Source: a virus. From it: a stretch of 64,000 bases of DNA. Made by a program: the position numbers and the translations under genes. Of the stretch, positions 1 through 64,000 are shown in pieces (position 1 is the stretch's first letter; the number at the start of each line of letters is the position of its first letter). The notes beneath the pieces are model-generated. The model did no database searches and was not told the origin of the DNA. It worked only from the letters and a program-made list of their open reading frames with translations. Location of the stretch: positions 124,001 through 188,000 of IMG/VR virus record IMGVR_UViG_3300036715_000626; one strand, 5' to 3'.

Positions 1-1035
1 AGAAGTTGGGCAAGTGAATTTGGTAAACCTAATTTACAATACTGGCATGTACTTGAAAAACTTATTCTAGAGATGAAAGAAAAAGATATAACTTATGAAA
101 TAGTTAAAGTCTTAGGCCATTCAACATCGTTAGGAAATATTCTAGCAGACCGTTTAGCATTATTAGGACGTACTGAATCAACGCGTTTAAACGCAGATAT
201 CTCTATAATGGTTACTCCTGCTAAGAACTACTGGACTGCTAAAGTTGATAGACATCCGTTCCTAAGTTTTAAACAATTGTTCTTTACTAACACATTACGA
301 GAATCTAACACTGAAAACTTGTATGCTGTGATGAACTACAAACGTGATGTAGAACCTGGTAAGAAATCACACGAAGCTTGTTTTGGACTAGTACTCTTAC
401 AAGAACAACAAACCTACATTGAAAGTGTTATTGACGTATATCAAAAGCATCTTAAGACATTATCGATAATTTATACAGCAAATCTAAATGATATTTATTC
501 ACAATATGCTATCTTGTATAATAGTTTGTTTGGAGATAAAATATATAATTATAACCGTAAGAGAGGAATTCTGAGTGTATTGGAAAGACTTGAATTAGTA
601 TATGACGTAAGACCTACTGGATTAGCTAACCAAGCTATCGACAAGATAATGGGGCTCTACACAATTATTCGTGAATATCGATCAACTGATAAGGTTCATG
701 CTAATCGTCTCTTTATAGACGTCACAGATAGCTTCTACGGTGTAGATGAGAAAGGTAAACCAGTTACTGTTATTAAAAACGGTATTAACTCTGTTAACCT
801 TGAAGTAAACGCTTTCGATACAGATTTGTTTATTCCGATTGAATTAGGAAAAGATACTTTAGAACGTAATGTATTTAAACGTATTGAAAAAGAAAATACT
901 AAAGTTACTTTAGTGGTCACTAAGATATCTCCGACATTTATCGATTACTATCTTGTAGTTGAAATGGTTAACACTGGAGATATTTCAGTATGGTGTAATT
1001 TCTATAATAATAACATACTTTTACCAAAAAAATAA
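1..1035 (+). CDS. RNase H-like protein, 5' end outside the window
   Basis: The reading frame is open from base 1, so the gene starts to the left of the window; the ATG at 73 is internal. The visible part is 344 codons. Early residues resemble the last part of an RNase HI fold: a helix (QYWHVLEKLILEM), a strand (YEIVKVLGH) and then GHSTSLGNILADRLALLG, which matches the family ending GHxGxxxNExADxLA. The Asp of ADRLA would be the last catalytic carboxylate. RNase H removes RNA from RNA:DNA hybrids, for example replication primers. About 290 residues follow that I do not recognise, so this is RNase H plus a long C-terminal region. The other catalytic acids lie outside the window and cannot be checked. 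The gene ends at a bidirectional hairpin. Confidence 0.55.
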   Translation, partial: RSWASEFGKPNLQYWHVLEKLILEMKEKDITYEIVKVLGHSTSLGNILADRLALLGRTESTRLNADISIMVTPAKNYWTAKVDRHPFLSFKQLFFTNTLRESNTENLYAVMNYKRDVEPGKKSHEACFGLVLLQEQQTYIESVIDVYQKHLKTLSIIYTANLNDIYSQYAILYNSLFGDKIYNYNRKRGILSVLERLELVYDVRPTGLANQAIDKIMGLYTIIREYRSTDKVHANRLFIDVTDSFYGVDEKGKPVTVIKNGINSVNLEVNAFDTDLFIPIELGKDTLERNVFKRIEKENTKVTLVVTKISPTFIDYYLVVEMVNTGDISVWCNFYNNNILLPKK

Positions 1036-1039
1036 CCGA

Positions 1040-1073
1040 TAACTACTACCTAGGTAATCCTAGGTAGTAGTTA
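1040..1073. terminator. hairpin terminator between convergent genes
   Basis: A 14-bp perfect stem (1041-1054 with 1059-1072) and a TAAT loop lie between the rightward gene ending at 1035 and the leftward small gene ending at 1071. On the minus strand it is followed after a few bases by a T-rich tract (plus-strand A-run at 1026-1032). Confidence 0.85.
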
Positions 1074-1214
1074 CTTAATGAAACTGTGTATGCTGTGTAT
1101 AAAACTAGCAGCATAGTATGTACCTGTCGCTAAAGTCGCGACTCCTAATACTGTGGCTAGAATTTCTTCTAGAACAGTATTCCAATTCCCGGTAACGATA
1201 TTTTTAACATTCAT
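1071..1214 (-). CDS. small single-helix membrane protein (47 aa)
   Basis: A short leftward ORF of 47 codons, beginning MNVKNIVTGNWNTV. It starts at ATG 1214 with a good Shine-Dalgarno (GAGGAG) about 8 nt upstream and stops inside the terminator hairpin. Residues from about 15 to 38 (VLEEILATVLGVATLATGTY and on) form one hydrophobic, small-residue-rich stretch that fits a transmembrane helix. It has its own upstream promoter-like box (1245-1255) and lies downstream of another terminator, so it appears to be a monocistronic unit. The function is unknown; a small membrane protein of this kind could act on the envelope (lysis, exclusion), but nothing in the sequence decides this. Confidence 0.7.
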   Translation of the reverse strand: MNVKNIVTGNWNTVLEEILATVLGVATLATGTYYAASFIHSIHSFIK

Positions 1215-1244
1215 AATAGACTCCTCGGTCTGGTATTAATTAAC

Positions 1245-1255
1245 TATATAATATA
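1245..1255 (-). promoter_or_regulatory. promoter-like box TATATTATATA
   Basis: On the minus strand this is one of eleven copies of a YATATTATWWA box, about 31-41 nt before the start of the 47-aa gene. No good -35 hexamer is evident, so a phage polymerase promoter is possible. Confidence 0.5.
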
Positions 1256-1282
1256 GCTTTATATTTTAATGGAAATGATGTT

Positions 1283-1312
1283 ACACTATGGACGCATATG
1301 CATCCATAGTGT
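1283..1312 (-). terminator. hairpin terminator after the 292-aa gene
   Basis: An inverted repeat with arms ACACTATGGA and TCCATAGTGT and an inner palindrome GCATATGC, starting at the stop codon of the leftward gene at 1312. Confidence 0.75.
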
Positions 1313-2190
1313 TATTTATCGGCTAACTTCTCTACGAGAGTAATAGAATGTTTAAACGTATCTAAACACTGATTGTATACATAGATCATTGTGATAGCAC
1401 TTGTGATTGCTTTAGCGGAGTTCTCTAGCATACCACCAAGATGTTCTAACACGTTACGAGAAATATTCATATCTTTATTATCATTAAGATACTTGTAAAG
1501 AGTGTTAACTCGTTCTGAAATAACTTTGGAAAGAGTTTTAATCTCTTCCATGCGTTTAAGCGTCGCGGTACCGTTTAGTTTAATAATAGTGTCATAACAC
1601 GTATCATAACTATTGATAGACGGAATAACGTTACCTAAGTTAGCTCTATCCTTAACACCGTTCTCATCGATGATTTCTGCGATAAGACCATATAATTTTG
1701 AAGAGATTTCAAAATCGTTTTTATCGCGGAATGGTTTAGTTTGTGTACGGAAATCTTTATTAGTAAGAACTTTTGAAACAGTATCGTCAGTTTCTTTAAG
1801 TATAGCGATAAGTTCCTTATCGATAATATCAAATCCACGCGATACACGATCAAGACTGTCCGGTAATGAAAGTTTCATACCTAACAAGACAGGTACTTGT
1901 ATTTTTTCAACATCAACAAGTTTAACGTTTTGTTTAATCTTATCAATACTCTGACGCATATCAAAGAGTTCTTTACCGCTGCGAGTAAGTTGTTGATCGT
2001 TCATACCCATAAGACGATTGATGGAGTTTACAAATGTTTCAGAGATAGCTTTGAGTTGTGATGTAAAGAACGAAGCAATCTGTGAAATGAATACTCCAAA
2101 TTCCTCGTTACTAGGGTTATATTTAGCCCGTTCGTACATATTAGGAATACCTAAAAGTGCTTGAGTGTTAACTAATTTTAAATTTTCCAT
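1312..2190 (-). CDS. unknown protein, helical (292 aa)
   Basis: I do not recognise this protein. It is predicted to be mostly alpha-helical, with long amphipathic stretches (for example residues 30-110 and 200-290), few cysteines, and no signal peptide or membrane segment. The start at ATG 2190 follows GGTTACTTCT, a weak ribosome site, with a divergent intergenic space of 87 nt to the RecA-like gene. It is a single-gene unit ending at a hairpin. Composition and neighbourhood would fit a virion or internal phage protein, but this is only inference. Confidence 0.6.
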   Translation of the reverse strand: MENLKLVNTQALLGIPNMYERAKYNPSNEEFGVFISQIASFFTSQLKAISETFVNSINRLMGMNDQQLTRSGKELFDMRQSIDKIKQNVKLVDVEKIQVPVLLGMKLSLPDSLDRVSRGFDIIDKELIAILKETDDTVSKVLTNKDFRTQTKPFRDKNDFEISSKLYGLIAEIIDENGVKDRANLGNVIPSINSYDTCYDTIIKLNGTATLKRMEEIKTLSKVISERVNTLYKYLNDNKDMNISRNVLEHLGGMLENSAKAITSAITMIYVYNQCLDTFKHSITLVEKLADK

Positions 2191-2277
2191 AGAAGTAACC
2201 TTTTTTGGTGTAATATCAATTAAAAAAGAAATTTAATGCCGTATATTTAAATAGGATATAAACGTTAAGGATAAAAT

Positions 2278-3717
2278 ATGTTAGATTTTGGAATATCGAA
2301 TAAAACTATGCCTAAATACCTTCTTAATATAGGAGCTGGTTTAGACATACCAACTGGTGATATTATAATTGGGAATAAAGGCGAAACTATTATTAACGGT
2401 GGTCATAGTCAACTAGTAGCGATAGCTGGTAACGGAAATAACTATAAGAGTAGTATTCTACACTATATGAATCTTTCAGCGGTATCAAGAGTGATGGAAG
2501 CACATGAAACACGCATGACCTCATACGATACTGAAGTTAACGTTTCGCTTACACGTCTGGAACATCTAGCTAAAAACTTTGAAAATCTTCCAGAAAATAT
2601 TATTACAGAAAGTCCTATTTGGAGTGTTACCGATAAAGCGATGATGGATGCTGAAGATTGGGCTAACATGTTTTTCAAATACGCAGAAGACAAACAGAAA
2701 GATAAAGCTAGTATGATACTTTGCGAGCCGTTCTTAGATCCTTATACTAAAGGACCTTTACATATGTTATTACCTACATTCGCCGAAATCGATTCACTAA
2801 GTGAATTTGAATCTTCAGCTACCGGTGATGTCATTACTAAAGATATTGATAGTTCAGATACCAATACGGCTGCTATGAAACAAGGTTTGTTTAAAATGAA
2901 GTTTATGGCTCAGTTACCACGACTTGCTAATGCTGCTAATATATATCTTTCATTCACAGCCCAGAGTGGTGAAAAAGTAAATATTGCTACAGGGCCTGCT
3001 GTTTATAATCAACCAGCTAAGAAACTTCAGTATATGAAACAAACTGATAACCTTAAAGGCGTTAGTAGTAAGTTCTATTTCTTAATTACTAACTTATGGT
3101 TTGCACATCCAGCGACACCTCTTAAGAATCAAACTACAAAACAACCAGAGTATCCACTTGGTAGTGATGTTGAGTCTACAGAGAACGAACTTAACATCGT
3201 TAAGATGACGACGGTTAGAAATAAGACAGGTCAGAGTGGTACAACACTTGAACTTGTTGTTTCACAAACTAACGGTGTACAACCATCATTAACAGAGTTC
3301 CACAATATCAAAGAGAATGGCCGTTACGGTATTTCTGGTTCTAACTTAAGTTATGCTTTGGATTTATTACCAGAAGTCAATCTATCACGAACAACAGTTC
3401 GTAAAAAGATCGATAGCAACCATATTTTAAGACGAGCTATTAATATTACATTAGAACTTATGCAAGCACATATTTATCTTTGGAAACTTGGTGATAGTGG
3501 TTTACTCTGCACTCCTAAAGAACTCTATGACGATATTAAAAAATTAGGATATGATTGGAATATCCTTTTGAATACTCGTGGGTACTGGACGTTCAACCAG
3601 TATACTAACAAGAAACCATTCTTAAGTACTATTGATTTGCTTAAGATGCGTAAAGAAAAATACTTCCCATACTTCTTAAACGAAGATAAAACATTAAAAG
3701 ATTATTATAAGGAATGA
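2278..3717 (+). CDS. RecA/DnaB-superfamily ATPase, candidate recombinase (479 aa)
   Basis: A P-loop ATPase of the RecA-like ASCE class. A Walker A-like loop lies at residues 51-58 (GNGNNYKS), preceded by the hydrophobic strand QLVAIA. The canonical Gly before Lys is Tyr, as in jumbo-phage DnaB-like proteins that have NYKS or KYKS. A Walker B-like strand with LLPTFAEIDSLSEF (about 164-177) resembles the RecA IDS motif. The segment around NIYLSFTAQSG may be the RecA-type sensor strand. Its probable role is DNA recombination or repair, or helicase-like work, in the cytoplasm. It is the first gene of a rightward run of five and starts with AAGGA 5 nt before ATG 2278. UvsX-like recombinase is the best guess; a second DnaB-like helicase is the alternative. 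Confidence 0.55.
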   Translation: MLDFGISNKTMPKYLLNIGAGLDIPTGDIIIGNKGETIINGGHSQLVAIAGNGNNYKSSILHYMNLSAVSRVMEAHETRMTSYDTEVNVSLTRLEHLAKNFENLPENIITESPIWSVTDKAMMDAEDWANMFFKYAEDKQKDKASMILCEPFLDPYTKGPLHMLLPTFAEIDSLSEFESSATGDVITKDIDSSDTNTAAMKQGLFKMKFMAQLPRLANAANIYLSFTAQSGEKVNIATGPAVYNQPAKKLQYMKQTDNLKGVSSKFYFLITNLWFAHPATPLKNQTTKQPEYPLGSDVESTENELNIVKMTTVRNKTGQSGTTLELVVSQTNGVQPSLTEFHNIKENGRYGISGSNLSYALDLLPEVNLSRTTVRKKIDSNHILRRAINITLELMQAHIYLWKLGDSGLLCTPKELYDDIKKLGYDWNILLNTRGYWTFNQYTNKKPFLSTIDLLKMRKEKYFPYFLNEDKTLKDYYKE

Positions 3718-3719
3718 TT

Positions 3720-3992
3720 ATGTCGACCATAACATTGGTGGAACCAGATAAAAAAGATAACGTATTTACAGTACACGCTGTCTCTACCGCAGGTGAGTTG
3801 TTCACACATACATCTGAAGCTAGTACTAAGACAGAAGCTATTGCTGACTTGTTATCAGAAGTTGATAAGAAAGGATGGGGGGATCAAGGCTTTATGGTTA
3901 CAGAAGTCATACCATCGCGTGTAGTGCAAGAATTTACATACAAATACGAACGAGATCCATTACTTGAAAATATGATATCCGGAGACAAATAA
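3720..3992 (+). CDS. unknown small protein (90 aa)
   Basis: Unrecognised. The protein begins MSTITLVEPDKKDNVFTVHAVS and has the alternating pattern of a small alpha/beta protein. Two ATGs are possible: 3714 overlaps the previous stop but sits directly on the AAGGA sequence, whereas 3720 has AAGGA at normal spacing, so 3720 is preferred. It lies between the RecA-like ATPase and a 127-aa protein in a tightly packed run, and may be translationally coupled to the ATPase. Confidence 0.7.
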   Translation: MSTITLVEPDKKDNVFTVHAVSTAGELFTHTSEASTKTEAIADLLSEVDKKGWGDQGFMVTEVIPSRVVQEFTYKYERDPLLENMISGDK

Positions 3993-3993
3993 A

Positions 3994-4377
3994 ATGCAAC
4001 AATCTCAACCTGAACAAACCAAACCATTATTGGATCCTAAAGCAGTAGCTCGTATACGTGCCCCTAAAGAAGAAGATCACATTAACCTGGTAGAACAAAT
4101 CGGACTACTATTACGCTTCGCCATTAGTCCTAGTGCTGAAAAGGCGTTTTTAGAAACACCCATGGTGAAAGATGTGTATAATAATAACAATGCATATCAG
4201 CGTGTTATTCTTAATAGATACTTCGCAACTACAATGTACCGTTTCCGTGCAAATAACCCTGTTAATATTACAGGCGCTATTCCATTATTATTTAACGATG
4301 GGTTTACAGAAGACTGGTTGTCAATAATGAAAGATTACGTTATTCCGTTCATTAAGAATAACAAGATCATGTGTTAA
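3994..4377 (+). CDS. unknown protein (127 aa)
   Basis: Unrecognised. The N-terminus is polar and Pro/Gln-rich (MQQSQPEQTKPLLDPKAV). A helical body follows, ending FIKNNKIMC with a C-terminal Cys. It begins one base after the preceding stop, with GGAG about 9 nt upstream, so it is co-transcribed with and probably coupled to the RecA-like gene. No membrane segment or known motif was seen. Confidence 0.7.
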   Translation: MQQSQPEQTKPLLDPKAVARIRAPKEEDHINLVEQIGLLLRFAISPSAEKAFLETPMVKDVYNNNNAYQRVILNRYFATTMYRFRANNPVNITGAIPLLFNDGFTEDWLSIMKDYVIPFIKNNKIMC

Positions 4378-4409
4378 TCGTATTTTCTGATATAAATTAA
4401 GGATTAACC

Positions 4410-5231
4410 ATGATTAGTGATACTCTAGATAAAAGACAAGCTGTGCTTGGTAAGAGCTTATTCGATAAGACAGTCACAAAGATTACTGTCAATATCAATA
4501 TTGTAAGTACATTACCACTGATGATAATGGAAGATGCTTTGTTAGATCGTAATGTTATCGATCTAACACCTATTCCTGCTGTTTCTGATTTACCATCGGT
4601 TAAGAATATTCTTATGGATCCTACCTATACAGAAAACGATATAGCGGTAGATCGTTTTATTCATATTACAACGGTTACTAACCCGCATACCTATTTTAAA
4701 TACGGATTGTGGTACGATAAACAATTTAAAGATATCATTGTGCTTCCAGGTACCGAGACTATCATATTTGACGATGATACGTTATCAAGTAGCGTTCTTG
4801 GAATAACAGGGTATCGCGTTGGTAGCGGTCTCGCAGTACCTGTTATTCCGGATGAAATGGTCATCGGTATGAATCTACAGCATAAATATGATTTACCAGT
4901 CGCTAAACAGAACATTGCTTCCACTATGTGGTTGGGCGATTTCCACGGACTGAACCCTATTCATAATCTTATCAATAACTTTAGCTATAGTGAAGTTTTT
5001 CAAGAAAAAAATGGTAAACAATTCAATATTGGTTTTTTAAGAGCTCGCTCTGAACCAGTTATTATGTTGGATCTTGGTCTAGCCGATAACTTATTCGAGA
5101 ATTTTGATAACGCTGTTAACAAATTACCACTCTATATGGTTTACCAACAAGGCATAACTCGCTATTCGTTTTCATACCTGGGTAATGTTAAACCAAAAAA
5201 TTATCGTGTTTGTATTTGTTTACAATTTTAG
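4410..5231 (+). CDS. unknown protein (273 aa)
   Basis: Unrecognised. It is a mixed alpha/beta protein that is beta-rich in the middle (residues about 70-160) and has a conserved-looking aromatic/acidic C-terminal half (STMWLGDFHGLNPIHNLINNF, split here only for description). AAGGA lies 8 nt before ATG 4410. It is the fourth gene of the rightward run. A virion or scaffold role is possible, but the sequence gives no motif. Confidence 0.7.
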   Translation: MISDTLDKRQAVLGKSLFDKTVTKITVNINIVSTLPLMIMEDALLDRNVIDLTPIPAVSDLPSVKNILMDPTYTENDIAVDRFIHITTVTNPHTYFKYGLWYDKQFKDIIVLPGTETIIFDDDTLSSSVLGITGYRVGSGLAVPVIPDEMVIGMNLQHKYDLPVAKQNIASTMWLGDFHGLNPIHNLINNFSYSEVFQEKNGKQFNIGFLRARSEPVIMLDLGLADNLFENFDNAVNKLPLYMVYQQGITRYSFSYLGNVKPKNYRVCICLQF

Positions 5232-5270
5232 TAACGTTGGTTGTACCAACGTTACAGGGAGATTTTGACT

Positions 5271-5939
5271 ATGAAAAATAGAAAAAAAGCAGAAGAGTTT
5301 ATCTTATCATATATCGATAAAATAGATCTTGGTGAAAAACGTAATACTAAACTTTACAAAGATTTGTTTAAAGGTATGTCTGATAATGAATTTGAAAACT
5401 TCATGTCCGGATTGCGTAATAAGACAATCACTTTAAGTATGATAGTACCTAACGGTGGTGATGTTAAAATCACTGTGGAAAATAATTTTAAGATAGCTAA
5501 AGAATTAGGACATGAGTTCTTTCAGAATATTCGCATTACTGGCCAAGTAGATTTACCTGATTTCATAACCCCTATTAAACATCTTACCTACATTCTTCCT
5601 ATTAGAAGAGCAGCGCAGTTACTCAGTAAGAAGATATCTATACCAGAGTCTGATAAATCAATTGATATGTTAACAGGTCAAGTTACTAATAAGTCTAAGT
5701 CTAGCAAGATAACTATGCCCGAGATACAAATGTTGATTGGTATGGGACTTAAAGATAGTGTGCGTGAGTTACTTAAAATTCGCGGCGGTGATATTCAAGC
5801 CAATAACGCTATGAATATGATGTTGTATAAACAAGGCTCGGCCTCACAAGCAGCTATTGAACCATACAGTTCAGGTGTGGAAAGTACGAAAACATTAAAG
5901 GCTTATCTTAACGCAAGCCATATTAAATCAACATTATAA
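5271..5939 (+). CDS. conserved jumbo-phage-type protein, unknown function (222 aa)
   Basis: The start at ATG 5271 is chosen because AGGGAGA lies 7 nt upstream; the longer frame from TTG 5241 has no ribosome site. The protein has a recognisable, well-conserved-looking C-terminal half: PIRRAAQLLSKKISIP, then IDMLTGQVTNKSKSSKITMPE, then LLKIRGGDIQ, ending HIKSTL. From memory, similar proteins with the order RRxxQ, KKIS, TGQVT and RGGD occur in giant phages, but I cannot attach a function. It is the last gene of the rightward run and is followed directly by a hairpin terminator. Confidence 0.7.
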   Translation: MKNRKKAEEFILSYIDKIDLGEKRNTKLYKDLFKGMSDNEFENFMSGLRNKTITLSMIVPNGGDVKITVENNFKIAKELGHEFFQNIRITGQVDLPDFITPIKHLTYILPIRRAAQLLSKKISIPESDKSIDMLTGQVTNKSKSSKITMPEIQMLIGMGLKDSVRELLKIRGGDIQANNAMNMMLYKQGSASQAAIEPYSSGVESTKTLKAYLNASHIKSTL

Positions 5940-5940
5940 A

Positions 5941-5973
5941 GTAACACTACTACCCACTGGGTAGTAGTGTTAC
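5941..5973. terminator. hairpin terminator between convergent genes
   Basis: A 15-bp perfect stem (5941-5955 with 5959-5973) and a 3-nt loop, between the rightward gene ending at 5939 and the leftward gene ending at 5980. Confidence 0.9.
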
Positions 5974-5979
5974 TGTTTG

Positions 5980-8181
5980 TTACACTGTATACTTACTAAT
6001 GTAAGGACCTTTCTGATATATAGCTAATGCTTCTTGTGGTGTTGGAAATGATGCATAATATTCAATACTATTTATTCCAACATTAGCAGCGTAATCAGGA
6101 CTAAACGCGACAAAACCGCCTGCTTGTATAGCGTTAGGTGATGCGTATGACGCAGATCCTAATAACAAAGTAACTGTTCCTAATAACACACCGTTAAGGT
6201 AACAAGTCGCGATATTATTAGTTTTATCTATTACGATAATAATGTTTAAAAAATTAGATATTTCGGTATTACCATACCCTGGTAACATATAATCTCTAAG
6301 ATCTAAAGTATTATCAAATTCAGTACTAACGTTAGCTATGGTTACTCGTCCAGTTGCAGTAGTATTTATACTTAAAAACCATGAATACTCACTACTGCCA
6401 GCAGTATTAAGTGCGTAATATTCGCCTACGATAAAATGATATTTTCCGGGAGTTAGATCTGTTAAACAAACCCACGTGCTAAGTGTATAGGTATCACTTT
6501 TATTATGTCCCGTAAAATCCATTCTTGGTAAAAAATATTGATTATACCCATTTATCACACCATATTTAGCATTTTGCAAATATGTATACGTAGGCGCTGT
6601 TGTTGCCAGGGTGGAATAACTACTCTCTAATATATCCTTATAATATGTGTTATCGTTAGTAATATTTTTAAACGTAGAATCCAGTAATAAACCTTGAGAT
6701 GCTTCATTCGGAGCACCGGTCACTGGGTCTATACCGCCAATAATATAACAAAAACCTAAATTACTATGTATTTGGTTAAAACTCCTCACAGCTATACCAG
6801 CATATTTTATTTTATGTACTTTATAACTAATATCGATAGGTGTTTCTCTAGAAGTACCAGTTAACATTCCAGAAGGATCTATTTCAAAAAATTCAATAGG
6901 TAGTAACGTATTGTTAAGCCCGCCTCCTATGATGGCTACCATATCACCAGTAGCAACTAGACCAGCTCCTTCACGGATATGGTTAGTAAACACACCTGAA
7001 TCTACAAAATCACTAGGTATACCATTTACTACGTTTGATACTAGTATTTTAATAGTAGGCGTATCGTTTATAATAGGATTAAACAAATACACATACCCGG
7101 TACCACTATATGCTTCAAGTTTATTGGTGGTAACTAATACCCTACCATCGCGATATGTAGTTTGTGCTGGGTACGCCGAAGTACTATGACTTGTAAAATC
7201 GCCTAGCACACCATTGTTATCAATAGGTGCTTTATACGCTAATCCAATATCCGAAATAACGTATATATGATTACCGACTGTAAAGGTAGTCGGGCGGTTC
7301 GTTAATCCAGATACTAGTTGTGTATCAGACATAGATAACTGCGGAGCTAATACGGTATCTTGTGTCCAACCAATTAAACTAGAATTAGTTACATCGATGT
7401 CGGTAAAATAAAGATTTGTGGTTTGACTTGAAATTCTCCAAGCACTAAGCCCAGAATCGTAAACTATAGTTATTCCTATTATATAGATACGATTCCTTGT
7501 TTCAAATACTGAAATAGGCATAACCATATCCCCACCATCTCTAGGTAAAAGACTATATGGAGTTAATGTAAAACTTTGATAGTCCGAAAGATCAAATATA
7601 CCAGGAGACGCTAATATTTCGGACGGGGTTCCGTCCGCTAGAAATCCACCTATACAATAATAGCGATCTTTAGTTCGTACTATAAAAGGATATTTAATAC
7701 CCATTTCTTGCCCTGTATATTGATACAAATCATTATTAACGGTATCGGGTACCCTAATTAAGTCATCTTTATCTGAAAATGATGGGGTTGATGGGTCAGT
7801 TAAATATTTATTTTGGTTATTAAGTTCAGTTAGATAATCTAAAGTTGGAGGTACTGTTGTGTCAAGTGGTTTATGTAAAGGAAACCCATCATATCCTTTA
7901 TGGACATTAGTTAAATTAGGATTAATGTAATCGTATAGTTCGTTGAAATATTGTCCAGTGTCACCTATGTTTGGATCATATGTATATGTTAAATACCGGA
8001 TCATAAGTTCAAAAGCTGCAGGTATAGTTCCGCCACCACCTGAACCACCACCACCTGAACCACCACCACCTGAACCACCACCACCTGAACCACCACCACC
8101 ACCATTGTTAATAGGGGGTACATAACTCGGGGCCTTCTTACTACATGGTCGATTTTTAGTATCGTAACTGTTAATATTCAT
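5980..8181 (-). CDS. virion surface protein: Gly-Ser linker, propeller-like repeats, LamG-like domain (733 aa)
   Basis: A short N-terminal anchor (about 25 residues) is followed by a (GGGGS)n linker at residues 27-51. The central region, about 100-520, contains recurring propeller-type blades, seen as YYCIGGFLADG, RIYIIGITIV, HIYVISDIGLA, MVAIIGGGLNN and CYIIGGIDPVTG, which suggest a Kelch-like beta-propeller. The last 200 residues (YTLSTWVCLTDLTPGKYHF... CYLNGVLLGTV) look like a LamG/concanavalin jellyroll, a common sugar-binding fold. It is probably an adsorption or decoration protein on the virion. The start at ATG 8181 has AAAGGA 6 nt upstream; an ATG at 8205 lacks one. It is a single-gene unit between two hairpins. 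Confidence 0.7.
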   Translation of the reverse strand: MNINSYDTKNRPCSKKAPSYVPPINNGGGGGSGGGGSGGGGSGGGGSGGGGTIPAAFELMIRYLTYTYDPNIGDTGQYFNELYDYINPNLTNVHKGYDGFPLHKPLDTTVPPTLDYLTELNNQNKYLTDPSTPSFSDKDDLIRVPDTVNNDLYQYTGQEMGIKYPFIVRTKDRYYCIGGFLADGTPSEILASPGIFDLSDYQSFTLTPYSLLPRDGGDMVMPISVFETRNRIYIIGITIVYDSGLSAWRISSQTTNLYFTDIDVTNSSLIGWTQDTVLAPQLSMSDTQLVSGLTNRPTTFTVGNHIYVISDIGLAYKAPIDNNGVLGDFTSHSTSAYPAQTTYRDGRVLVTTNKLEAYSGTGYVYLFNPIINDTPTIKILVSNVVNGIPSDFVDSGVFTNHIREGAGLVATGDMVAIIGGGLNNTLLPIEFFEIDPSGMLTGTSRETPIDISYKVHKIKYAGIAVRSFNQIHSNLGFCYIIGGIDPVTGAPNEASQGLLLDSTFKNITNDNTYYKDILESSYSTLATTAPTYTYLQNAKYGVINGYNQYFLPRMDFTGHNKSDTYTLSTWVCLTDLTPGKYHFIVGEYYALNTAGSSEYSWFLSINTTATGRVTIANVSTEFDNTLDLRDYMLPGYGNTEISNFLNIIIVIDKTNNIATCYLNGVLLGTVTLLLGSASYASPNAIQAGGFVAFSPDYAANVGINSIEYYASFPTPQEALAIYQKGPYISKYTV
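8032..8103 (-). repeat. 15-bp tandem repeat encoding GGGGS units
   Basis: About five tandem copies of a 15-bp unit (plus-strand CCACCACCTGAACCA). On the minus strand they encode GGGGS repeats in the 733-aa virion protein. The copies are nearly identical at the DNA level, so the number can change by slippage in steps of five residues. Confidence 0.95.
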
Positions 8182-8211
8182 GGTATATCCTTTAGAGTTT
8201 ATCATAAAAGA

Positions 8212-8243
8212 TACGACAGTATGGCTCGAGCCATACTGTCGTA
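8212..8243 (-). terminator. 32-bp perfect palindrome, terminator
   Basis: A perfect palindrome centred on CTCGAG directly after the leftward 716-aa gene, which ends at 8247. It fits the same class of unit-ending hairpins seen across the window. Confidence 0.8.
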
Positions 8244-8246
8244 GTC

Positions 8247-10397
8247 TTATAACACAATTGTATTTAAATCGCGAAGTACCTCGATAGTAAATACCGGTAA
8301 CATCTCTTCTACTTTTAAATCGGTAGATTGGTTAATTATTTCCATGTATCCAGAAACAGTATTTTCCATAGATGACATGAATGGTAGGTTGTTAGTATAA
8401 TAATTAGCTAGACTAAAGTCATAATTATTAGCTTCTAAATTTATCTTAGTATACTCAGGTTCTAAAGGATCTATTATAGAGGCTCCTGTAGTGGTTACAA
8501 GCCCTTTAGTGTTCTTAATGACAGATATACTTGTATATGGTACAAAAGTTGTTTTAGAGTTCTCTACGGCGTTCACAGCATGTACAGTATATGATGTTAA
8601 CTTCGTTATAATGTCAATATAGTTTTGGTTATTAGTTTCTATAGTATCATATGCATCAATGTTGATACCTGTCACAATTATAAACAAATCTTTAATAGCT
8701 AAAGAGATATCAAAATATTCAGTATCTTTTAATACGATACCATGTTTAGAAAGCACCGCATCTATAGTGGTAGGAGCCCCATTATTCTCAAAATTAATAA
8801 CATGTGTTTCAAATACTCTTGAAGCTGCTATCTTAATATTACTAGAGTTAAGAGCGTTCTCAGAATTTACATCAGTTATCCATACAAACTTATATAAGTT
8901 AGTGATATCATCAATGTGTGTTTTGAAAGTATCTTTATTATATAGCATACTATTATGTCTAACAGGAACCATATCGATAATATCAAAAGCTCTGTCTAGT
9001 ACATCATGTCCGTTAAACAGATTCGATACTAAATCAGGACCCGATAAAACAGTAGGATCTTTTAATATCTTACACGAAATATTAGTCAACATGCTAGATT
9101 CATTATTAGTAAGTTTTAGTAAAAACTTTAATAATAAATAGTATGCTTCTAATGGAGTAATGTTATAGCTAACTTTAGTATTAGGTTCAAGGTAGGTAAC
9201 CTTTTCCGTAAAACTGTTGTTATGTGCTAGGTATATCCAATTATCCATAATAGTTAAAATAATATCATCGCCGTAGAGTTTAAATAACTGCGGTATGTTA
9301 ATATCAATAACTTTAGTTTTTTGTTTAAACAACAAAGATTTATTAAGAGTATTATCAGCATAACGCGCTATGTTACTCAACTCATCAGGTGTTACTGGAA
9401 CATCTATGTTGTGAGCAGCCATCTCTAAATTAACAATAGTATAAATATCTAACTCACTATTAATATCAAATTGATAGGAGTTGTTTTTACCTTGACCGAT
9501 AAACAATGCACCGGTATCACTATACAATGAACTACTAGTATCTAGTATATCAGAATTGAGGCTAGGATCCTTCTTAAAAAGGATATGTTCTCCAACACCA
9601 ATTCCGTTAGCATCAAATACATTTAACAATAATGATTTAAACGCTTCTGTGCTACCGGTATGTTTCATTAAGTAGCGTAAGTTTTTATATAACCAAAACT
9701 TAGTAGATTCTTTAAAGCTAGCAATATTATCCCATAGATCCAAGTGACTTCTAAAGAAGTGTTCCATATGGAATGGGTGTACTTCTGCAGTGTTGATCTT
9801 ATGTAGACGAAGGTTAGCTATCTTATTAGGTATTGCCGCAAACAACACAGCCAATAAACTAGCTGCGTATAGTTCATCTGTTAAAACATAGTCTATGATA
9901 TCCCAACGTTTTAAATAGTTCTTAATATAAAGTTCTAGTTCTCTAATTAACGAGAACTCGTTCTTAAATACTAAATCACTATTATAGTTTAGAATTTTAC
10001 CTTCAGCAGCGTTAATCGCTACAGTCATATCTACCGGTAACATACATCCATTTATATAACTAAAGTCGTTAGGGTATAAACTAATAAGTTCTTTATAGTA
10101 ATTACCATATTTAAGAAGTTCTTTTCTGGTGTATGGATACTGGTCTAGAATCGTTTTAGTTAATAATACTTTAGTAGTATTTTCAATCAGGGTTATGTAT
10201 ATTTCACTACTATTAGTATGATGTTTTTGACCTGAGATATTAAGATAATATTTCCAAGTAGTTTTATCAGAAGAAATAGTTAAATCGTAGAGTCTTTCTA
10301 GACCAAAATTAATAGCTACTGCTGTGGTACTGTTTTTTATAACCAAGCTATTAGTGAGTAAGTGTATGTCATTCTTATATTGATCTACAGTATACAT
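8247..10397 (-). CDS. large structural protein, conserved in jumbo phages (716 aa)
   Basis: A long, mostly helical protein with no enzyme motif that I can see. The block DYVLTDELYAASLLAVLF (about residue 165), the following HPFHMEHFFRSHLDLWDNI, and KFWLYKNLRYLMKHTGS look strongly conserved. I recall similar blocks in giant-phage virion proteins, but this is memory, not a search. Its position is head-to-head with the portal gene: the two start codons are only 23 nt apart and the ribosome sites overlap. That suggests a head or neck-associated virion role. TAAAGGA precedes ATG 10397. The gene ends at the palindrome at 8212-8243. Confidence 0.65.
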   Translation of the reverse strand: MYTVDQYKNDIHLLTNSLVIKNSTTAVAINFGLERLYDLTISSDKTTWKYYLNISGQKHHTNSSEIYITLIENTTKVLLTKTILDQYPYTRKELLKYGNYYKELISLYPNDFSYINGCMLPVDMTVAINAAEGKILNYNSDLVFKNEFSLIRELELYIKNYLKRWDIIDYVLTDELYAASLLAVLFAAIPNKIANLRLHKINTAEVHPFHMEHFFRSHLDLWDNIASFKESTKFWLYKNLRYLMKHTGSTEAFKSLLLNVFDANGIGVGEHILFKKDPSLNSDILDTSSSLYSDTGALFIGQGKNNSYQFDINSELDIYTIVNLEMAAHNIDVPVTPDELSNIARYADNTLNKSLLFKQKTKVIDINIPQLFKLYGDDIILTIMDNWIYLAHNNSFTEKVTYLEPNTKVSYNITPLEAYYLLLKFLLKLTNNESSMLTNISCKILKDPTVLSGPDLVSNLFNGHDVLDRAFDIIDMVPVRHNSMLYNKDTFKTHIDDITNLYKFVWITDVNSENALNSSNIKIAASRVFETHVINFENNGAPTTIDAVLSKHGIVLKDTEYFDISLAIKDLFIIVTGINIDAYDTIETNNQNYIDIITKLTSYTVHAVNAVENSKTTFVPYTSISVIKNTKGLVTTTGASIIDPLEPEYTKINLEANNYDFSLANYYTNNLPFMSSMENTVSGYMEIINQSTDLKVEEMLPVFTIEVLRDLNTIVL

Positions 10398-10420
10398 GAT
10401 AATCCTTTAGGAGTTTTGAA

Positions 10421-13063
10421 ATGAACACAAATAATACCGATGTCACAGCACCAAATATACCGAGAGTCGTTAAAACCCAACCAGGTAATGGTGTAATACT
10501 CAGTAAATTAAACAATGACAGTAGTAAAAAAACAAGTATCAAGCAAGCAATGATCGGCGTCCCGTCTGTAGCAAATGATATACGCGAACGGATTAAGAAT
10601 AATGAAGATATTATTCAACTCTTTCCAGATGTTGAGTTAGCAATTCAAATTCTTACTTCAAGTATCTTAGCGCCTAACGATATGTTAACAACATCATTAG
10701 TATATGTCCCACCAGAAATTAAGTTACCCGTAGATGTTAAAAGCACGATTATGGATATCATTAAGAAGCATATTACTACTAATTATAATATCGAAGATAA
10801 GCTAACTGAAATCTTAAGAGAAGCTCTTTTTACAAAGGGTGCTTATATTGAAGCTATCATCCCTGAAGCATCTGTTGACGACATTATTAATAACAATGAC
10901 GGACAAATATCATTAGAAAGTTTTTTAGATAAGTCTCTTGAAGATAGTGTCTCTAATAATTTTTTACTTAAAGGTGTTGAAACTGATACAGAAATTAGTT
11001 TAGAGAGTTTAGCAAAAAACAGTACGGCTAAAATAAAAGTTAGTTTTGAAGATCTTGGTTTAGATATCACCGATGATATCAATATACTAAGCATTAAACG
11101 CCGGTATGAACATGCATTATCTAAAGTTATTAAAGATAAGTTTAGTCGTAGAAAGTCTAAAGTATCTACAGAAGCTAAAAAAATAAATCTTGATGATTTG
11201 TTTAGAAACAATGCTAACACTAAAATGGTAGAACTTGAATATGTTCCAACTTCTTCAGAAGCTTCTAGACAATCTATCGGTATGCCTTTGGTAATGAAAC
11301 TTCCTGTAGATTCAGTTATCCCGGTACACGTAAAATCAGATGTTAAAAAACATCTAGGATATTTTGTACTACTTGATGAAAACGGAGCACCTATCGATCT
11401 TGATTATGAACTTAATAAAGTAGATACCGCTACAAATTCATTATACGCTTCCGCAGATAACAAAGTAAACCTTATTAACAAAGCTAAAACTGCATTACAA
11501 GGTATTACTAAAAATGATGTTAAGTTAGAAAACTTAGAAACCGTATATAATGAACTTGTTGATAAGGCTATTAAGTCACGTCTTAAGAATGGTATGTACG
11601 GCGACTTGGCTGATATCAGAGACAGCGCTGATGTGTATCGTGTTATGTTTATGAGAGCGCTACGAAGTAAGAAAACACGTGTATTATTCTTACCATCTGA
11701 GTTAGTAGCTTTTTATGCATTTGATTATCGTGACAATGGTACTGGTAAATCTCTCTTAGAGAAAGTAAGTATGTTATTCAGTATTCGTTCTATTCTTTTG
11801 TTTGCTAAGATTATGGCTACTGTTAAGAATTCAACATCCGTTACTAAAGTAACCGCACATCTTGATGATGATGACAATGATCCAGAAGCAACGATGGAAA
11901 AAATCATGTCTGAGGCGCTTAAAACACGACAGACACAAGTTCCATTAGGTGTTATTAAAATTGATGATCTTGTTGACTGGAGTCAGAAGGTAGGGTTTAG
12001 TTTTAACTTTAGTGGCGCTAACTTACCAGATATGACTATTGATGTAGCAGATGAAACATCTCAGAAACAAGTACCAGATCAAGATCTCGATACGATGATT
12101 CAAGATCACATCATAATGTCATTTGGATTAACACCTGAGATTGTCCAGGCCGGTTACAGTGCTGACTTTGCAACTACAGTTATGGCTAAGAACTTGTTAT
12201 TTGCTAAACGAGTTATGCAAACACAACATACTCTATTACCACAGGCATCTAGTCATATTCGTAAGTATATGTCCGCGGATATGTTATTACAGAATAAGAT
12301 TAGAGGGGTTATAGAAGATAATATTACTAGTATCTCTAGTGATCTTAAAAAGTATATAAATTCAAATAACGATAACGATATTGAAGCAGAGTTACTTAAT
12401 AACAAAGAAGCTTTGATAGACTATATCTTAGATGCGGTTATTGATGAGACTTCCGTAGAGATTCCTATGGCTGAGCTTAGTGAAGCTCAATCTATGAAAG
12501 ACTCGTTTGAAGCTTATAAAACAGTTGTAGAAACATACATCGATCTGATCATTAGTGCTGAAGCTATGCCTAGTGATATTTTTGGAGATATGTCCGATCA
12601 ACTTGATAATATTAAAGCTATTGTTAAAACAGTGCTCTATAAGAAATGGATGGCTGATAACAATTATCTACCTGAAATTTCAGAATTCTTAACTCGTAAC
12701 GAAGATGGTAAACCTACCTTTAACTTACTAGAAGAATACAGTGTACATGCTACTAACTTAGCAGAAGCTATATTGCCATTCATTAAGGTTAATAATAAGT
12801 TTAAAGACAAGTATAACGATAAACTTAGTAAGCTTGCTATTCCTCCGGAAGGAGATGATTTTGGTGGGGATGAGACATCTCCTGATGATGCTGATGCACC
12901 TGATGACGGAACAGAACAACCTACAGATGATGATCTAGGTGGTTACGACAATACTGACGATGCTGGTGATGACGCCAATATCCCTACAGGTGATGAAGAA
13001 CTACCTACCGAGGATGATAAAACATCTACGGACGATATATCCGGAGATGATTTATTTAAATAA
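10421..13063 (+). CDS. portal vertex protein (880 aa)
   Basis: A putative portal, the dodecameric ring through which DNA enters the head. The diagnostic region is the central one, about residues 420-610: LPSELVAFYAFDYRDNGTG, GKSLLEKVSMLFSIRSILLF, VPLGVIKIDDLVDWSQKVGF, IIMSFGLTPEIVQAGYSADFATT. This is the order found in large myophage (T4 gp20-like and phiKZ-like) portals, and the length is close to phiKZ-type portals. The last 65 or so residues are an extremely acidic Asp/Glu/Thr-rich tail ending DDLFK, probably disordered and perhaps exposed for terminase or scaffold contact. GGAG lies 7 nt before ATG 10421. It is a rightward single-gene unit, convergent with the 474-aa gene. Confidence 0.8.
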   Translation: MNTNNTDVTAPNIPRVVKTQPGNGVILSKLNNDSSKKTSIKQAMIGVPSVANDIRERIKNNEDIIQLFPDVELAIQILTSSILAPNDMLTTSLVYVPPEIKLPVDVKSTIMDIIKKHITTNYNIEDKLTEILREALFTKGAYIEAIIPEASVDDIINNNDGQISLESFLDKSLEDSVSNNFLLKGVETDTEISLESLAKNSTAKIKVSFEDLGLDITDDINILSIKRRYEHALSKVIKDKFSRRKSKVSTEAKKINLDDLFRNNANTKMVELEYVPTSSEASRQSIGMPLVMKLPVDSVIPVHVKSDVKKHLGYFVLLDENGAPIDLDYELNKVDTATNSLYASADNKVNLINKAKTALQGITKNDVKLENLETVYNELVDKAIKSRLKNGMYGDLADIRDSADVYRVMFMRALRSKKTRVLFLPSELVAFYAFDYRDNGTGKSLLEKVSMLFSIRSILLFAKIMATVKNSTSVTKVTAHLDDDDNDPEATMEKIMSEALKTRQTQVPLGVIKIDDLVDWSQKVGFSFNFSGANLPDMTIDVADETSQKQVPDQDLDTMIQDHIIMSFGLTPEIVQAGYSADFATTVMAKNLLFAKRVMQTQHTLLPQASSHIRKYMSADMLLQNKIRGVIEDNITSISSDLKKYINSNNDNDIEAELLNNKEALIDYILDAVIDETSVEIPMAELSEAQSMKDSFEAYKTVVETYIDLIISAEAMPSDIFGDMSDQLDNIKAIVKTVLYKKWMADNNYLPEISEFLTRNEDGKPTFNLLEEYSVHATNLAEAILPFIKVNNKFKDKYNDKLSKLAIPPEGDDFGGDETSPDDADAPDDGTEQPTDDDLGGYDNTDDAGDDANIPTGDEELPTEDDKTSTDDISGDDLFK

Positions 13064-13077
13064 CAAAAAAATAAGAT

Positions 13078-13105
13078 ACACTAACTGGGAATTCCCAGTT
13101 AGTGT
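13078..13105. terminator. 28-bp palindromic terminator between convergent genes
   Basis: A perfect palindrome around GGGAATTCCC. It starts 14 nt after the portal stop, and its last base is the first base of the leftward gene's stop codon. On the minus strand a T-tract follows (plus-strand A-run just before it). Confidence 0.9.
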
Positions 13106-14529
13106 TAATCTTGTTTGATTACAAAATCGGTACCACGTTGTTGTGCGATGTATTCACCGCGAACAAGTTCAGTGTTAACAATGATGTTAATTTTACCTGA
13201 CAAGCTAGCATTCTTAGTCTTGTCATTACAGATATCTGTTAATGCCTTATGTAACGACGTATGTGAATCTTTAGTAACACTTCGAGGTTCGTGACTGCCG
13301 GTACTTAAGAATTCAGTATCGATATTATCGGCGAGTTGGTCATCGCCGATATATAATATAGTTATCTTCTCAAAGATTTTGACAGACTTAAAGTTATCAC
13401 CAGTATAGATTGGTGTTAGTTCAGACATTTCTACATCAACATCTTTACCAAGTGTTCTGTAGAAATCGTTCATGATCTCAGTAACTTTATTACGTGCAGA
13501 AACTTCTTCGATACCAGCAATAAACTCAAATAACGCAGTGATATCTTCAACATATGAATCAATATTCACAACAACACCACTTGTTTCAAGGGCGTCGTTA
13601 ATACGTTTAGTAAGAATCTTGTTAACTGCTTTGATAAACAAAACATTACCAGTACCAATAATATTGTTACTGAGAGTTACTAAATCAGAAGAACGAATAA
13701 CTGCATTTATATAGATATCATTGGGGGTGTCACCCGGTACAATAATATCTTTAAACGATACCGCATCCATTGTGAAAAGTGTTGATTCTTGTTCCATAGA
13801 CTGGAATTCAAAATACGACATTTTTTCATTATTACACATTACGCCGCTGTATAGCGATATATGGATTTCATTGTCAGGGTCGTTCAAATCGATGACATGG
13901 AGTGTATTATTCATGGTACTGGTTCCTTTAATGTTAAACTTGTGATAAATACCGAAAATTTCTTTATCAACGAAAAGGCCTGTTGAACAAAGAGGTCTAA
14001 ATTCCGAACCAGGAAACGGAACCGTTTCTACAGGTTCTTCGTAGACCGGAACCATAACCGGAGCTGGTGCTGACTGTCGATTAGTGTGTTGAGGCTCAGG
14101 ATATTTCTTACGACCGTGACGCCCATGCGGTTCAGGTTGCTGTTGGTGTACTTGTTCGGTATTACCATAACTTTTAAATACATTTCCTACATTAGGAGAT
14201 ATATTGTTAGTATTGTATTGCGGTTGTTGGTAAAACTGTGGTTGAGTCGGTTGTTGGTAAAACTGTTGCGGTTGTTGGACATTACGGAAGTTATCAAACG
14301 GAACCTGTTGCTGTTGTACGAAGTACTGTTGTAGGGTGTTTGTAATGCCGGAGATTTCAGCTTGTACGCGATTGATCTGGTCGCGCACAGCATTCTGCGT
14401 CATAGGGTTGGACTGAGCCATAGCATATTGATTTCGCAACGACGGAAGTTGTTGTTCAAGATATTGCAGTTGGCTCTGAAGTTGTAGTATCTGAGGAGGT
14501 ACCTGTTGTTGATAAGTATTGTAAGACAT
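13105..14529 (-). CDS. Gln-rich virion-type protein (474 aa)
   Basis: The N-terminal 150 residues are a low-complexity Gln/Pro/Asn segment. It begins with a coiled-coil-like LQSQLQYLEQQLPSLR and continues with many QQ, QFYQQP and QPQ motifs. A folded domain follows from about residue 165 (VPFPGSEFRPLCSTGLFVDK), with alternating strands and helices to the C-terminus (GKINIIVNTELVRGEY). I do not recognise the domain. The Gln-rich leader suggests a flexible tether, as in virion proteins. It has its own promoter-like box (14574-14589) and SD AAGGAG, and lies between two hairpins, so it is a monocistron. Confidence 0.65.
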   Translation of the reverse strand: MSYNTYQQQVPPQILQLQSQLQYLEQQLPSLRNQYAMAQSNPMTQNAVRDQINRVQAEISGITNTLQQYFVQQQQVPFDNFRNVQQPQQFYQQPTQPQFYQQPQYNTNNISPNVGNVFKSYGNTEQVHQQQPEPHGRHGRKKYPEPQHTNRQSAPAPVMVPVYEEPVETVPFPGSEFRPLCSTGLFVDKEIFGIYHKFNIKGTSTMNNTLHVIDLNDPDNEIHISLYSGVMCNNEKMSYFEFQSMEQESTLFTMDAVSFKDIIVPGDTPNDIYINAVIRSSDLVTLSNNIIGTGNVLFIKAVNKILTKRINDALETSGVVVNIDSYVEDITALFEFIAGIEEVSARNKVTEIMNDFYRTLGKDVDVEMSELTPIYTGDNFKSVKIFEKITILYIGDDQLADNIDTEFLSTGSHEPRSVTKDSHTSLHKALTDICNDKTKNASLSGKINIIVNTELVRGEYIAQQRGTDFVIKQD

Positions 14530-14573
14530 TAACTTATCTCCTTGTGTTTATTTGCAAATAGACATGTGGTCTA

Positions 14574-14589
14574 TATAAATAATATGTGG
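14574..14589 (-). promoter_or_regulatory. promoter-like box CCACATATTATTTATA
   Basis: A member of the repeated minus-strand YATATTATWWA set, about 45-60 nt before ATG 14529 and downstream of the hairpin at 14625-14655. Confidence 0.55.
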
Positions 14590-14624
14590 TTAATTTTTAA
14601 TGAAAAAATAGAATGAAATCGATA

Positions 14625-14655
14625 GTAACACACAGGACTATATCCTGTGTGTTAC
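14625..14655 (-). terminator. hairpin terminator
   Basis: Arms GTAACACACAGGA and TCCTGTGTGTTAC flank a short loop, 12 nt after the leftward 156-aa gene. Confidence 0.85.
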
Positions 14656-14666
14656 TTAATAACCAA

Positions 14667-15137
14667 TTACCAATCTTCAGGCTCTTCTACAAAGTAGTTT
14701 TCTAATGTTTCTTGCTCCCACCGACCAATCAACATTTCAAGTGCTAATGGGTCTATGTGATAGTTATGCGCATAGGCATACTTTTGGATATCAGTAGGGT
14801 TAAATGTATCATCTTTAAAACGTACTTCATAATCTGATGGAATATGCTCTTCAGATGTTCCGTTAGGATGTATAAGATACATGCGATACCACTTTGTATA
14901 TAATTCAACTGTTAACAATGGTTTATCTACTGGTAGACACCCGGTACATAAAAGAATCTTGGAATTGACAGTGGTATAGATACCAGGAACTGGCATGTGT
15001 CCTAAAGTATCTTTATGTTTTACTATATCTGTAAAAAACTGATGCGCGTCATCAGGCGTTTCTGTGTGAATATAGAAAGTTTTAATGTCGTTAGCCCCTA
15101 ATGTTCCACGAACCATTAAGTTAACTGGTACTATCAT
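14667..15137 (-). CDS. unknown protein (156 aa)
   Basis: Unrecognised alpha/beta protein. It begins MIVPVNLMVRGTLGANDIK and ends with an acidic helical stretch (LEMLIGRWEQETLENYFVEEPEDW; shown only to describe composition). Its start overlaps the end of the 95-aa gene by 17 nt, so the two are translationally coupled. It is the last gene of a four-gene leftward run (401, 583, 95 and 156 aa) that ends at the hairpin at 14625-14655. Confidence 0.7.
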   Translation of the reverse strand: MIVPVNLMVRGTLGANDIKTFYIHTETPDDAHQFFTDIVKHKDTLGHMPVPGIYTTVNSKILLCTGCLPVDKPLLTVELYTKWYRMYLIHPNGTSEEHIPSDYEVRFKDDTFNPTDIQKYAYAHNYHIDPLALEMLIGRWEQETLENYFVEEPEDW

Positions 15138-15408
15138 TATTATCTCCTTGAGTGTATTTATATTCTATCGTAATAGGTTCTGTGGCGTCACAACATGTTT
15201 CTTCTTCGATACCAGATATAAAGATTATGGATGGAGTAGGACCTTTCTCGCAGCTAATAATATTTACCCAATCTCGCAGGCATTTACTAACAGAGCTATG
15301 ATCTGTTTCGTAAAAAGTGATGTTTAGACGAAATAGTTTACGCTTACGCCGTTTATTACCTTTGATACGGTAGTAACGTTTTTTATCTTTAATCAAGATC
15401 CGGGACAT
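15121..15408 (-). CDS. unknown basic small protein (95 aa)
   Basis: Unrecognised. The N-terminus is strongly basic (RILIKDKKRYYRIKGNKRRKRKLFRL), which suggests nucleic-acid or polyanion contact. The middle has two Cys near EEETCCDATE. The gene overlaps the 583-aa gene upstream by 20 nt and the 156-aa gene downstream by 17 nt, so expression is coupled within the run. Confidence 0.65.
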   Translation of the reverse strand: MSRILIKDKKRYYRIKGNKRRKRKLFRLNITFYETDHSSVSKCLRDWVNIISCEKGPTPSIIFISGIEEETCCDATEPITIEYKYTQGDNNDSTS

Positions 15409-17140
15409 CTTCTACCTCTATATCGGAGCCATCTTCATCCCCACCAATATAACAAACACTTAAATCATCAAGTAGGTTAACATTGGTATTTTCATCAACC
15501 TTACCTTGTAACAATATATCTAGTTTAGATATTGCTATAGCAATATCATCAGGAATGATTAGTCTTCCCGTAGCGACATTGTATTTAAGAAACATATTAG
15601 ATCTGAATCTAGGAGATGGTGCTGTTTTTGTTAAGAATAACACACTACCAAGGTATAGATCTTGTCCTTTAATTGTTTTAGTAGACTCTGGAAACTGTGA
15701 TTTAGTCCCGCGTTTAACACCATTTCCACGTGACTGGTCTTCGAGTAGCGCTGTTATCTTAGGATACATAATATCTGTTGTGCTATCTGCTAACATCACA
15801 CTTAGGTTCATAGCCTTACTTTTTACAAGTCCAAATATCTTTCTAGGACTTAATTCATTAGCAAAGATTTTAGATACCTCACGATTCTTAACAGCACTCT
15901 TCTGGGAGCGTTTGTTAATAGCAAAGATAACCTTATTGAACCCTACAATGATATCGTAGAACATGTAATACAGAATATCGATATAGCGGTTATTGATATC
16001 TCCATTATACTCCTTACTGTTAAGTAACCAGATATTGAAGTTATTCATAATCACCATAATCAAATCAAAGAAGTTTTCAACATAAACACCGTTCTCACGA
16101 AGTTTACCACGAATCAAATCATCCATGTAACCTTGTAGTGTGTCGAAGTGTTCGTTGATATCAACTACGATACGGTCTACTGAATAACTGTTAGTAAATG
16201 ATATACGTCCTAATAGAATTCTCCAATAGAGTTTCTCTTGTTGCACATTACCCGATTTAAGCACCATAATAAAATCACTGGCTTGATCTGGGAAGATATC
16301 CAATACATAGATTATACCGAAGATAAAGTTTTCCAGCATAGGTGTGATTTCAACACTCTTTGAAACACAAATCTTTACATCATGACCTAAGTAACCAAAT
16401 TCTTTTAATCCTCTTGGTTTTACTTTAGTGGATTCGTAGATATTGTATTTATCTGCTAGATGCGCTACATCTTGATCGCTCACTATTACATCAGTAGTTT
16501 TAATGTAACGTCTAAATGATTCTCTAAACCCATATTCGCACAATGGGTATAACGATATCGCTGACAACGGTTTACCGACGTTATCGGTAATCTGTGTTTC
16601 GTTAACACGTACGATTTTAGCGTTGATAATCTCACCAGGAATCTTTTCACCATTAACAACAAAGTTACGAGTGGTTCCTCTAAACCTAAGTTTATCTTTC
16701 AACAACCTTACGAATACTTCTTTATGGCTAGGAGAGATTACCGTATCTGATAGTACTGGTACAATGTGATACGTTGTGTTAGAGATATGTATTAGGTTAC
16801 CTCTCTCGGTGAATGGTAAGTAAAGATACTTAGAGAACGGTTCGTCGTTAAAAGTAAATAACAACTCTATCATATAGATATCGCTTACAGCGAGATCATA
16901 CATAACACGATTCTCTGCATTAGAGAACATTTTAGAGAATTCTTCTTTAGGGGTTAATCGACGGTACCCTTTGTAAACAAGATTTACATTTTGAGAGAGT
17001 GATAAAATAGAAGACTTGATAATACTATCTAAGAATTCTGGTACGTGTTTAAGTATGCTTGTAGATGTGCCCTCCGTAACATCTTTGTTTATCTGTGGCG
17101 TGTGGTTAAGTACCATAGCGGAAAATATATCGTTCATCAT
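15389..17140 (-). CDS. large unknown protein (583 aa), jumbo-phage type
   Basis: I cannot assign a function. Conserved-looking blocks are YLYLPFTERGNLIHISNTTYH, IVPVLSDTVISPSHKEVFVR, LLKDKLRFRG and GYLGHDVKICVSKS, in the first half. A helical second half is followed by a very acidic C-terminus (GGDEDGSDIEVEDVPDLD). I recall similar blocks from giant-phage hypothetical proteins. A virion or transcription-related function has crossed my mind, but no catalytic motif (such as the RNA polymerase NADFDGD) is present. Two adjacent ATGs (17140 and 17137) follow an AAAGGGG ribosome site; either is possible. Confidence 0.65.
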   Translation of the reverse strand: MMNDIFSAMVLNHTPQINKDVTEGTSTSILKHVPEFLDSIIKSSILSLSQNVNLVYKGYRRLTPKEEFSKMFSNAENRVMYDLAVSDIYMIELLFTFNDEPFSKYLYLPFTERGNLIHISNTTYHIVPVLSDTVISPSHKEVFVRLLKDKLRFRGTTRNFVVNGEKIPGEIINAKIVRVNETQITDNVGKPLSAISLYPLCEYGFRESFRRYIKTTDVIVSDQDVAHLADKYNIYESTKVKPRGLKEFGYLGHDVKICVSKSVEITPMLENFIFGIIYVLDIFPDQASDFIMVLKSGNVQQEKLYWRILLGRISFTNSYSVDRIVVDINEHFDTLQGYMDDLIRGKLRENGVYVENFFDLIMVIMNNFNIWLLNSKEYNGDINNRYIDILYYMFYDIIVGFNKVIFAINKRSQKSAVKNREVSKIFANELSPRKIFGLVKSKAMNLSVMLADSTTDIMYPKITALLEDQSRGNGVKRGTKSQFPESTKTIKGQDLYLGSVLFLTKTAPSPRFRSNMFLKYNVATGRLIIPDDIAIAISKLDILLQGKVDENTNVNLLDDLSVCYIGGDEDGSDIEVEDVPDLD

Positions 17141-17147
17141 TACCCCT

Positions 17148-18353
17148 TTAGAAGATTTTAATCGCAGTATTTGCGAATGTTATTAACTTAGATCCAACAT
17201 CCAATACCGATTTAGTATTGTCTATCTTATTTTTAAACATTAGTGTAGCCATTTCGATTTTAAACTTACTTAATGTTATATGTAGATCTGTCATTCCCTT
17301 GCCGTACACTAAATTAGTTTCTACACGTTTTTTATGCATTTCGAGTTCGTGCTTCTCTTTATAGTGTTCCATTTCTAAACGTAACTTCTCACGCTCATAC
17401 GACATTTTATCATACTCTAACTTTATTTTAGATAGATCTAATTCAAGTTTACGCACTTCAGCCAATTTAGCAGTATCTCCTTCGGTTATAGCTTGGTCAT
17501 AAGTTCTGTAAATACCCATACCGGATAAATCTGATATACCACAACGGTTATCATCTGTCTGATAAGAACCGTTCTTTTTAATCGACATATACCCACCATT
17601 GATCTTTGTAGGATCTTTATGCGATAGTATCTTATGTACATCGTTACCAATCTTAATAAAATAAGGTATGGTGTTGTCATTGTCGATTATCTCTAAATAG
17701 ATAATATTGTTTCCTTCCATGTTTTGTAGTTTGTTGGTAACTGCTTTATCTGTTACCGAATTTGGATGTATTAAACCTGGATTAATGTTACCATTAATTA
17801 AGACAATATTAGGACCTGGTACAAATACGTTTGTGTGTTCGTGAAGCGCCTTCTCGCCTATAAAATTTACTAACCGTAATTGTATCTCTGGTGGTATCCT
17901 GTTGCCTTTACGTTCACCAAGAGTCTTGATGATGTGTTCGGTTACATTATAATCGATATTGATATTATGGGACTCTAGGTAATAATCTATTGCAGATTCT
18001 CCTATCGTAGTAGCATCGCTTCTAATAGTAAAATACTCTACAATATAAATACCATTAGACACATTGTTTTTACCAAGATGTTTAGCAATCTCAGCATACA
18101 TTCCATAACCATTTAAAGTTGTTTTTAATCGAATAGGAAGTACCATGTTATTAGGGTACATTGCATTTACCCCTTTACCCATAGTACTAAATAAGTATTG
18201 TGTGTAATCAGGTTTGTTATAATCTCTATCATTCACTATCATATTGCTACCAGGATTGTAGCCTACAATAGTATTAAATACCATATCATTCTGCGGTGTT
18301 TGTTTACTGTGGAATACGATGGGTGGTACAGCAGTTATTATAGTAGAATTCAT
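17148..18353 (-). CDS. unknown virion-associated candidate with long coiled coil (401 aa)
   Basis: The N-terminal 270 residues are mixed alpha/beta, with GYNPGSNMIVNDRDYNKPDY and SDLSGMGIYRTYDQAIT. Residues about 285-345 form a long, highly charged coiled coil (LDLSKIKLEYDKMSYEREKL and on). A hydrophobic C-terminal segment ends TFANTAIKIF. A folded head, a coiled coil and a hydrophobic tail would fit a structural or scaffold-like role, but the family is not recognised. GGAG lies upstream of ATG 18353, and a promoter-like box is at 18404-18418. It is the first gene of the leftward four-gene run next to the capsid gene. Confidence 0.65.
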   Translation of the reverse strand: MNSTIITAVPPIVFHSKQTPQNDMVFNTIVGYNPGSNMIVNDRDYNKPDYTQYLFSTMGKGVNAMYPNNMVLPIRLKTTLNGYGMYAEIAKHLGKNNVSNGIYIVEYFTIRSDATTIGESAIDYYLESHNINIDYNVTEHIIKTLGERKGNRIPPEIQLRLVNFIGEKALHEHTNVFVPGPNIVLINGNINPGLIHPNSVTDKAVTNKLQNMEGNNIIYLEIIDNDNTIPYFIKIGNDVHKILSHKDPTKINGGYMSIKKNGSYQTDDNRCGISDLSGMGIYRTYDQAITEGDTAKLAEVRKLELDLSKIKLEYDKMSYEREKLRLEMEHYKEKHELEMHKKRVETNLVYGKGMTDLHITLSKFKIEMATLMFKNKIDNTKSVLDVGSKLITFANTAIKIF

Positions 18354-18403
18354 ATCATGCTCCGAAAGGAAGGTTAATTTAGAATTTACATTCTAAACAC
18401 TTA

Positions 18404-18418
18404 TATTAATAATATATG
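18404..18418 (-). promoter_or_regulatory. promoter-like box CATATATTATTAATA
   Basis: A minus-strand member of the repeated box, 51-65 nt before ATG 18353 and following the capsid-gene terminator. Confidence 0.5.
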
Positions 18419-18458
18419 TTTATAGAATATTGATATTCTGAATAGACGTCAATTACCA

Positions 18459-18489
18459 GATACACTACAGCGGTATGCTGTAGTGTATC
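18459..18489 (-). terminator. terminator after the major capsid gene
   Basis: A 13-bp perfect stem (GATACACTACAGC with GCTGTAGTGTATC) and a 5-nt loop, 12 nt after the capsid stop codon. Confidence 0.9.
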
Positions 18490-18501
18490 GTAGTGGTACT
18501 G

Positions 18502-20658
18502 TTAGACAGTGTGCATGTTGATGGCAAGTTTGCCAAGAGCAAGGTTAAGGTTAGCAACAGTGATCTGTGCAAGGACCGGAAGGTTGATGATGTGCATGTA
18601 ACGAGGGATATTGTGGAATTCACGAATAACCGCTCCACCATTAGAACGAACTACGTCAGTAGTAATCGTTGGCGCCCACAAGAAGTTACCGAAGTTCAAT
18701 GGGTTAATCACTGAATTTTTCTCAGCATCATCGACAACGAATGTGATGAAGATTTTACCAGAAACAAGTTTGTTAGGTGTACTAACAACAGTAACTTCGA
18801 ATTCTTCACCGATGTTCAAACGACTTGAATCAGATGTCAAGTATTGTTTAAGGTGTGGGTCTGTACCGATAACAACACCGATTTTACCGCCAAGGTTACC
18901 ACGCATAACTTCATGAGCAACATTGTAGTTACTAGAAACGTACATGCTAAGTACTTCTTCACGGATTTTGTTTACCAATGCAGCACGGATGTCATTGTAA
19001 CGTTCATTAGATTTGATACTATCAACAGATGTACCAAGGTCTACAGAGAACTCATGGTAGTAAGGGTTAACCAAGTAACCACCAGCACCGACAAGTTTAA
19101 CGTCAGCAGCAGCACCAGAACTAATCACTTGGCTCAATGTACCAGCGTAGTTAGTAAGTGTTTGAACTGCAGAAACGTTTGCACGAATACCAGCTGTTTG
19201 AATTTGGCTTGTCAATTTAGAAGCATCGTTATCGACACCACCAGCATTGTTAACCGGAGAAAGAACAGTGATACCAGAACGGTAGTTAACGTTGTAAACT
19301 TGAACATATTTGTCGTTAGTTACAAGCAATCCACGAGTACGCAAGTTGCTGTTAGTACGCCATGCATCAAGAGTATAACCAAGGAATGAACCAGTGTTGA
19401 ATACCGCAGCGATTGCGATGTAGTCAGCGTTAGTAGACGGAAGAACGTCTCCAGCAGCATTTTTGATTTCAACGATTTCGAACGCAGAACCATATACAGA
19501 AATATCACCAACTTGAACGTTAGCATCACCGTGTAGTTTCATTTTCAAACGTACAGTGTGGTTGTTAGCAAGACTACCAAGAATAGTAGACGCAGCGCCA
19601 TTAGCCATAGTTGTAGTATCTGTGTTAACAATGATTGAATCGCTGTCGAAAGACAATGTCATTGTTTTGAAGTTACCTTGTAGTTGACCAACAAAGTTAG
19701 CACCAGGGAATGCAGAAACAGTCATACGGAAAGTTTCGGTTACAAGTGATTGACCGCTGCCTTCAGTAAGTGTGAAATACACTTTGTCAAGGTTGATGCT
19801 GTGGTCGATTGCATCAGTTGAATCCATTACACCTTTTGCAAGCATAGCCGGAGTTTGTGAAATACCAAGAAGGTTAACAGTTTTACCGATAGCCAAAGGT
19901 GCAGTTGTGAAAGTTTCACCATTTGCAGTAACGCTTGTATCTTGATTCGCGACAAAGAATGCAGAAGAATCTGTAGTTTTTACTGGAATAAGACGGTTTT
20001 TGTCTGTACCGAACAATGTGTTATCATAGATCGCTTTAACAACCGGAGTACGTTGGAACTTAGCTGCATTAGAAGCACCAGAAGCGCTACGCTCGAAGTC
20101 AGTATAGATAGACGTAAATTCAACGTCAACAGAAATACCAGAAACAGTTGGATCGATAACGATAGTTGGGAAGAATGCTTCACCGAATGTATCTTGACGA
20201 GCAGCACCTGCATTGAAAACGATAGAGTAGTAAAGGGCATTGTTAACCGCTTGACCATCAAAAGCTTCGGTAGATAGCATATCAGATTGAACAACATCAC
20301 CATAACCAAGTGATTCAGCGCTTACTTGTGTAGAACCAGCTGGCGCAGTTACTTCACGAAGTGGAGCACTCATGTACGACTTAGGATCAACTGCAAGTTT
20401 AGCGATCATCATAGCCGCTTGACGTTGAGTACCTGAAAGTTTGAAATCTTCATTACCAGCTGAAAGCATAGTGATTGAACGATCAATCGCTTCAGAAAGA
20501 GAATCAGATGCTACTTGAGCATGACTACGAGTCGCTTCATCAAGACCTTCTGCTCCAAGAGCAAGACCTGTAATTTCTTTACGACCATCAAGGCCACTAG
20601 CGGTAATAGTTTGTTTGGTTGATTTAAGCAAATCACCAACGAATGACTTAAGATTCAT
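18502..20658 (-). CDS. major capsid protein, phiKZ-like (718 aa)
   Basis: Putative major head protein. Residues about 145-200 contain SIVFNAGAARQDTFGEAFFP, followed by TIVIDPTVSGISVDVEFTSIY. This resembles the start of the folded domain in phiKZ-group capsid proteins, and the length also fits. The first 110-140 residues are helical and charged, as expected for a prohead delta domain. SxE sites (SAE at 113-115, STE at 129-131) could be cleavage points for a phiKZ-type prohead protease. The gene has few rare-looking codons and visibly higher G+C than its neighbours, fitting very high expression. AAAAGGA precedes ATG 20658. It is transcribed leftward with the 211-aa gene upstream. Confidence 0.85.
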   Translation of the reverse strand: MNLKSFVGDLLKSTKQTITASGLDGRKEITGLALGAEGLDEATRSHAQVASDSLSEAIDRSITMLSAGNEDFKLSGTQRQAAMMIAKLAVDPKSYMSAPLREVTAPAGSTQVSAESLGYGDVVQSDMLSTEAFDGQAVNNALYYSIVFNAGAARQDTFGEAFFPTIVIDPTVSGISVDVEFTSIYTDFERSASGASNAAKFQRTPVVKAIYDNTLFGTDKNRLIPVKTTDSSAFFVANQDTSVTANGETFTTAPLAIGKTVNLLGISQTPAMLAKGVMDSTDAIDHSINLDKVYFTLTEGSGQSLVTETFRMTVSAFPGANFVGQLQGNFKTMTLSFDSDSIIVNTDTTTMANGAASTILGSLANNHTVRLKMKLHGDANVQVGDISVYGSAFEIVEIKNAAGDVLPSTNADYIAIAAVFNTGSFLGYTLDAWRTNSNLRTRGLLVTNDKYVQVYNVNYRSGITVLSPVNNAGGVDNDASKLTSQIQTAGIRANVSAVQTLTNYAGTLSQVISSGAAADVKLVGAGGYLVNPYYHEFSVDLGTSVDSIKSNERYNDIRAALVNKIREEVLSMYVSSNYNVAHEVMRGNLGGKIGVVIGTDPHLKQYLTSDSSRLNIGEEFEVTVVSTPNKLVSGKIFITFVVDDAEKNSVINPLNFGNFLWAPTITTDVVRSNGGAVIREFHNIPRYMHIINLPVLAQITVANLNLALGKLAINMHTV

Positions 20659-20684
20659 AGGAGTCCTTTTTGTTTTTTATAATT

Positions 20685-21320
20685 TTACGATCGAATAAAA
20701 GATTTAAAAAGATCTGTTTGATAAACAGTCTCTTCCCCGAAGGCATTAAACACACAATCCATTAACTTGTTTAAAAAATAAACTTTAAAGGCATTACTGT
20801 TGTAAACCAAAAAGTTGGTAAACCCGCTATGAAGAATAACAAATACAGTATTATCAGTTACTTGGAACTCAAATACTTTTTTGTAGCTATCATCTTCACT
20901 CAGTATAATAGCATTAATATCAACGTCTCGGTTACTATAGAATGTTATAAAGTCATTAATACTGTAACTTGTATAAAGTTCTGCTGCGTAAGATAACTCA
21001 TCTGTGATATACATACCTAGACCTCTGTCACGCACAGAGTAGTCCGATTTACTAGGAAGGATGTGATCTCGTAACATTATATTAGCGAGTTTGAGATCAA
21101 TAAGATCCGTTTTTGAGACACGCTCTAAAAACATAGCGTTTAGTAATTTAACGTTTTCGCTATTACTAAGAGTGCTAGTTTCAACAGAAGTAATTTTATC
21201 CAGTTGTTCAAATGTGATGCCTACAGCAGGTAGGGTTTTTGCTAAATAATCAGGTATCATCGCAACACTAACTGGTTTAGTGTTTTTATATTGCATACCT
21301 TTAGTAACACTCTCGGTCAT
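20685..21320 (-). CDS. unknown protein upstream of the capsid gene (211 aa)
   Basis: Unrecognised. It begins MTESVTKGMQYKNTKPVSVAM, is helical in the first half, and has hydrophobic strands in the second (VFVILHSGFTNFLVYNSNAF). It lies 26 nt upstream of the major capsid gene and in the same direction, so the two are probably co-transcribed and this may be a head-assembly factor. TAGGAG precedes ATG 21320. No protease or scaffold motif was seen. Confidence 0.65.
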   Translation of the reverse strand: MTESVTKGMQYKNTKPVSVAMIPDYLAKTLPAVGITFEQLDKITSVETSTLSNSENVKLLNAMFLERVSKTDLIDLKLANIMLRDHILPSKSDYSVRDRGLGMYITDELSYAAELYTSYSINDFITFYSNRDVDINAIILSEDDSYKKVFEFQVTDNTVFVILHSGFTNFLVYNSNAFKVYFLNKLMDCVFNAFGEETVYQTDLFKSFIRS

Positions 21321-21398
21321 ATTGGCTCCTAAAACATAATTTCAATTAAAGTTTCTATTCTATGCTATTATATAGACAAGAACGAGCAAGGATACTTT

Positions 21399-22910
21399 AT
21401 GAATAAACTCGATATACTATTAAAATGTATTATGTTGTTATTCCGAGAACGAGAATTAGAGAACAGCAGTGATGACTCACGTGACCTTGTGAAGACCATT
21501 TTAACAACATTTAAATATGTAAGAGGTAAATCAGTTATTGGCGGAGAGACTACTTTATTAGAAGACTTGAAGCATTTCATCACGGATATGATTAACAATC
21601 CTGATGGACATGATAAAATAACCATTCTTCAATCTTTAGAGATTATACTTAAAGATAAAGAAGCGGTCTTTAAAACATTAGAGAAATCTATATCGCCAGA
21701 TATGTCAGTAGCAAGTATTAAACGTAATGTGGTAACACTCCGTAACACATTAAACAACTACTATACTGAGCACGAGATAACTAATCTTATAACAAGAGCT
21801 AACTATGCGTTAACAACCGGTAAGTTTGACGATGGTGAAAACGTTCGTGACTACACAGCTAAGTTGGTAAGTAACTTAGAAGCTCTTAATGTATTATCAG
21901 TAACTAAAGATCCTGGTATTGTGGATGAATTAGATATTTCTGATCATGAGAATATGTCTAAAGTACTTAAGAAAGCTAAGAACAATGCTTTGGGTGGTGG
22001 TAAGTTAATAACAGGTTGGAAAGAAATCAATGCCATGACACAAGGCGGTTTTAGAAGGGGAGAGTGTGTTGTAATTAACGCACTGCAGCACAAGTATAAG
22101 TCTGGATTTACACAGAGTTTATTTATGCAGCTTGCTTCTAGAAACGTTCCTATTATGGATGACGTTAGTAAGAAGCCACTTATTATTTATATTAGTTTTG
22201 AAGATGATACCGAAGTATATACTTCGTTTATGTATAAGTATCTTTACTATAATGAAAATAAAGTTATGCCTGATATGTCACTGGTTACTGAAGGTGACAT
22301 TGCTAAGTATATATCTGAACGTCTGTGTAAGACTGGTTACCACGTTAAGATTATGCGTGTTAATCCGTCCGAGTGGACTATTAAGCATATGTTTAATAAG
22401 ATTATTAAATACGAAGCAGAGGGTTATGAGATACATGCAGTGTTAGCAGACTATCTTGCTAAATTACCTACTATTGGTTGTACTAATACAGGTCCTGGTG
22501 GAACTGAAGTTAGGGATTTGTTTAACAGATCTCGTAACTTCTTTGGTAGTAGACGTATTTTGTTTATAACACCACACCAAATGAGCACGGAAGCTAAACA
22601 GCTTATTCGTAACGGGGTACCTGATGCTAACTTCGTTAAAGAAGTAGCTGGTAAAGGTTATACGGAGTTATCTAAACAGATCGACCAAGTAGTTGACTTA
22701 GAATTATACATACACATTGCAAGTATTAACCGGAAACCACATCTTACGATATTCCGTGGTAAGCATCGTGTGGATAGTATTCTGGATGAAGATAAGTTCT
22801 ATGCTGTATTACCATTCCCTTACAAAGCTCCTATTCTTGAGAATCTTGACGAACCTGATACGGGAGATATTCTTAGTGAAAAGGGTCTTAGTGATGATAT
22901 GGATTTCTAA
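21399..22910 (+). CDS. DnaB-like replicative helicase (503 aa)
   Basis: A ring helicase of the DnaB/Gp4 class, which unwinds DNA at the replication fork. An N-terminal helical region of about 200 residues is followed by the RecA-like core. The core begins with TGWKEINAMTQGGFRRGE, which matches the DnaB entry motif TGxxxLDxxxGGxxxGE. The Walker A-like loop is ALQHKYKSGFT (228-238), with Tyr in place of the usual Gly, as I recall for jumbo-phage homologues. YISFEDD follows (H1a-like acid), then a Walker B-like VLADYLAKL. ILFITPHQMS provides the sensor Gln, and the end carries FRGKHRVD (basic finger). The C-terminus is acidic. Upstream there is an AT-rich stretch around 21365-21379 that could hold the promoter. 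The 57-aa membrane protein follows after 9 nt. Confidence 0.85.
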   Translation: MNKLDILLKCIMLLFRERELENSSDDSRDLVKTILTTFKYVRGKSVIGGETTLLEDLKHFITDMINNPDGHDKITILQSLEIILKDKEAVFKTLEKSISPDMSVASIKRNVVTLRNTLNNYYTEHEITNLITRANYALTTGKFDDGENVRDYTAKLVSNLEALNVLSVTKDPGIVDELDISDHENMSKVLKKAKNNALGGGKLITGWKEINAMTQGGFRRGECVVINALQHKYKSGFTQSLFMQLASRNVPIMDDVSKKPLIIYISFEDDTEVYTSFMYKYLYYNENKVMPDMSLVTEGDIAKYISERLCKTGYHVKIMRVNPSEWTIKHMFNKIIKYEAEGYEIHAVLADYLAKLPTIGCTNTGPGGTEVRDLFNRSRNFFGSRRILFITPHQMSTEAKQLIRNGVPDANFVKEVAGKGYTELSKQIDQVVDLELYIHIASINRKPHLTIFRGKHRVDSILDEDKFYAVLPFPYKAPILENLDEPDTGDILSEKGLSDDMDF

Positions 22911-22919
22911 AGGAGTTGT

Positions 22920-23093
22920 ATGTTAGTAGAATTGTATAAGATACTTATGGTTATCACTATTGTAAGTTTTCTTGCAGTAGGTCTTGTTAAAGATGAAGGC
23001 GGTATGCTAGGTGGGTTAAATCAGTTTATATGGTTTATCATATGGTTAATCCTTAACCTAGTTATGTGGTTGTTATACTTTGCTTTAAAATAA
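22920..23093 (+). CDS. two-helix small membrane protein (57 aa), holin-like candidate
   Basis: A short gene directly after the helicase, with AAGGAGTTGT before ATG 22920. The 57-residue protein has two hydrophobic segments, LYKILMVITIVSFLAVGLV and FIWFIIWLILNLVMWLLYFA, separated by a short loop with KDEGG. It therefore looks like a hairpin membrane protein. Size and topology fit a class II holin, and three peptidoglycan hydrolases lie 1.3-3 kb away. However, it is co-transcribed with a replication gene, and small membrane proteins have many roles, so holin is only a suggestion. Confidence 0.7.
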   Translation: MLVELYKILMVITIVSFLAVGLVKDEGGMLGGLNQFIWFIIWLILNLVMWLLYFALK

Positions 23094-23103
23094 AAAAAAT
23101 AAT

Positions 23104-23132
23104 ACACTAGACAGTCATTGACTGTCTAGTGT
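23104..23132. terminator. hairpin terminator between convergent genes
   Basis: Near-perfect inverted repeat of ACACTAGACAGTCA, 11 nt after the membrane-protein stop. The minus-strand continuation is T-rich. Confidence 0.9.
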
Positions 23133-23138
23133 TGTACT

Positions 23139-23906
23139 TTAACTATCGAAGATAGTTTGGCATAATGTTTTTAACAAGATACTACCAACAGTCATAATAT
23201 CATCCTGAAGTTCTTCTGGTACGTTAAACATAAGACGTAGTATACCAAGATCAATATTAACACCATCGTTACCCTGAATTTCATATTTAATAACATTACG
23301 ATTAACCGTGTTTAGCATATTATTGTAAACAGTGGCTGCGTCAATAAGTCGGCCTATCGTTTTATCTTCGATATTAGTGATCAGACATTTAGTCAAAATT
23401 GATTTTTCATAATCAGTACATGATGTAAGTATGCTGTCCGTTAAGTAACTTGATCCGGCAATCAGTATTAAATACTTAGGTGGTTTTTCTCTGTAGGTAA
23501 CGCAGACATCTTCCATCACTTGTTCTGTAGTCTGTTTACCAGCGGACATAAGATATTCTCCGTCGATACTTCGACTAAGTTTGTCAATATACTTTTCAAA
23601 CTCTAGTTTACAACTTAATGGTAACAGAGTTCTTCCAAAACGATTACCCATTCGGTCTAGTGAGGTATCACGCATTACCCCAAGACAATTATACATAACA
23701 CGATAGCCAGAACCAGTACTAAGATTAGCTTCGTGAACTTGGTCTTGGTTAAGCATTGTTGTGAACTCAACAAGAATGTATGTTTCATCTGTTCCTGGAT
23801 AAACCTGATAGGTCCCGTGTGCCACAACCAAACCAACACCGCGTAATATATCGTAAACTTTTGCGTCATGCGCTAACCACAATGGTATTATTTTTTCTTC
23901 ATGCAT
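23139..23906 (-). CDS. unknown protein (255 aa)
   Basis: The start at ATG 23906 is chosen because AAAAGGAA lies 8 nt upstream; a longer frame would run into the 109-aa gene. Unrecognised alpha/beta protein. A segment around RFGRTLLPLSCKLEFEKYID and a hydrophobic strand PKYLILIAGSSYLT are visible. The C-terminal half is helical. It follows the secreted 109-aa gene by 16 nt in the same direction, so the two form a short operon ending at the hairpin at 23104-23132. Confidence 0.65.
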   Translation of the reverse strand: MHEEKIIPLWLAHDAKVYDILRGVGLVVAHGTYQVYPGTDETYILVEFTTMLNQDQVHEANLSTGSGYRVMYNCLGVMRDTSLDRMGNRFGRTLLPLSCKLEFEKYIDKLSRSIDGEYLMSAGKQTTEQVMEDVCVTYREKPPKYLILIAGSSYLTDSILTSCTDYEKSILTKCLITNIEDKTIGRLIDAATVYNNMLNTVNRNVIKYEIQGNDGVNIDLGILRLMFNVPEELQDDIMTVGSILLKTLCQTIFDS

Positions 23907-23922
23907 AGTATTTATTCCTTTT

Positions 23923-24252
23923 TTAATCTTTATCATCAGTAGGAACTTTGCCATAAAGTTCTGTACATTTCCATACTTCAGGTTTTATAGTAGATGTACC
24001 GAATACAATGCTACCATCATTCTTAAGACCGATAACGATCTTTTCTTTAAATCCGTTTACTCCTGTAAACAGATTTAGTTTACGGTCGTAAGTTAAATCA
24101 ATATCATCACCGATGATGTGATTTTTGTCTTTAAGGTATATATATACCTCACCTTTGTTATCCGGACTCACACAGCTATAGTGTGAGTGTGTTTTTAAAG
24201 GACTCGCTGTTAACAACGAGAACGTGATCAGCAAGATAGCCGCAACTTTCAT
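23923..24252 (-). CDS. secreted small protein (109 aa)
   Basis: The N-terminus MKVAAILLITFSLLTASPLK is a classical short signal peptide (basic n-region, hydrophobic core, cleavage near TAS). No lipobox Cys is seen at the right place. The mature part is about 90 residues with Cys pairs at SHYSCVS and VWKCTEL that could form a disulfide in the periplasm. It is probably beta-rich (GEVYIYLKDKNHIIGDD). The function is unknown; a periplasmic phage protein could inhibit lysis enzymes, affect superinfection or bind an envelope component. GAGGAG precedes ATG 24252, with a promoter-like box 29 nt further on. Confidence 0.7.
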   Translation of the reverse strand: MKVAAILLITFSLLTASPLKTHSHYSCVSPDNKGEVYIYLKDKNHIIGDDIDLTYDRKLNLFTGVNGFKEKIVIGLKNDGSIVFGTSTIKPEVWKCTELYGKVPTDDKD

Positions 24253-24280
24253 ATGAACTCCTCTCTTATTTGGATCTACT

Positions 24281-24293
24281 TATATAATATAAG
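24281..24293 (-). promoter_or_regulatory. promoter-like box CTTATATTATATA
   Basis: A minus-strand copy of the repeated box, 29-41 nt before ATG 24252. It is preceded on the minus strand by a TTATTTTTTTAC tract, as at other sites. Confidence 0.5.
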
Positions 24294-24351
24294 GGTGTAA
24301 AAAAATAAGAATGTCTAATAAACTTTCTTGATAATAATATAAAGGACTACT

Positions 24352-24873
24352 ATGCCATACGTAAACTTACGTTTGTCTACTAATTTTACATTAGACGAAC
24401 TTACTGATTCTGCTAACCATCCCGATCTTGTACCTGGTAACAGAGCAGAAATTGCTTCTAAACCAGAGCTAATTAAAAACATAACTGATCTAGCAGTACA
24501 TGTATTACAACCACTTCATGATGCGTTATCAAAACATTTTGGTAAAACGGTATCGGTGTTCGTATCGTCTGGATACCGTGGAACCGTTTTAAATGTAAAA
24601 GTAGGTGGAAGTCCTACTGGAGCACACCCGCGTGGTCACGGAGCTGATATTAATGTACATGAGTTTAGTGTCGATGATTTGTTTCAGTTTATTAAAGATA
24701 ACTTGAATATCTTTAATGGTTGGTTAGATAAATGTATCATCGAGAAAGTTGGTGATAAAGAATGGATACATATTTCTGCAGATATTCCAGAGAATGCTCG
24801 ATGTGAGTTCTATACCACTAATGATGGTAAGAAATATGACCTAGTGTATAAAGGTCTTGTCGCTAAGAAATAA
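24352..24873 (+). CDS. M15-family peptidoglycan peptidase, endolysin candidate (173 aa)
   Basis: A zinc D-Ala-D-Ala or L-Ala-D-Glu peptidase of the M15 type, which cuts peptide stems in peptidoglycan. VSSGYRGTVLN (71-81) and VGGSPTGAHPRGHGADIN (84-101) match the M15A core SGYR...N..VGG....H..G.A.D. H92 and D99 would be zinc ligands, and the His in WIHIS near residue 142 the third. The N-terminus (LSTNFTLDELTDSANH) is also typical of M15A phage proteins. There is no signal peptide, so export would need a holin, unless it is virion-borne. AAAGGA precedes ATG 24352. It is convergent with the two other hydrolase genes. Confidence 0.85.
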   Translation: MPYVNLRLSTNFTLDELTDSANHPDLVPGNRAEIASKPELIKNITDLAVHVLQPLHDALSKHFGKTVSVFVSSGYRGTVLNVKVGGSPTGAHPRGHGADINVHEFSVDDLFQFIKDNLNIFNGWLDKCIIEKVGDKEWIHISADIPENARCEFYTTNDGKKYDLVYKGLVAKK

Positions 24874-24904
24874 GATACAGTACTCCATATGGAGTACTGT
24901 ATCT
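24873..24904. terminator. 32-bp perfect palindromic terminator
   Basis: A perfect palindrome centred on CCATATGG. It starts at the last base of the M15 stop codon and is followed by a T-rich stretch (ATTATTTTT) on the plus strand. It serves the convergent pair. Confidence 0.9.
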
Positions 24905-24905
24905 A

Positions 24906-25352
24906 TTATTTTTCGTTAAATGTGTATTGTAACAATTTCAATAAGTCTTCCGGAGAGAACTTATTGGGAACATAATATCCATGTATTACTTCAGCCTTTA
25001 ATAAGGCAGCTAATACAAACTCACTGCAGAACCATTTAGAAGTACTTTGGTGTCCGGCATTAATAATCTGCGATAAGAAGATACCAGACCAATCATAATC
25101 ACAACCAAGTTCATCCTCACAGTATTCTAGTATGTTCTCTAATTCTTCATCAGTAACTGATATAGGAAATAACTCGTAATCAGTTATTACAATATCAACT
25201 GTCTTACGTGTTCCTTTAAATGGAACCGCACCATACATAATTCCTTCTATCAAGAACTCTACGTGAGAAGTAGTTCCTTTAGTCCAGAATCTAATAAGTG
25301 TATCTAATAGATTACCTTTAGCAGTATAGAATGCTATATGGATAGTTCGCAT
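24906..25352 (-). CDS. permuted papain-fold (YiiX/NlpC-P60-like) hydrolase (148 aa)
   Basis: A putative amidase or peptidase of the circularly permuted NlpC/P60 group. The His motif comes first (GTTSHVEFLI, H30) and the Cys motif later (KWFCSEFVLAALLKA, C109), the order expected for the YaeF/YiiX type. The strand before the Cys and the following helix also fit. The substrate may be peptidoglycan or a lipid ester; the family contains both. The start at ATG 25352 is one base after the GH108 stop, so the two are co-transcribed and probably coupled. No signal peptide was seen. Confidence 0.7.
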   Translation of the reverse strand: MRTIHIAFYTAKGNLLDTLIRFWTKGTTSHVEFLIEGIMYGAVPFKGTRKTVDIVITDYELFPISVTDEELENILEYCEDELGCDYDWSGIFLSQIINAGHQSTSKWFCSEFVLAALLKAEVIHGYYVPNKFSPEDLLKLLQYTFNEK

Positions 25353-25353
25353 A

Positions 25354-25926
25354 TTAAGCTCTTTGTGCTCTGGTTATCCAGCCATCTAAGAATTCTGCTT
25401 GAGAGGGGTCGTTGATAACTATCTTTTTAACAAAAGATACTCTTGATTTTCTAAGATCGTTAAGGAGACCTACTTGATCAGGATACGCGTTTATTTTCTT
25501 AACTGTGTTAGGACCAATATCACCGTCTACTACAGAGCCTACAAGAATCTGGATAGCTTTAGCTGGATAGCCTTCACCCGAGTTTACTTCCCAATCATAA
25601 AGGGTGTTAGCTATGTCTTGAGATACAATAAGATCGCCACAGATGGTATCCCAGAAGTTAACTTTATAAAAAGCTGTTACTAATTCATCTAGTCTAGGAA
25701 TTTTAGCTAGATAGGTATCAATAATTTTCCAGTTATCTTTGGCATGTAGGTCTTGTGGGAAACCAGGTAAAGTTTTAGCTCCGTCTATGAGTACCCAGCC
25801 AGACCATTTAGGCCAGTTAACTCTAGATATACCATCGTAGGTTTCTTTACCTTTATCATTAGGGTTATTAGAATACCCACCTTCATTACCACCTGTTTTC
25901 TTTTTAGCTATTACAAATTCCGCCAT
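25354..25926 (-). CDS. GH108 N-acetylmuramidase with PG-binding domain (190 aa)
   Basis: Peptidoglycan muramidase. Residues 12-35 (GGNEGGYSNNPNDKGKETYDGIS) match the GH108 catalytic stretch with the EGG Glu (E15), the NDPxDxGxxTxxGI pattern and a following Trp-rich segment. Residues about 95-165 (SQDIANTLYDWEVNSGEGYPAKAIQ... DGDIGPNTVKKINA) fit the PG_binding_3 domain that usually completes this enzyme. The length of 190 fits the family. With the M15 peptidase and the permuted-papain protein, it makes a set that can cut both glycan and peptide. It has no signal peptide. It lies downstream of the fibre-operon terminator. Confidence 0.85.
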   Translation of the reverse strand: MAEFVIAKKKTGGNEGGYSNNPNDKGKETYDGISRVNWPKWSGWVLIDGAKTLPGFPQDLHAKDNWKIIDTYLAKIPRLDELVTAFYKVNFWDTICGDLIVSQDIANTLYDWEVNSGEGYPAKAIQILVGSVVDGDIGPNTVKKINAYPDQVGLLNDLRKSRVSFVKKIVINDPSQAEFLDGWITRAQRA

Positions 25927-25945
25927 TTTAGTTCCTTTAAATAAA

Positions 25946-25977
25946 TAAGTAACGTAGTCAAATGACTACGTTACTTA
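25946..25977 (-). terminator. hairpin terminator after the tail-fibre operon
   Basis: A 15-bp perfect stem (25946-25960 with 25963-25977) and a 2-nt loop. It lies about 10 nt after the second in-frame stop (25987-25989) and 170 nt after the annotated stop of the 531-aa fibre gene. Confidence 0.9.
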
Positions 25978-25986
25978 GAAAAGTTA

Positions 25987-26148
25987 TCACGCCATTGCAG
26001 TCGTTGAGAATATAGTTTTAACAGTTACGTCAGGTTTGACATAACCTGCTCCCAATTTAGTAAGTTTGTAAGTTAATACGCTTGTTGTTGTGCTATATCC
26101 AACTAAGAACATATCAATTTGAGCAGGGTCATTAGCCGCAACACTTGT
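25987..26148 (-). pseudogene. in-frame extension of the fibre gene beyond its TAA (53 codons)
   Basis: Directly after the TAA at 26149-26151, the same frame stays open for 53 codons. It reads TSVAANDPAQIDMFLVGYS and ends VTVKTIFSTTAMA before TGA at 25987. The composition is protein-like, and the operon terminator sits right behind this second stop rather than the first. There is no start codon with a ribosome site inside it. It is either the lost C-terminus of the 531-aa fibre (nonsense mutation) or a readthrough extension. See the finding. Confidence 0.6.
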
Positions 26149-27744
26149 TTATAAGCTATAGCCAAAAGCTTTAGTTTCTATATGGCATACCCAAGTAGTA
26201 TATCGGTTAAGATTATTCACCTGAAGATTCCCAGATGAAATTTGAATACTTGGGGTTACCCCATTCATTCCAAAGTCAGAAACTAAAGTAGTCATATCAA
26301 TTGTAGCTAAATCACCACGAACTAAAAATTTTAATTCGGAATAATGTGTAACTGTTGAACTTTCCCGTCCTATAAGAACCAATCTTATAAGTTGCGGAAC
26401 CGCTGAAAAGACATTCATAGGAGTTAGTGTGTTCCACGATGTCGAATAGTCAGATGTCGAATAATCCCCCAATCCTATCCATGTAATGAAATCTTTAGCA
26501 GTAGTATTCGCACCTAGAACGAGACCGCCTTTGGCTGTTATTTTTGCATCAGACGTAATACCCACGTTGGTAGAAAGACCATTTGATCTATCAAATACAC
26601 TATACGATGCGCCAGAAGCAAAGGTTATTCCATTTATATAAGTATTGGTAAATAGTTTCTCACAACTTATAGCTGTGAATGAACTGTTACCAGTCATTGT
26701 GTTATTAAATATTCCAGTAAAATTGGCATCAAAAAATACGCCATTTAAGTTTATGAAACCTTGAGTAAGACTAACACTGCTATTTATTAAACTAGTAGGC
26801 GTTGTCGAATTTCCATAATAAAATCCACCATTAATATTTAGACATAATGTAGGTGATGCGTTCAATATAATAGTTCCGGCATGGTCCTCGCTATAAGCAG
26901 AATTAATATTAATAGCCCCTGCTAAACTCCCAAACTGGTAATCAGCTGTAGTGGATCCTTCTATAATTGATTTGCTTATTGTTACGTTTTTAGAATTTAC
27001 GTAAAGATTTACTACATTACTTTCAATTCTAGAATTAGATATATCTGAAGCTTGAATAGCACCATTAGGGTCATAAATACCATAATTATTTCTACGTATA
27101 TCCAATTTACTTAATCTACAACCAAGAGACTCATATCCACCAATAGCACCATCAAAAGCTATAGGTTTGTCTAGACCATATGCGGAAATATTGAAAAGCT
27201 CTACACCAACTGCTTTCCTGATAAATATTCCTCCAGAACCCGCAACTTTTGAATTTGTTGCATCATTACAATAAAATCCATTAATCTTAGGATTAACGAC
27301 TATGTTAGTGACTAAAGCGCCCCCAGTTGTTTGCCCGATAGTAATGATTGGATAAGTTGTGGGCGTAAATGAACCAACACAAATCACTTCTTGGTAGTTT
27401 AAAGTCATGCATAAAGTTGCAGACGGAACATACAAATCGCCGTCGAGAATTACATATTTATTATAATTTATAGCAGATTGATAAGCGGCGGTCGTTGTTC
27501 CGAACCAGTTAGCATAGATATACTTGTCACATTCACGAACAAAATAAGTCGAACTTATACCCGCAAATGTAATTCCGTTGTCAATGCTTCCGCTTCCAAC
27601 ACGGTTAAATATACCGCCTTGTATAACATCTTTAACATATACAGTTGCTATAGTTAACGGGACTGTTAATAAATCTGTAACTAGAGCTACTGTGTATGTG
27701 TGGTTTCCAACTCCCGAAGGAGTTTTGAATTCTTGTATAGGCAT
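26149..27744 (-). CDS. tail spike/fibre 3 with beta-helix (531 aa)
   Basis: A receptor-binding or depolymerase protein. The N-terminus shares the module of the two preceding fibres: VYVKDVIQGGIFNRV, then DNGITFAGIS, then ANWFGT, the pattern (DPLRGGxF, DNGxxFxG, EWFG) known from pectate-lyase-like phage tailspikes. Residues about 90-360 show the repetitive short-strand pattern (VNLYVNSKNVTISKSIIEGS) of a right-handed parallel beta-helix. The C-terminal 100 residues are a different beta domain. AAAGGA precedes ATG 27744. It is the last gene of the fibre operon, and its frame continues past the stop. Confidence 0.75.
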   Translation of the reverse strand: MPIQEFKTPSGVGNHTYTVALVTDLLTVPLTIATVYVKDVIQGGIFNRVGSGSIDNGITFAGISSTYFVRECDKYIYANWFGTTTAAYQSAINYNKYVILDGDLYVPSATLCMTLNYQEVICVGSFTPTTYPIITIGQTTGGALVTNIVVNPKINGFYCNDATNSKVAGSGGIFIRKAVGVELFNISAYGLDKPIAFDGAIGGYESLGCRLSKLDIRRNNYGIYDPNGAIQASDISNSRIESNVVNLYVNSKNVTISKSIIEGSTTADYQFGSLAGAININSAYSEDHAGTIILNASPTLCLNINGGFYYGNSTTPTSLINSSVSLTQGFINLNGVFFDANFTGIFNNTMTGNSSFTAISCEKLFTNTYINGITFASGASYSVFDRSNGLSTNVGITSDAKITAKGGLVLGANTTAKDFITWIGLGDYSTSDYSTSWNTLTPMNVFSAVPQLIRLVLIGRESSTVTHYSELKFLVRGDLATIDMTTLVSDFGMNGVTPSIQISSGNLQVNNLNRYTTWVCHIETKAFGYSL

Positions 27745-27758
27745 AAATGTTCCTTTGG

Positions 27759-30700
27759 TTAAACGCGCAACGCGTTCATAGAGTATTTATAATAAGTATT
27801 AGCTGCGCTAGCACTCGTTACACGAAGTCTCATATATCCACCAGATATATCTACGGTATAGGTACATAACGCAGTACCTATCAGTATTTCATTACTAGGA
27901 ACATATGTAACCGTCGCTCCATTATGAATAGCTTTGATATTTATACTGTAATAATTACCAGAATCATCACTAACTTGTAATTCAACAAACATAGTTCTGT
28001 GCGACGTAATCGCTACTTGAACTAAGGTAGTTTGCGTTACAGTCGCTAGCGTCATATCGTACTTAACGTCGCCTAGAATTTCCCAAGGCATCTGTGATGA
28101 AGCCCCAGAATTTAAAGAATTTCCTGCAGCCCATTTGGGCTTAAAAGTAATGCCTTTATTTACAGTACCTTTAGTGCATTGTATCAATGCTGTGAACGGC
28201 GTAGCGTCCACTTGCATTGTAACATCACGAGTTAATACCCACGGAATTTTAGTAGTACCTACTTGAGTCATCATGTATAGACCATTATATAGATCTTTAG
28301 AAGCCATTGCTAACCCACCAAGATTAATTTGGTTCTTAACTATAATACGTTCTTTATAAGCTGGGTTAAACCCATCGACTAGTAACGCAACAACTGATTG
28401 GTTAAACAAAGTTACTTCATTAGTTACTGTAGCTAATGAATTAGCAGACATCGTATACTGAGTAGCACTCTGAATACTTAAAATAGTAGTTCCTGAAGGG
28501 AACGAAGTGGTAGTAGTATTAACGCTAGCACCAACTTTTAAATCAGCAGTAGAAGCTACGGTAACTATAGGTGATCCTGACGACGTAGTTAACTTCTTAG
28601 GAATAGCTTGATCGAAAGAAGTATCAGCTGTTCCAGATGTTCGTACAAAAGAAATAGTTCCTTGTACAGTAGCAGTCGTGGCAATATTGTTACCGCCGTT
28701 CCATGTTACGGTTGTAGTGGTACAACCAGTTACAACAAACGTACCATTCATACTAGCTGGAGTTAATCCCGACACAGTAATAGAAGAATTTACCTTATAA
28801 GGTATGTAAGTTTGTGCTGCAAAAGTAGCTGTTACAACGCCAGTATTAGCAGCTCCCACAACACTTGTTGTGACTATGTCTGGTAATGGTGTCATTACAA
28901 ATGTAGTAGCGTTAGTAATAGACGCAATAGTACTACCAGCAGGTGCAAATAATGTAGCGAGCAATATAGGTGACCCAACTATGAATCCAGAAGTATCAGG
29001 AACCGTGACATTATAGTTACTAGTATTATGAGTACACGATACATAAAGAGAGCCTGAATACCCTTGTAAAGTACTAGCCGCACCAGCTAATCTAGAACTT
29101 GCTCCTAGATCATCAGTTGTTGCAAATACATCTTTAATAGTTTCATAGTTACCATCGAAGAACCTATAATCTGACCCATCGAACCATACTGGTTTATTAG
29201 GAACAGTCTTAGACATAAATTGATAACCGGCAAAAGGGCTAATTGAACGTCGATCATTGTTAGTAAACGAAAGATCATTAGCACCATAGCCTTCTGAAGT
29301 TCTCCAAAAGTCGTAAGGTATTTCAGTATCAGCATAAGTCCCACCCATTACCGATGATGACATTGAAGAATCACAGGCTGCGATTAAGTATGTTGGATTT
29401 CCTTTTGGTACACCCGCAGTTCCTGAATAACCAAAACTTCTACCAGTTACCTCAAAAAATCTTCTACCCTGAGCACCAGTCCTAACCGTTAGTAAACCAC
29501 CCGAATAGGAATCCCCATATATTGAAGATAAACGCATAGCTGTTCTAATTGTGCCATCGATGACGTATTCCCCTTCTAAAAGGTTATAAAAATCTCGATA
29601 CGTCATTATGCCATTTGTACCTGATGGTTTAATGTAATAATGTAAACCATCAAAAGCAACAATGCCTGTGGAATCAAGGGTTAGGATTAAATTTCTATTA
29701 TGTAAATCTTGTACACTAGATTTTTCTGCAGAAGTGTAATCTAAGTTAACTTTCTCAATCTCATAACTAGCCTGAGGATTGCCAATATCAATAGAAGGAA
29801 TTCCTAAACTATTACTTTGAAGACAATAGGCGTAGTTTTTATTTGAAACTGGCCCATTCCAATCCCAAGGTAAGCAGGACTCTAAATCTAAGGCTGAAGT
29901 ACCTACAACTTTAGCAAAGTACATAGTATACGTAGAAGATTGGTGAGAACAGTTCTGGACAATACCATTACACCCTTGTGGAATATTAGTCACAGCCCCA
30001 CCCGGATTTGTACATTCAGAAACGAATCCGAATAACACATCTTCCATCTGCCAATCATTCATAATAGAGGTTGTAATCCAAGGAGCAATCGTCAACCCAA
30101 TATAAATCCATTTTAAGCCATCGAAGTAGATATAGTAATTTTGTGTCCAAAAAGTATTTCCATCGATAGAGGAGTGACCAGCTGTTGTGATAAGATAGTA
30201 GTCTCCCATTGTACCAACACCAGACGTAATTGCAGGTGTATTGGTTTGAGCGTTCCAAGTTCCCTTATTAGTTCCATTTGCGATGCGAGAATCAATATCA
30301 GCATACAGCTGTTCAACTTTAAGATGACCACCTATGTACCATTCACCGTTTACACGGATATTATCAAAGCTGAATCCCCACGGGTCGAAACCTTTACCTG
30401 TAGAGTGTACTCTGACTGCAGAACCACCTGAAACACAGTTGTTAGTAAAGTTACTAAATATAGAAGTTGAAATACCAATATCCTCTGCATGTTGGTCACG
30501 ACCTCCAAACCAATGACTCCAAGGTAACCATAACGGTCTCCCATCATAATCCCCCCCAGCCAATGTGCTACCATCACCACGAGTGAATTCATTCCACTCA
30601 CTATTTATATACAATCCTGAACCGAAGAAGCGATCAACGTTTGAAATAGTTCTACCCATAATTGTAGCAGTGTATGCTGTCATAATGTTGGTTTGAACGG

Positions 30701-31523
30701 TCATTGTTGTTGCTGTTACAGATAATACTGTGTAAGTCCCATCTAAGACGTGTCTAGGGATGTTTGCAACTGCTACGACAGAACCTAGTAACTCTATTTT
30801 AGACCCTATTGGGAAATTTGTGGGGACGGTTGCATCGGAATCATAAGTGATAGTTGCAACACCTGAAGAAGAATTAGATACGGCAGTGTTAACTTTGTAT
30901 TTGCCATTACCGGCCGCTACATGTAAGTCAAACCCAGCTGCTCTCGTTTTAGCTCCTAACCAAATACAGTTATTAGTTTGATTTGCGACAATGCTACAAT
31001 CTTGTTTAAATACAAGACGTGAGTTCTTAGGCCCGAGTATACCAACACCTTCAATAAGTTTTAACTCAGTGTTGTTTAGTAAGTACATTCGGTTAGTTCG
31101 CAATAACCAAGTTACATGCGGTATTGCCATACACGCAAGGAATACTGCTGTATCATCAGTACCTGTTCTTAGATCCCAGTTATAGTCACCTTGAGCTCCA
31201 AACCATTCAAACTCATAGTGAGCTACTTCAGTTCTTACCCAATAACCACTAGTACCAGCAAACACAATACCATTGTCAACAGTATATCCTGTTGCATACC
31301 AGTTGAATACACCCCCACGAAGAGGGTCTGATACTCTTACCGTTCTAACTGCTGCTGGTACGTTAGTAAAGTTACTAACAGTGGCAATAGTAAAATAAGT
31401 ATTAGCATCAGCAGAACCGGCTATCCCGGTTATACCTGCACCGTTTCCTACTAAATAACCAGCGGTGATAGTACCAGATACTAACATATCGCCGATATAT
31501 CGTATAGCTTTCTTAAGTCCCAT
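27759..31523 (-). CDS. tail spike/fibre 2 (1254 aa)
   Basis: A large tail fibre or spike. The N-terminus carries the shared module, VRVSDPLRGGVFNWYATG, with DNGIVFAG and FEWFGA. A long central region has features of an enzymatic beta-helix or capsule-binding trunk. Beta-sandwich-like repeats follow around residues 850-1020, with VVGAANTGVVTATFAAQTYI and similar text such as TTTVTWNGGN. The C-terminus (DISGGYMRLRVTSASAANTY) resembles that of fibre 1 (DISSGNVRILLTPATANSTV). It probably binds host surface polysaccharide. It is in an operon with fibres 1 and 3, with 14-nt gaps. Confidence 0.75.
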   Translation of the reverse strand: MGLKKAIRYIGDMLVSGTITAGYLVGNGAGITGIAGSADANTYFTIATVSNFTNVPAAVRTVRVSDPLRGGVFNWYATGYTVDNGIVFAGTSGYWVRTEVAHYEFEWFGAQGDYNWDLRTGTDDTAVFLACMAIPHVTWLLRTNRMYLLNNTELKLIEGVGILGPKNSRLVFKQDCSIVANQTNNCIWLGAKTRAAGFDLHVAAGNGKYKVNTAVSNSSSGVATITYDSDATVPTNFPIGSKIELLGSVVAVANIPRHVLDGTYTVLSVTATTMTVQTNIMTAYTATIMGRTISNVDRFFGSGLYINSEWNEFTRGDGSTLAGGDYDGRPLWLPWSHWFGGRDQHAEDIGISTSIFSNFTNNCVSGGSAVRVHSTGKGFDPWGFSFDNIRVNGEWYIGGHLKVEQLYADIDSRIANGTNKGTWNAQTNTPAITSGVGTMGDYYLITTAGHSSIDGNTFWTQNYYIYFDGLKWIYIGLTIAPWITTSIMNDWQMEDVLFGFVSECTNPGGAVTNIPQGCNGIVQNCSHQSSTYTMYFAKVVGTSALDLESCLPWDWNGPVSNKNYAYCLQSNSLGIPSIDIGNPQASYEIEKVNLDYTSAEKSSVQDLHNRNLILTLDSTGIVAFDGLHYYIKPSGTNGIMTYRDFYNLLEGEYVIDGTIRTAMRLSSIYGDSYSGGLLTVRTGAQGRRFFEVTGRSFGYSGTAGVPKGNPTYLIAACDSSMSSSVMGGTYADTEIPYDFWRTSEGYGANDLSFTNNDRRSISPFAGYQFMSKTVPNKPVWFDGSDYRFFDGNYETIKDVFATTDDLGASSRLAGAASTLQGYSGSLYVSCTHNTSNYNVTVPDTSGFIVGSPILLATLFAPAGSTIASITNATTFVMTPLPDIVTTSVVGAANTGVVTATFAAQTYIPYKVNSSITVSGLTPASMNGTFVVTGCTTTTVTWNGGNNIATTATVQGTISFVRTSGTADTSFDQAIPKKLTTSSGSPIVTVASTADLKVGASVNTTTTSFPSGTTILSIQSATQYTMSANSLATVTNEVTLFNQSVVALLVDGFNPAYKERIIVKNQINLGGLAMASKDLYNGLYMMTQVGTTKIPWVLTRDVTMQVDATPFTALIQCTKGTVNKGITFKPKWAAGNSLNSGASSQMPWEILGDVKYDMTLATVTQTTLVQVAITSHRTMFVELQVSDDSGNYYSINIKAIHNGATVTYVPSNEILIGTALCTYTVDISGGYMRLRVTSASAANTYYKYSMNALRV

Positions 31524-31536
31524 AATAATTCCTTTC

Positions 31537-34500
31537 TTATACTTCTATAAGTGTTGCAGTGTATTTAAACACTGTGCTGTTAGCTGTTGCTGGTGTAAGA
31601 AGTATTCTTACATTACCACTACTTATATCAGTAGATACGGTAAATTGATCTGTGCCAATTACCAATGAAGCTAATTCAATATGATTAGGAGTCGTGCCAT
31701 CATGATTAACCAATATTTCGGTATCATGATAGTTAGTACCCTGTGTTGCTTGAATTGTCATACGAACAGACCGATAGGTTGCAATAGGAAAAGTAGCCAA
31801 CACCTGGTTAGCTGTAACCGAAGTAGTTGTTAATGATCCTTTACAAGTACCGATATCCCAAGTTGCACCATTCCATGTTATACTGCAACCTAGTGTGGTA
31901 TCGTAATAACGTTGGTTAATTTTAAGATTAGTAGCTGGTCGTTGAGCGGTAGTTCCAGAGGTTAACGCATCTGCTGGAGTTCCCAATTCATCACTATTAA
32001 TCCATATACTACCATTCCAGATAATATTTCTTCCAAGTGTTGTGTCGAAATAAGGTTGACCAACTACCATAAAGGTGTGTGCTGGGCGTTGCGCTGTGGT
32101 TCCTGAAAATAACTGTTCTACTAATGATTCGTTAATAACTAAATAACCATTTTCATCGACGTATCCAGCACCCACTCTTCTATATACTTCTCTAGGTGTC
32201 GATAAATCAGATATCCATATATCATCACCATTCTGGTATACATCTTTTCCATAAGTTAGGTTTGCTTTAGTAGATAATCTACTAGCTAATGCATATCTAC
32301 CAGAACTATCTTTCCAGAATGTTCTAGATATCTCTTTATCGGCAAATACTGATGATTCAATATTAGCTAATGAATAACCTAAACAAGCAAATAATACACC
32401 AGTTCTCGCACCACCAGCATATCGGTCAAGTACTAATCTAGTAGGTGTTCCGGATGTAACAGTTACTGACGTACTAGATACATATGTATATGTATTAGCA
32501 TCAACTACTGTGATATATTTATCCATTTCTTCAACTACGTTGTCTAGATTAGTATCAAAACTTAATATTTTACCAGTGCTGTAACCATGAGCAGTATGTG
32601 TAACTGTGGCTGTTGTTCCTGATTGTGCATAAGTAGCACTATTAATAACAGTAGGAATAGATTGTGTTACAGGGGTATATCGTAAAAATTTAATACCATC
32701 ATAACCTTCCCAGACATCTAAATAACCAGGTTCTGCTGGTGTATTAGGATTCCGCATTTGTAAACTGGTAGTAACATTACTATCATTAGCGATATAATAA
32801 CGTCCGTTAACCAAACGAGCAATATCTCTATAGGTCCATTTACCAACACTGTTAGCAAGTTTAGAAGAACCTTTTGTAGGTAATGTATTTTGAATTAGTG
32901 TAGTCTCTTGTCCAAATACAGATGGGTTAACAGCACCTAAAGTAATCTGTTTACGTATTTCAGAATTTGCTTTAATCAACATTCTAACAGTACCATTAGT
33001 GGTAGATGATGATGCTGCTACATATGTAAAGTTATTAGCATCAACAACACTAGCTATAGTATATTGACCATCGTAACCTGAACCAGTATTATATTTAAGC
33101 CATACATAATCGCCTACAGATTTACCATGATTAGGTATATTTACATTAACTGTTGTAGTACCAGTCATAGTATAAGTACCAGAAACATACTCACCACGAA
33201 TATCAATGTTACCATCAATAGAGTCTAGGTCTGTAAATTGAGCACCACTAAAGTTAGTAGTTTGGTTAATAGCATAACCTTCATTCCCGATAGAATAAGG
33301 TTTATAGGTAGTTCCGGTAGCAGGATTACAGTTAGCTGTGTTCGCCCAGTCCCAAGGAGTACAGTTAATAAGTCTTGGATTGTGAGAACTCATGCCATAG
33401 AAGAATACTTCTGATCTCCAGCGAGTCATAGTTGTATTGACACCTGAAGCCGTAACTAACGCAGGTTGATCAAAAGTTACTGTGGTACCATTTATATTAG
33501 TAATTTTACTACCAAATATAAATTGTGTCGTAGTAGTAGCTACCATATGACCGATAGCTAACCCACTAACCGATGCAAATGTAGCATCGTATGAACCAGC
33601 AGTAGTTGTAACAGAATATGTAGTACCAATAGTATCATTAACTGCTTGCGCCCATATATTAGTATACGTTGTTTTAGCGATCTCACCACCGAGTTGTGAC
33701 GTGATAGTTTTACCACCTGTATTTCTGTGGATTTCTCTAATAATATTTTTAGAAGATGCTACTGTGAAATCTTCAAAGTTACCAGAGTTAATCCAAGAAT
33801 AATGCGATGTAGTGTCACTATCTGGATACATCTGATCAGCGATAGTAGAAATAGTCCAGTCCCATTTACCAGAAACATGGATTTCTCTAAATAAGTGTCC
33901 CCACGGGGAAGTACCTTTACCAGTAGCGATACAAGTAATAGCCGAGGCACCATTAGAGACTCCGTTATTATTCCACGATGAACCAAGAGATATTCCATTA
34001 TCTGCTAAGATAATAGATACTTTACTTACTTTAGGTCTACGTGTCATGTCACCATAAGCATAGCCATTCGAATCAATTCCACCAGAAGATAATACATAGG
34101 ATTCATATTGAGCATAGGTATTATATTCACTATTGTACATAATACCAGAACCTGCAAAGGTAGTATTGTGTATTCCTAAACGGATACCATCTATGATACA
34201 AGGACCTGCTACCCATAAACCAGATTTAGTAGAACCAGCTGTTGAGTAAGTAATATCCATTACAGCACTACCGTCACTTTGTAGTTTACAGGTAGACGGA
34301 ACTTTAAATTCGATATCTGTAAATTTATAAGTTGTATTATGTGTTAAAATCAAAGATTTCAAAGTACCGCGCCAACGCATATATGCATTGTTATAATCAG
34401 TAGTTTCCGTAGAGTGTCTAAACCACTCTAACTTACAGTATGTATCACCATAATCACGTTTAAGATATGTGTTAGATAAACCGGCAAATATAGTACCATC

Positions 34501-35400
34501 GTCAGTATAGAATTTAACATAACCACATTCAGTAGATGATACATCAGAAGTAACTATCAAATCATAGGTACCTGCTACAACACTACCAGAAGAAGTATAC
34601 GTTACAGAGTTAACATCACACGCGGTAACGGTAACAGTACCGTTGTATCCAGTTTTAGCAGTAACTGTGATAGATTGCCCGACGGTAAATGGTGCTTCTG
34701 CTTGGGTAATACCAAATGTTGCCACAACAGGTTTTGCGCTTCCAGAAGTAGCTACATAAACACGACTAAAACGAATATAACGACACACTTCAGCAGTTGA
34801 AGTACGTTTAAACGTACCACCACGTAATGGGTCTGAAACAATTATGTTATTATATGTTACAGGTACAGTTGCGAGATCATCTACGGTAGCAACGATATAT
34901 GGAGCTGGTAATGTGATATCTGCAGTATCGTCAAATAGAGTACCGTGAATATGAAAAGCGGCAAAAGCACTCCCGCTACCGCCACTGATAACTATATTAC
35001 CAGGACCAATAATAGAGTTATTATTAATAGTTTTTAAGTTACTAAATAATGTATCTATTTGACTTGTCGAATAAGCACCAATTTGCGCTGGCGTATGTGT
35101 ATGATCGCTAGCAGCTTTATTAGCTAAAGCAGTAGCTAATCCTGCGATATTGCTAATAGATAATGTATCTAAAGTAGTTTTATTTAAAACGATATAATCT
35201 ACTATCTCTTGAAGTGTGTCAAGATTAACATTATTACTACCTACGAGTGTGATTAAGTTATCAATGTACCCTTTAAGTAACTTACCTTGATTAGCGCTAA
35301 GTGCTTTACTAGTAGCAGTAGATGTTAAGTTATCTATAATATCACTTATGGTCATTCCACCAGAAAGCGTTCCTGGTACTCTTAGTGAACCGAATGGCAT
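31537..35400 (-). CDS. tail fibre 1 (1287 aa)
   Basis: The first and longest fibre. The N-terminus has the usual phage fibre text STATSKALSANQGKLLKGYI and KAASDHTHTPAQIGAYST, followed near residue 175 by the shared module VSDPLRGGTFKRTS, FAGLSNTYLKRD and KLEWFRH. A beta-rich trunk contains two copies of a GTTAQRPA...YFDTTLG...WNG...W motif near residues 1100-1190, a common distal fibre unit. The C-terminal domain (DISSGNVRILLTPATA) is shared with fibre 2. The full N-terminus suggests that this protein attaches to the baseplate and the others attach through it or beside it. AGGAGG precedes ATG 35400. Confidence 0.8.
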   Translation of the reverse strand: MPFGSLRVPGTLSGGMTISDIIDNLTSTATSKALSANQGKLLKGYIDNLITLVGSNNVNLDTLQEIVDYIVLNKTTLDTLSISNIAGLATALANKAASDHTHTPAQIGAYSTSQIDTLFSNLKTINNNSIIGPGNIVISGGSGSAFAAFHIHGTLFDDTADITLPAPYIVATVDDLATVPVTYNNIIVSDPLRGGTFKRTSTAEVCRYIRFSRVYVATSGSAKPVVATFGITQAEAPFTVGQSITVTAKTGYNGTVTVTACDVNSVTYTSSGSVVAGTYDLIVTSDVSSTECGYVKFYTDDGTIFAGLSNTYLKRDYGDTYCKLEWFRHSTETTDYNNAYMRWRGTLKSLILTHNTTYKFTDIEFKVPSTCKLQSDGSAVMDITYSTAGSTKSGLWVAGPCIIDGIRLGIHNTTFAGSGIMYNSEYNTYAQYESYVLSSGGIDSNGYAYGDMTRRPKVSKVSIILADNGISLGSSWNNNGVSNGASAITCIATGKGTSPWGHLFREIHVSGKWDWTISTIADQMYPDSDTTSHYSWINSGNFEDFTVASSKNIIREIHRNTGGKTITSQLGGEIAKTTYTNIWAQAVNDTIGTTYSVTTTAGSYDATFASVSGLAIGHMVATTTTQFIFGSKITNINGTTVTFDQPALVTASGVNTTMTRWRSEVFFYGMSSHNPRLINCTPWDWANTANCNPATGTTYKPYSIGNEGYAINQTTNFSGAQFTDLDSIDGNIDIRGEYVSGTYTMTGTTTVNVNIPNHGKSVGDYVWLKYNTGSGYDGQYTIASVVDANNFTYVAASSSTTNGTVRMLIKANSEIRKQITLGAVNPSVFGQETTLIQNTLPTKGSSKLANSVGKWTYRDIARLVNGRYYIANDSNVTTSLQMRNPNTPAEPGYLDVWEGYDGIKFLRYTPVTQSIPTVINSATYAQSGTTATVTHTAHGYSTGKILSFDTNLDNVVEEMDKYITVVDANTYTYVSSTSVTVTSGTPTRLVLDRYAGGARTGVLFACLGYSLANIESSVFADKEISRTFWKDSSGRYALASRLSTKANLTYGKDVYQNGDDIWISDLSTPREVYRRVGAGYVDENGYLVINESLVEQLFSGTTAQRPAHTFMVVGQPYFDTTLGRNIIWNGSIWINSDELGTPADALTSGTTAQRPATNLKINQRYYDTTLGCSITWNGATWDIGTCKGSLTTTSVTANQVLATFPIATYRSVRMTIQATQGTNYHDTEILVNHDGTTPNHIELASLVIGTDQFTVSTDISSGNVRILLTPATANSTVFKYTATLIEV

Positions 35401-35401
35401 A

Positions 35402-35668
35402 TCATACCTCCTCGCACCAGATCACATCAATAACATAATCACTATCAGACCAAACCCATGTTGGTAGGTGTCCTCCGTACTCAATATAGGTACTGTTACT
35501 TAGCGGAAACCCAAAAGTAGGTTGCGTCGTGCTATGTGCATACCGTGCACCTTGAAAAAATTCTACTCCTTTAACAGACTGACCTTCCACACCAAACTTA
35601 ACTTCTACTGATCCATCTGATATTTGGAATGGTACATTCCCGACATCTAATTCACGTTTCATACCCAT
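35402..35668 (-). CDS. small tail-fibre-associated protein (88 aa)
   Basis: A short protein directly before the fibre genes: its stop is one base from the start of fibre 1. It is beta-rich with many aromatic residues and ends VWSDSDYVIDVIWCEEV. In many phages a protein of this size at this place is an adaptor or a virion component near the fibre, but I do not recognise the family. AAAGGA precedes the first ATG (35668). It is the first gene of the fibre operon and follows a 148-nt leader. Confidence 0.6.
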   Translation of the reverse strand: MGMKRELDVGNVPFQISDGSVEVKFGVEGQSVKGVEFFQGARYAHSTTQPTFGFPLSNSTYIEYGGHLPTWVWSDSDYVIDVIWCEEV

Positions 35669-35688
35669 AATATATCCTTTGCATAAGT

Positions 35689-35710
35689 TAACATTTATCG
35701 CTAAATGTTA
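35689..35710 (-). promoter_or_regulatory. small hairpin in the leader of the fibre operon
   Basis: The inverted repeat TAACATTTA/TAAATGTTA with a 4-nt loop lies 20-40 nt before the first fibre-operon start. The leader (35669-35777) has no YATATTAT box. The hairpin may influence RNA stability or translation of the fibre operon, but it is weak (9 bp, AT-rich). Confidence 0.35.
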
Positions 35711-35777
35711 CTATAAATTTAAACGATTAACTTCATGTAAATATCGAAAATCCCTGATAGGAAGAAAAAAATAACTT

Positions 35778-35806
35778 AGACTACAGAGCTTATAGCTCTG
35801 TAGTCT
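35778..35806 (-). terminator. hairpin terminator after the dCMP deaminase gene
   Basis: A 13-bp perfect stem (AGACTACAGAGCT with its complement) and a TAT loop, 10 nt after the deaminase stop. A T-tract follows on the minus strand. Confidence 0.9.
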
Positions 35807-35816
35807 TAAGGTATAA

Positions 35817-36389
35817 TTAACAATCGATTTGTTCAACAACAACACCTAACCTACGAAGTTTATCAATACCTTTAGTATTAGTATAATCATGCTTGTAAAC
35901 CACTCTACTTATTTTAGATTGAATAAGTGCGTTAGCGCATTTTATACAAGGTGCTAACGTTACATAGATAGTTCCTCCTCTAGCAGCTATACCGTTAGCA
36001 GCACAATCTGATAGTAAATTAATTTCAGCATGTATAATGGCATCATCATCACCATGTTTTTCTATAACGATAACTGGAATAGGCACATCATCCGGATATA
36101 CAGTTTTGGTGCCACATATGTATTTATTATGCTCGTTTGCGTCATCAAAGGCTTCAAATTCCATACCGCAATGACTGCATACATAGTAATCTTTTTCACA
36201 ACAGTTATTATCACCAGCAACAGTTCCATTTCGTGAGCTGGCTCTCTCACGCTCATCTACCACTAATACACAACCAACTTTAGCGTTAACACAAGTTGAT
36301 TCTTCAGCCCATTTCACAGCTGATCTCATAAAGATATAATCATCTTTAGTAAAGTCAACATCATTCATTCTTTCCTCAAACACACCCAT
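35817..36389 (-). CDS. dCMP deaminase with extra zinc-finger-like insertion (190 aa)
   Basis: Converts dCMP to dUMP, feeding thymidylate synthesis. The catalytic zinc site is clear: HAEINLL (H120, E122) and TLAPCIKCANAL (C148, C151). Between the first strand (AKVGCVLVVD) and the HAE motif lies an insertion of about 50 residues with VCSHCGMEF and NEHNKYIC (C71, C74, H87, C92), which looks like a second, C2HC-type zinc site. T4-type enzymes also bind an additional zinc near here. It is leftward in a group with the 121-aa gene. Confidence 0.85.
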   Translation of the reverse strand: MGVFEERMNDVDFTKDDYIFMRSAVKWAEESTCVNAKVGCVLVVDERERASSRNGTVAGDNNCCEKDYYVCSHCGMEFEAFDDANEHNKYICGTKTVYPDDVPIPVIVIEKHGDDDAIIHAEINLLSDCAANGIAARGGTIYVTLAPCIKCANALIQSKISRVVYKHDYTNTKGIDKLRRLGVVVEQIDC

Positions 36390-36398
36390 AGTATTTCC

Positions 36399-36764
36399 TT
36401 AATTAGATACAAATTGTGTATATTTAAGACTAACATCACAGTCAAAACGTTTTTTAGCTGTGATTATATTATCAACATCCATAGGATATAACCCAAACAC
36501 ATAAGGTATACACTCACCCGGTCTGAAAACGTACGGTGTGTCTTTATTATCATCAGTATGCCCGATAATACGTAACCGGCTTGGTTCGGTATTAAAATTA
36601 AGATTCTTCATCACCAACTTATCGATAATTGGTAAGTATTCTGATGGGATTTGTTCTCTTAAACGAATCATATCATTGGTATCGTTAATTACGATATCAA
36701 TATCCTCTTTTACCAGTAACACAATTGTTATTCCAGAAACATTACGAAAAGTATTTTTTGTCAT
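36399..36764 (-). CDS. unknown protein (121 aa)
   Basis: Unrecognised alpha/beta protein. It begins MTKNTFRNVSGITIVLLVKE and has a middle segment SEYLPIIDKLVMKNLNFNTE. It stands directly upstream of the dCMP deaminase (9 nt) and in the same direction, and is preceded by a hairpin at 36800-36833. AAAGG lies 6 nt before ATG 36764. No motif was seen. Confidence 0.65.
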   Translation of the reverse strand: MTKNTFRNVSGITIVLLVKEDIDIVINDTNDMIRLREQIPSEYLPIIDKLVMKNLNFNTEPSRLRIIGHTDDNKDTPYVFRPGECIPYVFGLYPMDVDNIITAKKRFDCDVSLKYTQFVSN

Positions 36765-36799
36765 GAGAGACCTTTCTTTATTATTAGATATTTAACGTA

Positions 36800-36833
36800 C
36801 TAACACACATATCATACATGATATGTGTGTTAG
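36800..36833 (-). terminator. hairpin terminator after the 76-aa gene
   Basis: Arms CTAACACACATATCAT and ATGATATGTGTGTTAG. It overlaps the stop codon of the leftward gene that ends at 36830. Confidence 0.85.
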
Positions 36834-37060
36834 ATTATTCGTGCTTTACCAGCATCGACAAGATTGTTCACAGGTATAAAAATAGTACCCGACATAGTTT
36901 TACTAATTCCGAAACACGGAAACGAATCTTTATCATTTCCGATGTCAAAAGAGTCACCTTTTTTAAGGGCAACTTTAAATCCATCTTCAGCAGTACTGTC
37001 AAGGGGGTACATATCAATATCCTGAGTTAACACTACTTTAGGTGGTGCTTTTTCAGTCAT
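36830..37060 (-). CDS. unknown small protein (76 aa)
   Basis: Unrecognised. It begins MTEKAPPKVVLTQDIDMYPL and has a beta-rich pattern (FKVALKKGDSFDIGND) that might be a small barrel. The ATG at 37060 overlaps the stop of the 384-aa gene (ATGA), so the two are coupled. It is the last gene of a leftward run that begins at the ThyX-like region. Confidence 0.65.
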   Translation of the reverse strand: MTEKAPPKVVLTQDIDMYPLDSTAEDGFKVALKKGDSFDIGNDKDSFPCFGISKTMSGTIFIPVNNLVDAGKARII

Positions 37061-38211
37061 CGCAGTTCCTTATATTTAGTCTCAAGGTCATGTAATAGGG
37101 CTTTGTCACCTTTTCTACGTTTGAGCTGTTTAATTTGTCGTTTAAGATCCGCTCTTTCGAGCATACGTCTTTTATCTTCTTCTGACTGAGTTGGTGGTTC
37201 GTTACGAAGTGATGATTTTAAACCATCAAATGGGTTAGGCAACACAGGACAATCCGTACTACCCGTCATGGCTATTAAACTAGCCAACATCATATTAGCC
37301 GCTCTACCTCGTCCGGTATTAAGCTGATTAGTAGCAGAAAAATATTCCGAAGTTTCAGGTATATCATCCATAAAACCAGTGGTGTCGTATCGAATTGCCT
37401 CGCCGCCACAGCTATCAAAGTCAGTACCTAACCCTCTTAAAGCTTGAAGCATTTGCTCTGGTTCATACTGAGCTTGTTCGCCTCTCACTATGTGAGTTCC
37501 GGAAGAATGATGACCTACCATATTACCACCTGCGTCGTGATGCTCGATCGCAACCGCAGACATATCTAGAGTCGGTCTGTTCGCCATAATTCTTTTAAAT
37601 AAAATATTCATGGAGAGTTTCATCTCATCTGCTAGTTCAGGTGTATCGAACAATCCGTCAGCATCAAGACCAAATACATCTAGTGTATTTAACCAATTAG
37701 GATTTTCATCTTTATATGCTTGTATTTTTTCTTCTACCAAACCTATGGTAAACTCTTCATTTACTGGAGGTATATTGTCAGAATTAAAAGAAATAACTCC
37801 GGTATCACTAGGTAGTTCAAAATAAGGATTATAACCATAGCCATGTGGCTTGGTATCATCTTTAAAAAGAACATCCATTGGTTTGTGGTCGTATGGTGTT
37901 ATAGCGTTGTACCTACTGTAAGAGGCTATTTTATGTTCATCCACCGCGGCGTAAGTTTTATCAAATTCATTATGAAACTGACCTGTATTACATTCTGAAC
38001 AAAGCATAAGAATATCCGTAGGGGGTTTAATACCGTTAGGAAAATTACGCAAAGTCTCTTTTGTTAAATGTGTACCAAGGTTAACTTCATCACCATATCC
38101 TTGCATTTCCATCATATGCATGTTAGGATAACTTGGATCGGTACCAGCACCTATATCAGCACAAGCGGTATTCTCAATACACCGACAATTTTCACATACG
38201 AATAAACTCAC
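37057..38211 (-). CDS. unknown protein with N-terminal cysteine cluster (384 aa)
   Basis: The N-terminus CENCRCIENTACAD and a later LCSEC (about 70-74) give a probable zinc-binding site of CxxC type. The middle carries an unusual His cluster, AIEHHDAGGNMVGHHSSGTH (about residues 222-241). The last 60 residues are very basic and coiled-coil-like (RRMLERADLKRQIKQLKRRK). The start is GTG at 38211, sharing one base with the preceding TAG stop (TAGTG), with GAGGAG just before it. The function is unknown; the zinc site and basic tail suggest nucleic-acid contact. Confidence 0.65.
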   Translation of the reverse strand: MSLFVCENCRCIENTACADIGAGTDPSYPNMHMMEMQGYGDEVNLGTHLTKETLRNFPNGIKPPTDILMLCSECNTGQFHNEFDKTYAAVDEHKIASYSRYNAITPYDHKPMDVLFKDDTKPHGYGYNPYFELPSDTGVISFNSDNIPPVNEEFTIGLVEEKIQAYKDENPNWLNTLDVFGLDADGLFDTPELADEMKLSMNILFKRIMANRPTLDMSAVAIEHHDAGGNMVGHHSSGTHIVRGEQAQYEPEQMLQALRGLGTDFDSCGGEAIRYDTTGFMDDIPETSEYFSATNQLNTGRGRAANMMLASLIAMTGSTDCPVLPNPFDGLKSSLRNEPPTQSEEDKRRMLERADLKRQIKQLKRRKGDKALLHDLETKYKELR

Positions 38212-38573
38212 TATTGCTCCTCTTTCATCTTTAGAATATTTATGTTTTCTCTGCCATATCTAAAGAAAGATTCACCAAGCATATTAAAAGCTAAATATAG
38301 CCTAGCCTGATTTTGATCATCGGCCTTGTAAAATAAGTCCAATACGGCGGTATCAAAACTATTTAAGTTACGTTCTTTATAAGCAATCATTAACTCTTTC
38401 AGTTTAACAACGTCGTAGTTACTAAAATTAGCTCTGCGGTGAAAAATTGCGGTAACAACAATTATATCAATATCAGAGGGAGTTTTATCAAAACCATCAT
38501 GATCTATAGCATCCTGAATCAAGGCTAGGCCAGCTTTGCTAAATATACTTTCTACATTTACTGTATTGTTCAC
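38211..38573 (-). CDS. unknown helical protein (120 aa)
   Basis: Unrecognised. It begins MNNTVNVESIFSKAGLALIQ and is helical, with LDLFYKADDQNQARLYLAFN near the end. It starts with GTG at 38573 behind AGGAGG, sharing one base with the previous TAG stop (TAGTG), exactly as the next gene in the run does. The tight coupling suggests related functions for the 135-, 120- and 384-aa proteins. Confidence 0.65.
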   Translation of the reverse strand: MNNTVNVESIFSKAGLALIQDAIDHDGFDKTPSDIDIIVVTAIFHRRANFSNYDVVKLKELMIAYKERNLNSFDTAVLDLFYKADDQNQARLYLAFNMLGESFFRYGRENINILKMKEEQ

Positions 38574-38980
38574 TATTCCTCCTTTTTATAGTTTTTGTCA
38601 AACGCGTACCAACCATCATCACCAGGTATTTTTATACCCATAATACTGCAATCCGGATAAGTAAAGTCGGTTAAATACGCGCCATCTTTATCAACGTATA
38701 TGAATACAGGCATGTTATCGATAATGCGTATATCTACATACGCCACAGTTGATTTGTTAAGTAACAGTACATGATTGCTAAAAATAGGGTTTCCGCCCAT
38801 ATCAACACAGTTTGTAGGGAAACCAACATCTTGTAATAGAGATGTCTCTATAAATATATGATTCTGTGTACAGAATGTTATGTTTGGAACAAAAATATAT
38901 GCTGGGTCCGAATACCCGGCCTTAATTTTTACATGACCTTCTAACGCAGATTGGTTAGCTTTATTATTATGCTGCGACAT
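38573..38980 (-). CDS. unknown protein (135 aa)
   Basis: Unrecognised beta-rich protein that begins MSQHNNKANQSALEGHVKIK. The start at ATG 38980 is chosen because AAGGA lies 7 nt upstream. It overlaps the 113-aa gene by 14 nt. The C-terminus (DGWYAFDKNYKKEE) is charged. It is in the same coupled leftward run as its neighbours. Confidence 0.65.
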   Translation of the reverse strand: MSQHNNKANQSALEGHVKIKAGYSDPAYIFVPNITFCTQNHIFIETSLLQDVGFPTNCVDMGGNPIFSNHVLLLNKSTVAYVDIRIIDNMPVFIYVDKDGAYLTDFTYPDCSIMGIKIPGDDGWYAFDKNYKKEE

Positions 38981-39308
38981 TGTTTTCCTTAACACTAAGA
39001 TATTTAGCCAACTGATTGAATTCTTCGTAACTAATAGCTAACTTTACAGTAGCTTTACCCAAGTGAGTTATTTTTATTAACTCGTTATCAAGTAGATATT
39101 TCATAACTAACTCACACTCAGTAACACTACTTGTGAGTACTTGAGCTCGTTTAGTTACATACACAGTAAGTTCTTCTGGTAACACCATAGACTTGTTAGT
39201 AGCCAGTATTTTACCAAATGCATCCAAACGGCGTTTATCTAACTTGGAAAGTCCAGTAGCAAACTGAACAACTAATTTACCGATAATCTTTTCAATGTTA
39301 GAATTCAT
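38967..39308 (-). CDS. unknown helical protein (113 aa)
   Basis: Unrecognised. It is largely helical; MVLPEELTVYVTKRAQVLTS and a C-terminal YEEFNQLAKYLSVKENN are visible. The pattern of several short helices and a beta hairpin might be a winged-helix type fold, but this is a guess. It lies 52 nt after the ThyX-like gene. Confidence 0.6.
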   Translation of the reverse strand: MNSNIEKIIGKLVVQFATGLSKLDKRRLDAFGKILATNKSMVLPEELTVYVTKRAQVLTSSVTECELVMKYLLDNELIKITHLGKATVKLAISYEEFNQLAKYLSVKENNVAA

Positions 39309-39360
39309 TATTTCCCTTTAACTATTTTATACCGTCTTATGACGTTATTGATATCGTTAG

Positions 39361-40620
39361 CTAACTTTCAGCCTCAACCGAATCGTCAAGAGTAGCATTG
39401 TTACTATTATAGTACACAGTGTCTACAATATTACGAATAGCTTTAACCGCAGTAGAAGTTTGCTCCTGGGTCCAGTTCTTCCAAACATCTTGGTTAGCGT
39501 TACGTTCGGTGAATAGGTGCTTCCATACCTTAGGGTCGTTAAACCAACCGGTCATGATCATTTCTTTATAACGGAACTCAAGCATAGCTCGTTGGTAGAT
39601 CTCTTTAGGATAACCAATATACTTAAGAAACTGCATAATGGTGTGTTGTGAGTACTTGTGAATAAAGTCATACACAACGCCATCAATCGATGTTTTAGTT
39701 AGAACACTGTGAAAGATATCCTGAAGTTCATTAGGAATCATATGTGGATCTTGATAATTAACATTGTAAGTTCGTTTACGAAGATCTTCCGGCAACCAAT
39801 AATCGACATCTGAGATATCAACCATGCGCTCACTACGAGACTCTTTTGAAATAGCTGTGTGTGTAATCAAATGGTTAAACACGAACATAGGAATTTTGGC
39901 TTTAACCGCTTTGAAGTCTTTAAGTTCTTCAACAGTGTTATAAGGAATATCCTCATAATCGATACCGGCATTAAGACACGCGCGCATGTTAGTAAACAAT
40001 TTGAAAGAACTTTGATCGTGAGGGAGTTCGTTATATTCAACATAACCGAATTTAGATAAGTTATTTAAGAAGTCATCTCCCCACATAGTTACCCAGTTAC
40101 CACTTTTAGTTACTATAGAAAGTCTTAGAGGGTTGTCAGACATAATTTGACAATCCAACATTACTGGGCAAAATTCCAAAGGACGGCTAGGGCTTCCCTC
40201 TAATTTAGACTTCCAGTTAGGAAGTAACCCATTTACAGAATACTCTGTGTATCCACATTTTGAGCACTTAATTTCCATTCCGATAGATTTAGTCTCAAGA
40301 ACACCTGTAGCTACCTCTACCTTTTCGGTATCGTTATGCATTTCAACAGTACCACTTTTGCATTTAGGACACATAATAACGCCATTATCGCTAAGCGTGT
40401 TATACGTATCAATGGTATCTTGTGTCGGAGCAGCTTCTTTAAGAAGTGCTTGATAACGTTTAGGAGGGTTAGCACTCTCCGATTTACCTCTTGAAATCGC
40501 CGCAAGATCTGTTACGAACTTGATACGATTTTCTTCGTTAAGGTTAGCTTCACAAGCTTTGACTGTTGATACCTCATCTGTTGCGTATCCTAACGCATAT
40601 CCGTAAAAATGTTCTACCAT
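39361..40620 (-). CDS. ThyX-like thymidylate synthase, divergent (419 aa)
   Basis: Residues 243-275 (IPMFVFNHLITHTAISKESR and on to YWLPEDL) align with the ThyX signature region (PxFVxxQxxRHRxxSxNExSxRY... Y.P), with exact spacing of His, Ser, Ser and Arg. The classical RHR is THT here and NE is ES. Later, AMLEFRYKEMIMTGWFNDP, WKHLFTERN and AVKAIRNI fit the C-terminal ThyX helices with the conserved Arg. An N-terminal addition carries a zinc ribbon (C84, C87, C119, C122). ThyX uses FAD and methylenetetrahydrofolate to make dTMP from dUMP. Context supports this: dCMP deaminase, RNR and Tmk are nearby. The altered FAD/dUMP motif leaves open another pyrimidine modification. Confidence 0.6.
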   Translation of the reverse strand: MVEHFYGYALGYATDEVSTVKACEANLNEENRIKFVTDLAAISRGKSESANPPKRYQALLKEAAPTQDTIDTYNTLSDNGVIMCPKCKSGTVEMHNDTEKVEVATGVLETKSIGMEIKCSKCGYTEYSVNGLLPNWKSKLEGSPSRPLEFCPVMLDCQIMSDNPLRLSIVTKSGNWVTMWGDDFLNNLSKFGYVEYNELPHDQSSFKLFTNMRACLNAGIDYEDIPYNTVEELKDFKAVKAKIPMFVFNHLITHTAISKESRSERMVDISDVDYWLPEDLRKRTYNVNYQDPHMIPNELQDIFHSVLTKTSIDGVVYDFIHKYSQHTIMQFLKYIGYPKEIYQRAMLEFRYKEMIMTGWFNDPKVWKHLFTERNANQDVWKNWTQEQTSTAVKAIRNIVDTVYYNSNNATLDDSVEAES

Positions 40621-40961
40621 TGTATTTCCTTATTACATATTTTTTGTAGAGTTTCTAAATATATTTTAAAATCCAATTTCATATCTATAATAGAAACAAA
40701 CTCTAATATAGGTTTATAGTATGAATTGTATTCTTTATTAGATAAAGAACTAAACTTATCTTTAGTTAATTCCATTATTAACAACTCTGTTAACGCACGC
40801 GGACCTTCGCCTGAATAACCCCAACTTATTCCGCTATTAACAGCTTCCATAGGGTCAATTTCTTTTAAAATAGCTATTCCGCCAATAGCACCTTCAGCAC
40901 AATATTGTAAAACATTTGCATAAGGTTCTTTTTCTACAACTCTGTAAAAGTATTTAAGCAT
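40614..40961 (-). CDS. unknown protein upstream of the ThyX-like gene (115 aa)
   Basis: Unrecognised. It begins MLKYFYRVVEKEPYANVLQY and contains WGYSGEGPRALTELLIMEL, a text often seen in phage proteins of unknown role. It overlaps the ThyX-like start by 7 nt, so it is coupled to that gene. It is the first gene of the leftward run, with its own promoter-like box 23-36 nt upstream and GAAGGAG before ATG 40961. Confidence 0.65.
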   Translation of the reverse strand: MLKYFYRVVEKEPYANVLQYCAEGAIGGIAILKEIDPMEAVNSGISWGYSGEGPRALTELLIMELTKDKFSSLSNKEYNSYYKPILEFVSIIDMKLDFKIYLETLQKICNKEIQW

Positions 40962-40983
40962 TTTAGCTCCTTCGTTAGTTACT

Positions 40984-40997
40984 TAAATAATATATGG
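40984..40997 (-). promoter_or_regulatory. promoter-like box CCATATATTATTTA
   Basis: One of the best copies of the minus-strand box, 23-36 nt before ATG 40961 and preceded by AGTTTAA. It would drive the 115-aa and ThyX-like run. Confidence 0.6.
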
Positions 40998-41043
40998 TTA
41001 AACTATATTGATTATGGAAAACTCAACACCGAGTCTTTACCGC

Positions 41044-41466
41044 TTATCTATAACTGGATAATGTTTCTAGTATCTTTAAAGCTTCGATACTATCTTTAAA
41101 GATTACTAATTCCCACATCCGTCTTTCCGTAATTAAACATTCGTCTAGATGAGAAGTTACAGTACCAGAACCCTTATCAGTATGATAGTTATATATAGGA
41201 AAATAACTACCTATAGTAACATTAGACCTACTGAAGGTGTCAAACTTTTGAATAATCGGTTCGTTAGCAACTCTTTTCTTATCTTTACGACATAACACAC
41301 TGGCTAAGTTAGTAACCACTTCTTCTAAGGGATACTTTATTATGTTTATCTCATGTGGAACTTCACCAAGATATACACCTATCTTAACTTTACCATTTTT
41401 TGTATATACCCAAATACCATCTATATTAAATGTTGAATGTGTGACGCAGTCGTTAATTTCTAACAT
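41044..41466 (-). CDS. unknown protein (140 aa)
   Basis: Unrecognised beta-rich protein that begins MLEINDCVTHSTFNIDGIWVY and contains KNGKVKIGVYLGEVPHEINI. It is divergent from the ribonucleotide reductase gene and may share its control region (41467-41607). AAAGGAAT precedes ATG 41466. It has no hairpin at its 3' end; the next gene is preceded by a promoter-like box. Confidence 0.65.
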   Translation of the reverse strand: MLEINDCVTHSTFNIDGIWVYTKNGKVKIGVYLGEVPHEINIIKYPLEEVVTNLASVLCRKDKKRVANEPIIQKFDTFSRSNVTIGSYFPIYNYHTDKGSGTVTSHLDECLITERRMWELVIFKDSIEALKILETLSSYR

Positions 41467-41607
41467 AATAATTCCTTTAGTTAGTTGTCAGTTATAAATT
41501 CTAATTGAAATTTTTATCTGTCCGATTACTGTATATAATAGCTATGTTTTAAATAGTAATTTTAACTACCTATTATTATGAATATCACAATATAAAAAAG
41601 GTTAATT
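41467..41607. promoter_or_regulatory. divergent control region of the RNR gene
   Basis: A 141-nt AT-rich region between divergent genes. A TATAAT hexamer lies at 41534-41539 on the plus strand, with TTGAAA at 41505-41510 (the 23-nt spacing is too long for a standard promoter). I looked for a cobalamin riboswitch because the RNR needs B12, but no B12-box-like conserved sequence or complex fold was visible. An NrdR-box pair was not seen either. Confidence 0.35.
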
Positions 41608-43920
41608 ATGGACACTAAACAGCTGTTATCTGACTCGAAATACTTTGAGTCATACGCTAGATATTTGGACGACAAAGGTCGTTATGAAACATGGGATGAA
41701 GCTGTAGAGCGTGTAATGGGGATGCATAAGACATACTATGCTGACAAACTGACTCCTGAACTTATTGGACTACTGGATGAAGTAGAAGAAGCGTATAAAG
41801 ATAAACTGTTTTTAGGCTCACAAAGAGCTCTACAATTCGGCGGAGAACAACTTCTAAAAAATCACTCTAAACTTTATAACTGTACCGCCTCTTATTGCGA
41901 TCGTGTTGAAGTATTCGGCGAAATTTTCCATCTCATGCTTTCTGGTTGTGGAGTAGGGTTTAGTGTGCAACAGCAACACATATCTAAACTTCCAAACTTA
42001 CTACCGCGTGGTGAAAAGACTGTTACTTATATAGTAGAAGATTCTATTGAAGGTTGGGCTTCTAGTGTTGATGTACTATTAAGTTCATTTTTCGACAATG
42101 GTGGTAAACACCCTGAGTATCACGGGTATCAAATTCATTTTGATTTAAGCAATATACGACCTAAAGGTTCCTTTATTTCAGGTGGATTTAAAGCTCCTGG
42201 TCCAGATGGTTTACGTATGGCTCTCGCTAAAATTGAATTGTTGCTAATTAAACTATTAGAAACAAGTAACGTTATTAATAGTATAACCGTTTATGATATT
42301 ATTATGCACATAGCAGATGCCGTTATTTCGGGTGGTGTTCGTAGAGCAGCAACTATTTGTCTGTTCTCTAAAGAAGATACCGATATGATAACTGCTAAAA
42401 CTGGCGATTGGTATACCACTAATCCTCAAAGAGGAAGATCTAATAATTCATGTTTGTTATTACGTAACGATACAACTAGAGAAGAATTTGAAACTATCAT
42501 GGCAAGTGTTAAAGAATACGGTGAACCCGGATTTATTTGGACTGATAGCTTAGAGCTGCTTTTTAACCCATGCGTTGAAATTGGTTTATACGCTAAAACT
42601 GCTAGCGGTGTTTCTGGTTTTTCTATGTGTAACTTAACAGAGATTAATGGCGGTAAAAGTGACAATGCTGATACGTTTTACTTACAATGTAAAGTAGCCT
42701 CTATTATGGGAACTTTACAAGCTGGATACACAGACTTCAAGTTTTTATCACCGGCTACTAAAGAAATTGTTGATCGCGAAGCACTTCTTGGTGTATCTAT
42801 CACTGGGTGGATGAACAATCCTACAGTATTGTTCGATCCGGATATTTTAAAAACTGGAGCTGAAATTGCTAAACAGTGGAACAAGATTACTGCTAAACTT
42901 ATCGGCATTAATGCAGCTGCCCGGGTGACTACAGTTAAACCTAGTGGTAATGCGTCAGTGTTGCTAGGAACAGCTTCTGGTATACACGGAGAACATTCTA
43001 AACGGTATTTACGGCATGTACAATTTAATAAAGAAACAGAGATTGCTAAAGCATTTCTTAAACATAATCCTAAAATGTGTGAGCAAAGTGTATGGGGAAC
43101 TACTGATATTGTTGTAGCGTTCCCTATTACTCCTAAAGAAGGGTCTATTTATAAGAAAGATCTATTAGGGGTTAAGCAACTTGAATATGTTGTTAAAGCA
43201 CAGCGAGATTGGGTTAATAACGGACGTAATGATGATCTTTGTGTTATGCCATTTCTTAAACATAATGTTAGTAATACTATCACCGTAGATGATTGGGACA
43301 ATGTATCTGATTTTATTTATGATAACCGTAACTTCTTAGGCGGTGTGTCATTGTTAGCTGCTGGTGGTGATAAGTCGTATCCACAAGCTCCATTTACAGA
43401 AGTATTTACTTATGACGAGATCGTTTCTAAATACGGTGAAAATACTTTATTCACATCAGCACTTATTGAAGCTGGATTAACAGCATTTAATAATGATTTA
43501 TGGGCAGCTATCAATACAGCACTTGGTTATGGCGAGCAGCTTAAAGATAGTCGTCTTGACGAACTTCGTACTAAATTGAACTCAGTTATTGGTAATGAAG
43601 TATTGCTCGAAGAAGGTGAAAAAAATAGTCTTTATGAATCTATTAATAACGCTATTCAATATAGCGGGGTTCTCGGTGAAAGTAGTATTGATTTACTTAA
43701 GCGCGACTTTGTACGTCGTTTCAATAAGTTTGCTAAACGGTTTGAATCCGCACATGTATGTGCTGACTGTCTTAAGGATGTATATAATCTGCATAAGTGG
43801 TCTAATATACAACTTAACTTCACAGATGTAGATTGGTTAGTGCATTTAACAGAAAAAAAATACGTTGACGTTAATACCTTAGCGGCACAAGCATGTTCTG
43901 GCGGTAAATGCGAGATTTAA
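41608..43920 (+). CDS. nrdJ: adenosylcobalamin-dependent (class II) ribonucleotide reductase (770 aa)
   Basis: Reduces ribonucleoside triphosphates to deoxynucleotides using coenzyme B12, independent of oxygen. The order of motifs is that of the monomeric Lactobacillus leichmannii type: YNCTASYCD (C92), MLSGCGVGFSVQ, SGGVRRAAT, NPCVEIGLY (thiyl Cys C322 with E324), SMCNLTEIN (C341), VKPSGNASVLLGTASGIHGEH, and a C-terminal CxxxxC pair (C763, C768) for thioredoxin-type re-reduction. The length is close to the family's 740 or so. No separate small subunit gene is near. The phage therefore relies on host B12 uptake or synthesis. It is rightward, single-gene and followed by a hairpin. Confidence 0.9.
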   Translation: MDTKQLLSDSKYFESYARYLDDKGRYETWDEAVERVMGMHKTYYADKLTPELIGLLDEVEEAYKDKLFLGSQRALQFGGEQLLKNHSKLYNCTASYCDRVEVFGEIFHLMLSGCGVGFSVQQQHISKLPNLLPRGEKTVTYIVEDSIEGWASSVDVLLSSFFDNGGKHPEYHGYQIHFDLSNIRPKGSFISGGFKAPGPDGLRMALAKIELLLIKLLETSNVINSITVYDIIMHIADAVISGGVRRAATICLFSKEDTDMITAKTGDWYTTNPQRGRSNNSCLLLRNDTTREEFETIMASVKEYGEPGFIWTDSLELLFNPCVEIGLYAKTASGVSGFSMCNLTEINGGKSDNADTFYLQCKVASIMGTLQAGYTDFKFLSPATKEIVDREALLGVSITGWMNNPTVLFDPDILKTGAEIAKQWNKITAKLIGINAAARVTTVKPSGNASVLLGTASGIHGEHSKRYLRHVQFNKETEIAKAFLKHNPKMCEQSVWGTTDIVVAFPITPKEGSIYKKDLLGVKQLEYVVKAQRDWVNNGRNDDLCVMPFLKHNVSNTITVDDWDNVSDFIYDNRNFLGGVSLLAAGGDKSYPQAPFTEVFTYDEIVSKYGENTLFTSALIEAGLTAFNNDLWAAINTALGYGEQLKDSRLDELRTKLNSVIGNEVLLEEGEKNSLYESINNAIQYSGVLGESSIDLLKRDFVRRFNKFAKRFESAHVCADCLKDVYNLHKWSNIQLNFTDVDWLVHLTEKKYVDVNTLAAQACSGGKCEI

Positions 43921-43929
43921 AAAAATATT

Positions 43930-43959
43930 GTACATAGCTAACAACTGTTAGCTATGTAC
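43930..43959. terminator. hairpin terminator between convergent genes
   Basis: A 14-bp stem (GTACATAGCTAACA with TGTTAGCTATGTAC) and a 2-nt loop. It overlaps the stop of the leftward 177-aa gene. Confidence 0.9.
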
Positions 43960-44485
43960 TTTCTTTGGTTAATTGTTTATTTAAAAAAGCCTGAGCTTCT
44001 TTAAATTTGTCGACAGTATGTTTATTTTCTTCAAGCATACGAACCGCCGCTATTATTTTTGCTTTAACACTATCCGGTTTATCAATAGCGTTATATTTTT
44101 TCAGAATAGCATGTTCTTTAGTTATAGAACTTATCATAGCTTTTTTATCTTTTAATACCGAATATACTCGACTTTTATTAATAAGAAGCTCGCTTTTAGT
44201 ATACTCTAAAAGCTTTACATATTTAAAAGCATTCTTAATTTTCTTAAGTGCGGAATCATGAGAAGCTTCATAAGATAAATATGCTTTATGAAGTTTCTCC
44301 AACTCTTCTATAGTAAAATTCGACATAGATGCTTTTTGGGTTATCCCGATCATAGGACACATATCATACACATTATACATAACATTTGAGTTAAGGTTGC
44401 CGTTAGTTGCTAAATTAATAACTTCTAATTCTTCCTTATTCATAATAACATCAGTATACTTATTCTTCGGCTTTAACTCAGTCAT
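43952..44485 (-). CDS. unknown helical protein (177 aa)
   Basis: Unrecognised, Lys/Glu-rich, almost all helical, with coiled-coil-like stretches (KLHKAYLSYEASHDSALKKI). It has one short segment with NSNVMYNVYDMCPMIGITQ. AAGGAG precedes ATG 44485, and a promoter-like box is 30-43 nt upstream. It is a monocistron ending at the RNR-side hairpin. Confidence 0.65.
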   Translation of the reverse strand: MTELKPKNKYTDVIMNKEELEVINLATNGNLNSNVMYNVYDMCPMIGITQKASMSNFTIEELEKLHKAYLSYEASHDSALKKIKNAFKYVKLLEYTKSELLINKSRVYSVLKDKKAMISSITKEHAILKKYNAIDKPDSVKAKIIAAVRMLEENKHTVDKFKEAQAFLNKQLTKEST

Positions 44486-44514
44486 ATTGACTCCTTGGTC
44501 TTTTAGATTCTACT

Positions 44515-44528
44515 ATTATAATATATGG
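44515..44528 (-). promoter_or_regulatory. promoter-like box CCATATATTATAAT
   Basis: A minus-strand member of the set, 30-43 nt before ATG 44485. Upstream it continues as AATTAA, as in the copies at 14574 and 40984. Confidence 0.6.
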
Positions 44529-44619
44529 TTAATTGATACTAGGAATATAAAAAATGATTCTGAATATGAAGATCTATTATTAACATTAAACAGCTTATAG
44601 ATATTAAAAAAGGATGAAT

Positions 44620-45108
44620 ATGACATACCAAGAATGGGTAACAGATCACAATGAAAAGGTGTCTAAAATATTAAATAAATTATCTTTACAAGGAATATCT
44701 ACTATTGAAGAAATAGTAGATTACTTTGATTTTGATAGTATGGCTAAAAATGAACCTGAGTTTTGTCCACTTTATAAGGATAATATCAAATGCCACAGTA
44801 TAGAAAAACTTAATTGTTATCACTGTGCGTGTCCTCACTTTGTTATTAACAAGAATCCTGCTACTAAAGGTAAGACTACCATAGCCAGTGTATGTAGTAT
44901 TGATTCTCGCTTTAAAGATGAGTTCTACGAAAATCCAGATGAGAATAATGTAGTTAAAATACATTGTGATTGTACTAACTGCTACTTACCGCATAAGCAG
45001 TCTTATGTTTTAAAATCATTACATAACCAACAAAAAGACTATATTAAATTAAAAGAGTGTGATTCATTATTAGATTACTTACGTGTAAATCAAATGAAGA
45101 AAAAATAA
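44620..45108 (+). CDS. cysteine-rich small-domain protein (162 aa)
   Basis: The start at ATG 44620 has AAAAGG 7 nt upstream; the ATG at 44614 is too close. The Cys pattern EFCPLYKDNIKCH, LNCYHCACPHF, VCSIDSRF and HCDCTNCYLPHKQSYV resembles the probable metal-binding cysteine-rich small domain (PF04071), with its YxxCH, NCxxCxCPxx and CxxCxxPH blocks. That domain is best known near, or fused to, cobalamin biosynthesis proteins, as far as I recall. Its placement 0.7 kb from the B12-dependent RNR is therefore suggestive. It may bind zinc or an iron-sulfur cluster. It could equally be an unrelated zinc protein. Confidence 0.6.
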   Translation: MTYQEWVTDHNEKVSKILNKLSLQGISTIEEIVDYFDFDSMAKNEPEFCPLYKDNIKCHSIEKLNCYHCACPHFVINKNPATKGKTTIASVCSIDSRFKDEFYENPDENNVVKIHCDCTNCYLPHKQSYVLKSLHNQQKDYIKLKECDSLLDYLRVNQMKKK

Positions 45109-45139
45109 GACTACATACCGCATCTGCGGTATGTAGTCT
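45108..45139. terminator. hairpin terminator between convergent genes
   Basis: Arms AGACTACATACCGCA and TGCGGTATGTAGTCT. The stem begins at the last base of one stop codon and ends within the other gene's last codon. Confidence 0.9.
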
Positions 45140-45767
45140 AGTATTTAAACACGTAACCTGATGCATTTGACAAACTATCAATATCCGTAACGTTAATGTC
45201 TTGAGTACCGTCATTATTAATGATGTATACTTTAAGATAGTCACCGCTCTTAATAATTTTAAAAACATATTTAGGTATATCAGAAGTTTTTAAACTACCA
45301 TTAGAACCAAAAGTACCAGACACCACAGTTGTCTTACCGAGGTCTAATGTTAAAGCACGTTCTTTTTCTTCTAATGATTTCCAGTTACCACGGTTATTAG
45401 AATAGTATTGTGGTATCATGTTCGCCATAGAAAAACTCTCATATTGCGAGCTAGTAGTCGGCATATTCCCACACGGAGCTAAATGACCCTTATCGTACTC
45501 ACTATTTACGAAGTTATGTAATATATGTGTGTTAAGTTTAGGGTCCTCGTGAAATGCGTCCACTCTTGGTACATTATCTGCTTTACGTAAGTTAGCTGCT
45601 GTTAAGTCCTCAACGCTATAAACTGATCTATTTAGATCATTCGAGTAACAAGTTGTAAAATGTGTATATTTAACGCATTTAACTGTGTAAGGTGAAGTTA
45701 TTGAGATAAACTCGCTAGCCAACATGTTACTATATATCAATAGTAAAAGAAAAAAGATCTTAATCAT
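45138..45767 (-). CDS. secreted DNA/RNA non-specific endonuclease (209 aa)
   Basis: A metal-dependent nuclease of the NUC (beta-beta-alpha metal) family, as in Serratia nuclease and EndA. The catalytic motif YDKGHLAPCGNM (D92, H95) corresponds to DRGHLxPxxD/N. NMIPQYYSNNRGNWKSLEE provides the metal-binding Asn and the usual NRGxWxxLE helix. The N-terminus MIKIFFLLLLIYSNMLASE is a clear signal peptide, so the enzyme acts in the periplasm or outside. Cys31 and Cys40 may form a disulfide. AAGGAG precedes ATG 45767. A secreted nuclease in a phage genome could destroy incoming DNA of competitors or recycle released DNA. Confidence 0.85.
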   Translation of the reverse strand: MIKIFFLLLLIYSNMLASEFISITSPYTVKCVKYTHFTTCYSNDLNRSVYSVEDLTAANLRKADNVPRVDAFHEDPKLNTHILHNFVNSEYDKGHLAPCGNMPTTSSQYESFSMANMIPQYYSNNRGNWKSLEEKERALTLDLGKTTVVSGTFGSNGSLKTSDIPKYVFKIIKSGDYLKVYIINNDGTQDINVTDIDSLSNASGYVFKY

Positions 45768-45805
45768 CGGTACTCCTTAGTATTCAAGTAATAAAAAAAG
45801 ATTCT

Positions 45806-45833
45806 CTGTATATAGGGATATCCCTATATACAG
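45806..45833 (-). terminator. 28-bp perfect palindromic terminator
   Basis: A perfect palindrome centred on GGGATATCCC, with a T-tract following on the minus strand. It ends the leftward unit that includes the HEPN-like gene and separates it from the endonuclease gene. Confidence 0.85.
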
Positions 45834-45841
45834 TATATGAT

Positions 45842-45955
45842 TTACTCCACCTTTAGATTAGGCTCGGTTATTTTAACAATGTAACGAGTAGGGTCATTCA
45901 TCCCATCACTATCAATAACCCAATGAGCTAATCTTACAACATCAATCGGTTTCAT
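45842..45955 (-). pseudogene. frameshifted 3' part of the 84-aa gene (37 codons visible)
   Basis: A leftward frame begins MKPIDVVRLAHWVIDSDGMN and ends NLKVE before a TAA 9 nt from the hairpin. The ATG at 45955 has no ribosome site. The same frame is already protein-like before it (SLHYHNPSR), and it is +1 relative to the upstream gene ending at 45966. Removing one base near 45975-45990 would join them into one protein of about 125 aa. It is either a broken gene or an assembly error. Confidence 0.55.
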
Positions 45956-45965
45956 TCGCGATGGG

Positions 45966-46220
45966 TTATGATAATGTAGTGATACGGATATTACTGTCCG
46001 TATTGACTTCGATAATTGTCAAAGTCCAAACAGCTGTATTAAACTCTGGAAAGACACTACAAAATTTTTCTTTTTTAGCAACAGCCCAGTTATCAATACG
46101 ATCAGTCATGACTTCGATTGAATCGAAGTCACAGCTATTAAACTCATTCGCAGAAGTTACGAAACTAGTATCTGTAAGTTTTCTAGTAAGTACTCCTATA
46201 AAAACAATATTTGCCGACAT
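45966..46220 (-). CDS. unknown protein, probably frameshifted at its 3' end (84 aa)
   Basis: Unrecognised. It begins MSANIVFIGVLTRKLTDTSF, with later KKEKFCSVFPEFNTAVWTL. The start is ATG 46220, overlapping the preceding stop (TGATG), with AAGGAG 5 nt upstream. The frame closes at TAA 45966, but a +1 frame stays open to 45842 with convincing protein text, directly ahead of the terminator. Joined length is 379 nt, one base more than a multiple of three. Confidence 0.6.
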   Translation of the reverse strand: MSANIVFIGVLTRKLTDTSFVTSANEFNSCDFDSIEVMTDRIDNWAVAKKEKFCSVFPEFNTAVWTLTIIEVNTDSNIRITTLS

Positions 46221-47128
46221 CACCACTCCTTATTTTGTTGTATTTTAATATAGCCATTCTCTAGCTCATCTTCACTATATAATTCCTTCACGCACACTAT
46301 GCCTTTCACAGCATCAGTTATAACCATTTCGGAATATAACCTATGGCACATGTCTATCTCACTTTGCTTTAATGCATCACCTTTTTCAAGTTTATTAATA
46401 GCTTGTAAGTAAGCACCAAACGCACACAACTTTGCTTTATGGTTAACCACTAGCTTGAATATTACCGTATTAGACTCTAGAACACACGCTTTAGACATGT
46501 ATAGTGTATCTATAGGTATGTGCTTAAGCATAATATAAGAGCGTGAGTTATGTATAAACAAATTACGAATATGTCCTAACATTCTTAACAAATTGTATTG
46601 TTGTTTAGTTACCAATTTATTTTCATAGCACAAATCTAACGCTTCGCTATAAGAATAAATAATATCTGTGCTTAATAACAATATATTAAGTAACGCCTCA
46701 GCTGTGTCAAACATAGCTCTAAGACTCAATTCGAATCTATCGCTAAAGATTTTACAATTACCCCAGAGTAATTCCACCTTTTTAAAATTGGATGGTTTCT
46801 TACTCCCGCCGTCTTTAATTTTGATATCTTCGATTTCTTCTTTAAGCTTAATTATCGTTGTCAAGTTTTTAGAAACCATTGGTGTACCAGACTTTATAGA
46901 TTCTAAATTGTCTTCACCAGCATATGCTATGCCGTTTATTAACTCTAAAGCCACATCAGTCATTGTTACCCGTCTCATTTTTTTACTGTACATTAGTAAC
47001 TCTTTCGATTTACTATACACATCAGAACTCTCAGAACTTAAAAAGTTTCTTAAATCTGATAACTTCTTTTCTTTACCTAACCGCTCTTGTTTATCTTTAA
47101 CGGTTTCTACAACTCGAATACTTTTCAT
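46220..47128 (-). CDS. HEPN-like domain protein (302 aa)
   Basis: A helical protein. Residues about 135-200 follow the HEPN pattern: a long helix with AMFDTAEALLNILLLSTDII, a helix with YSEALDLCYENKLVTKQQYN, and then MLGHIRNLFIHNS, which contains the RNxxxH (Rx4H) motif with R188 and H193. HEPN domains with this motif are often metal-independent ribonucleases in toxin, Abi and CRISPR systems; others are inactive and structural. The N-terminal 130 residues are charged helices of unknown kind. GAGGAG precedes ATG 47128. The following gene is coupled (TGATG). It could be a phage-encoded nuclease or an unrelated helical protein with a chance motif. Confidence 0.5.
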   Translation of the reverse strand: MKSIRVVETVKDKQERLGKEKKLSDLRNFLSSESSDVYSKSKELLMYSKKMRRVTMTDVALELINGIAYAGEDNLESIKSGTPMVSKNLTTIIKLKEEIEDIKIKDGGSKKPSNFKKVELLWGNCKIFSDRFELSLRAMFDTAEALLNILLLSTDIIYSYSEALDLCYENKLVTKQQYNLLRMLGHIRNLFIHNSRSYIMLKHIPIDTLYMSKACVLESNTVIFKLVVNHKAKLCAFGAYLQAINKLEKGDALKQSEIDMCHRLYSEMVITDAVKGIVCVKELYSEDELENGYIKIQQNKEW

Positions 47129-47157
47129 TTAGACTCCTCAATCTTTATGTATAAAGC

Positions 47158-47172
47158 TATAATATAATGTGT
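47158..47172 (-). promoter_or_regulatory. promoter-like box CACATTATATTATAG
   Basis: A minus-strand copy, 30-44 nt before ATG 47128. It abuts the terminator of topA at 47171-47199, a compact terminator-promoter junction. Confidence 0.45.
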
Positions 47173-47199
47173 AAGTAGGAAGCAATGCTTCCTACTTAC
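47171..47199 (-). terminator. hairpin terminator after topA
   Basis: Arms GTAAGTAGGAAGCA and TGCTTCCTACTTAC with a 1-nt centre. It overlaps the topA stop codon at 47192. Confidence 0.85.
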
Positions 47200-49549
47200 G
47201 ATTAAACTTTTTGAAGGGTTTCTTTTTAACAGGATCGTTTTCCTGTTTCGCTATAATAGCAACGACCTCATCGACGGTTAAGTTTCTTATAGCACTTTCT
47301 AACATATCTTTAGGTAATTTAAAGTTACCTTTTGGATATCCACCACCCACCCCATGTCTGAGTATATATGGTCCAAACCGACCATTTATAATACTAATTT
47401 CTCCATAGGGATTAATCGTTTTATTCCAAAGTAATGCAGTTGCTTTCTTCTCATCAATCTCTTTGATAATATCTAATGCTCTAGATATTTCTATAGTATA
47501 GACATTATCTTGCTCTGAGTTAAGAGGATAGTATTTATTTCCAGATTTTAGATATGGACCAAACTTACCGATACCGACAATTACATTTTCCCCTTTATTA
47601 TTTTTACCCAGTATCTTAGGAATAGTTAAGTACACCAAAGCTTGTTCTAATGTTACTTCGTTAAATTTCACATCCCTAGGTACTGTCGCTACTTTAGGTT
47701 TTATCTTTTTCTCTTTATCAGGATCGCCTACCTGAATGTAGTTTCCGTAATTACCAGATTTAACTTTAATAGCTAACCCAGTTTCAGCATCTACCCCAAG
47801 CACTCGTTCTTCCGTGTATTGAACACGCTCACCATCTTCTTTAGCTACCAAATCTTTACTAAAGTTGGTATAGAAGTTACGGATAACCTCTTGCCACTCA
47901 ATTTCACCTGCGGCTATCTTATCAAACTCTGCTTCAATATTCGCAGTGAAAGCTATATCCACGATATAAGGAAAGTTCATCGTTAAGTAATCAGTAACAG
48001 CCATAGCAATAACAGTAGGTACCAGTTTCTTATCGCCATCAATCTCAACATAACCTCTGGTTGTTATGGTAGATAAAGTAGAAGCATAGGTTGATGGTCT
48101 ACCGATCCCTTCTTGCTCCATCTTCTTAACTAGAGAAGCTTCCGTGTATCTAGGAGGTGGTGATGTAAAATTTTGCTCGGCTGAAAGAACTGTATTATTA
48201 AACATGGTATTCAAAGGAACGTTAGGAAGAAACTTTTCTTTCTTACCTATACTCTCATCACCATCGTCATTACCTTCGGTATAGGCTTTCATAAACCCAG
48301 GAAATAATATCTTGGTTCCTTTAGCTACGAATTCGTATTCTCTATTAGAACCTCCATATATTTTATAGGTAGTAGTAGCAACTTTAGCTGCTGTCATTTG
48401 TGTTGCTAATGTTCTTTGCCAAATCAACGTATAGAGCTTTAACTCTTTGCTGTCAACATACCGAGCAATATCACTTGGCTTAATAGACATATCAACAGGC
48501 CGTATAGCTTCATGTGCTTCTTGGGCAGCTACTTTAGCATTACCTTTGGCGCTATAAGTTCTAGGTGAACTAAGAGCATACTCTGTTCCGTAGTCAGAGA
48601 GTATAACCCGTTTACAAGCATCAAGAACCAGCTGTGAAAGATTGAGACTATCTGTTCTCATATACGTTATAAGACCACCAGGTTGATTGGGTATACTAAA
48701 CCCACCTTCATACAGCTTCTGTGCAACAGACATAGTTTGTTTAGGAGACATACCTGCTTTGGTACTTGCTTCTTGTTGTAATGATGATGTTGTAAACGGA
48801 GCAGGAGGAGTTCTAAAACTATCCTTCTCATCAACACTACTCAGAACATAATTACTCTTATCACACTCAGCTTTTATAGTGGATGCTTGTAACTCGTTTT
48901 CTACTTTAATAACCTTACCGTTGTGTTTAGAAAATTCAGCCTTAAATGCCAGGTCAGTAAGTATGTCAAGTTTTAGCTTCCAAAATTCATCTGGTATAAA
49001 ACTTTTTATTTCACGTTCTCTGTCAACAACAATTTTAAGAGTAGAGCTTTGAACCCTACCAGCACTCAGGCCACCTTTAACTTTCTTCCATAATAGAGGA
49101 GAGAGCTTGTAACCAACGATACGATCAAGTATGCGTCTAGCCTGCTGAGCATTAACCATATTGATATCTAACTCTCTAGGGTGCTCTAACGCGTGCAGGA
49201 TAGCAGACTTGGTTATCTCGTGAAATACAATCCGTTTAGGATTGTAATTCTCAATACCTAGCGTAGGAATAAGATGCCATGATATAGCTTCACCTTCACG
49301 GTCTTCATCACTGGCTAGGTAAATAGTAGTGTCTTTACCTATATATCGTTTTAGTTCAGATATAACTCTTTTCTTATCGACAGAAACTTCGTACTGAGGA
49401 TTGAAGTTATTTTCAGTATCTACTCCTAAAGTAGATTTAGGAAGATCTCGTATATGACCATATGACGCCAGTACTTTGTATTCACTTCCTAAAAACCCAG
49501 TAAGTGTTTTGGCCTTAGCAGGAGATTCTACAATAATCAGATTTTTCAT
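47192..49549 (-). CDS. topA: DNA topoisomerase I, type IA (785 aa)
   Basis: Relaxes negatively supercoiled DNA through a transient tyrosine link. The TOPRIM domain begins KNLIIVESPAKAKTLTGFLG (E9) and has SDEDREGEA (D81, D83). The central domains include QQARRILDRIVGYKLSPLLW, and the active-site motif is GGLITYMRTDS with Tyr296. EGIGRPSTYASTL is also typical. The C-terminus has three TopoI_C repeats (GNYGNYIQVGD, GKFGPYLKSG, GRFGPYILRHG) and no CxxC zinc fingers. It ends in a basic tail. The length matches bacterial enzymes of the zinc-less kind. AAAGAGG precedes ATG 49549. A phage-borne complete topA is uncommon and fits a large, self-sufficient replicon. Confidence 0.92.
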   Translation of the reverse strand: MKNLIIVESPAKAKTLTGFLGSEYKVLASYGHIRDLPKSTLGVDTENNFNPQYEVSVDKKRVISELKRYIGKDTTIYLASDEDREGEAISWHLIPTLGIENYNPKRIVFHEITKSAILHALEHPRELDINMVNAQQARRILDRIVGYKLSPLLWKKVKGGLSAGRVQSSTLKIVVDREREIKSFIPDEFWKLKLDILTDLAFKAEFSKHNGKVIKVENELQASTIKAECDKSNYVLSSVDEKDSFRTPPAPFTTSSLQQEASTKAGMSPKQTMSVAQKLYEGGFSIPNQPGGLITYMRTDSLNLSQLVLDACKRVILSDYGTEYALSSPRTYSAKGNAKVAAQEAHEAIRPVDMSIKPSDIARYVDSKELKLYTLIWQRTLATQMTAAKVATTTYKIYGGSNREYEFVAKGTKILFPGFMKAYTEGNDDGDESIGKKEKFLPNVPLNTMFNNTVLSAEQNFTSPPPRYTEASLVKKMEQEGIGRPSTYASTLSTITTRGYVEIDGDKKLVPTVIAMAVTDYLTMNFPYIVDIAFTANIEAEFDKIAAGEIEWQEVIRNFYTNFSKDLVAKEDGERVQYTEERVLGVDAETGLAIKVKSGNYGNYIQVGDPDKEKKIKPKVATVPRDVKFNEVTLEQALVYLTIPKILGKNNKGENVIVGIGKFGPYLKSGNKYYPLNSEQDNVYTIEISRALDIIKEIDEKKATALLWNKTINPYGEISIINGRFGPYILRHGVGGGYPKGNFKLPKDMLESAIRNLTVDEVVAIIAKQENDPVKKKPFKKFNRK

Positions 49550-49569
49550 CGGACCTCTTTTGTTTATTA

Positions 49570-49670
49570 TTATTTACTAGAACGTAACTCAAATATACGT
49601 ATGTAATTATCATATTGTTCTAATAGTGAATTGCCTGGTACACATTCTTGTTGATTGTGTAAGAGTATAG
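49570..49670 (-). pseudogene. frameshifted 3' part of the 65-aa gene
   Basis: After the TAA at 49671, a -1 frame continues as INDVLTILLHNQQECVPGNS and ends IFELRSSK before TAA at 49570-49572, 20 nt before topA. The new frame is already open before the stop (from about GAAGAATTAAC). It has no start codon. Adding one base near 49685 joins the parts into a protein of 99 aa (299 nt now, 300 needed). It is either a broken gene or an assembly indel. Confidence 0.6.
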
Positions 49671-49868
49671 TTAATACATCGTTAATTCTTCAAGTCCCTT
49701 TAAAGCTTCTTTGGTTTCTTCTATACTAGGAATCTCAGGAATACCTGTTTCTTCACCTTTTTTAGGAAACTTATCATTACCACGATATTGAATATCGCGC
49801 ACATTACCATTTTTCGCTATTTCTTTACTACCACCTACAAGGTTTAACATAGGTTGGGCTATTAGCAT
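49671..49868 (-). CDS. unknown small protein, probably frameshifted at its 3' end (65 aa)
   Basis: The start is ATG 49868 with AGGAG 6 nt upstream; the longer frame to 49931 includes the promoter-like box and is not used. It begins MLIAQPMLNLVGGSKEIAKN, with a Pro/Lys-rich middle (FPKKGEETGIPEIPSIEE) and a helical end. The function is unknown. The stop is followed by a -1 frame with good protein text, so the original protein was probably about 99 aa. It lies upstream of topA in the same leftward unit. Confidence 0.6.
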   Translation of the reverse strand: MLIAQPMLNLVGGSKEIAKNGNVRDIQYRGNDKFPKKGEETGIPEIPSIEETKEALKGLEELTMY

Positions 49869-49894
49869 TGTAACTCCTCTTAATATATTGCTAC

Positions 49895-49908
49895 TTAAAT
49901 AATATGTG
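49895..49908 (-). promoter_or_regulatory. promoter-like box CACATATTATTTAA
   Basis: A minus-strand copy, 27-40 nt before ATG 49868. A TTATTTTTTTACAAA tract lies directly upstream, after the hairpin at 49929-49952. It would drive the small gene and topA. Confidence 0.55.
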
Positions 49909-49928
49909 TTTGTAAAAAAATAAGAGGA

Positions 49929-49952
49929 CACACTAGCTTAAAAGCTAGTGTG
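49929..49952 (-). terminator. hairpin terminator after the DHH gene
   Basis: An 11-bp perfect stem (CACACTAGCTT with AAGCTAGTGTG), a 2-nt loop and then the T-tract TTATTTTTTT on the minus strand. Confidence 0.9.
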
Positions 49953-49968
49953 CGTATCACTTTTTATT

Positions 49969-51186
49969 CTACTTACTGTACAGATCTACTTTAAGTTTGA
50001 AGTTGTCAACAACTTCATTATAGGTATCCCCGACAGCATCGATTAAATCGATACCTGTGTTAACATAACAATACCATGTATTGGTATGACGATTATACGA
50101 GATCTCTCCTATACAACCTTCATATTCGACAGTATTGTTACTAAAATTATTAAACTCGATATGTTTATCGTTATTAAAAATATCGTAATTAAAAATATCG
50201 TAATAATCACGAATATCAATACTTTGGTTATCAATTTCTCCAAAGGTTCTCAATAAGAACATACCCATATCAAAAACTACACCTGGTGCGGTGATGCAGT
50301 TAAAGAATTCTGCCATATCTAAGTTAGCGCTATCTAGCGGTATACTTCTACCCGCAGCATGTTTATGTCCCTTAGGAACTAATAACTTAGTTAAATCGAT
50401 ACTTGGATCAGATGATCGAAATGAAAACACTAACTCAGTAGCTGTAAAGAAATACATCATAACAAATGGATATTGTTTAGACAACTCATTACCGATTTCA
50501 GATATTAACGTAGTTGTATTTAAACAAGGTATTTCATATTTACCCCATTTAACTAACGCAGGTTGTTTAGAAGCTACTTTAGTAATAATACTTGCTTGGT
50601 ATTCTAAAATACCCTTACCGCCAGTCGTAGCTCCTAATAAAAATTCACTATCAGACACATCATACATTGTTTTAAGTGTTGATATATCATTAATGTAAAG
50701 TGATAAATAAGCATTAACTTCTTTAGAAAACGACTGTTCCCATTTCCAAATATCACGATCCTCTATATATTTAAGCATGAGAGGAACTTCTCTAAATGGA
50801 AATAAGAATTGAAATGTCAACACAGCGCCTGAATGGGTCTTATCAAAGATACAGAAATCTAAACCTGTAAGTTCTTTTTCAGCTGATTCATGATGGTCGA
50901 TTAAGACTAATGAGTTTGCCTCTTTTTCCATCGCTAATAAAGTTTCTCTATCGAATGAGAAATCTGCTATTAAAACATTTTTACCTTTAACATCCGGTTT
51001 TACCGGATTTTGCCCGTACTGAGCTGAGTATACTTCGGGTCTTTCGATACCCGCCTCGTCAGCCGCTTGGTTACAGGCGAGAATACACCCGTTACCATCC
51101 ATGCAACCCTTATGGGTAATTAAAACCCATGGTCGATCATTTTCTAAAATCGCATTTATGAATGCATCTTTTTTTTCTTGTGTCAT
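49969..51186 (-). CDS. DHH-family phosphoesterase fused to a HicB-like domain (405 aa)
   Basis: Motif I THKGCMDGNG (24-33), motif II IADFSF (73-78), motif III IDHH (96-99), the YIEDRDIWKW segment (140-149) and a GHKHAAG block (273-279, the DHHA1 GGGHxxAaG) define a DHH/DHHA1 phosphodiesterase such as NrnA/pAp-phosphatase-type nanoRNases. These degrade short oligonucleotides or cyclic dinucleotides with manganese. Residues about 352-405 (VEYEGCIGEISYNRHTNTWY, then GDTYNEVVDNFKLKVDLY) resemble a HicB antitoxin domain, with the GYxGxI strand, the GDTxxE turn and the FxxxVDxY helix. The region between contains a DYYDIFNYDIFN tandem duplication. AAGGAAG precedes ATG 51186. Confidence 0.75.
   Translation of the reverse strand: MTQEKKDAFINAILENDRPWVLITHKGCMDGNGCILACNQAADEAGIERPEVYSAQYGQNPVKPDVKGKNVLIADFSFDRETLLAMEKEANSLVLIDHHESAEKELTGLDFCIFDKTHSGAVLTFQFLFPFREVPLMLKYIEDRDIWKWEQSFSKEVNAYLSLYINDISTLKTMYDVSDSEFLLGATTGGKGILEYQASIITKVASKQPALVKWGKYEIPCLNTTTLISEIGNELSKQYPFVMMYFFTATELVFSFRSSDPSIDLTKLLVPKGHKHAAGRSIPLDSANLDMAEFFNCITAPGVVFDMGMFLLRTFGEIDNQSIDIRDYYDIFNYDIFNNDKHIEFNNFSNNTVEYEGCIGEISYNRHTNTWYCYVNTGIDLIDAVGDTYNEVVDNFKLKVDLYSK
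50176..50204 (-). repeat. 15-bp tandem duplication inside the DHH gene
   Basis: Two nearly identical 15-bp units (plus-strand AAAAATATCGTAATT), in frame, encoding the doubled (Y)DIFN-YDIFN text in the linker between the DHHA1 and HicB-like parts. Confidence 0.85.
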
Positions 51187-51210
51187 TTTACTTCCTTTTA
51201 TTTTATCTGT

Positions 51211-51226
51211 TATTATAATATAGAAC
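51211..51226 (-). promoter_or_regulatory. promoter-like box GTTCTATATTATAATA
   Basis: A minus-strand copy, 25-40 nt before ATG 51186 of the DHH gene. A T-rich tract lies upstream. Confidence 0.5.
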
Positions 51227-51261
51227 TATAAAATATTGGAACTAACATAAAAAAAGAACTA

Positions 51262-51289
51262 CTACACTAACCCAATTGGGTTAGTGTAG
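51262..51289 (-). terminator. 28-bp palindromic terminator after the 50-aa gene
   Basis: A perfect palindrome centred on CCCAATTGGG. It overlaps the stop codon of the 50-aa gene at 51281 and is followed by T-rich sequence on the minus strand. Confidence 0.88.
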
Positions 51290-51433
51290 GTAATTACAAT
51301 GTGCGAGTGAATCTATAAGCTGCTCTTGTATGTCTTGGTCTACTAGAGACCGATACTTATCAGAAGCATACTTTTTATATAACTCGAGATCTGTAGATAC
51401 GTATTGATTTGGTACTTTTACATTGTTATCCAT
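51281..51433 (-). CDS. unknown small protein (50 aa)
   Basis: A short gene beginning MDNNVKVPNQYVSTDLELYK and ending SLAHCNYLH. It has an excellent AGGAGG site 11 nt before ATG 51433, located inside the end of the 114-aa gene. Charged and helical, no motif. Its stop lies inside the terminator hairpin, so it ends the leftward unit that begins at the AAA+ ATPase. Confidence 0.65.
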   Translation of the reverse strand: MDNNVKVPNQYVSTDLELYKKYASDKYRSLVDQDIQEQLIDSLAHCNYLH

Positions 51434-51434
51434 A

Positions 51435-51779
51435 TTACAAAGAGCCTCCTATAACTCGCGCTGCAACAGATTCAATCTGGTTACTAAGGTCGTCTATGAA
51501 CGCACGCATACACGTTATAAACATCATAACGAATGCTGTTTCACTAGATAAACCACCTAGTTGAAAATGGTTTAAGATGACATCTGGAAGATAGTCACTA
51601 AGAGTAACTCCCAATGACTCCATACTTTCTTTCACTTCATCTACCATTTGATTAACACGAGTAATGTTTATTTCATTACTATTTAACTTTTGCATACTGC
51701 AAAGTTCGGTGTAACTAGGCATTATAATGTTATCAAGTTTATCAATAGCCTCTGCTACTAATTCTTTAGGTGTTTTCAT
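51435..51779 (-). CDS. unknown helical protein (114 aa)
   Basis: Unrecognised and helical. It begins MKTPKELVAEAIDKLDNIIM and has a hydrophobic helix near residues 78-97 (SSETAFVMMFITCMRAFIDD) that could be buried or membrane-near. The ATG at 51779 overlaps the TGA of the original, unshifted upstream gene (ATGA), which supports the original length of that neighbour. Confidence 0.65.
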   Translation of the reverse strand: MKTPKELVAEAIDKLDNIIMPSYTELCSMQKLNSNEINITRVNQMVDEVKESMESLGVTLSDYLPDVILNHFQLGGLSSETAFVMMFITCMRAFIDDLSNQIESVAARVIGGSL

Positions 51780-52119
51780 TTGCCATCCTTAGAAACAAGT
51801 AAGATAGGTTCGACATCAATTTTATTTTCATTAGTATATTGTGGTGTTTCGAAGTCGATCACCGCTCGTGCCGCGACATCATTATTACGAGTATCAACTA
51901 TAGTTTCAAGACCACAGATAATATAGTTTCAAGACCACAGATAATTCCTTTTTCTAAACTTAATGGAGTTAAGATTTCTAACCACTTAGCTTGAATGTCA
52001 GGTTCCCCGTAATTTTCATAGTCTTGAAAAGTGTTACGACCATCAGGTATTTTGATAGCTACTTTTTGTAAAGTATTATCTATAAAAATAGACAATAAAA
52101 CATATAAATCTGAATTCAT
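51776..52119 (-). pseudogene. gene disrupted by a 23-bp tandem duplication (73 aa now, about 106 aa originally)
   Basis: From ATG 52119 the frame reads MNSDLYVLLSIFIDNTLQKV and so on to GLETI, then shifts at a 23-bp exact tandem duplication into LSVVLKL and stops at 51898. Deleting one copy restores GLETIVDTRNNDVAARAVID and continues 40 codons to ILLVSKDGK with TGA at 51776-51778, which overlaps the next start as ATGA. The arithmetic is exact: 344 nt minus 23 is 321, or 107 codons. The function is not recognised. A good ribosome site (GGGAG) precedes the start. Confidence 0.8.
51900..51945. repeat. exact 23-bp tandem duplication
   Basis: Units 51900-51922 and 51923-51945 are identical, beginning ATAGTTTCAAGACC. 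The length is not a multiple of three and it breaks the reading frame of the leftward gene. Confidence 0.97.
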
Positions 52120-52177
52120 TTACACTCCCTCTATTTTTGTTATATATTCAAAACTATGACCAGTTTTACCACACCAC
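52120..52177 (-). pseudogene. frameshifted C-terminal tail of tmk
   Basis: The +1 frame relative to tmk runs open from about 52215 to TAA 52120-52122, reading LREWCGKTGHSFEYITKIEG after the current tmk stop. It lacks a start codon and ends exactly one codon before the next gene's ATG at 52119. Removing one A from the A-run at 52212-52215 (minus strand) gives a 275-aa kinase; 829 nt now, 828 expected. Confidence 0.6.
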
Positions 52178-52948
52178 TCACGTAGATCGTCTAATAACTC
52201 TTCTGTGATAATTTTGGTTTTCTATAAACTCTTTTCTAGCAGTTAGTCGTGATTCTTGGTTATCTAATAACCCCGTTCCATAATGTGAGTTATCGTTAAA
52301 CCTTTTAGCGGATTTTGATAAAGCCTCTTGTATCAACTCAGGCGCAATCTCGGCTATAATATCATGAACAACATACGACATAACCTGACCACCATCAATA
52401 ATCTTGAAACAATGCTTATCAAAAGTTTCACACCCACTATAAAATAACATAATACTAGAGTATAATTCAGATTGTTTTTTAGCTTTATCAATAGTAGTAA
52501 ATACATCTCCAACGCTATTATCTCCTCTGAGGTGTAAACGTTTTATTGCTACATCAGGTTTGACATCAATATAAAATGTCAAGTCAGGTTTGATGTCGAA
52601 CTTAGCCATTCCTACAATGTCTGAAAATAATGAGTCATCGAGATACGCGATAGTGGAATAAAACCAGCGGTCACATAGAACAATAATACCTTGATCTAGA
52701 TATACCTTAATCTCTTCTACAACATTATGTAGTTCTGCTAAGAATAAATTAGCAATATATCTATCATTAACATAAGGTTCCTTATGATTAATAATATCTC
52801 TAAGCAATACTCCTAAAGGTCCTTTAGTAATATTCTTAACAGCGACTGCAGGAACAGCGTTGCTGTTAAGTATGTTTGCTACAGACTCTACAGCAGATGA
52901 TTTACCCGCGCCATCAATTCCTTCAAATACGTATAATTTACCGTACAT
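52178..52948 (-). CDS. tmk: thymidylate kinase (256 aa, C-terminus probably frameshifted)
   Basis: Phosphorylates dTMP to dTDP. P-loop GIDGAGKS (10-17) after strand KLYVFE; CDRWFYSTIAYL (92-103) with the DR(Y/W) base-binding motif; FYIDVKPDVAIKRL for the next strand and the start of the LID; AKKQSELYSSIML after it. The last 20 or so residues (FIENQNYHRRVIRRST) are out of character. A +1 frame beyond AACCAAAATT reads IITEELLDDLREWCGKTGHS and on to IEGV, with its TAA directly touching the next ATG. TAAGGA precedes ATG 52948. The product acts with the ThyX-like protein and the deaminase. Confidence 0.85.
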   Translation of the reverse strand: MYGKLYVFEGIDGAGKSSAVESVANILNSNAVPAVAVKNITKGPLGVLLRDIINHKEPYVNDRYIANLFLAELHNVVEEIKVYLDQGIIVLCDRWFYSTIAYLDDSLFSDIVGMAKFDIKPDLTFYIDVKPDVAIKRLHLRGDNSVGDVFTTIDKAKKQSELYSSIMLFYSGCETFDKHCFKIIDGGQVMSYVVHDIIAEIAPELIQEALSKSAKRFNDNSHYGTGLLDNQESRLTARKEFIENQNYHRRVIRRST

Positions 52949-52957
52949 AGTCTTTCC

Positions 52958-53425
52958 TTATTTAATTTTAGCCAGAAGTTGTTTTACTACTTTGCCTATC
53001 TCTTTAGGTATAGCATCGTATACCATTTCTATTGGTAACATATCATATTGTTGTTCCAATCCTGATATATCTACCATACCAATAACACCGTCTCTTACCG
53101 TGTCGATAGCAGTGTAATAATCATTTTGCGATAGATTATACATAAACGCAGAACATATTACATAACCACCGGCTTGAACCATATTAAAAATTCCTTCCAT
53201 CAGTTCTTTAAATATTACAGATGAAAATATCTGACCTATCTTAATCGATGTTTGTTCGGGGTCTGTACCTACATCACTTAGTAATAACGCAACATCTTTC
53301 TCCATATTGTTATCTATAATGATAACTGTGTATCCTCGTTTAACAAGAACACGTTTAATATAGATAGAAACTATTGCACTAATAACTGGGTCATTTTCAA
53401 CAACCGCTACTATATTACCTACCAT
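52958..53425 (-). CDS. thymidylate-kinase-like paralogue lacking the P-loop (155 aa)
   Basis: The protein aligns by eye with the adjacent Tmk at nearly the same residue numbers. IVAVVENDPVISAIVSIYIK (5-24) sits where Tmk has LYVFEGIDGAGKSSAVESVA. IGQIFSSVIFKELMEGIFNM and AGGYVICSAFMYNL (about 64-97) sit where Tmk has IANLFLAELHNVVEEIKVYL and QGIIVLCDRWFYST. The P-loop Gly/Lys and the DR motif are both missing, so it should not bind ATP in the usual way. It is shorter than Tmk (155 residues) and ends in a basic helix. Probably a pseudokinase partner of Tmk, or a divergent dNMP-binding protein. It is co-transcribed, 9 nt from tmk. Confidence 0.5.
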   Translation of the reverse strand: MVGNIVAVVENDPVISAIVSIYIKRVLVKRGYTVIIIDNNMEKDVALLLSDVGTDPEQTSIKIGQIFSSVIFKELMEGIFNMVQAGGYVICSAFMYNLSQNDYYTAIDTVRDGVIGMVDISGLEQQYDMLPIEMVYDAIPKEIGKVVKQLLAKIK

Positions 53426-53437
53426 TTTATTCCTTTG

Positions 53438-54436
53438 TTATGTGCTATAAAATAGATCTTCTATTTGTGGTCCTGAAGTACCGGCTTCGCCTGTAAAACT
53501 ACCATCATCACTTACTAATAGCACCATTAATCCGTTACCAGATCTACAGGTAACTTTATCGTTATCAATGCTAATAACATCTTTACCAGAAATACTAATA
53601 GTCGTATAATCTTTAAGACTAATATACTCCCTACCGTTCTTATCAAAACGATCCTTAGGGAAACTGTACGGATTAAACTCTACTGGTTCGTTATCCGTGT
53701 TTCTTATTTCCTTAACAATATACATAATGTCTTTAGTAAGTATATCAAGATTAAGTATTGTAAGTAGATACTCTAGACTATCATTAGGATGAGCCAAGTG
53801 TTCTTTGACTAAGGCTTGTAAATGATCGAAGCTAAATACAATTGACTTCTTATAGATATTTTTCAAATCATTATGAAATTTGGGATCTACATTATAGTCA
53901 GCGCAGTATTCAGTAATAATGCTTTCTTCAATACGACTATAGTCAATTCGATAGAGTGCCCTGCCGGGTCTACTACGAATAAAACTAGAGATAGTATGTT
54001 TGTTATTCTCTGTTATAAAAAACAGTTTCTTAGTACGGTTAATACCGGATAACATGGTTAACATTTTCTCTTGAAGTTGCATATTGAAATTCTTACTGAA
54101 CTCGTCAAACAGTATGACTGCGTCAGTTACACCATTGATATATTTAACCGTATCAATATCAGCATTTATATCCGTTACAACGATAACCGGTAGCCCACAA
54201 TCTATAGCGATATTGGCAGTTACTTGCGCTTGCTCAGTTTTACCAGATCCTGAATTACCTGTAAGTATTACTCCGATAGATTTTTCAGATACAGCAAAGG
54301 TATTCCAAAAACGAAGAGCTAATTGTTCTACATTACCATACAGTTTCTTAGGTAAAGTGAATCTTTCGATATCAGGTTCGATGTAATGAACATTATCTTG
54401 TTTTCTTAAATAATATACTCCAGCTGGGTATTGCAT
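53438..54436 (-). CDS. AAA+ ATPase (332 aa)
   Basis: Walker A GNSGSGKT (60-67) after VILT, Walker B AVILFDEFSKNF (106-117), sensor 1 KLFFITENNKHT, and an arginine-finger-like FIRSRPGRALYRIDY define a compact AAA+ module that covers the first 190 residues. The C-terminal 140 residues are helical, then beta-rich (ISLKDYTTISISGKDVISID), and unknown. AAA+ proteins of this size in giant phages serve as clamp loaders, helicase loaders or remodellers; none is specified here. It is the first gene of the leftward unit that continues with the pseudokinase and tmk. It starts at ATG 54436 with AGGAGATAAC, and a promoter-like box lies upstream. Confidence 0.8.
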   Translation of the reverse strand: MQYPAGVYYLRKQDNVHYIEPDIERFTLPKKLYGNVEQLALRFWNTFAVSEKSIGVILTGNSGSGKTEQAQVTANIAIDCGLPVIVVTDINADIDTVKYINGVTDAVILFDEFSKNFNMQLQEKMLTMLSGINRTKKLFFITENNKHTISSFIRSRPGRALYRIDYSRIEESIITEYCADYNVDPKFHNDLKNIYKKSIVFSFDHLQALVKEHLAHPNDSLEYLLTILNLDILTKDIMYIVKEIRNTDNEPVEFNPYSFPKDRFDKNGREYISLKDYTTISISGKDVISIDNDKVTCRSGNGLMVLLVSDDGSFTGEAGTSGPQIEDLFYST

Positions 54437-54471
54437 GTTATCTCCTAGTGCTTCTATTTAATAGAGGTCTC

Positions 54472-54487
54472 TATAAATAATATATGG
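54472..54487 (-). promoter_or_regulatory. promoter-like box CCATATATTATTTATA
   Basis: One of the best minus-strand copies, 36-51 nt before ATG 54436 and preceded by GAGACAA. It would drive the AAA+, pseudokinase and tmk unit. Confidence 0.6.
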
Positions 54488-54537
54488 TTGTCTCTTTTTA
54501 AATATATGTTTGAAATAAAATGATTACAGGAACTACT

Positions 54538-54723
54538 ATGCCACAGACCACTACACAAAAACAATTTAACCAAGCTATACAAGAAATATTAAGAAATATT
54601 GATTTAAATCAAGGAGATATGGGAGAGGATGGCTGTTTAACAGACCAGTTCTATGACAGAGATGACATTTCTGCTGAAAAGAAAAAGATTCTTAAAAATC
54701 TAACTACTATGCTGAAAGGTTGA
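54538..54723 (+). CDS. unknown small acidic protein (61 aa)
   Basis: The start at ATG 54538 is preceded by AGGA at proper spacing; the ATG at 54520 has no ribosome site. It begins MPQTTTQKQFNQAIQEILRN. It is charged and helical, with an acidic middle (DMGEDGCLTDQFYDRDD). It is transcribed rightward with the 353-aa gene, which starts 3 nt after its stop, so the two are coupled. No motif was seen. Confidence 0.65.
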   Translation: MPQTTTQKQFNQAIQEILRNIDLNQGDMGEDGCLTDQFYDRDDISAEKKKILKNLTTMLKG

Positions 54724-54725
54724 AC

Positions 54726-55787
54726 ATGCTTATTATAGAAGATTTAAATACTGGGGCTATACATAAATTAGAGAATACCTGTATTACTAAAAGCTTACGA
54801 GCTATTCGTGAATATGAAAACATTATCTTGTTTCTGGATAAAGTGTCGTTTAAACAACTAACTGAGCAACAGAAAAGTGTGTTATTAGATTATACGATAA
54901 CTAACTATAATTATGATGTTTTTAAACTACCGGCTTTAGAGATAGTGGTATTTATGTATAATAAACCTTCAGATATTAACCGCATAAAAGATGGCTTTGT
55001 AGATTATAAGAATGCGCATGGAATTACCATAACTCATAATTATTTTTTAATACGACCATTTATACATGATAATAATCTTAAAGGAGCATGGGAAATGGCT
55101 ACGTTACCAAATCTACCAATCGAGCATATTGTTGCCAGTGTTAATGTAAATGAGACTGGTATATGGACACGTTTAAAGAAACGTTTAGGAATATACAGTA
55201 CAAAAGATCTTGTTGACGCTTCTAACTATACTTTGAGTATAGCTAATGACCAGATATCTCGTATGAATAGTGCAAATACTATCTTGGGTACAAACTATAG
55301 AGAAATGCAGGATAGTCGCGATGCTATGAGTAAAGATCTTAAAGAAGCTCTTATTGCAGTTGAAGTAGGTAAAAATAGTTCTGCTGCCATAGTTACTAAA
55401 CTAAACGAAGAAAAATTAACTGCTCTCGATGACCAGTCTCGTAGATATGAAGAACGTCTACGTGACAATAATGCGGCACACGAAAATATTCGCGTTAAAC
55501 TTGAAGGTTCTGTTAATGAGCTAACACGTATTAATAAAGATCTTGAATCTAAACTTACTGACACATTAATACAACAAGCTTCAGCGAGTTTACCGATTCC
55601 AATTCCGGAAAATTTTACTAAAGTTAAACCAACTATTAGACTGTTTAGCTGTGAAGAAGTAACCGCTATTCGAGAAATGGCTGATAAGCATTCAGTTCCT
55701 CTTAAACTTCTTAAAATCGTAACTGGGTCATCAAGTTCAACACTTTCTCGTATGATTCGTAAACTTACGTATGCGGAATGCAAATAA
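54726..55787 (+). CDS. coiled-coil protein with C-terminal HTH-like segment (353 aa)
   Basis: An N-terminal alpha/beta region of 140 residues (LIIEDLNTGAIHKLENTCIT) is followed by a long charged coiled coil, about 165-290 (TKLNEEKLTALDDQSRRYEE). The last 50 residues, SCEEVTAIREMADKHSVPLK followed by GSSSSTLSRMIRKLTY, match the usual phage helix-turn-helix tail (EVxxIRxxxxxxxxxxxLxxxxGxSxSTxSRIxxxxTY). It may be a DNA-binding protein, for example a regulator or segregation-type protein. The start at ATG 54726 is preferred over the TTG at 54720. It ends at a palindromic terminator. Confidence 0.65.
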   Translation: MLIIEDLNTGAIHKLENTCITKSLRAIREYENIILFLDKVSFKQLTEQQKSVLLDYTITNYNYDVFKLPALEIVVFMYNKPSDINRIKDGFVDYKNAHGITITHNYFLIRPFIHDNNLKGAWEMATLPNLPIEHIVASVNVNETGIWTRLKKRLGIYSTKDLVDASNYTLSIANDQISRMNSANTILGTNYREMQDSRDAMSKDLKEALIAVEVGKNSSAAIVTKLNEEKLTALDDQSRRYEERLRDNNAAHENIRVKLEGSVNELTRINKDLESKLTDTLIQQASASLPIPIPENFTKVKPTIRLFSCEEVTAIREMADKHSVPLKLLKIVTGSSSSTLSRMIRKLTYAECK

Positions 55788-55797
55788 AAAAAGACTG

Positions 55798-55823
55798 CTA
55801 CATACCGGATATCCGGTATGTAG
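55798..55823. terminator. 26-bp palindromic terminator between convergent genes
   Basis: A perfect palindrome centred on CCGGATATCCGG, 10 nt after the rightward stop, with an A-run before it. Confidence 0.9.
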
Positions 55824-55827
55824 TTAG

Positions 55828-56271
55828 TTAATATTTTTCATCAAAGTTTTGACCTTTAATGGTAATGCGTTCCGCTTTATCCATATTAGCCAAAGCTAAT
55901 GATATCTTAGCATTAGAACGTACTAAGCGGACTTCTTGCTCAAGAGACTTAACCGTGTCTCTTAGTGAACTAATACTATCTTCAAGACCCCATACCTCTT
56001 TAAAGAACATTTTAAGTTCACGTGCTTCTACTAAAACATCTCCGGTTAAACCGGAGTTAATTAACTCTACTGGAGTAATGTATTTATTATTACCCCTAGA
56101 ATTTCTATTACCGAGTTCACTCACAACAATAGTAGCTTTAGTAGCTACTTTATTGTTAGCATCTTCGATCATCTTTATGAGCATTTGTACCTCGCCTGCT
56201 GTGATGTCAATCCGTTTATCCGGGTTCATCAACTTAATCTCACCTAGTGACACTGGTCTGCTTTTAAACAT
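55828..56271 (-). CDS. unknown coiled-coil protein (147 aa)
   Basis: Unrecognised. It begins MFKSRPVSLGEIKLMNPDKR, has a middle region with helices, and a coiled coil near residues 95-120 (LEDSISSLRDTVKSLEQEVR). It is a monocistron with its own promoter-like box and flanking hairpins. AAAGAGG lies before ATG 56271. No other motif was seen. Confidence 0.65.
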   Translation of the reverse strand: MFKSRPVSLGEIKLMNPDKRIDITAGEVQMLIKMIEDANNKVATKATIVVSELGNRNSRGNNKYITPVELINSGLTGDVLVEARELKMFFKEVWGLEDSISSLRDTVKSLEQEVRLVRSNAKISLALANMDKAERITIKGQNFDEKY

Positions 56272-56297
56272 GATAATACCTCTTTAGTATGTTATAC

Positions 56298-56315
56298 TAT
56301 ATTATAATATAGTCC
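56298..56315 (-). promoter_or_regulatory. promoter-like box GGACTATATTATAATATA
   Basis: A minus-strand copy, 27-44 nt before ATG 56271. It is preceded by the tract CTATTTTTTTATA and the hairpin at 56331-56356. Confidence 0.55.
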
Positions 56316-56330
56316 TATAAAAAAATAGAA

Positions 56331-56356
56331 CTACATACCACATATGTGGTATATAG
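56331..56356 (-). terminator. hairpin terminator after the 297-aa virion gene
   Basis: Arms CTACATACCACAT and ATGTGGTATATAG with one mismatch. A T-tract follows on the minus strand. It ends the leftward virion operon that starts at or beyond 62.9 kb. Confidence 0.8.
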
Positions 56357-56358
56357 GG

Positions 56359-57252
56359 CTAATAGGTACTAAATTGAATTGCTTTAAATACATTGTCTAA
56401 ATTTGTTTTAACTAACATAATATAGATCATGTTACTAGCAAATATATTTGCCGTAACTATAGGCTTAATACGGCGGGATACTGTATCAAAATCAGTATCG
56501 TATACATCAATATAAAATATCTGTGTAGCAGAATCGTTATGTATTTGATATATAATAACAGATAAACTACTTACGCCTATATTATACATAAAATCAAGTG
56601 TGTAGTTTTTATTAACCACGATATCATTCAACGGTGACACAATACTCGCGTTGATATCTCCGGAAGTAATAAATGTCATAGTGGCGACTTGAGAACTATC
56701 ATTACTACTACTATTAAAAATAGCTCTAGCGCGATATGCATTGTTTTCTTTAAGAATAACATCACAAATCAGCATATTGTTTAAATTAATACTATCTGCG
56801 ATATGTTCCCATACGACTACACCAAAGATATCTTCAATAATCCATGTAGTAGATTCGTGTGTTCCAGTGCCGTACGAGCTATACCCATGCACACTTAAAG
56901 TGAACATCGTTGTAAGGTGATTAGTGGCGTCTGATGAAGATGTCAATATAGGTGTAGAAAGCACGCTAGGCATCTCAGAACGTAGATCAAGATCTCCTAG
57001 ATAGTTTGGAGTGGTAACATCAATATTACCCCACACCGTGTATCCTGTAGTAAGTAAAGACCGTGCTCTCGCGTAATAGCGTGATGTCGGATCAAGAGCA
57101 TCGTTAAACATAATACTAGATAGGTTAACATTATCCCCCATAGAACTAATAATAACATTAGTAAATTGTAAGTCGGTAGCTACCTGCCAATCTGTAGCAA
57201 GATGAGTTACTCCTGGTGGTAACAATAGTTCTGTAATTTTTAAAACAACCAT
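56359..57252 (-). CDS. virion protein with fibronectin-like pattern (297 aa)
   Basis: A beta-rich protein. The beginning (LLLPPGVTHLATDWQVATDL, then SRYYARARSL) follows the fibronectin type III style T(D/H)xxxQVAxDxxF...YYxRAR found in phage tail and surface proteins. A second beta unit follows (ATMTFITSGDINASIVSPLND). It is in the same operon as the repeat-rich 819-aa protein and the 947-aa protein, so it is probably part of the same virion appendage. AAGGAAGG precedes ATG 57252. Confidence 0.65.
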   Translation of the reverse strand: MVVLKITELLLPPGVTHLATDWQVATDLQFTNVIISSMGDNVNLSSIMFNDALDPTSRYYARARSLLTTGYTVWGNIDVTTPNYLGDLDLRSEMPSVLSTPILTSSSDATNHLTTMFTLSVHGYSSYGTGTHESTTWIIEDIFGVVVWEHIADSINLNNMLICDVILKENNAYRARAIFNSSSNDSSQVATMTFITSGDINASIVSPLNDIVVNKNYTLDFMYNIGVSSLSVIIYQIHNDSATQIFYIDVYDTDFDTVSRRIKPIVTANIFASNMIYIMLVKTNLDNVFKAIQFSTY

Positions 57253-57264
57253 ATTTTTCCTTCC

Positions 57265-57576
57265 TTAGTTCAATGCAATGATGGTATCTAATTTCTCTAC
57301 ATACCCACCATAGATAAATTTACCATAATATACTTTATCATCGTCAGAGCGCATCTCGTAAAGCATATTAACATATGTATCAAGATATTCTTTAGAATTT
57401 ATAATGTTACTAGTGCTCCAAATATATACACCAGGTATCTTAGTACTCTCATGACATACATTAGTAGTAATATCCACTAATGTATCTGTGATTATGTTAA
57501 GTAGTTTAATCGTAACGGTTTTACCTGTAGCAAATATACCTATTAACCCATTCTCTTCATCTACACTATAACGCAT
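57265..57576 (-). CDS. small beta-rich virion protein (103 aa)
   Basis: It begins MRYSVDEENGLIGIFATGKT and has VTIKLLNIITDTLVDITTNV, then PGVYIWSTSNI. Phage head-neck or appendage genes often contain this style (VTIKLYDxxTxxxVxLT... GxYxWxTSNI), but I cannot name it. It lies 3 nt after the repeat protein's stop codon and 12 nt before the 297-aa gene, so it is in the same virion operon. Confidence 0.65.
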   Translation of the reverse strand: MRYSVDEENGLIGIFATGKTVTIKLLNIITDTLVDITTNVCHESTKIPGVYIWSTSNIINSKEYLDTYVNMLYEMRSDDDKVYYGKFIYGGYVEKLDTIIALN

Positions 57577-57579
57577 TTA

Positions 57580-60039
57580 TTACTCCCATTCTACATATCT
57601 AAACATACTACAATCATTAATTATATTGTTACAGGATAAACTTAACCCTGTTTGTATCGTAGGTATTTCCACAATTATCCCACATCTTATGTCAGGCGTA
57701 TTTATAACATACTCTGTGTGTATGCTAGATAGTTTAGTGTTAGCTACACCTGATGCTGTTATACCAGCAAATGAAGTACCGGTAGTTATGTTGTTTATAG
57801 AGGTAACTGTACTAACATTTATATTCATAGCTGGATATTGTGTAACTGTGTTTATGTTATTTACTTTAGTATTAGAATATCCATGTGCATTTACGGCATT
57901 AAACACCGTACTGGTTGTTATAGGTACTACGGTAGCAATTGTGTTACTTCTACAAGTAACATTATTAAATACCGTTCCTGTTATTATAGGCGCTAACGCG
58001 ATTAAATTGTTACCAGTAACAACTTCTAGAGGGAATAATGTTGTCGTAGATATCGGTATTATCTCGGCAGTAGCTTTGCCTATTACACTCGTAGAATTAA
58101 ACGAAGTAGTGGTGTCTATAACACTAACCAAACTTCTGCTTGATCCATTAGCTGTCAAACTAGGAAATGTAGTACTAGTATTAATAGATGCGATATTAAT
58201 ATTTTGGTCTAGTTTAATCTTTATTTCATTATAAGTGGTATTAGTTTCTATAGTTAAAATAGCTATATTGTTACTACCATTAGCATTTACTGTTACTAAA
58301 TTTGTAGAGGTATCAATTGATGTGGCGTGACCTGTAGCACCGGCTCTTCCTGTTACATCTAGACTATTAGTGGATACTATAGTTCCAATCTGCGTAACTG
58401 CGCTACCGTAAACATTAACATCTGTAAAAGAAGTATTAGTAACTAGGCTGGTTAACGTGACATCAGCGCTGTTTCTAACATATAAGTTACTAAATACCGT
58501 CTCGGTGTTTATGCTGTTTACAATAGCTTTAGCGTCACCTGTAGTATGCACTGTATCTATATAACCAAAACTATCGATACTGGTAATAGAAGTTATCGAG
58601 CTACCGTGTGCTAAAATAATACCATTTATAATTGTATGTGTTTCTATTCCAGAAACACTAGTATACGCTAAACCAGTAATAGCTATATTATTTATAACAG
58701 TGGTAGTTGTTATCATAGGCGTTGTAGATACACTACTACCGCTGCTGGTATTATTATTTATTATCGTGCTAGAAGGAATTGATAATAGATTTGTTTTACT
58801 ATCACCAGTAACATTGTTATTATTAAAATTACTATTTGAATTTATAGCGGACACAACAGTGGTACTGTCACCGGTGCAATTTATATTATTAAATATAGTA
58901 TTGGTTACTATAGTAGGTACAAGTGTATTTATAGGAATTCTTGCGATGATTCCGGTGACGGTAGTTGTCGTCTCTATACCGCTTATGCTAGTAACACTAT
59001 CACCTTTTATAACACCTGAATTTATATCTGTATATGTTTGTAAGGCAGATACCGGTGTTACTGAATACCCCATAGACTGTATTGATGTGAAATTAGTACT
59101 TGTCGTTATATTATCAATAGTAGTGTGTGAGTTACCGATTACGCTCATACTATTAAAAATAGTGTTAGCAATTATTTGGTCAATCGGAATAACTGCATTA
59201 TTACGGATAGATATACTAGGGAACGTAGTACTTGTATTAATAACAGTGGTATTAGTTATGCAGTTACCCTGAACACTTAATGTGTTAAATGTTGTATTGG
59301 TAACTATAGTATTAATGGTGCTATTAGAAGAACCTTTAACAGTGGGAGTACCTATAGTGGTGCTCGTAATGTTAGCTATAACACTAGTTATTGCATCGCC
59401 ACTAACAAGTATTTCGTTAAATACTGTATTCACACTTATATAACTTAACGCAGTATTAGATATCCCGTTCGTAGTGGATACGTTAAATAGTGTACTAGAA
59501 GGTATTGTTAACAAATTAGTCTTGGATTCCCCAATTACTGTTATGTTATTAACTGTACTTGTTGTCAAAATAGGCGAAATTACCGCACTCGCACTAGCTT
59601 GAACTGTTATTGGTGTAAAATCCGTAACTGTATTTATCACCGGTACCACAACAGTCTCAGGTAAAGATATTGTTATAGGATTGAATGTAGTAGTAGTGCT
59701 AATACCATTAATACTAGTAGAAGCGCTACCGTAAACATTAATCGTGTTAACATTAGTACTGCTATTTATAGTGTTAGAAACAGTATGCGCATTTCCATTA
59801 ATACTTATGCTTTGAAAATCACTAGTTGTTGATAACTCTGTAAATCCTGCTGTGGCGTTACCATTTACAGATATGTTATTAATAGATGTATTTGTACCTA
59901 TAACACCACTAGCTGCGTTAGCATCTCCCGTAACAATTATATCGTTAAAAGAAGTTGTCGTGGCTACTACCGCCATGTTGACGGTAGTGCTTACACTAGT
60001 TGCACCGGCAGTATATAGGGGGTATAATGTAAGTAACAT
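57580..60039 (-). CDS. repeat protein with 35 units of 22 residues, virion appendage candidate (819 aa)
   Basis: After a 26-residue leader (MLLTLYPLYTAGATSVSTTV), residues 27-796 consist of 35 tandem 22-residue units with no gap. The consensus is TxTxFNxIxV then xGxSxTxVxxIx. Only two units depart from 22, one of 23 and one of 21, so the register is kept. A 23-residue cap with two Cys follows. Thr at positions 1 and 3, an aromatic at 5 and Asn/Gly turns suggest stacked beta-solenoid coils with a Thr ladder on one face. The function is unknown; a fibre or adhesive surface in the virion is likely, given its operon. The opposite strand has long open frames because of the codon pattern; these are not genes. 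Confidence 0.8.
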   Translation of the reverse strand: MLLTLYPLYTAGATSVSTTVNMAVVATTTSFNDIIVTGDANAASGVIGTNTSINNISVNGNATAGFTELSTTSDFQSISINGNAHTVSNTINSSTNVNTINVYGSASTSINGISTTTTFNPITISLPETVVVPVINTVTDFTPITVQASASAVISPILTTSTVNNITVIGESKTNLLTIPSSTLFNVSTTNGISNTALSYISVNTVFNEILVSGDAITSVIANITSTTIGTPTVKGSSNSTINTIVTNTTFNTLSVQGNCITNTTVINTSTTFPSISIRNNAVIPIDQIIANTIFNSMSVIGNSHTTIDNITTSTNFTSIQSMGYSVTPVSALQTYTDINSGVIKGDSVTSISGIETTTTVTGIIARIPINTLVPTIVTNTIFNNINCTGDSTTVVSAINSNSNFNNNNVTGDSKTNLLSIPSSTIINNNTSSGSSVSTTPMITTTTVINNIAITGLAYTSVSGIETHTIINGIILAHGSSITSITSIDSFGYIDTVHTTGDAKAIVNSINTETVFSNLYVRNSADVTLTSLVTNTSFTDVNVYGSAVTQIGTIVSTNSLDVTGRAGATGHATSIDTSTNLVTVNANGSNNIAILTIETNTTYNEIKIKLDQNINIASINTSTTFPSLTANGSSRSLVSVIDTTTSFNSTSVIGKATAEIIPISTTTLFPLEVVTGNNLIALAPIITGTVFNNVTCRSNTIATVVPITTSTVFNAVNAHGYSNTKVNNINTVTQYPAMNINVSTVTSINNITTGTSFAGITASGVANTKLSSIHTEYVINTPDIRCGIIVEIPTIQTGLSLSCNNIINDCSMFRYVEWE
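57652..59961 (-). repeat. 35 tandem 66-bp coding repeats (22 residues each)
   Basis: The protein repeat region of the 819-aa gene. 770 residues divide exactly into 35 units of 22 residues. The DNA units are diverged, so the array is old and kept by selection on the protein pattern, not by recent duplication. Confidence 0.9.
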
Positions 60040-60042
60040 ACT

Positions 60043-62886
60043 TTAGAACCAGAGCATAGTACGGTATAACTCGGCTCCGCTATTACGCATGTGATAAAGG
60101 TAATTTATACCAGAATCACTTTTTACAATTTCCATACGGTTACCAATAGCCGGAGCTAACTGTGTATTAGGTACAGCACCCGCTCCAAATATTCTACCAA
60201 GTGTTATATCATAATAGTATACATACTGCACAACTCCAGAAGCAACAGCTGGTGAAAAATATATACGGTTAACTCCGTCATATGCATAATAAGTACCAGC
60301 CCCCATAGTATCTGTTTGAGGAGTAAAGAATAACGAATACTCAAATAGTTCCGTTGTAATGTCATAACGATCAGCTGTATTAGATCCTCCGCCGCGCGGT
60401 AAAAACATATATTTACCATTAGATACTCCACCAAACATCCATAGTAATTCAATACCCACACCTCTATTAGGTACACTTAGTATAGTATAGGTCGTAGTTG
60501 CATCAGGAGCAAAACCTGTAATCGCTGTGAATGTCAATGTATTCGAAGTGTTCGAAACAATTGTTATTTCATTAAGCGCCGCTGCTAAACCGAACCCACT
60601 ACCACCAGTGATACGGACTTTCTTACCTGCCCATTGATTAACAACCCAGTTTTGGGTGGTATCTACTAGTGTAGATGCAGAACCAGCCCCAGTGCAAACA
60701 CCAAAACTATCCTGAATAATATATCTAGTAGTCGAATCTGGCGTAAACGACTGTGTTGCATACGTTAATGTATTGTTAGTATTACTAGTAATAGTTATAT
60801 AGGTATCTCTACCGGTACCTGCTAATATTCTAAACCGATAACCAGCCCACTGATTAGTGTTCCAATTTTTAGTAGTATCTACTAATGTGGTCGTAGAACC
60901 ACCTGTAGCTAACCCATATGAACTTTTTGTAAGATCCTTATATTGCTCATCTCTACCAAACATACTATTATTAACAATAACATATCGACCGGTACCGTTT
61001 ACAAGTGCGGTTGTGATAGTAGCTACCGTTAAGGTAGTCGCTGTGTTAGAAGTAATTATACGTGGTTGAACTGCTCCAGATGTACCTACTAAATGGGTCT
61101 GAACTATTTTACCAACATGTTCGTTAACGGTCCAGTTTTTAGTAGAATCTACTATAACGGTAGCTGATAATGCATTAGCCGCGGTCATGTTACCAGATGC
61201 TGCCGTAGCAAAATCGAAACCAGTTAATGAATCACACCCTATAATGGTAACAGTACCTGCGTACGAGGAATCTCCCGAAAGAACTACTGAATCGCCTATT
61301 TTAAAGTTATGGTTAATAGCGGTCACTACGTTACACACAACACCTACTACAGTTACGTTAGCTACAAATCCAGTTCCGACACCAGTTGTCGCAGATTGCG
61401 CGAAAGTAGTTACAGAATAACCACTACCTGGACGGTACAGCGATATACCAGTTACTACACCACCAGCACTAACTGAAGTTACTTGCACCTTACCACTAGT
61501 TCCGGTCACAAGAGTGATTATTTCACCGACGACATACCCAGTACCCGCTGCAGATATAGTTACTGTTTTAATACCAGATGTTGTTCTTGTACCTGAAGTT
61601 AGAGCTATTGTAGGGGTATCCAAACCAGGAAAGTTAGCGCCTAAAATACACGCCACCCCGTCATCATATTTACTACCTTCTATCACTAAGTCTGAATCTA
61701 CATCATATTGTAACATAGCCGCTTGAGCATTACCTGTAATATAAAATTTATCTTTATCTGCTATAATTTCATATACTGATGTATTATCAGGTGTAATAGT
61801 CCATTTTCTAGCAACTTCTACGTAATTTGTTCCGGTACTAATTATTCGTCTTTGTTGCCCCACACCAGTACCAGAAGTAATACGTACTCTATAATTATTA
61901 TATTGATTTACTGTATATGCTTTAGCCGTGTTGACTAATGTATAGACGGTACCGGAAGTAGCTGTTCCGGTATCATATATTCCCCCAATCTCACTAGTAC
62001 GTTCAAGTGTTCCGTCCGTACCAAATGCAGCCAGTGTTATATTGGTAGGTACTGTTTTATATTGCCATGTATCCATAGCAGTATCATAATACTGTAATGA
62101 AAAAAACGGAGCTGCTACAGAAGATGTTAACAACCAACAACCACCCGACTCTACTTTATAGGTAGATGTGTAATCTGGTTGTACAGTCCATGGTGTATCG
62201 ACAGTTACGTCTGAAGCTTCAATAACAAAGTGGGATTGTGAACCGGCTGTTGTAGACGGAGTAGTAACAAAACTGACATTATTAAACGGATATAGCGGTT
62301 GGTAGTTAGCATCTGCAACATACAATGTTGTATTATCATTATACAAAATCTTACGTATTTGTGTCATACCAGTACTAAAGGTAATTCGTACTTGATAACC
62401 GCACCATTGATTCATTTTCCATTTTTTAGTAGAATCACCGATACTTGTAGCTGATGCAACAGTAGCTACTCCTTGATCATACTTTGTAGGAATCCCTGTC
62501 GTAGTTATTGTTCTAGTTTGTCCGCTACCAGTACCAGAAGTAATACGTATTTTAAATCCATCTAAAATATTTGCATTAAATCCAGCTATTCGTATTTGAT
62601 TAGCGGCAGGAGTACTGATAACACGCCCGTATGTTCCACTGAACGCAGAATATCTTAAAGATGCAAATACTGTAGGGGAAAGCAAAAGAGGAGCAAGTTT
62701 ATGCGGGACATTACCATAGGTATCGTATTTATAAAATGACGCTCCGGACACATAATAAATTCCCCTTCCCTTCCCGTCTTCTTGTGTAGTTAATGCGGAC
62801 AACGCACTTGAAGCTACTGGTAGCGGTTCCATAGATTGCCAAAGTTGTTTATTGTCGATTGTGTGGTTATTATTCGTAGTGGCCAT
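60043..62886 (-). CDS. virion protein with five or six WxxNQWxG modules (947 aa)
   Basis: A large beta-rich protein. A module of about 60 residues recurs: STxxxVDTTKNWxxNQWxGxxxRI, then TSNTxxTLTxxxx, then PDxTTxYxI. Good copies are around LVDTTKNWNTNQWAGYRFRI and LVDTTQNWVVNQWAGKKVRI, with more diverged ones earlier (DSTKKWKMNQWCGYQVRITF; AKAYTVNQYNNYRVRITSGT). Between them are other beta domains, for example GSGYSVTTFAQSATTGVGTG. Similar modules are found in phage virion proteins. It is in an operon with the 149-aa and 819-aa genes. AAAGGA precedes ATG 62886. Confidence 0.75.
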   Translation of the reverse strand: MATTNNNHTIDNKQLWQSMEPLPVASSALSALTTQEDGKGRGIYYVSGASFYKYDTYGNVPHKLAPLLLSPTVFASLRYSAFSGTYGRVISTPAANQIRIAGFNANILDGFKIRITSGTGSGQTRTITTTGIPTKYDQGVATVASATSIGDSTKKWKMNQWCGYQVRITFSTGMTQIRKILYNDNTTLYVADANYQPLYPFNNVSFVTTPSTTAGSQSHFVIEASDVTVDTPWTVQPDYTSTYKVESGGCWLLTSSVAAPFFSLQYYDTAMDTWQYKTVPTNITLAAFGTDGTLERTSEIGGIYDTGTATSGTVYTLVNTAKAYTVNQYNNYRVRITSGTGVGQQRRIISTGTNYVEVARKWTITPDNTSVYEIIADKDKFYITGNAQAAMLQYDVDSDLVIEGSKYDDGVACILGANFPGLDTPTIALTSGTRTTSGIKTVTISAAGTGYVVGEIITLVTGTSGKVQVTSVSAGGVVTGISLYRPGSGYSVTTFAQSATTGVGTGFVANVTVVGVVCNVVTAINHNFKIGDSVVLSGDSSYAGTVTIIGCDSLTGFDFATAASGNMTAANALSATVIVDSTKNWTVNEHVGKIVQTHLVGTSGAVQPRIITSNTATTLTVATITTALVNGTGRYVIVNNSMFGRDEQYKDLTKSSYGLATGGSTTTLVDTTKNWNTNQWAGYRFRILAGTGRDTYITITSNTNNTLTYATQSFTPDSTTRYIIQDSFGVCTGAGSASTLVDTTQNWVVNQWAGKKVRITGGSGFGLAAALNEITIVSNTSNTLTFTAITGFAPDATTTYTILSVPNRGVGIELLWMFGGVSNGKYMFLPRGGGSNTADRYDITTELFEYSLFFTPQTDTMGAGTYYAYDGVNRIYFSPAVASGVVQYVYYYDITLGRIFGAGAVPNTQLAPAIGNRMEIVKSDSGINYLYHMRNSGAELYRTMLWF

Positions 62887-62895
62887 ATTGATCCT

Positions 62896-63345
62896 TTATA
62901 CGTATTGTATGTTATTTAATATTCCAGTATTAAAAGCTGTATCCATCTGAGCTTCTACCACACGTTGCGCTTGTACATCCCCTATTCGAGCTTGATTGGA
63001 TAAAGTACCTACAGTTGTAGTAGTAGCAACTGTTGTTACTGTTGTTACGGTCCCAACTGTTCCTAGTCCTCCGGATTTAGCTAAATTTACATATAACTGT
63101 TTAGCTGGATCGGTAATCATGCCAAATTCTAATCGATCTAGAAAATATGCCATAATGTTGTATATGTCAGTCATAGTTTTATCGTTGGTAGGCATCGGGT
63201 TATCAGTAGAAACTAATCCACCATCTACAGAACTTCCACCTAATTGCAATTTAACTATTTGTGTTTCAGTATTGTCAGTTAGCTTATCCGTGTTAACACT
63301 ATGTAGTGTACTATTAGTGTCGCTAAGCACTACTTCAGTTTGCAT
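62896..63345 (-). CDS. small virion protein with TV-repeat segment (149 aa)
   Basis: It begins MQTEVVLSDTNSTLHSVNTD. The first half ends in a helix (TDIYNIMAYFLDRLEFGMIT). Then a GTVGTVTTVTTVATTTTVG low-complexity beta segment leads to a C-terminal helix (AQRVVEAQMDTAFNTGILNN). Proteins of this build sit next to large structural proteins in many marine phages, as far as I recall. CAAGGAG precedes ATG 63345. It is the first gene of the leftward virion operon ending at 56.3 kb. Confidence 0.7.
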   Translation of the reverse strand: MQTEVVLSDTNSTLHSVNTDKLTDNTETQIVKLQLGGSSVDGGLVSTDNPMPTNDKTMTDIYNIMAYFLDRLEFGMITDPAKQLYVNLAKSGGLGTVGTVTTVTTVATTTTVGTLSNQARIGDVQAQRVVEAQMDTAFNTGILNNIQYV

Positions 63346-63378
63346 GTTGTCTCCTTGTATGTGATAAAAAAATACTAC

Positions 63379-63405
63379 GTTCTAGAGGATATAATCCTCT
63401 AGAAC
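63379..63405 (-). terminator. hairpin terminator after the 135-aa gene
   Basis: Arms GTTCTAGAGGAT and ATCCTCTAGAAC with a short loop, and a T-tract after it on the minus strand. Confidence 0.9.
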
Positions 63406-63428
63406 TATTGTACCGAATATGTGTTAAA

Positions 63429-63836
63429 TTAATTCCATACAAAAATACCAGCGGCATTGTTGATATCAGCCACGAACGCGCCATCTGTAGATGTACGATC
63501 GCTTCCGAAGTCAATGACGCAAACACATTTGTTACCGTTGGTAGCGTTGTAGATCATCGCGCCACGTGCTGTGATACTAGCTGCCGGCCAAGTGATGTCA
63601 TCACAAGTAAACCCTACAGCTGGGGCAGCTGTAGCTAAGGCGACATTGACTAACGATTGTCCGCCTGCAGTATATCCTGTTCCGGATACTTCACCTGTTG
63701 TTGTGTACACTGTAGTAGTAGAACTTAAAGTCGCTGCTGATGTGTATAGTGCAATTTTATAGGTATCCGCTAAATGATGTTCCCCGTTAAAAACCTGTTG
63801 TTTGTACGATGTGGCTAGGCCAGCACTGATTGCCAT
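63429..63836 (-). CDS. virion structural protein (135 aa)
   Basis: A small structural protein of a type common in tailed phages. FNGEHHLADTYKIALYTSAA, TLSSTTTVYTTTGEVSGTGY and ITWPAASITARGAMIYN follow the familiar order (TYKIALYTSxAxL, EVSGxGYTxGG, W...RGxxIYN) of short tail or decoration proteins. It ends DINNAAGIFVWN. AAAAGGA precedes ATG 63836. It is between the next gene at the right edge and the hairpin at 63379-63405. Confidence 0.75.
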   Translation of the reverse strand: MAISAGLATSYKQQVFNGEHHLADTYKIALYTSAATLSSTTTVYTTTGEVSGTGYTAGGQSLVNVALATAAPAVGFTCDDITWPAASITARGAMIYNATNGNKCVCVIDFGSDRTSTDGAFVADINNAAGIFVWN

Positions 63837-63895
63837 GGTAATCCTTTTCTGTTATGAGGTATGTATTTTTAGTACTAATCATTAAATAAACAATC

Positions 63896-64000
63896 TTACA
63901 CACCAAAGGTATAAGTAGTATTTATAATGTTCGCACCATCTAATAGGATTGTTTTAATAAGTGGTTTAGGATAACCAGTTTTACCTGTTAGTGTTATTAC
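63896..64000 (-). CDS. C-terminal fragment of a leftward gene at the window edge
   Basis: The last 34 codons of a gene that starts beyond 64000. It reads VITLTGKTGYPKPLIKTILL and ends NTTYTFGV with TAA at 63896-63898. The genes around it are virion structural genes, so a structural role is likely, but too little is visible to name it. A short similarity (GYPKP..IKTI) to the post-stop tail of fibre 3 (GYVKPDVTVKTI) is noted. Confidence 0.6.
   Translation of the reverse strand, partial: VITLTGKTGYPKPLIKTILLDGANIINTTYTFGV

Follow-up and report, generated by a model that had tools for sequence, protein, structure and literature searches.

A 35-unit, 22-residue repeat protein beside a Kelch-like tail gene: a candidate beta-solenoid rod of a viral adsorption apparatus

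A 64-kb stretch of viral DNA (hereafter the window; positions 124,001 to 188,000 of IMG/VR record IMGVR_UViG_3300036715_000626) encodes an 819-residue protein that consists largely of 35 tandem 22-residue units. The period is held at the level of the protein, the gene lies in a tail-type context, and the same genomic slot is occupied in other phages by repeat proteins of similar period. On balance, we slightly favour reading the protein as a long beta-solenoid rod, with one coil per 22-residue unit, that belongs to the phage tail or adsorption apparatus. Judged by its sequence, the repeat family is new to Pfam, PHROGs and NCBIfam. The coordinates of the gene, its parts and its neighbours are listed in Table 1.

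Table 1. Repeat gene, its parts and neighbouring genes (coordinates in the window).
Feature	Position	Strand	Basis or remark
Repeat-protein gene, 819 aa	57580..60039	-	ATG-started open reading frame; no Pfam, PHROG or NCBIfam family
35 tandem 22-residue units, consensus TxTxFNxIxVxGxSxTxVxxI	57652..59961	-	Residues 27-796; self-comparison and unit split
N-terminal 26 residues, MLLTLYPLYTAGATSVSTTVNMAVVA; MLLTL start like slot proteins of related phages	59962..60039	-	Possible docking segment (putative function)
Sole 23-residue unit, residues 467-489	58573..58641	-	Unit split and alignment
Sole 21-residue unit, residues 556-576	58312..58374	-	Unit split
C-terminal 23 residues, TGLSLSCNNIINDCSMFRYVEWE, and stop codon; partial unit or cap	57580..57651	-	Sequence
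phrog_644 protein	63429..63836	-	Same family in Pam2, L011 and L041 cassettes
149-aa small protein	62896..63345	-	Occupies the position that the MADNVGYTPG-type gene has in relatives; weak, non-significant similarity
947-aa protein directly upstream of repeat gene; Kelch-like	60043..62886	-	Homologues
103-aa protein directly downstream of repeat gene	57265..57576	-	No relatives in scan
297-aa protein	56359..57252	-	Matches, over part of its length, segments of larger tail-fibre-like ORFs in other phages

Self-comparison of the 819-residue protein gave an identity of 0.255 at lag 22 (z = 14.3 relative to 200 shuffles), 0.253 at lag 44 (z = 13.9) and 0.222 at lag 66 (z = 11.1), against approximately 0.10 at nearly all lags other than multiples of the period. 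Splitting the array into units yielded 33 of 22 residues, one of 23 and one of 21, which is the constant coil length expected of a beta-solenoid or parallel beta-helix. The original prediction had read 35 consecutive units (770 residues) with a single 23-residue and a single 21-residue unit, and our boundaries agreed with it exactly. Mean identity between units was 27% for amino acids and 44.5% for DNA and did not fall as the distance between units grew, so the array is old and evenly diverged. The protein is the only one of its kind in the window, and the whole 205-kb record contained one match to it. Long antisense open reading frames with the same 22-codon period lie opposite the repeat gene at 57626-58234 and 58700-59272 on the plus strand; these appear to be shadows of the repeat and are not likely to be genes.

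Periodicity was calculated separately for each codon position. Position 1 gave 0.491 at lag 22, relative to about 0.37-0.41 at neighbouring lags, and position 2 gave 0.439, relative to about 0.22-0.29. Position 3 was aperiodic, with 0.358 at lag 22 and 0.33-0.38 at neighbouring lags. Synonymous codon agreement between adjacent units was 0.40, at the level of the 0.416 predicted from codon usage, and a DNA tandem-repeat search detected no array over the repeat gene. Because codon positions 1 and 2 are periodic and position 3 is not, the period is held by selection on the protein, as had been claimed from the divergence of the DNA units. Recent tandem duplication was considered as the source of the array and was ruled out by the aperiodic third codon positions.

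Residue frequencies by unit position were determined using the 33 standard 22-residue units. Threonine occupied position 1 in 79% and position 3 in 85% of these, bearing out the TxT pattern of the original prediction. Position 5 was always hydrophobic (F in 20/33), position 6 was N in 58%, and positions 8 and 10 were hydrophobic in 76% and 73%. G was found at position 12 in 73%, A/S at 14 in 73% and T at 16 in 52%; position 18 was hydrophobic in 88% and position 21 was I in 88%. Mean information was approximately 1.7 bits at positions 1, 3, 5, 8, 10, 12, 14, 16, 18 and 21 and approximately 0.7 bits elsewhere in the unit. The conserved positions alternate (21, 1, 3, 5, then 8, 10, 12, 14, 16, 18), with switches of parity at 6-7 and 19-20. 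Judged on the residues, this is as expected for beta strands joined by two-residue turns, and the three groups 1, 3, 5 / 8-18 / 21 are consistent with the alternating inward positions of a beta-solenoid or parallel beta-helix. In strand parity, T1 and T3 go with F5 and I21, which should direct them inward with the hydrophobic core; they are more likely to be buried than exposed. The charged residues D, E, K and R together account for 6.7% of the protein, and its six cysteines form no ladder.

AlphaFold2 (AF2) was run on self-alignments of non-overlapping segments of the protein, which contained no homologues. The first alignment (A1) comprised 5 rows of 7 units and the second (A2) 7 rows of 5 units, with different query segments. 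Both models were all-beta and of low confidence (model 1 from A1: pLDDT 53.9, pTM 0.43; model 2 from A2: pLDDT 50.2, pTM 0.46), and both placed three strands in each unit, at approximately 2-5, 8-11 and 14-21, with pLDDT 50-54. Foldseek superposed model 1 on A0A6J5M9D8, a phage protein of unknown function (TM 0.77, rmsd 1.9), on A0A6J5NRI8 (TM 0.71), on a protein of Roseobacter phage CRP-5 (TM 0.66) and on a 268-aa Caulobacter phage Seuss entry in BFVD (TM 0.64), which was equated with gp39 by its length. Matches of model 1 to the PDB were weak, and the best were mostly beta-helices. No Foldseek match reached E 0.001 or better. The model 1 superpositions were not reproduced with model 2, for which the TM-score to A0A6J5M9D8 was 0.35, and handedness and overall fold are therefore not determined by these matches. 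For curlin solenoids, AF2 is known to give ambiguous handedness from shallow alignments (PMC10192328). At the low confidence of both models, a three-stranded pattern per unit is supported, while the three-dimensional superposition, handedness and exact type of solenoid are not fixed by them. One solenoid coil per unit, as originally proposed, stands as the simplest reading of the array; both low-confidence models are all-beta and place three strands in every unit. Of the checks named with that proposal, structure prediction gave the same strands in both runs but no reproducible superposition, and the structure-database search placed beta-helices among the best PDB matches but none at E 0.001.

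The record is that of a 205-kb virus encoding a phrog_3231 major head protein, a phrog_3015 RNA polymerase subunit and a phrog_3004 virion protein, which we take to be of phiKZ type. It also encodes a 364-aa tubulin/FtsZ-family protein (PF00091, E 1.7e-5, below the curated cut-off; G000:C1:109456-109878, minus strand; locus L071:886-1980), possibly a PhuZ-like spindle protein, which would fit a nucleus-forming phage. Around the repeat gene, the order is phrog_644 protein, 149-aa protein, 947-aa protein, repeat protein, 103-aa protein and 297-aa protein. Homologues of the 947-aa protein were found at 17 viral-contig loci, in Pseudanabaena phage Pam2 and, via its relative at locus L011, in three candidate-phylum (CPR) bacterial genomes, one of whose homologues scored above the Pfam cut-off for Kelch_1. 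No relatives came up when the 103-aa protein or the ATPase gene served as scan query. No close relatives of the repeat protein were present in the viral contigs or phage records searched. Among related records, its profile matched only itself, plus a chance-level match in Pam2.

The bacterial homologues of the phage Kelch-like tail protein lie at L072:4989-7808, L073:4989-7865 and in L074. At these loci, the gene before the Kelch-like homologue resembles one for a Tat-signal protein, with an RRNFL-type motif that is clearest in L073, and a protein of TatC type is encoded after the homologue (Pfam TatC scored in L072). This arrangement suggests that the homologue may be a secreted surface counterpart in those bacteria.

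The slot after the Kelch-like protein was compared across lineages. The gene following the 947-aa homologue encodes a 21-23-residue repeat protein in Pam2, L009, the L011 and L041 groups, L052 and L053, with a 53-aa gene interposed in Pam2; L051 is a weak seventh case. The period is 23 in Pam2_68 (UQS94948.1), 22 in L011, L009 and L041, and 21 in L052 and L053. These slot proteins start with an MLLLL/MLLTL-like segment, which is found in about 1% of the other open reading frames of the same loci. The window gene has the same features: it follows the Kelch-like tail protein, carries repeats in this range and starts with a hydrophobic segment. In Pam2, the counterpart's repeats match a PHROG profile named 'minor tail protein'. 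In approximately 12 other lineages, a different gene follows the Kelch-like homologue, and the slot is thus not always filled by a repeat protein. Public names in this region of Pam2 (L019) are implausible: the Kelch-like tail protein, for instance, is called a 'flagellar hook-length control protein'. These names are probably low-confidence automatic transfers.

The slot proteins include a GxFxLTGQAA type and others. The consensus of the repeats differs by lineage: TxTxFNxIxVxG in the window, GTFTLSGQAANL in L011, GSLAVTEAGSDTLAASG in L009 and SLFTNTNSFY in Pam2. Repeat families were compared by a cyclic column-profile test with a permuted-position null. Columns of the window units aligned with those of L009, L011, L041 and podovirus ct9yY11 only as well as chance would allow (p 0.64-0.81). 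The test thus gives no support for a shared ancestry of the repeats, and no homologous repeat sequence links the window to the slot proteins tested. The units of L011, L041 and ct9yY11 were related to one another. In ct9yY11, a 196-aa protein (L037:7061-7651) consists almost wholly of 22-residue GxYxLTGTAAxL repeats, and its gene sits between a pectate-lyase-annotated gene and virion genes. In the L011 protein (10690-12381), a C-terminal domain that matches phrog_1004 (virion structural protein) and has CxxC motifs is joined to the repeats. The repeat proteins of the near-identical phages L011 (10690-12381) and L016 (2101-3582) differ by 70 residues inside the array (563 versus 493 aa), and their neighbouring proteins are identical over the common part; this difference indicates loss or gain of units by recombination, by which unit number apparently can change in this lineage. 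It is possible, if rather doubtful, that many phages carry a replaceable 'rod cassette' behind the Kelch-like tail protein, in which the coil length (21-23) and the N-terminal dock would be fixed, the repeat sequence replaced or diverged, and the unit number variable, tuning rod length and surface chemistry.

Four other readings were weighed against the solenoid rod. Most phage fibres are trimers, and the units might each contribute one strand set to the common core of a homotrimeric fibre (a triple beta-spiral or interwoven beta-helix). The tail-fibre-like context fits such a fibre, as does the weak monomer prediction, which is expected if the fold needs partners; we nevertheless hold it unlikely, given that AF2 places three strands in each unit of the monomer and that five hydrophobic positions per unit are enough for a core of its own. 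Alternatively, the units could be strongly diverged 22-residue internalin-type leucine-rich repeats (LRRs) forming a curved solenoid with a ligand on the host surface as its target. Both the A1 and the A2 profile matched internalin A, with E 5.8e-6 and 5.6e-5 and in the same register (T3-F5-I8-V10-(S/D/N)13-I18-I21 against LT-L-L-L-N-I-L), a match that the original prediction did not anticipate, and a reversed profile of the same composition and period had no internalin match at E<=10. The match thus appears to be more than a composition effect, yet we treat it as grounds for an alternative and not as family membership. Single matched stretches were weak (i-E 0.002-0.1) and biased, LRR_4 (PF12799) was unmatched at E<=10, the Pfam scan returned no LRR family, and no LRR structure was named among the 50 PDB fold matches listed. 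The hydrophobic LRR pattern (2, 5, 8, 10, 15, 18, 21) holds except at positions 2 (S/T/N) and 15 (N/V/T/I), which are polar or mixed, and G12, A/S14 and T16 are conserved instead. Overall, we regard this reading as improbable.

A secreted or host-directed protein that lies in the tail region by chance and is not part of the virion would account for the hydrophobic N-terminus. It is highly improbable: basic residues, typical of a signal peptide, are absent from the first 26 positions, and the slot recurs beside the same tail-type gene in other phages. Least credible, and close to dismissed, is a TxT ice-binding or antifreeze-type beta-helix with threonine ladders on an exposed face, the analogy drawn in the original prediction from the frequent T1 and T3. 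In antifreeze beta-helices the Thr ladders point outward, and the insect TxT coil has 12-13 residues and disulfides. The parity of T1 and T3 with F5 and I21 would instead turn them to the core, the coil has 22 residues, the few cysteines are not arranged as a ladder, and it is not apparent what such a protein would do in a phage tail cassette. Coil length, strand parity and cysteine content were the grounds for rejecting this reading.

In the solenoid rod that we favour, each coil would begin with a strand at approximately positions 1-5, with I21, T1, T3 and F5 pointing inward. Next, a two-residue turn (N6-x7) would lead into a strand at 8-11 (I8, V10), and a turn at G12 into a strand at 14-18/21 (A/S14, T16, V18); three strands per coil are predicted at low confidence. 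With a spacing of roughly 4.8 A per coil, a stack of approximately 35 would measure about 17 nm. Docking to a partner, plausibly the neighbouring 947-aa Kelch-like protein, probably occurs via the hydrophobic MLLTL segment at the N-terminus. A surface of Thr, Ser and Asn with few charges would suit a spacer shaft, or adhesion of low specificity.

The original prediction recognised no named family, and none was found for the 819-aa protein in Pfam, PHROGs or NCBIfam. Sub-threshold matches (alpha-lytic protease prodomain in Pfam, phrog_21800) were taken as chance. Within the viral contig and phage collections, and at the sensitivity of the searches, the window consensus had no detectable homologue. 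Literature searches brought up no account of a 22-residue repeat tail protein. Short-period repeat proteins in phage tail modules recur, unannotated, in public phage records. As the consensus lies outside the three family collections, such proteins are probably filed as unknown. If the solenoid reading is right, the protein would be a very long, regular natural solenoid in a phage. The constant coil length and unrelated repeats in one slot would then be natural material for studying the determinants of a beta-solenoid coil and the ways in which phages adjust their adsorption rods.

Among known systems, the curlin (CsgA) repeat is a 22-23-residue beta-solenoid unit (PMC10192328). The array resembles it in period and lacks its Gln/Asn/Gly motif; Curlin_rpt (PF07012) had no match at E<=10 in the genome. 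Internalin-type LRRs share with the array the 22-residue period and five hydrophobic positions, and differ at LRR positions 2 and 15, in their conserved Asn and in their Pfam LRR match. With the insect antifreeze beta-helix the array has the TxT motif in common, on a coil of 22 residues in which the threonines probably point inward. Right-handed parallel beta-helices of the pectate lyase type have approximately 22 residues and three strands per coil, as predicted here, with inward hydrophobics and Asn at a two-residue turn. These helices carry an Asn ladder, of which the Asn at the 6-7 turn of the array is reminiscent. The array is far more regular, shows no catalytic residues and has no significant structural match to them. 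Caulobacter phage Seuss gp39 (AKU43565.1) also has a short period (21), lies near tail and lysis genes, and corresponds in length to the BFVD entry superposed on model 1, whereas its consensus, VSIAASLSKTMSSMSRSI, is different. The slot proteins, by comparison, have fewer units and an unrelated consensus (p 0.65-0.81 for L009, L011 and L041), and that of L011 additionally bears its C-terminal phrog_1004 domain.
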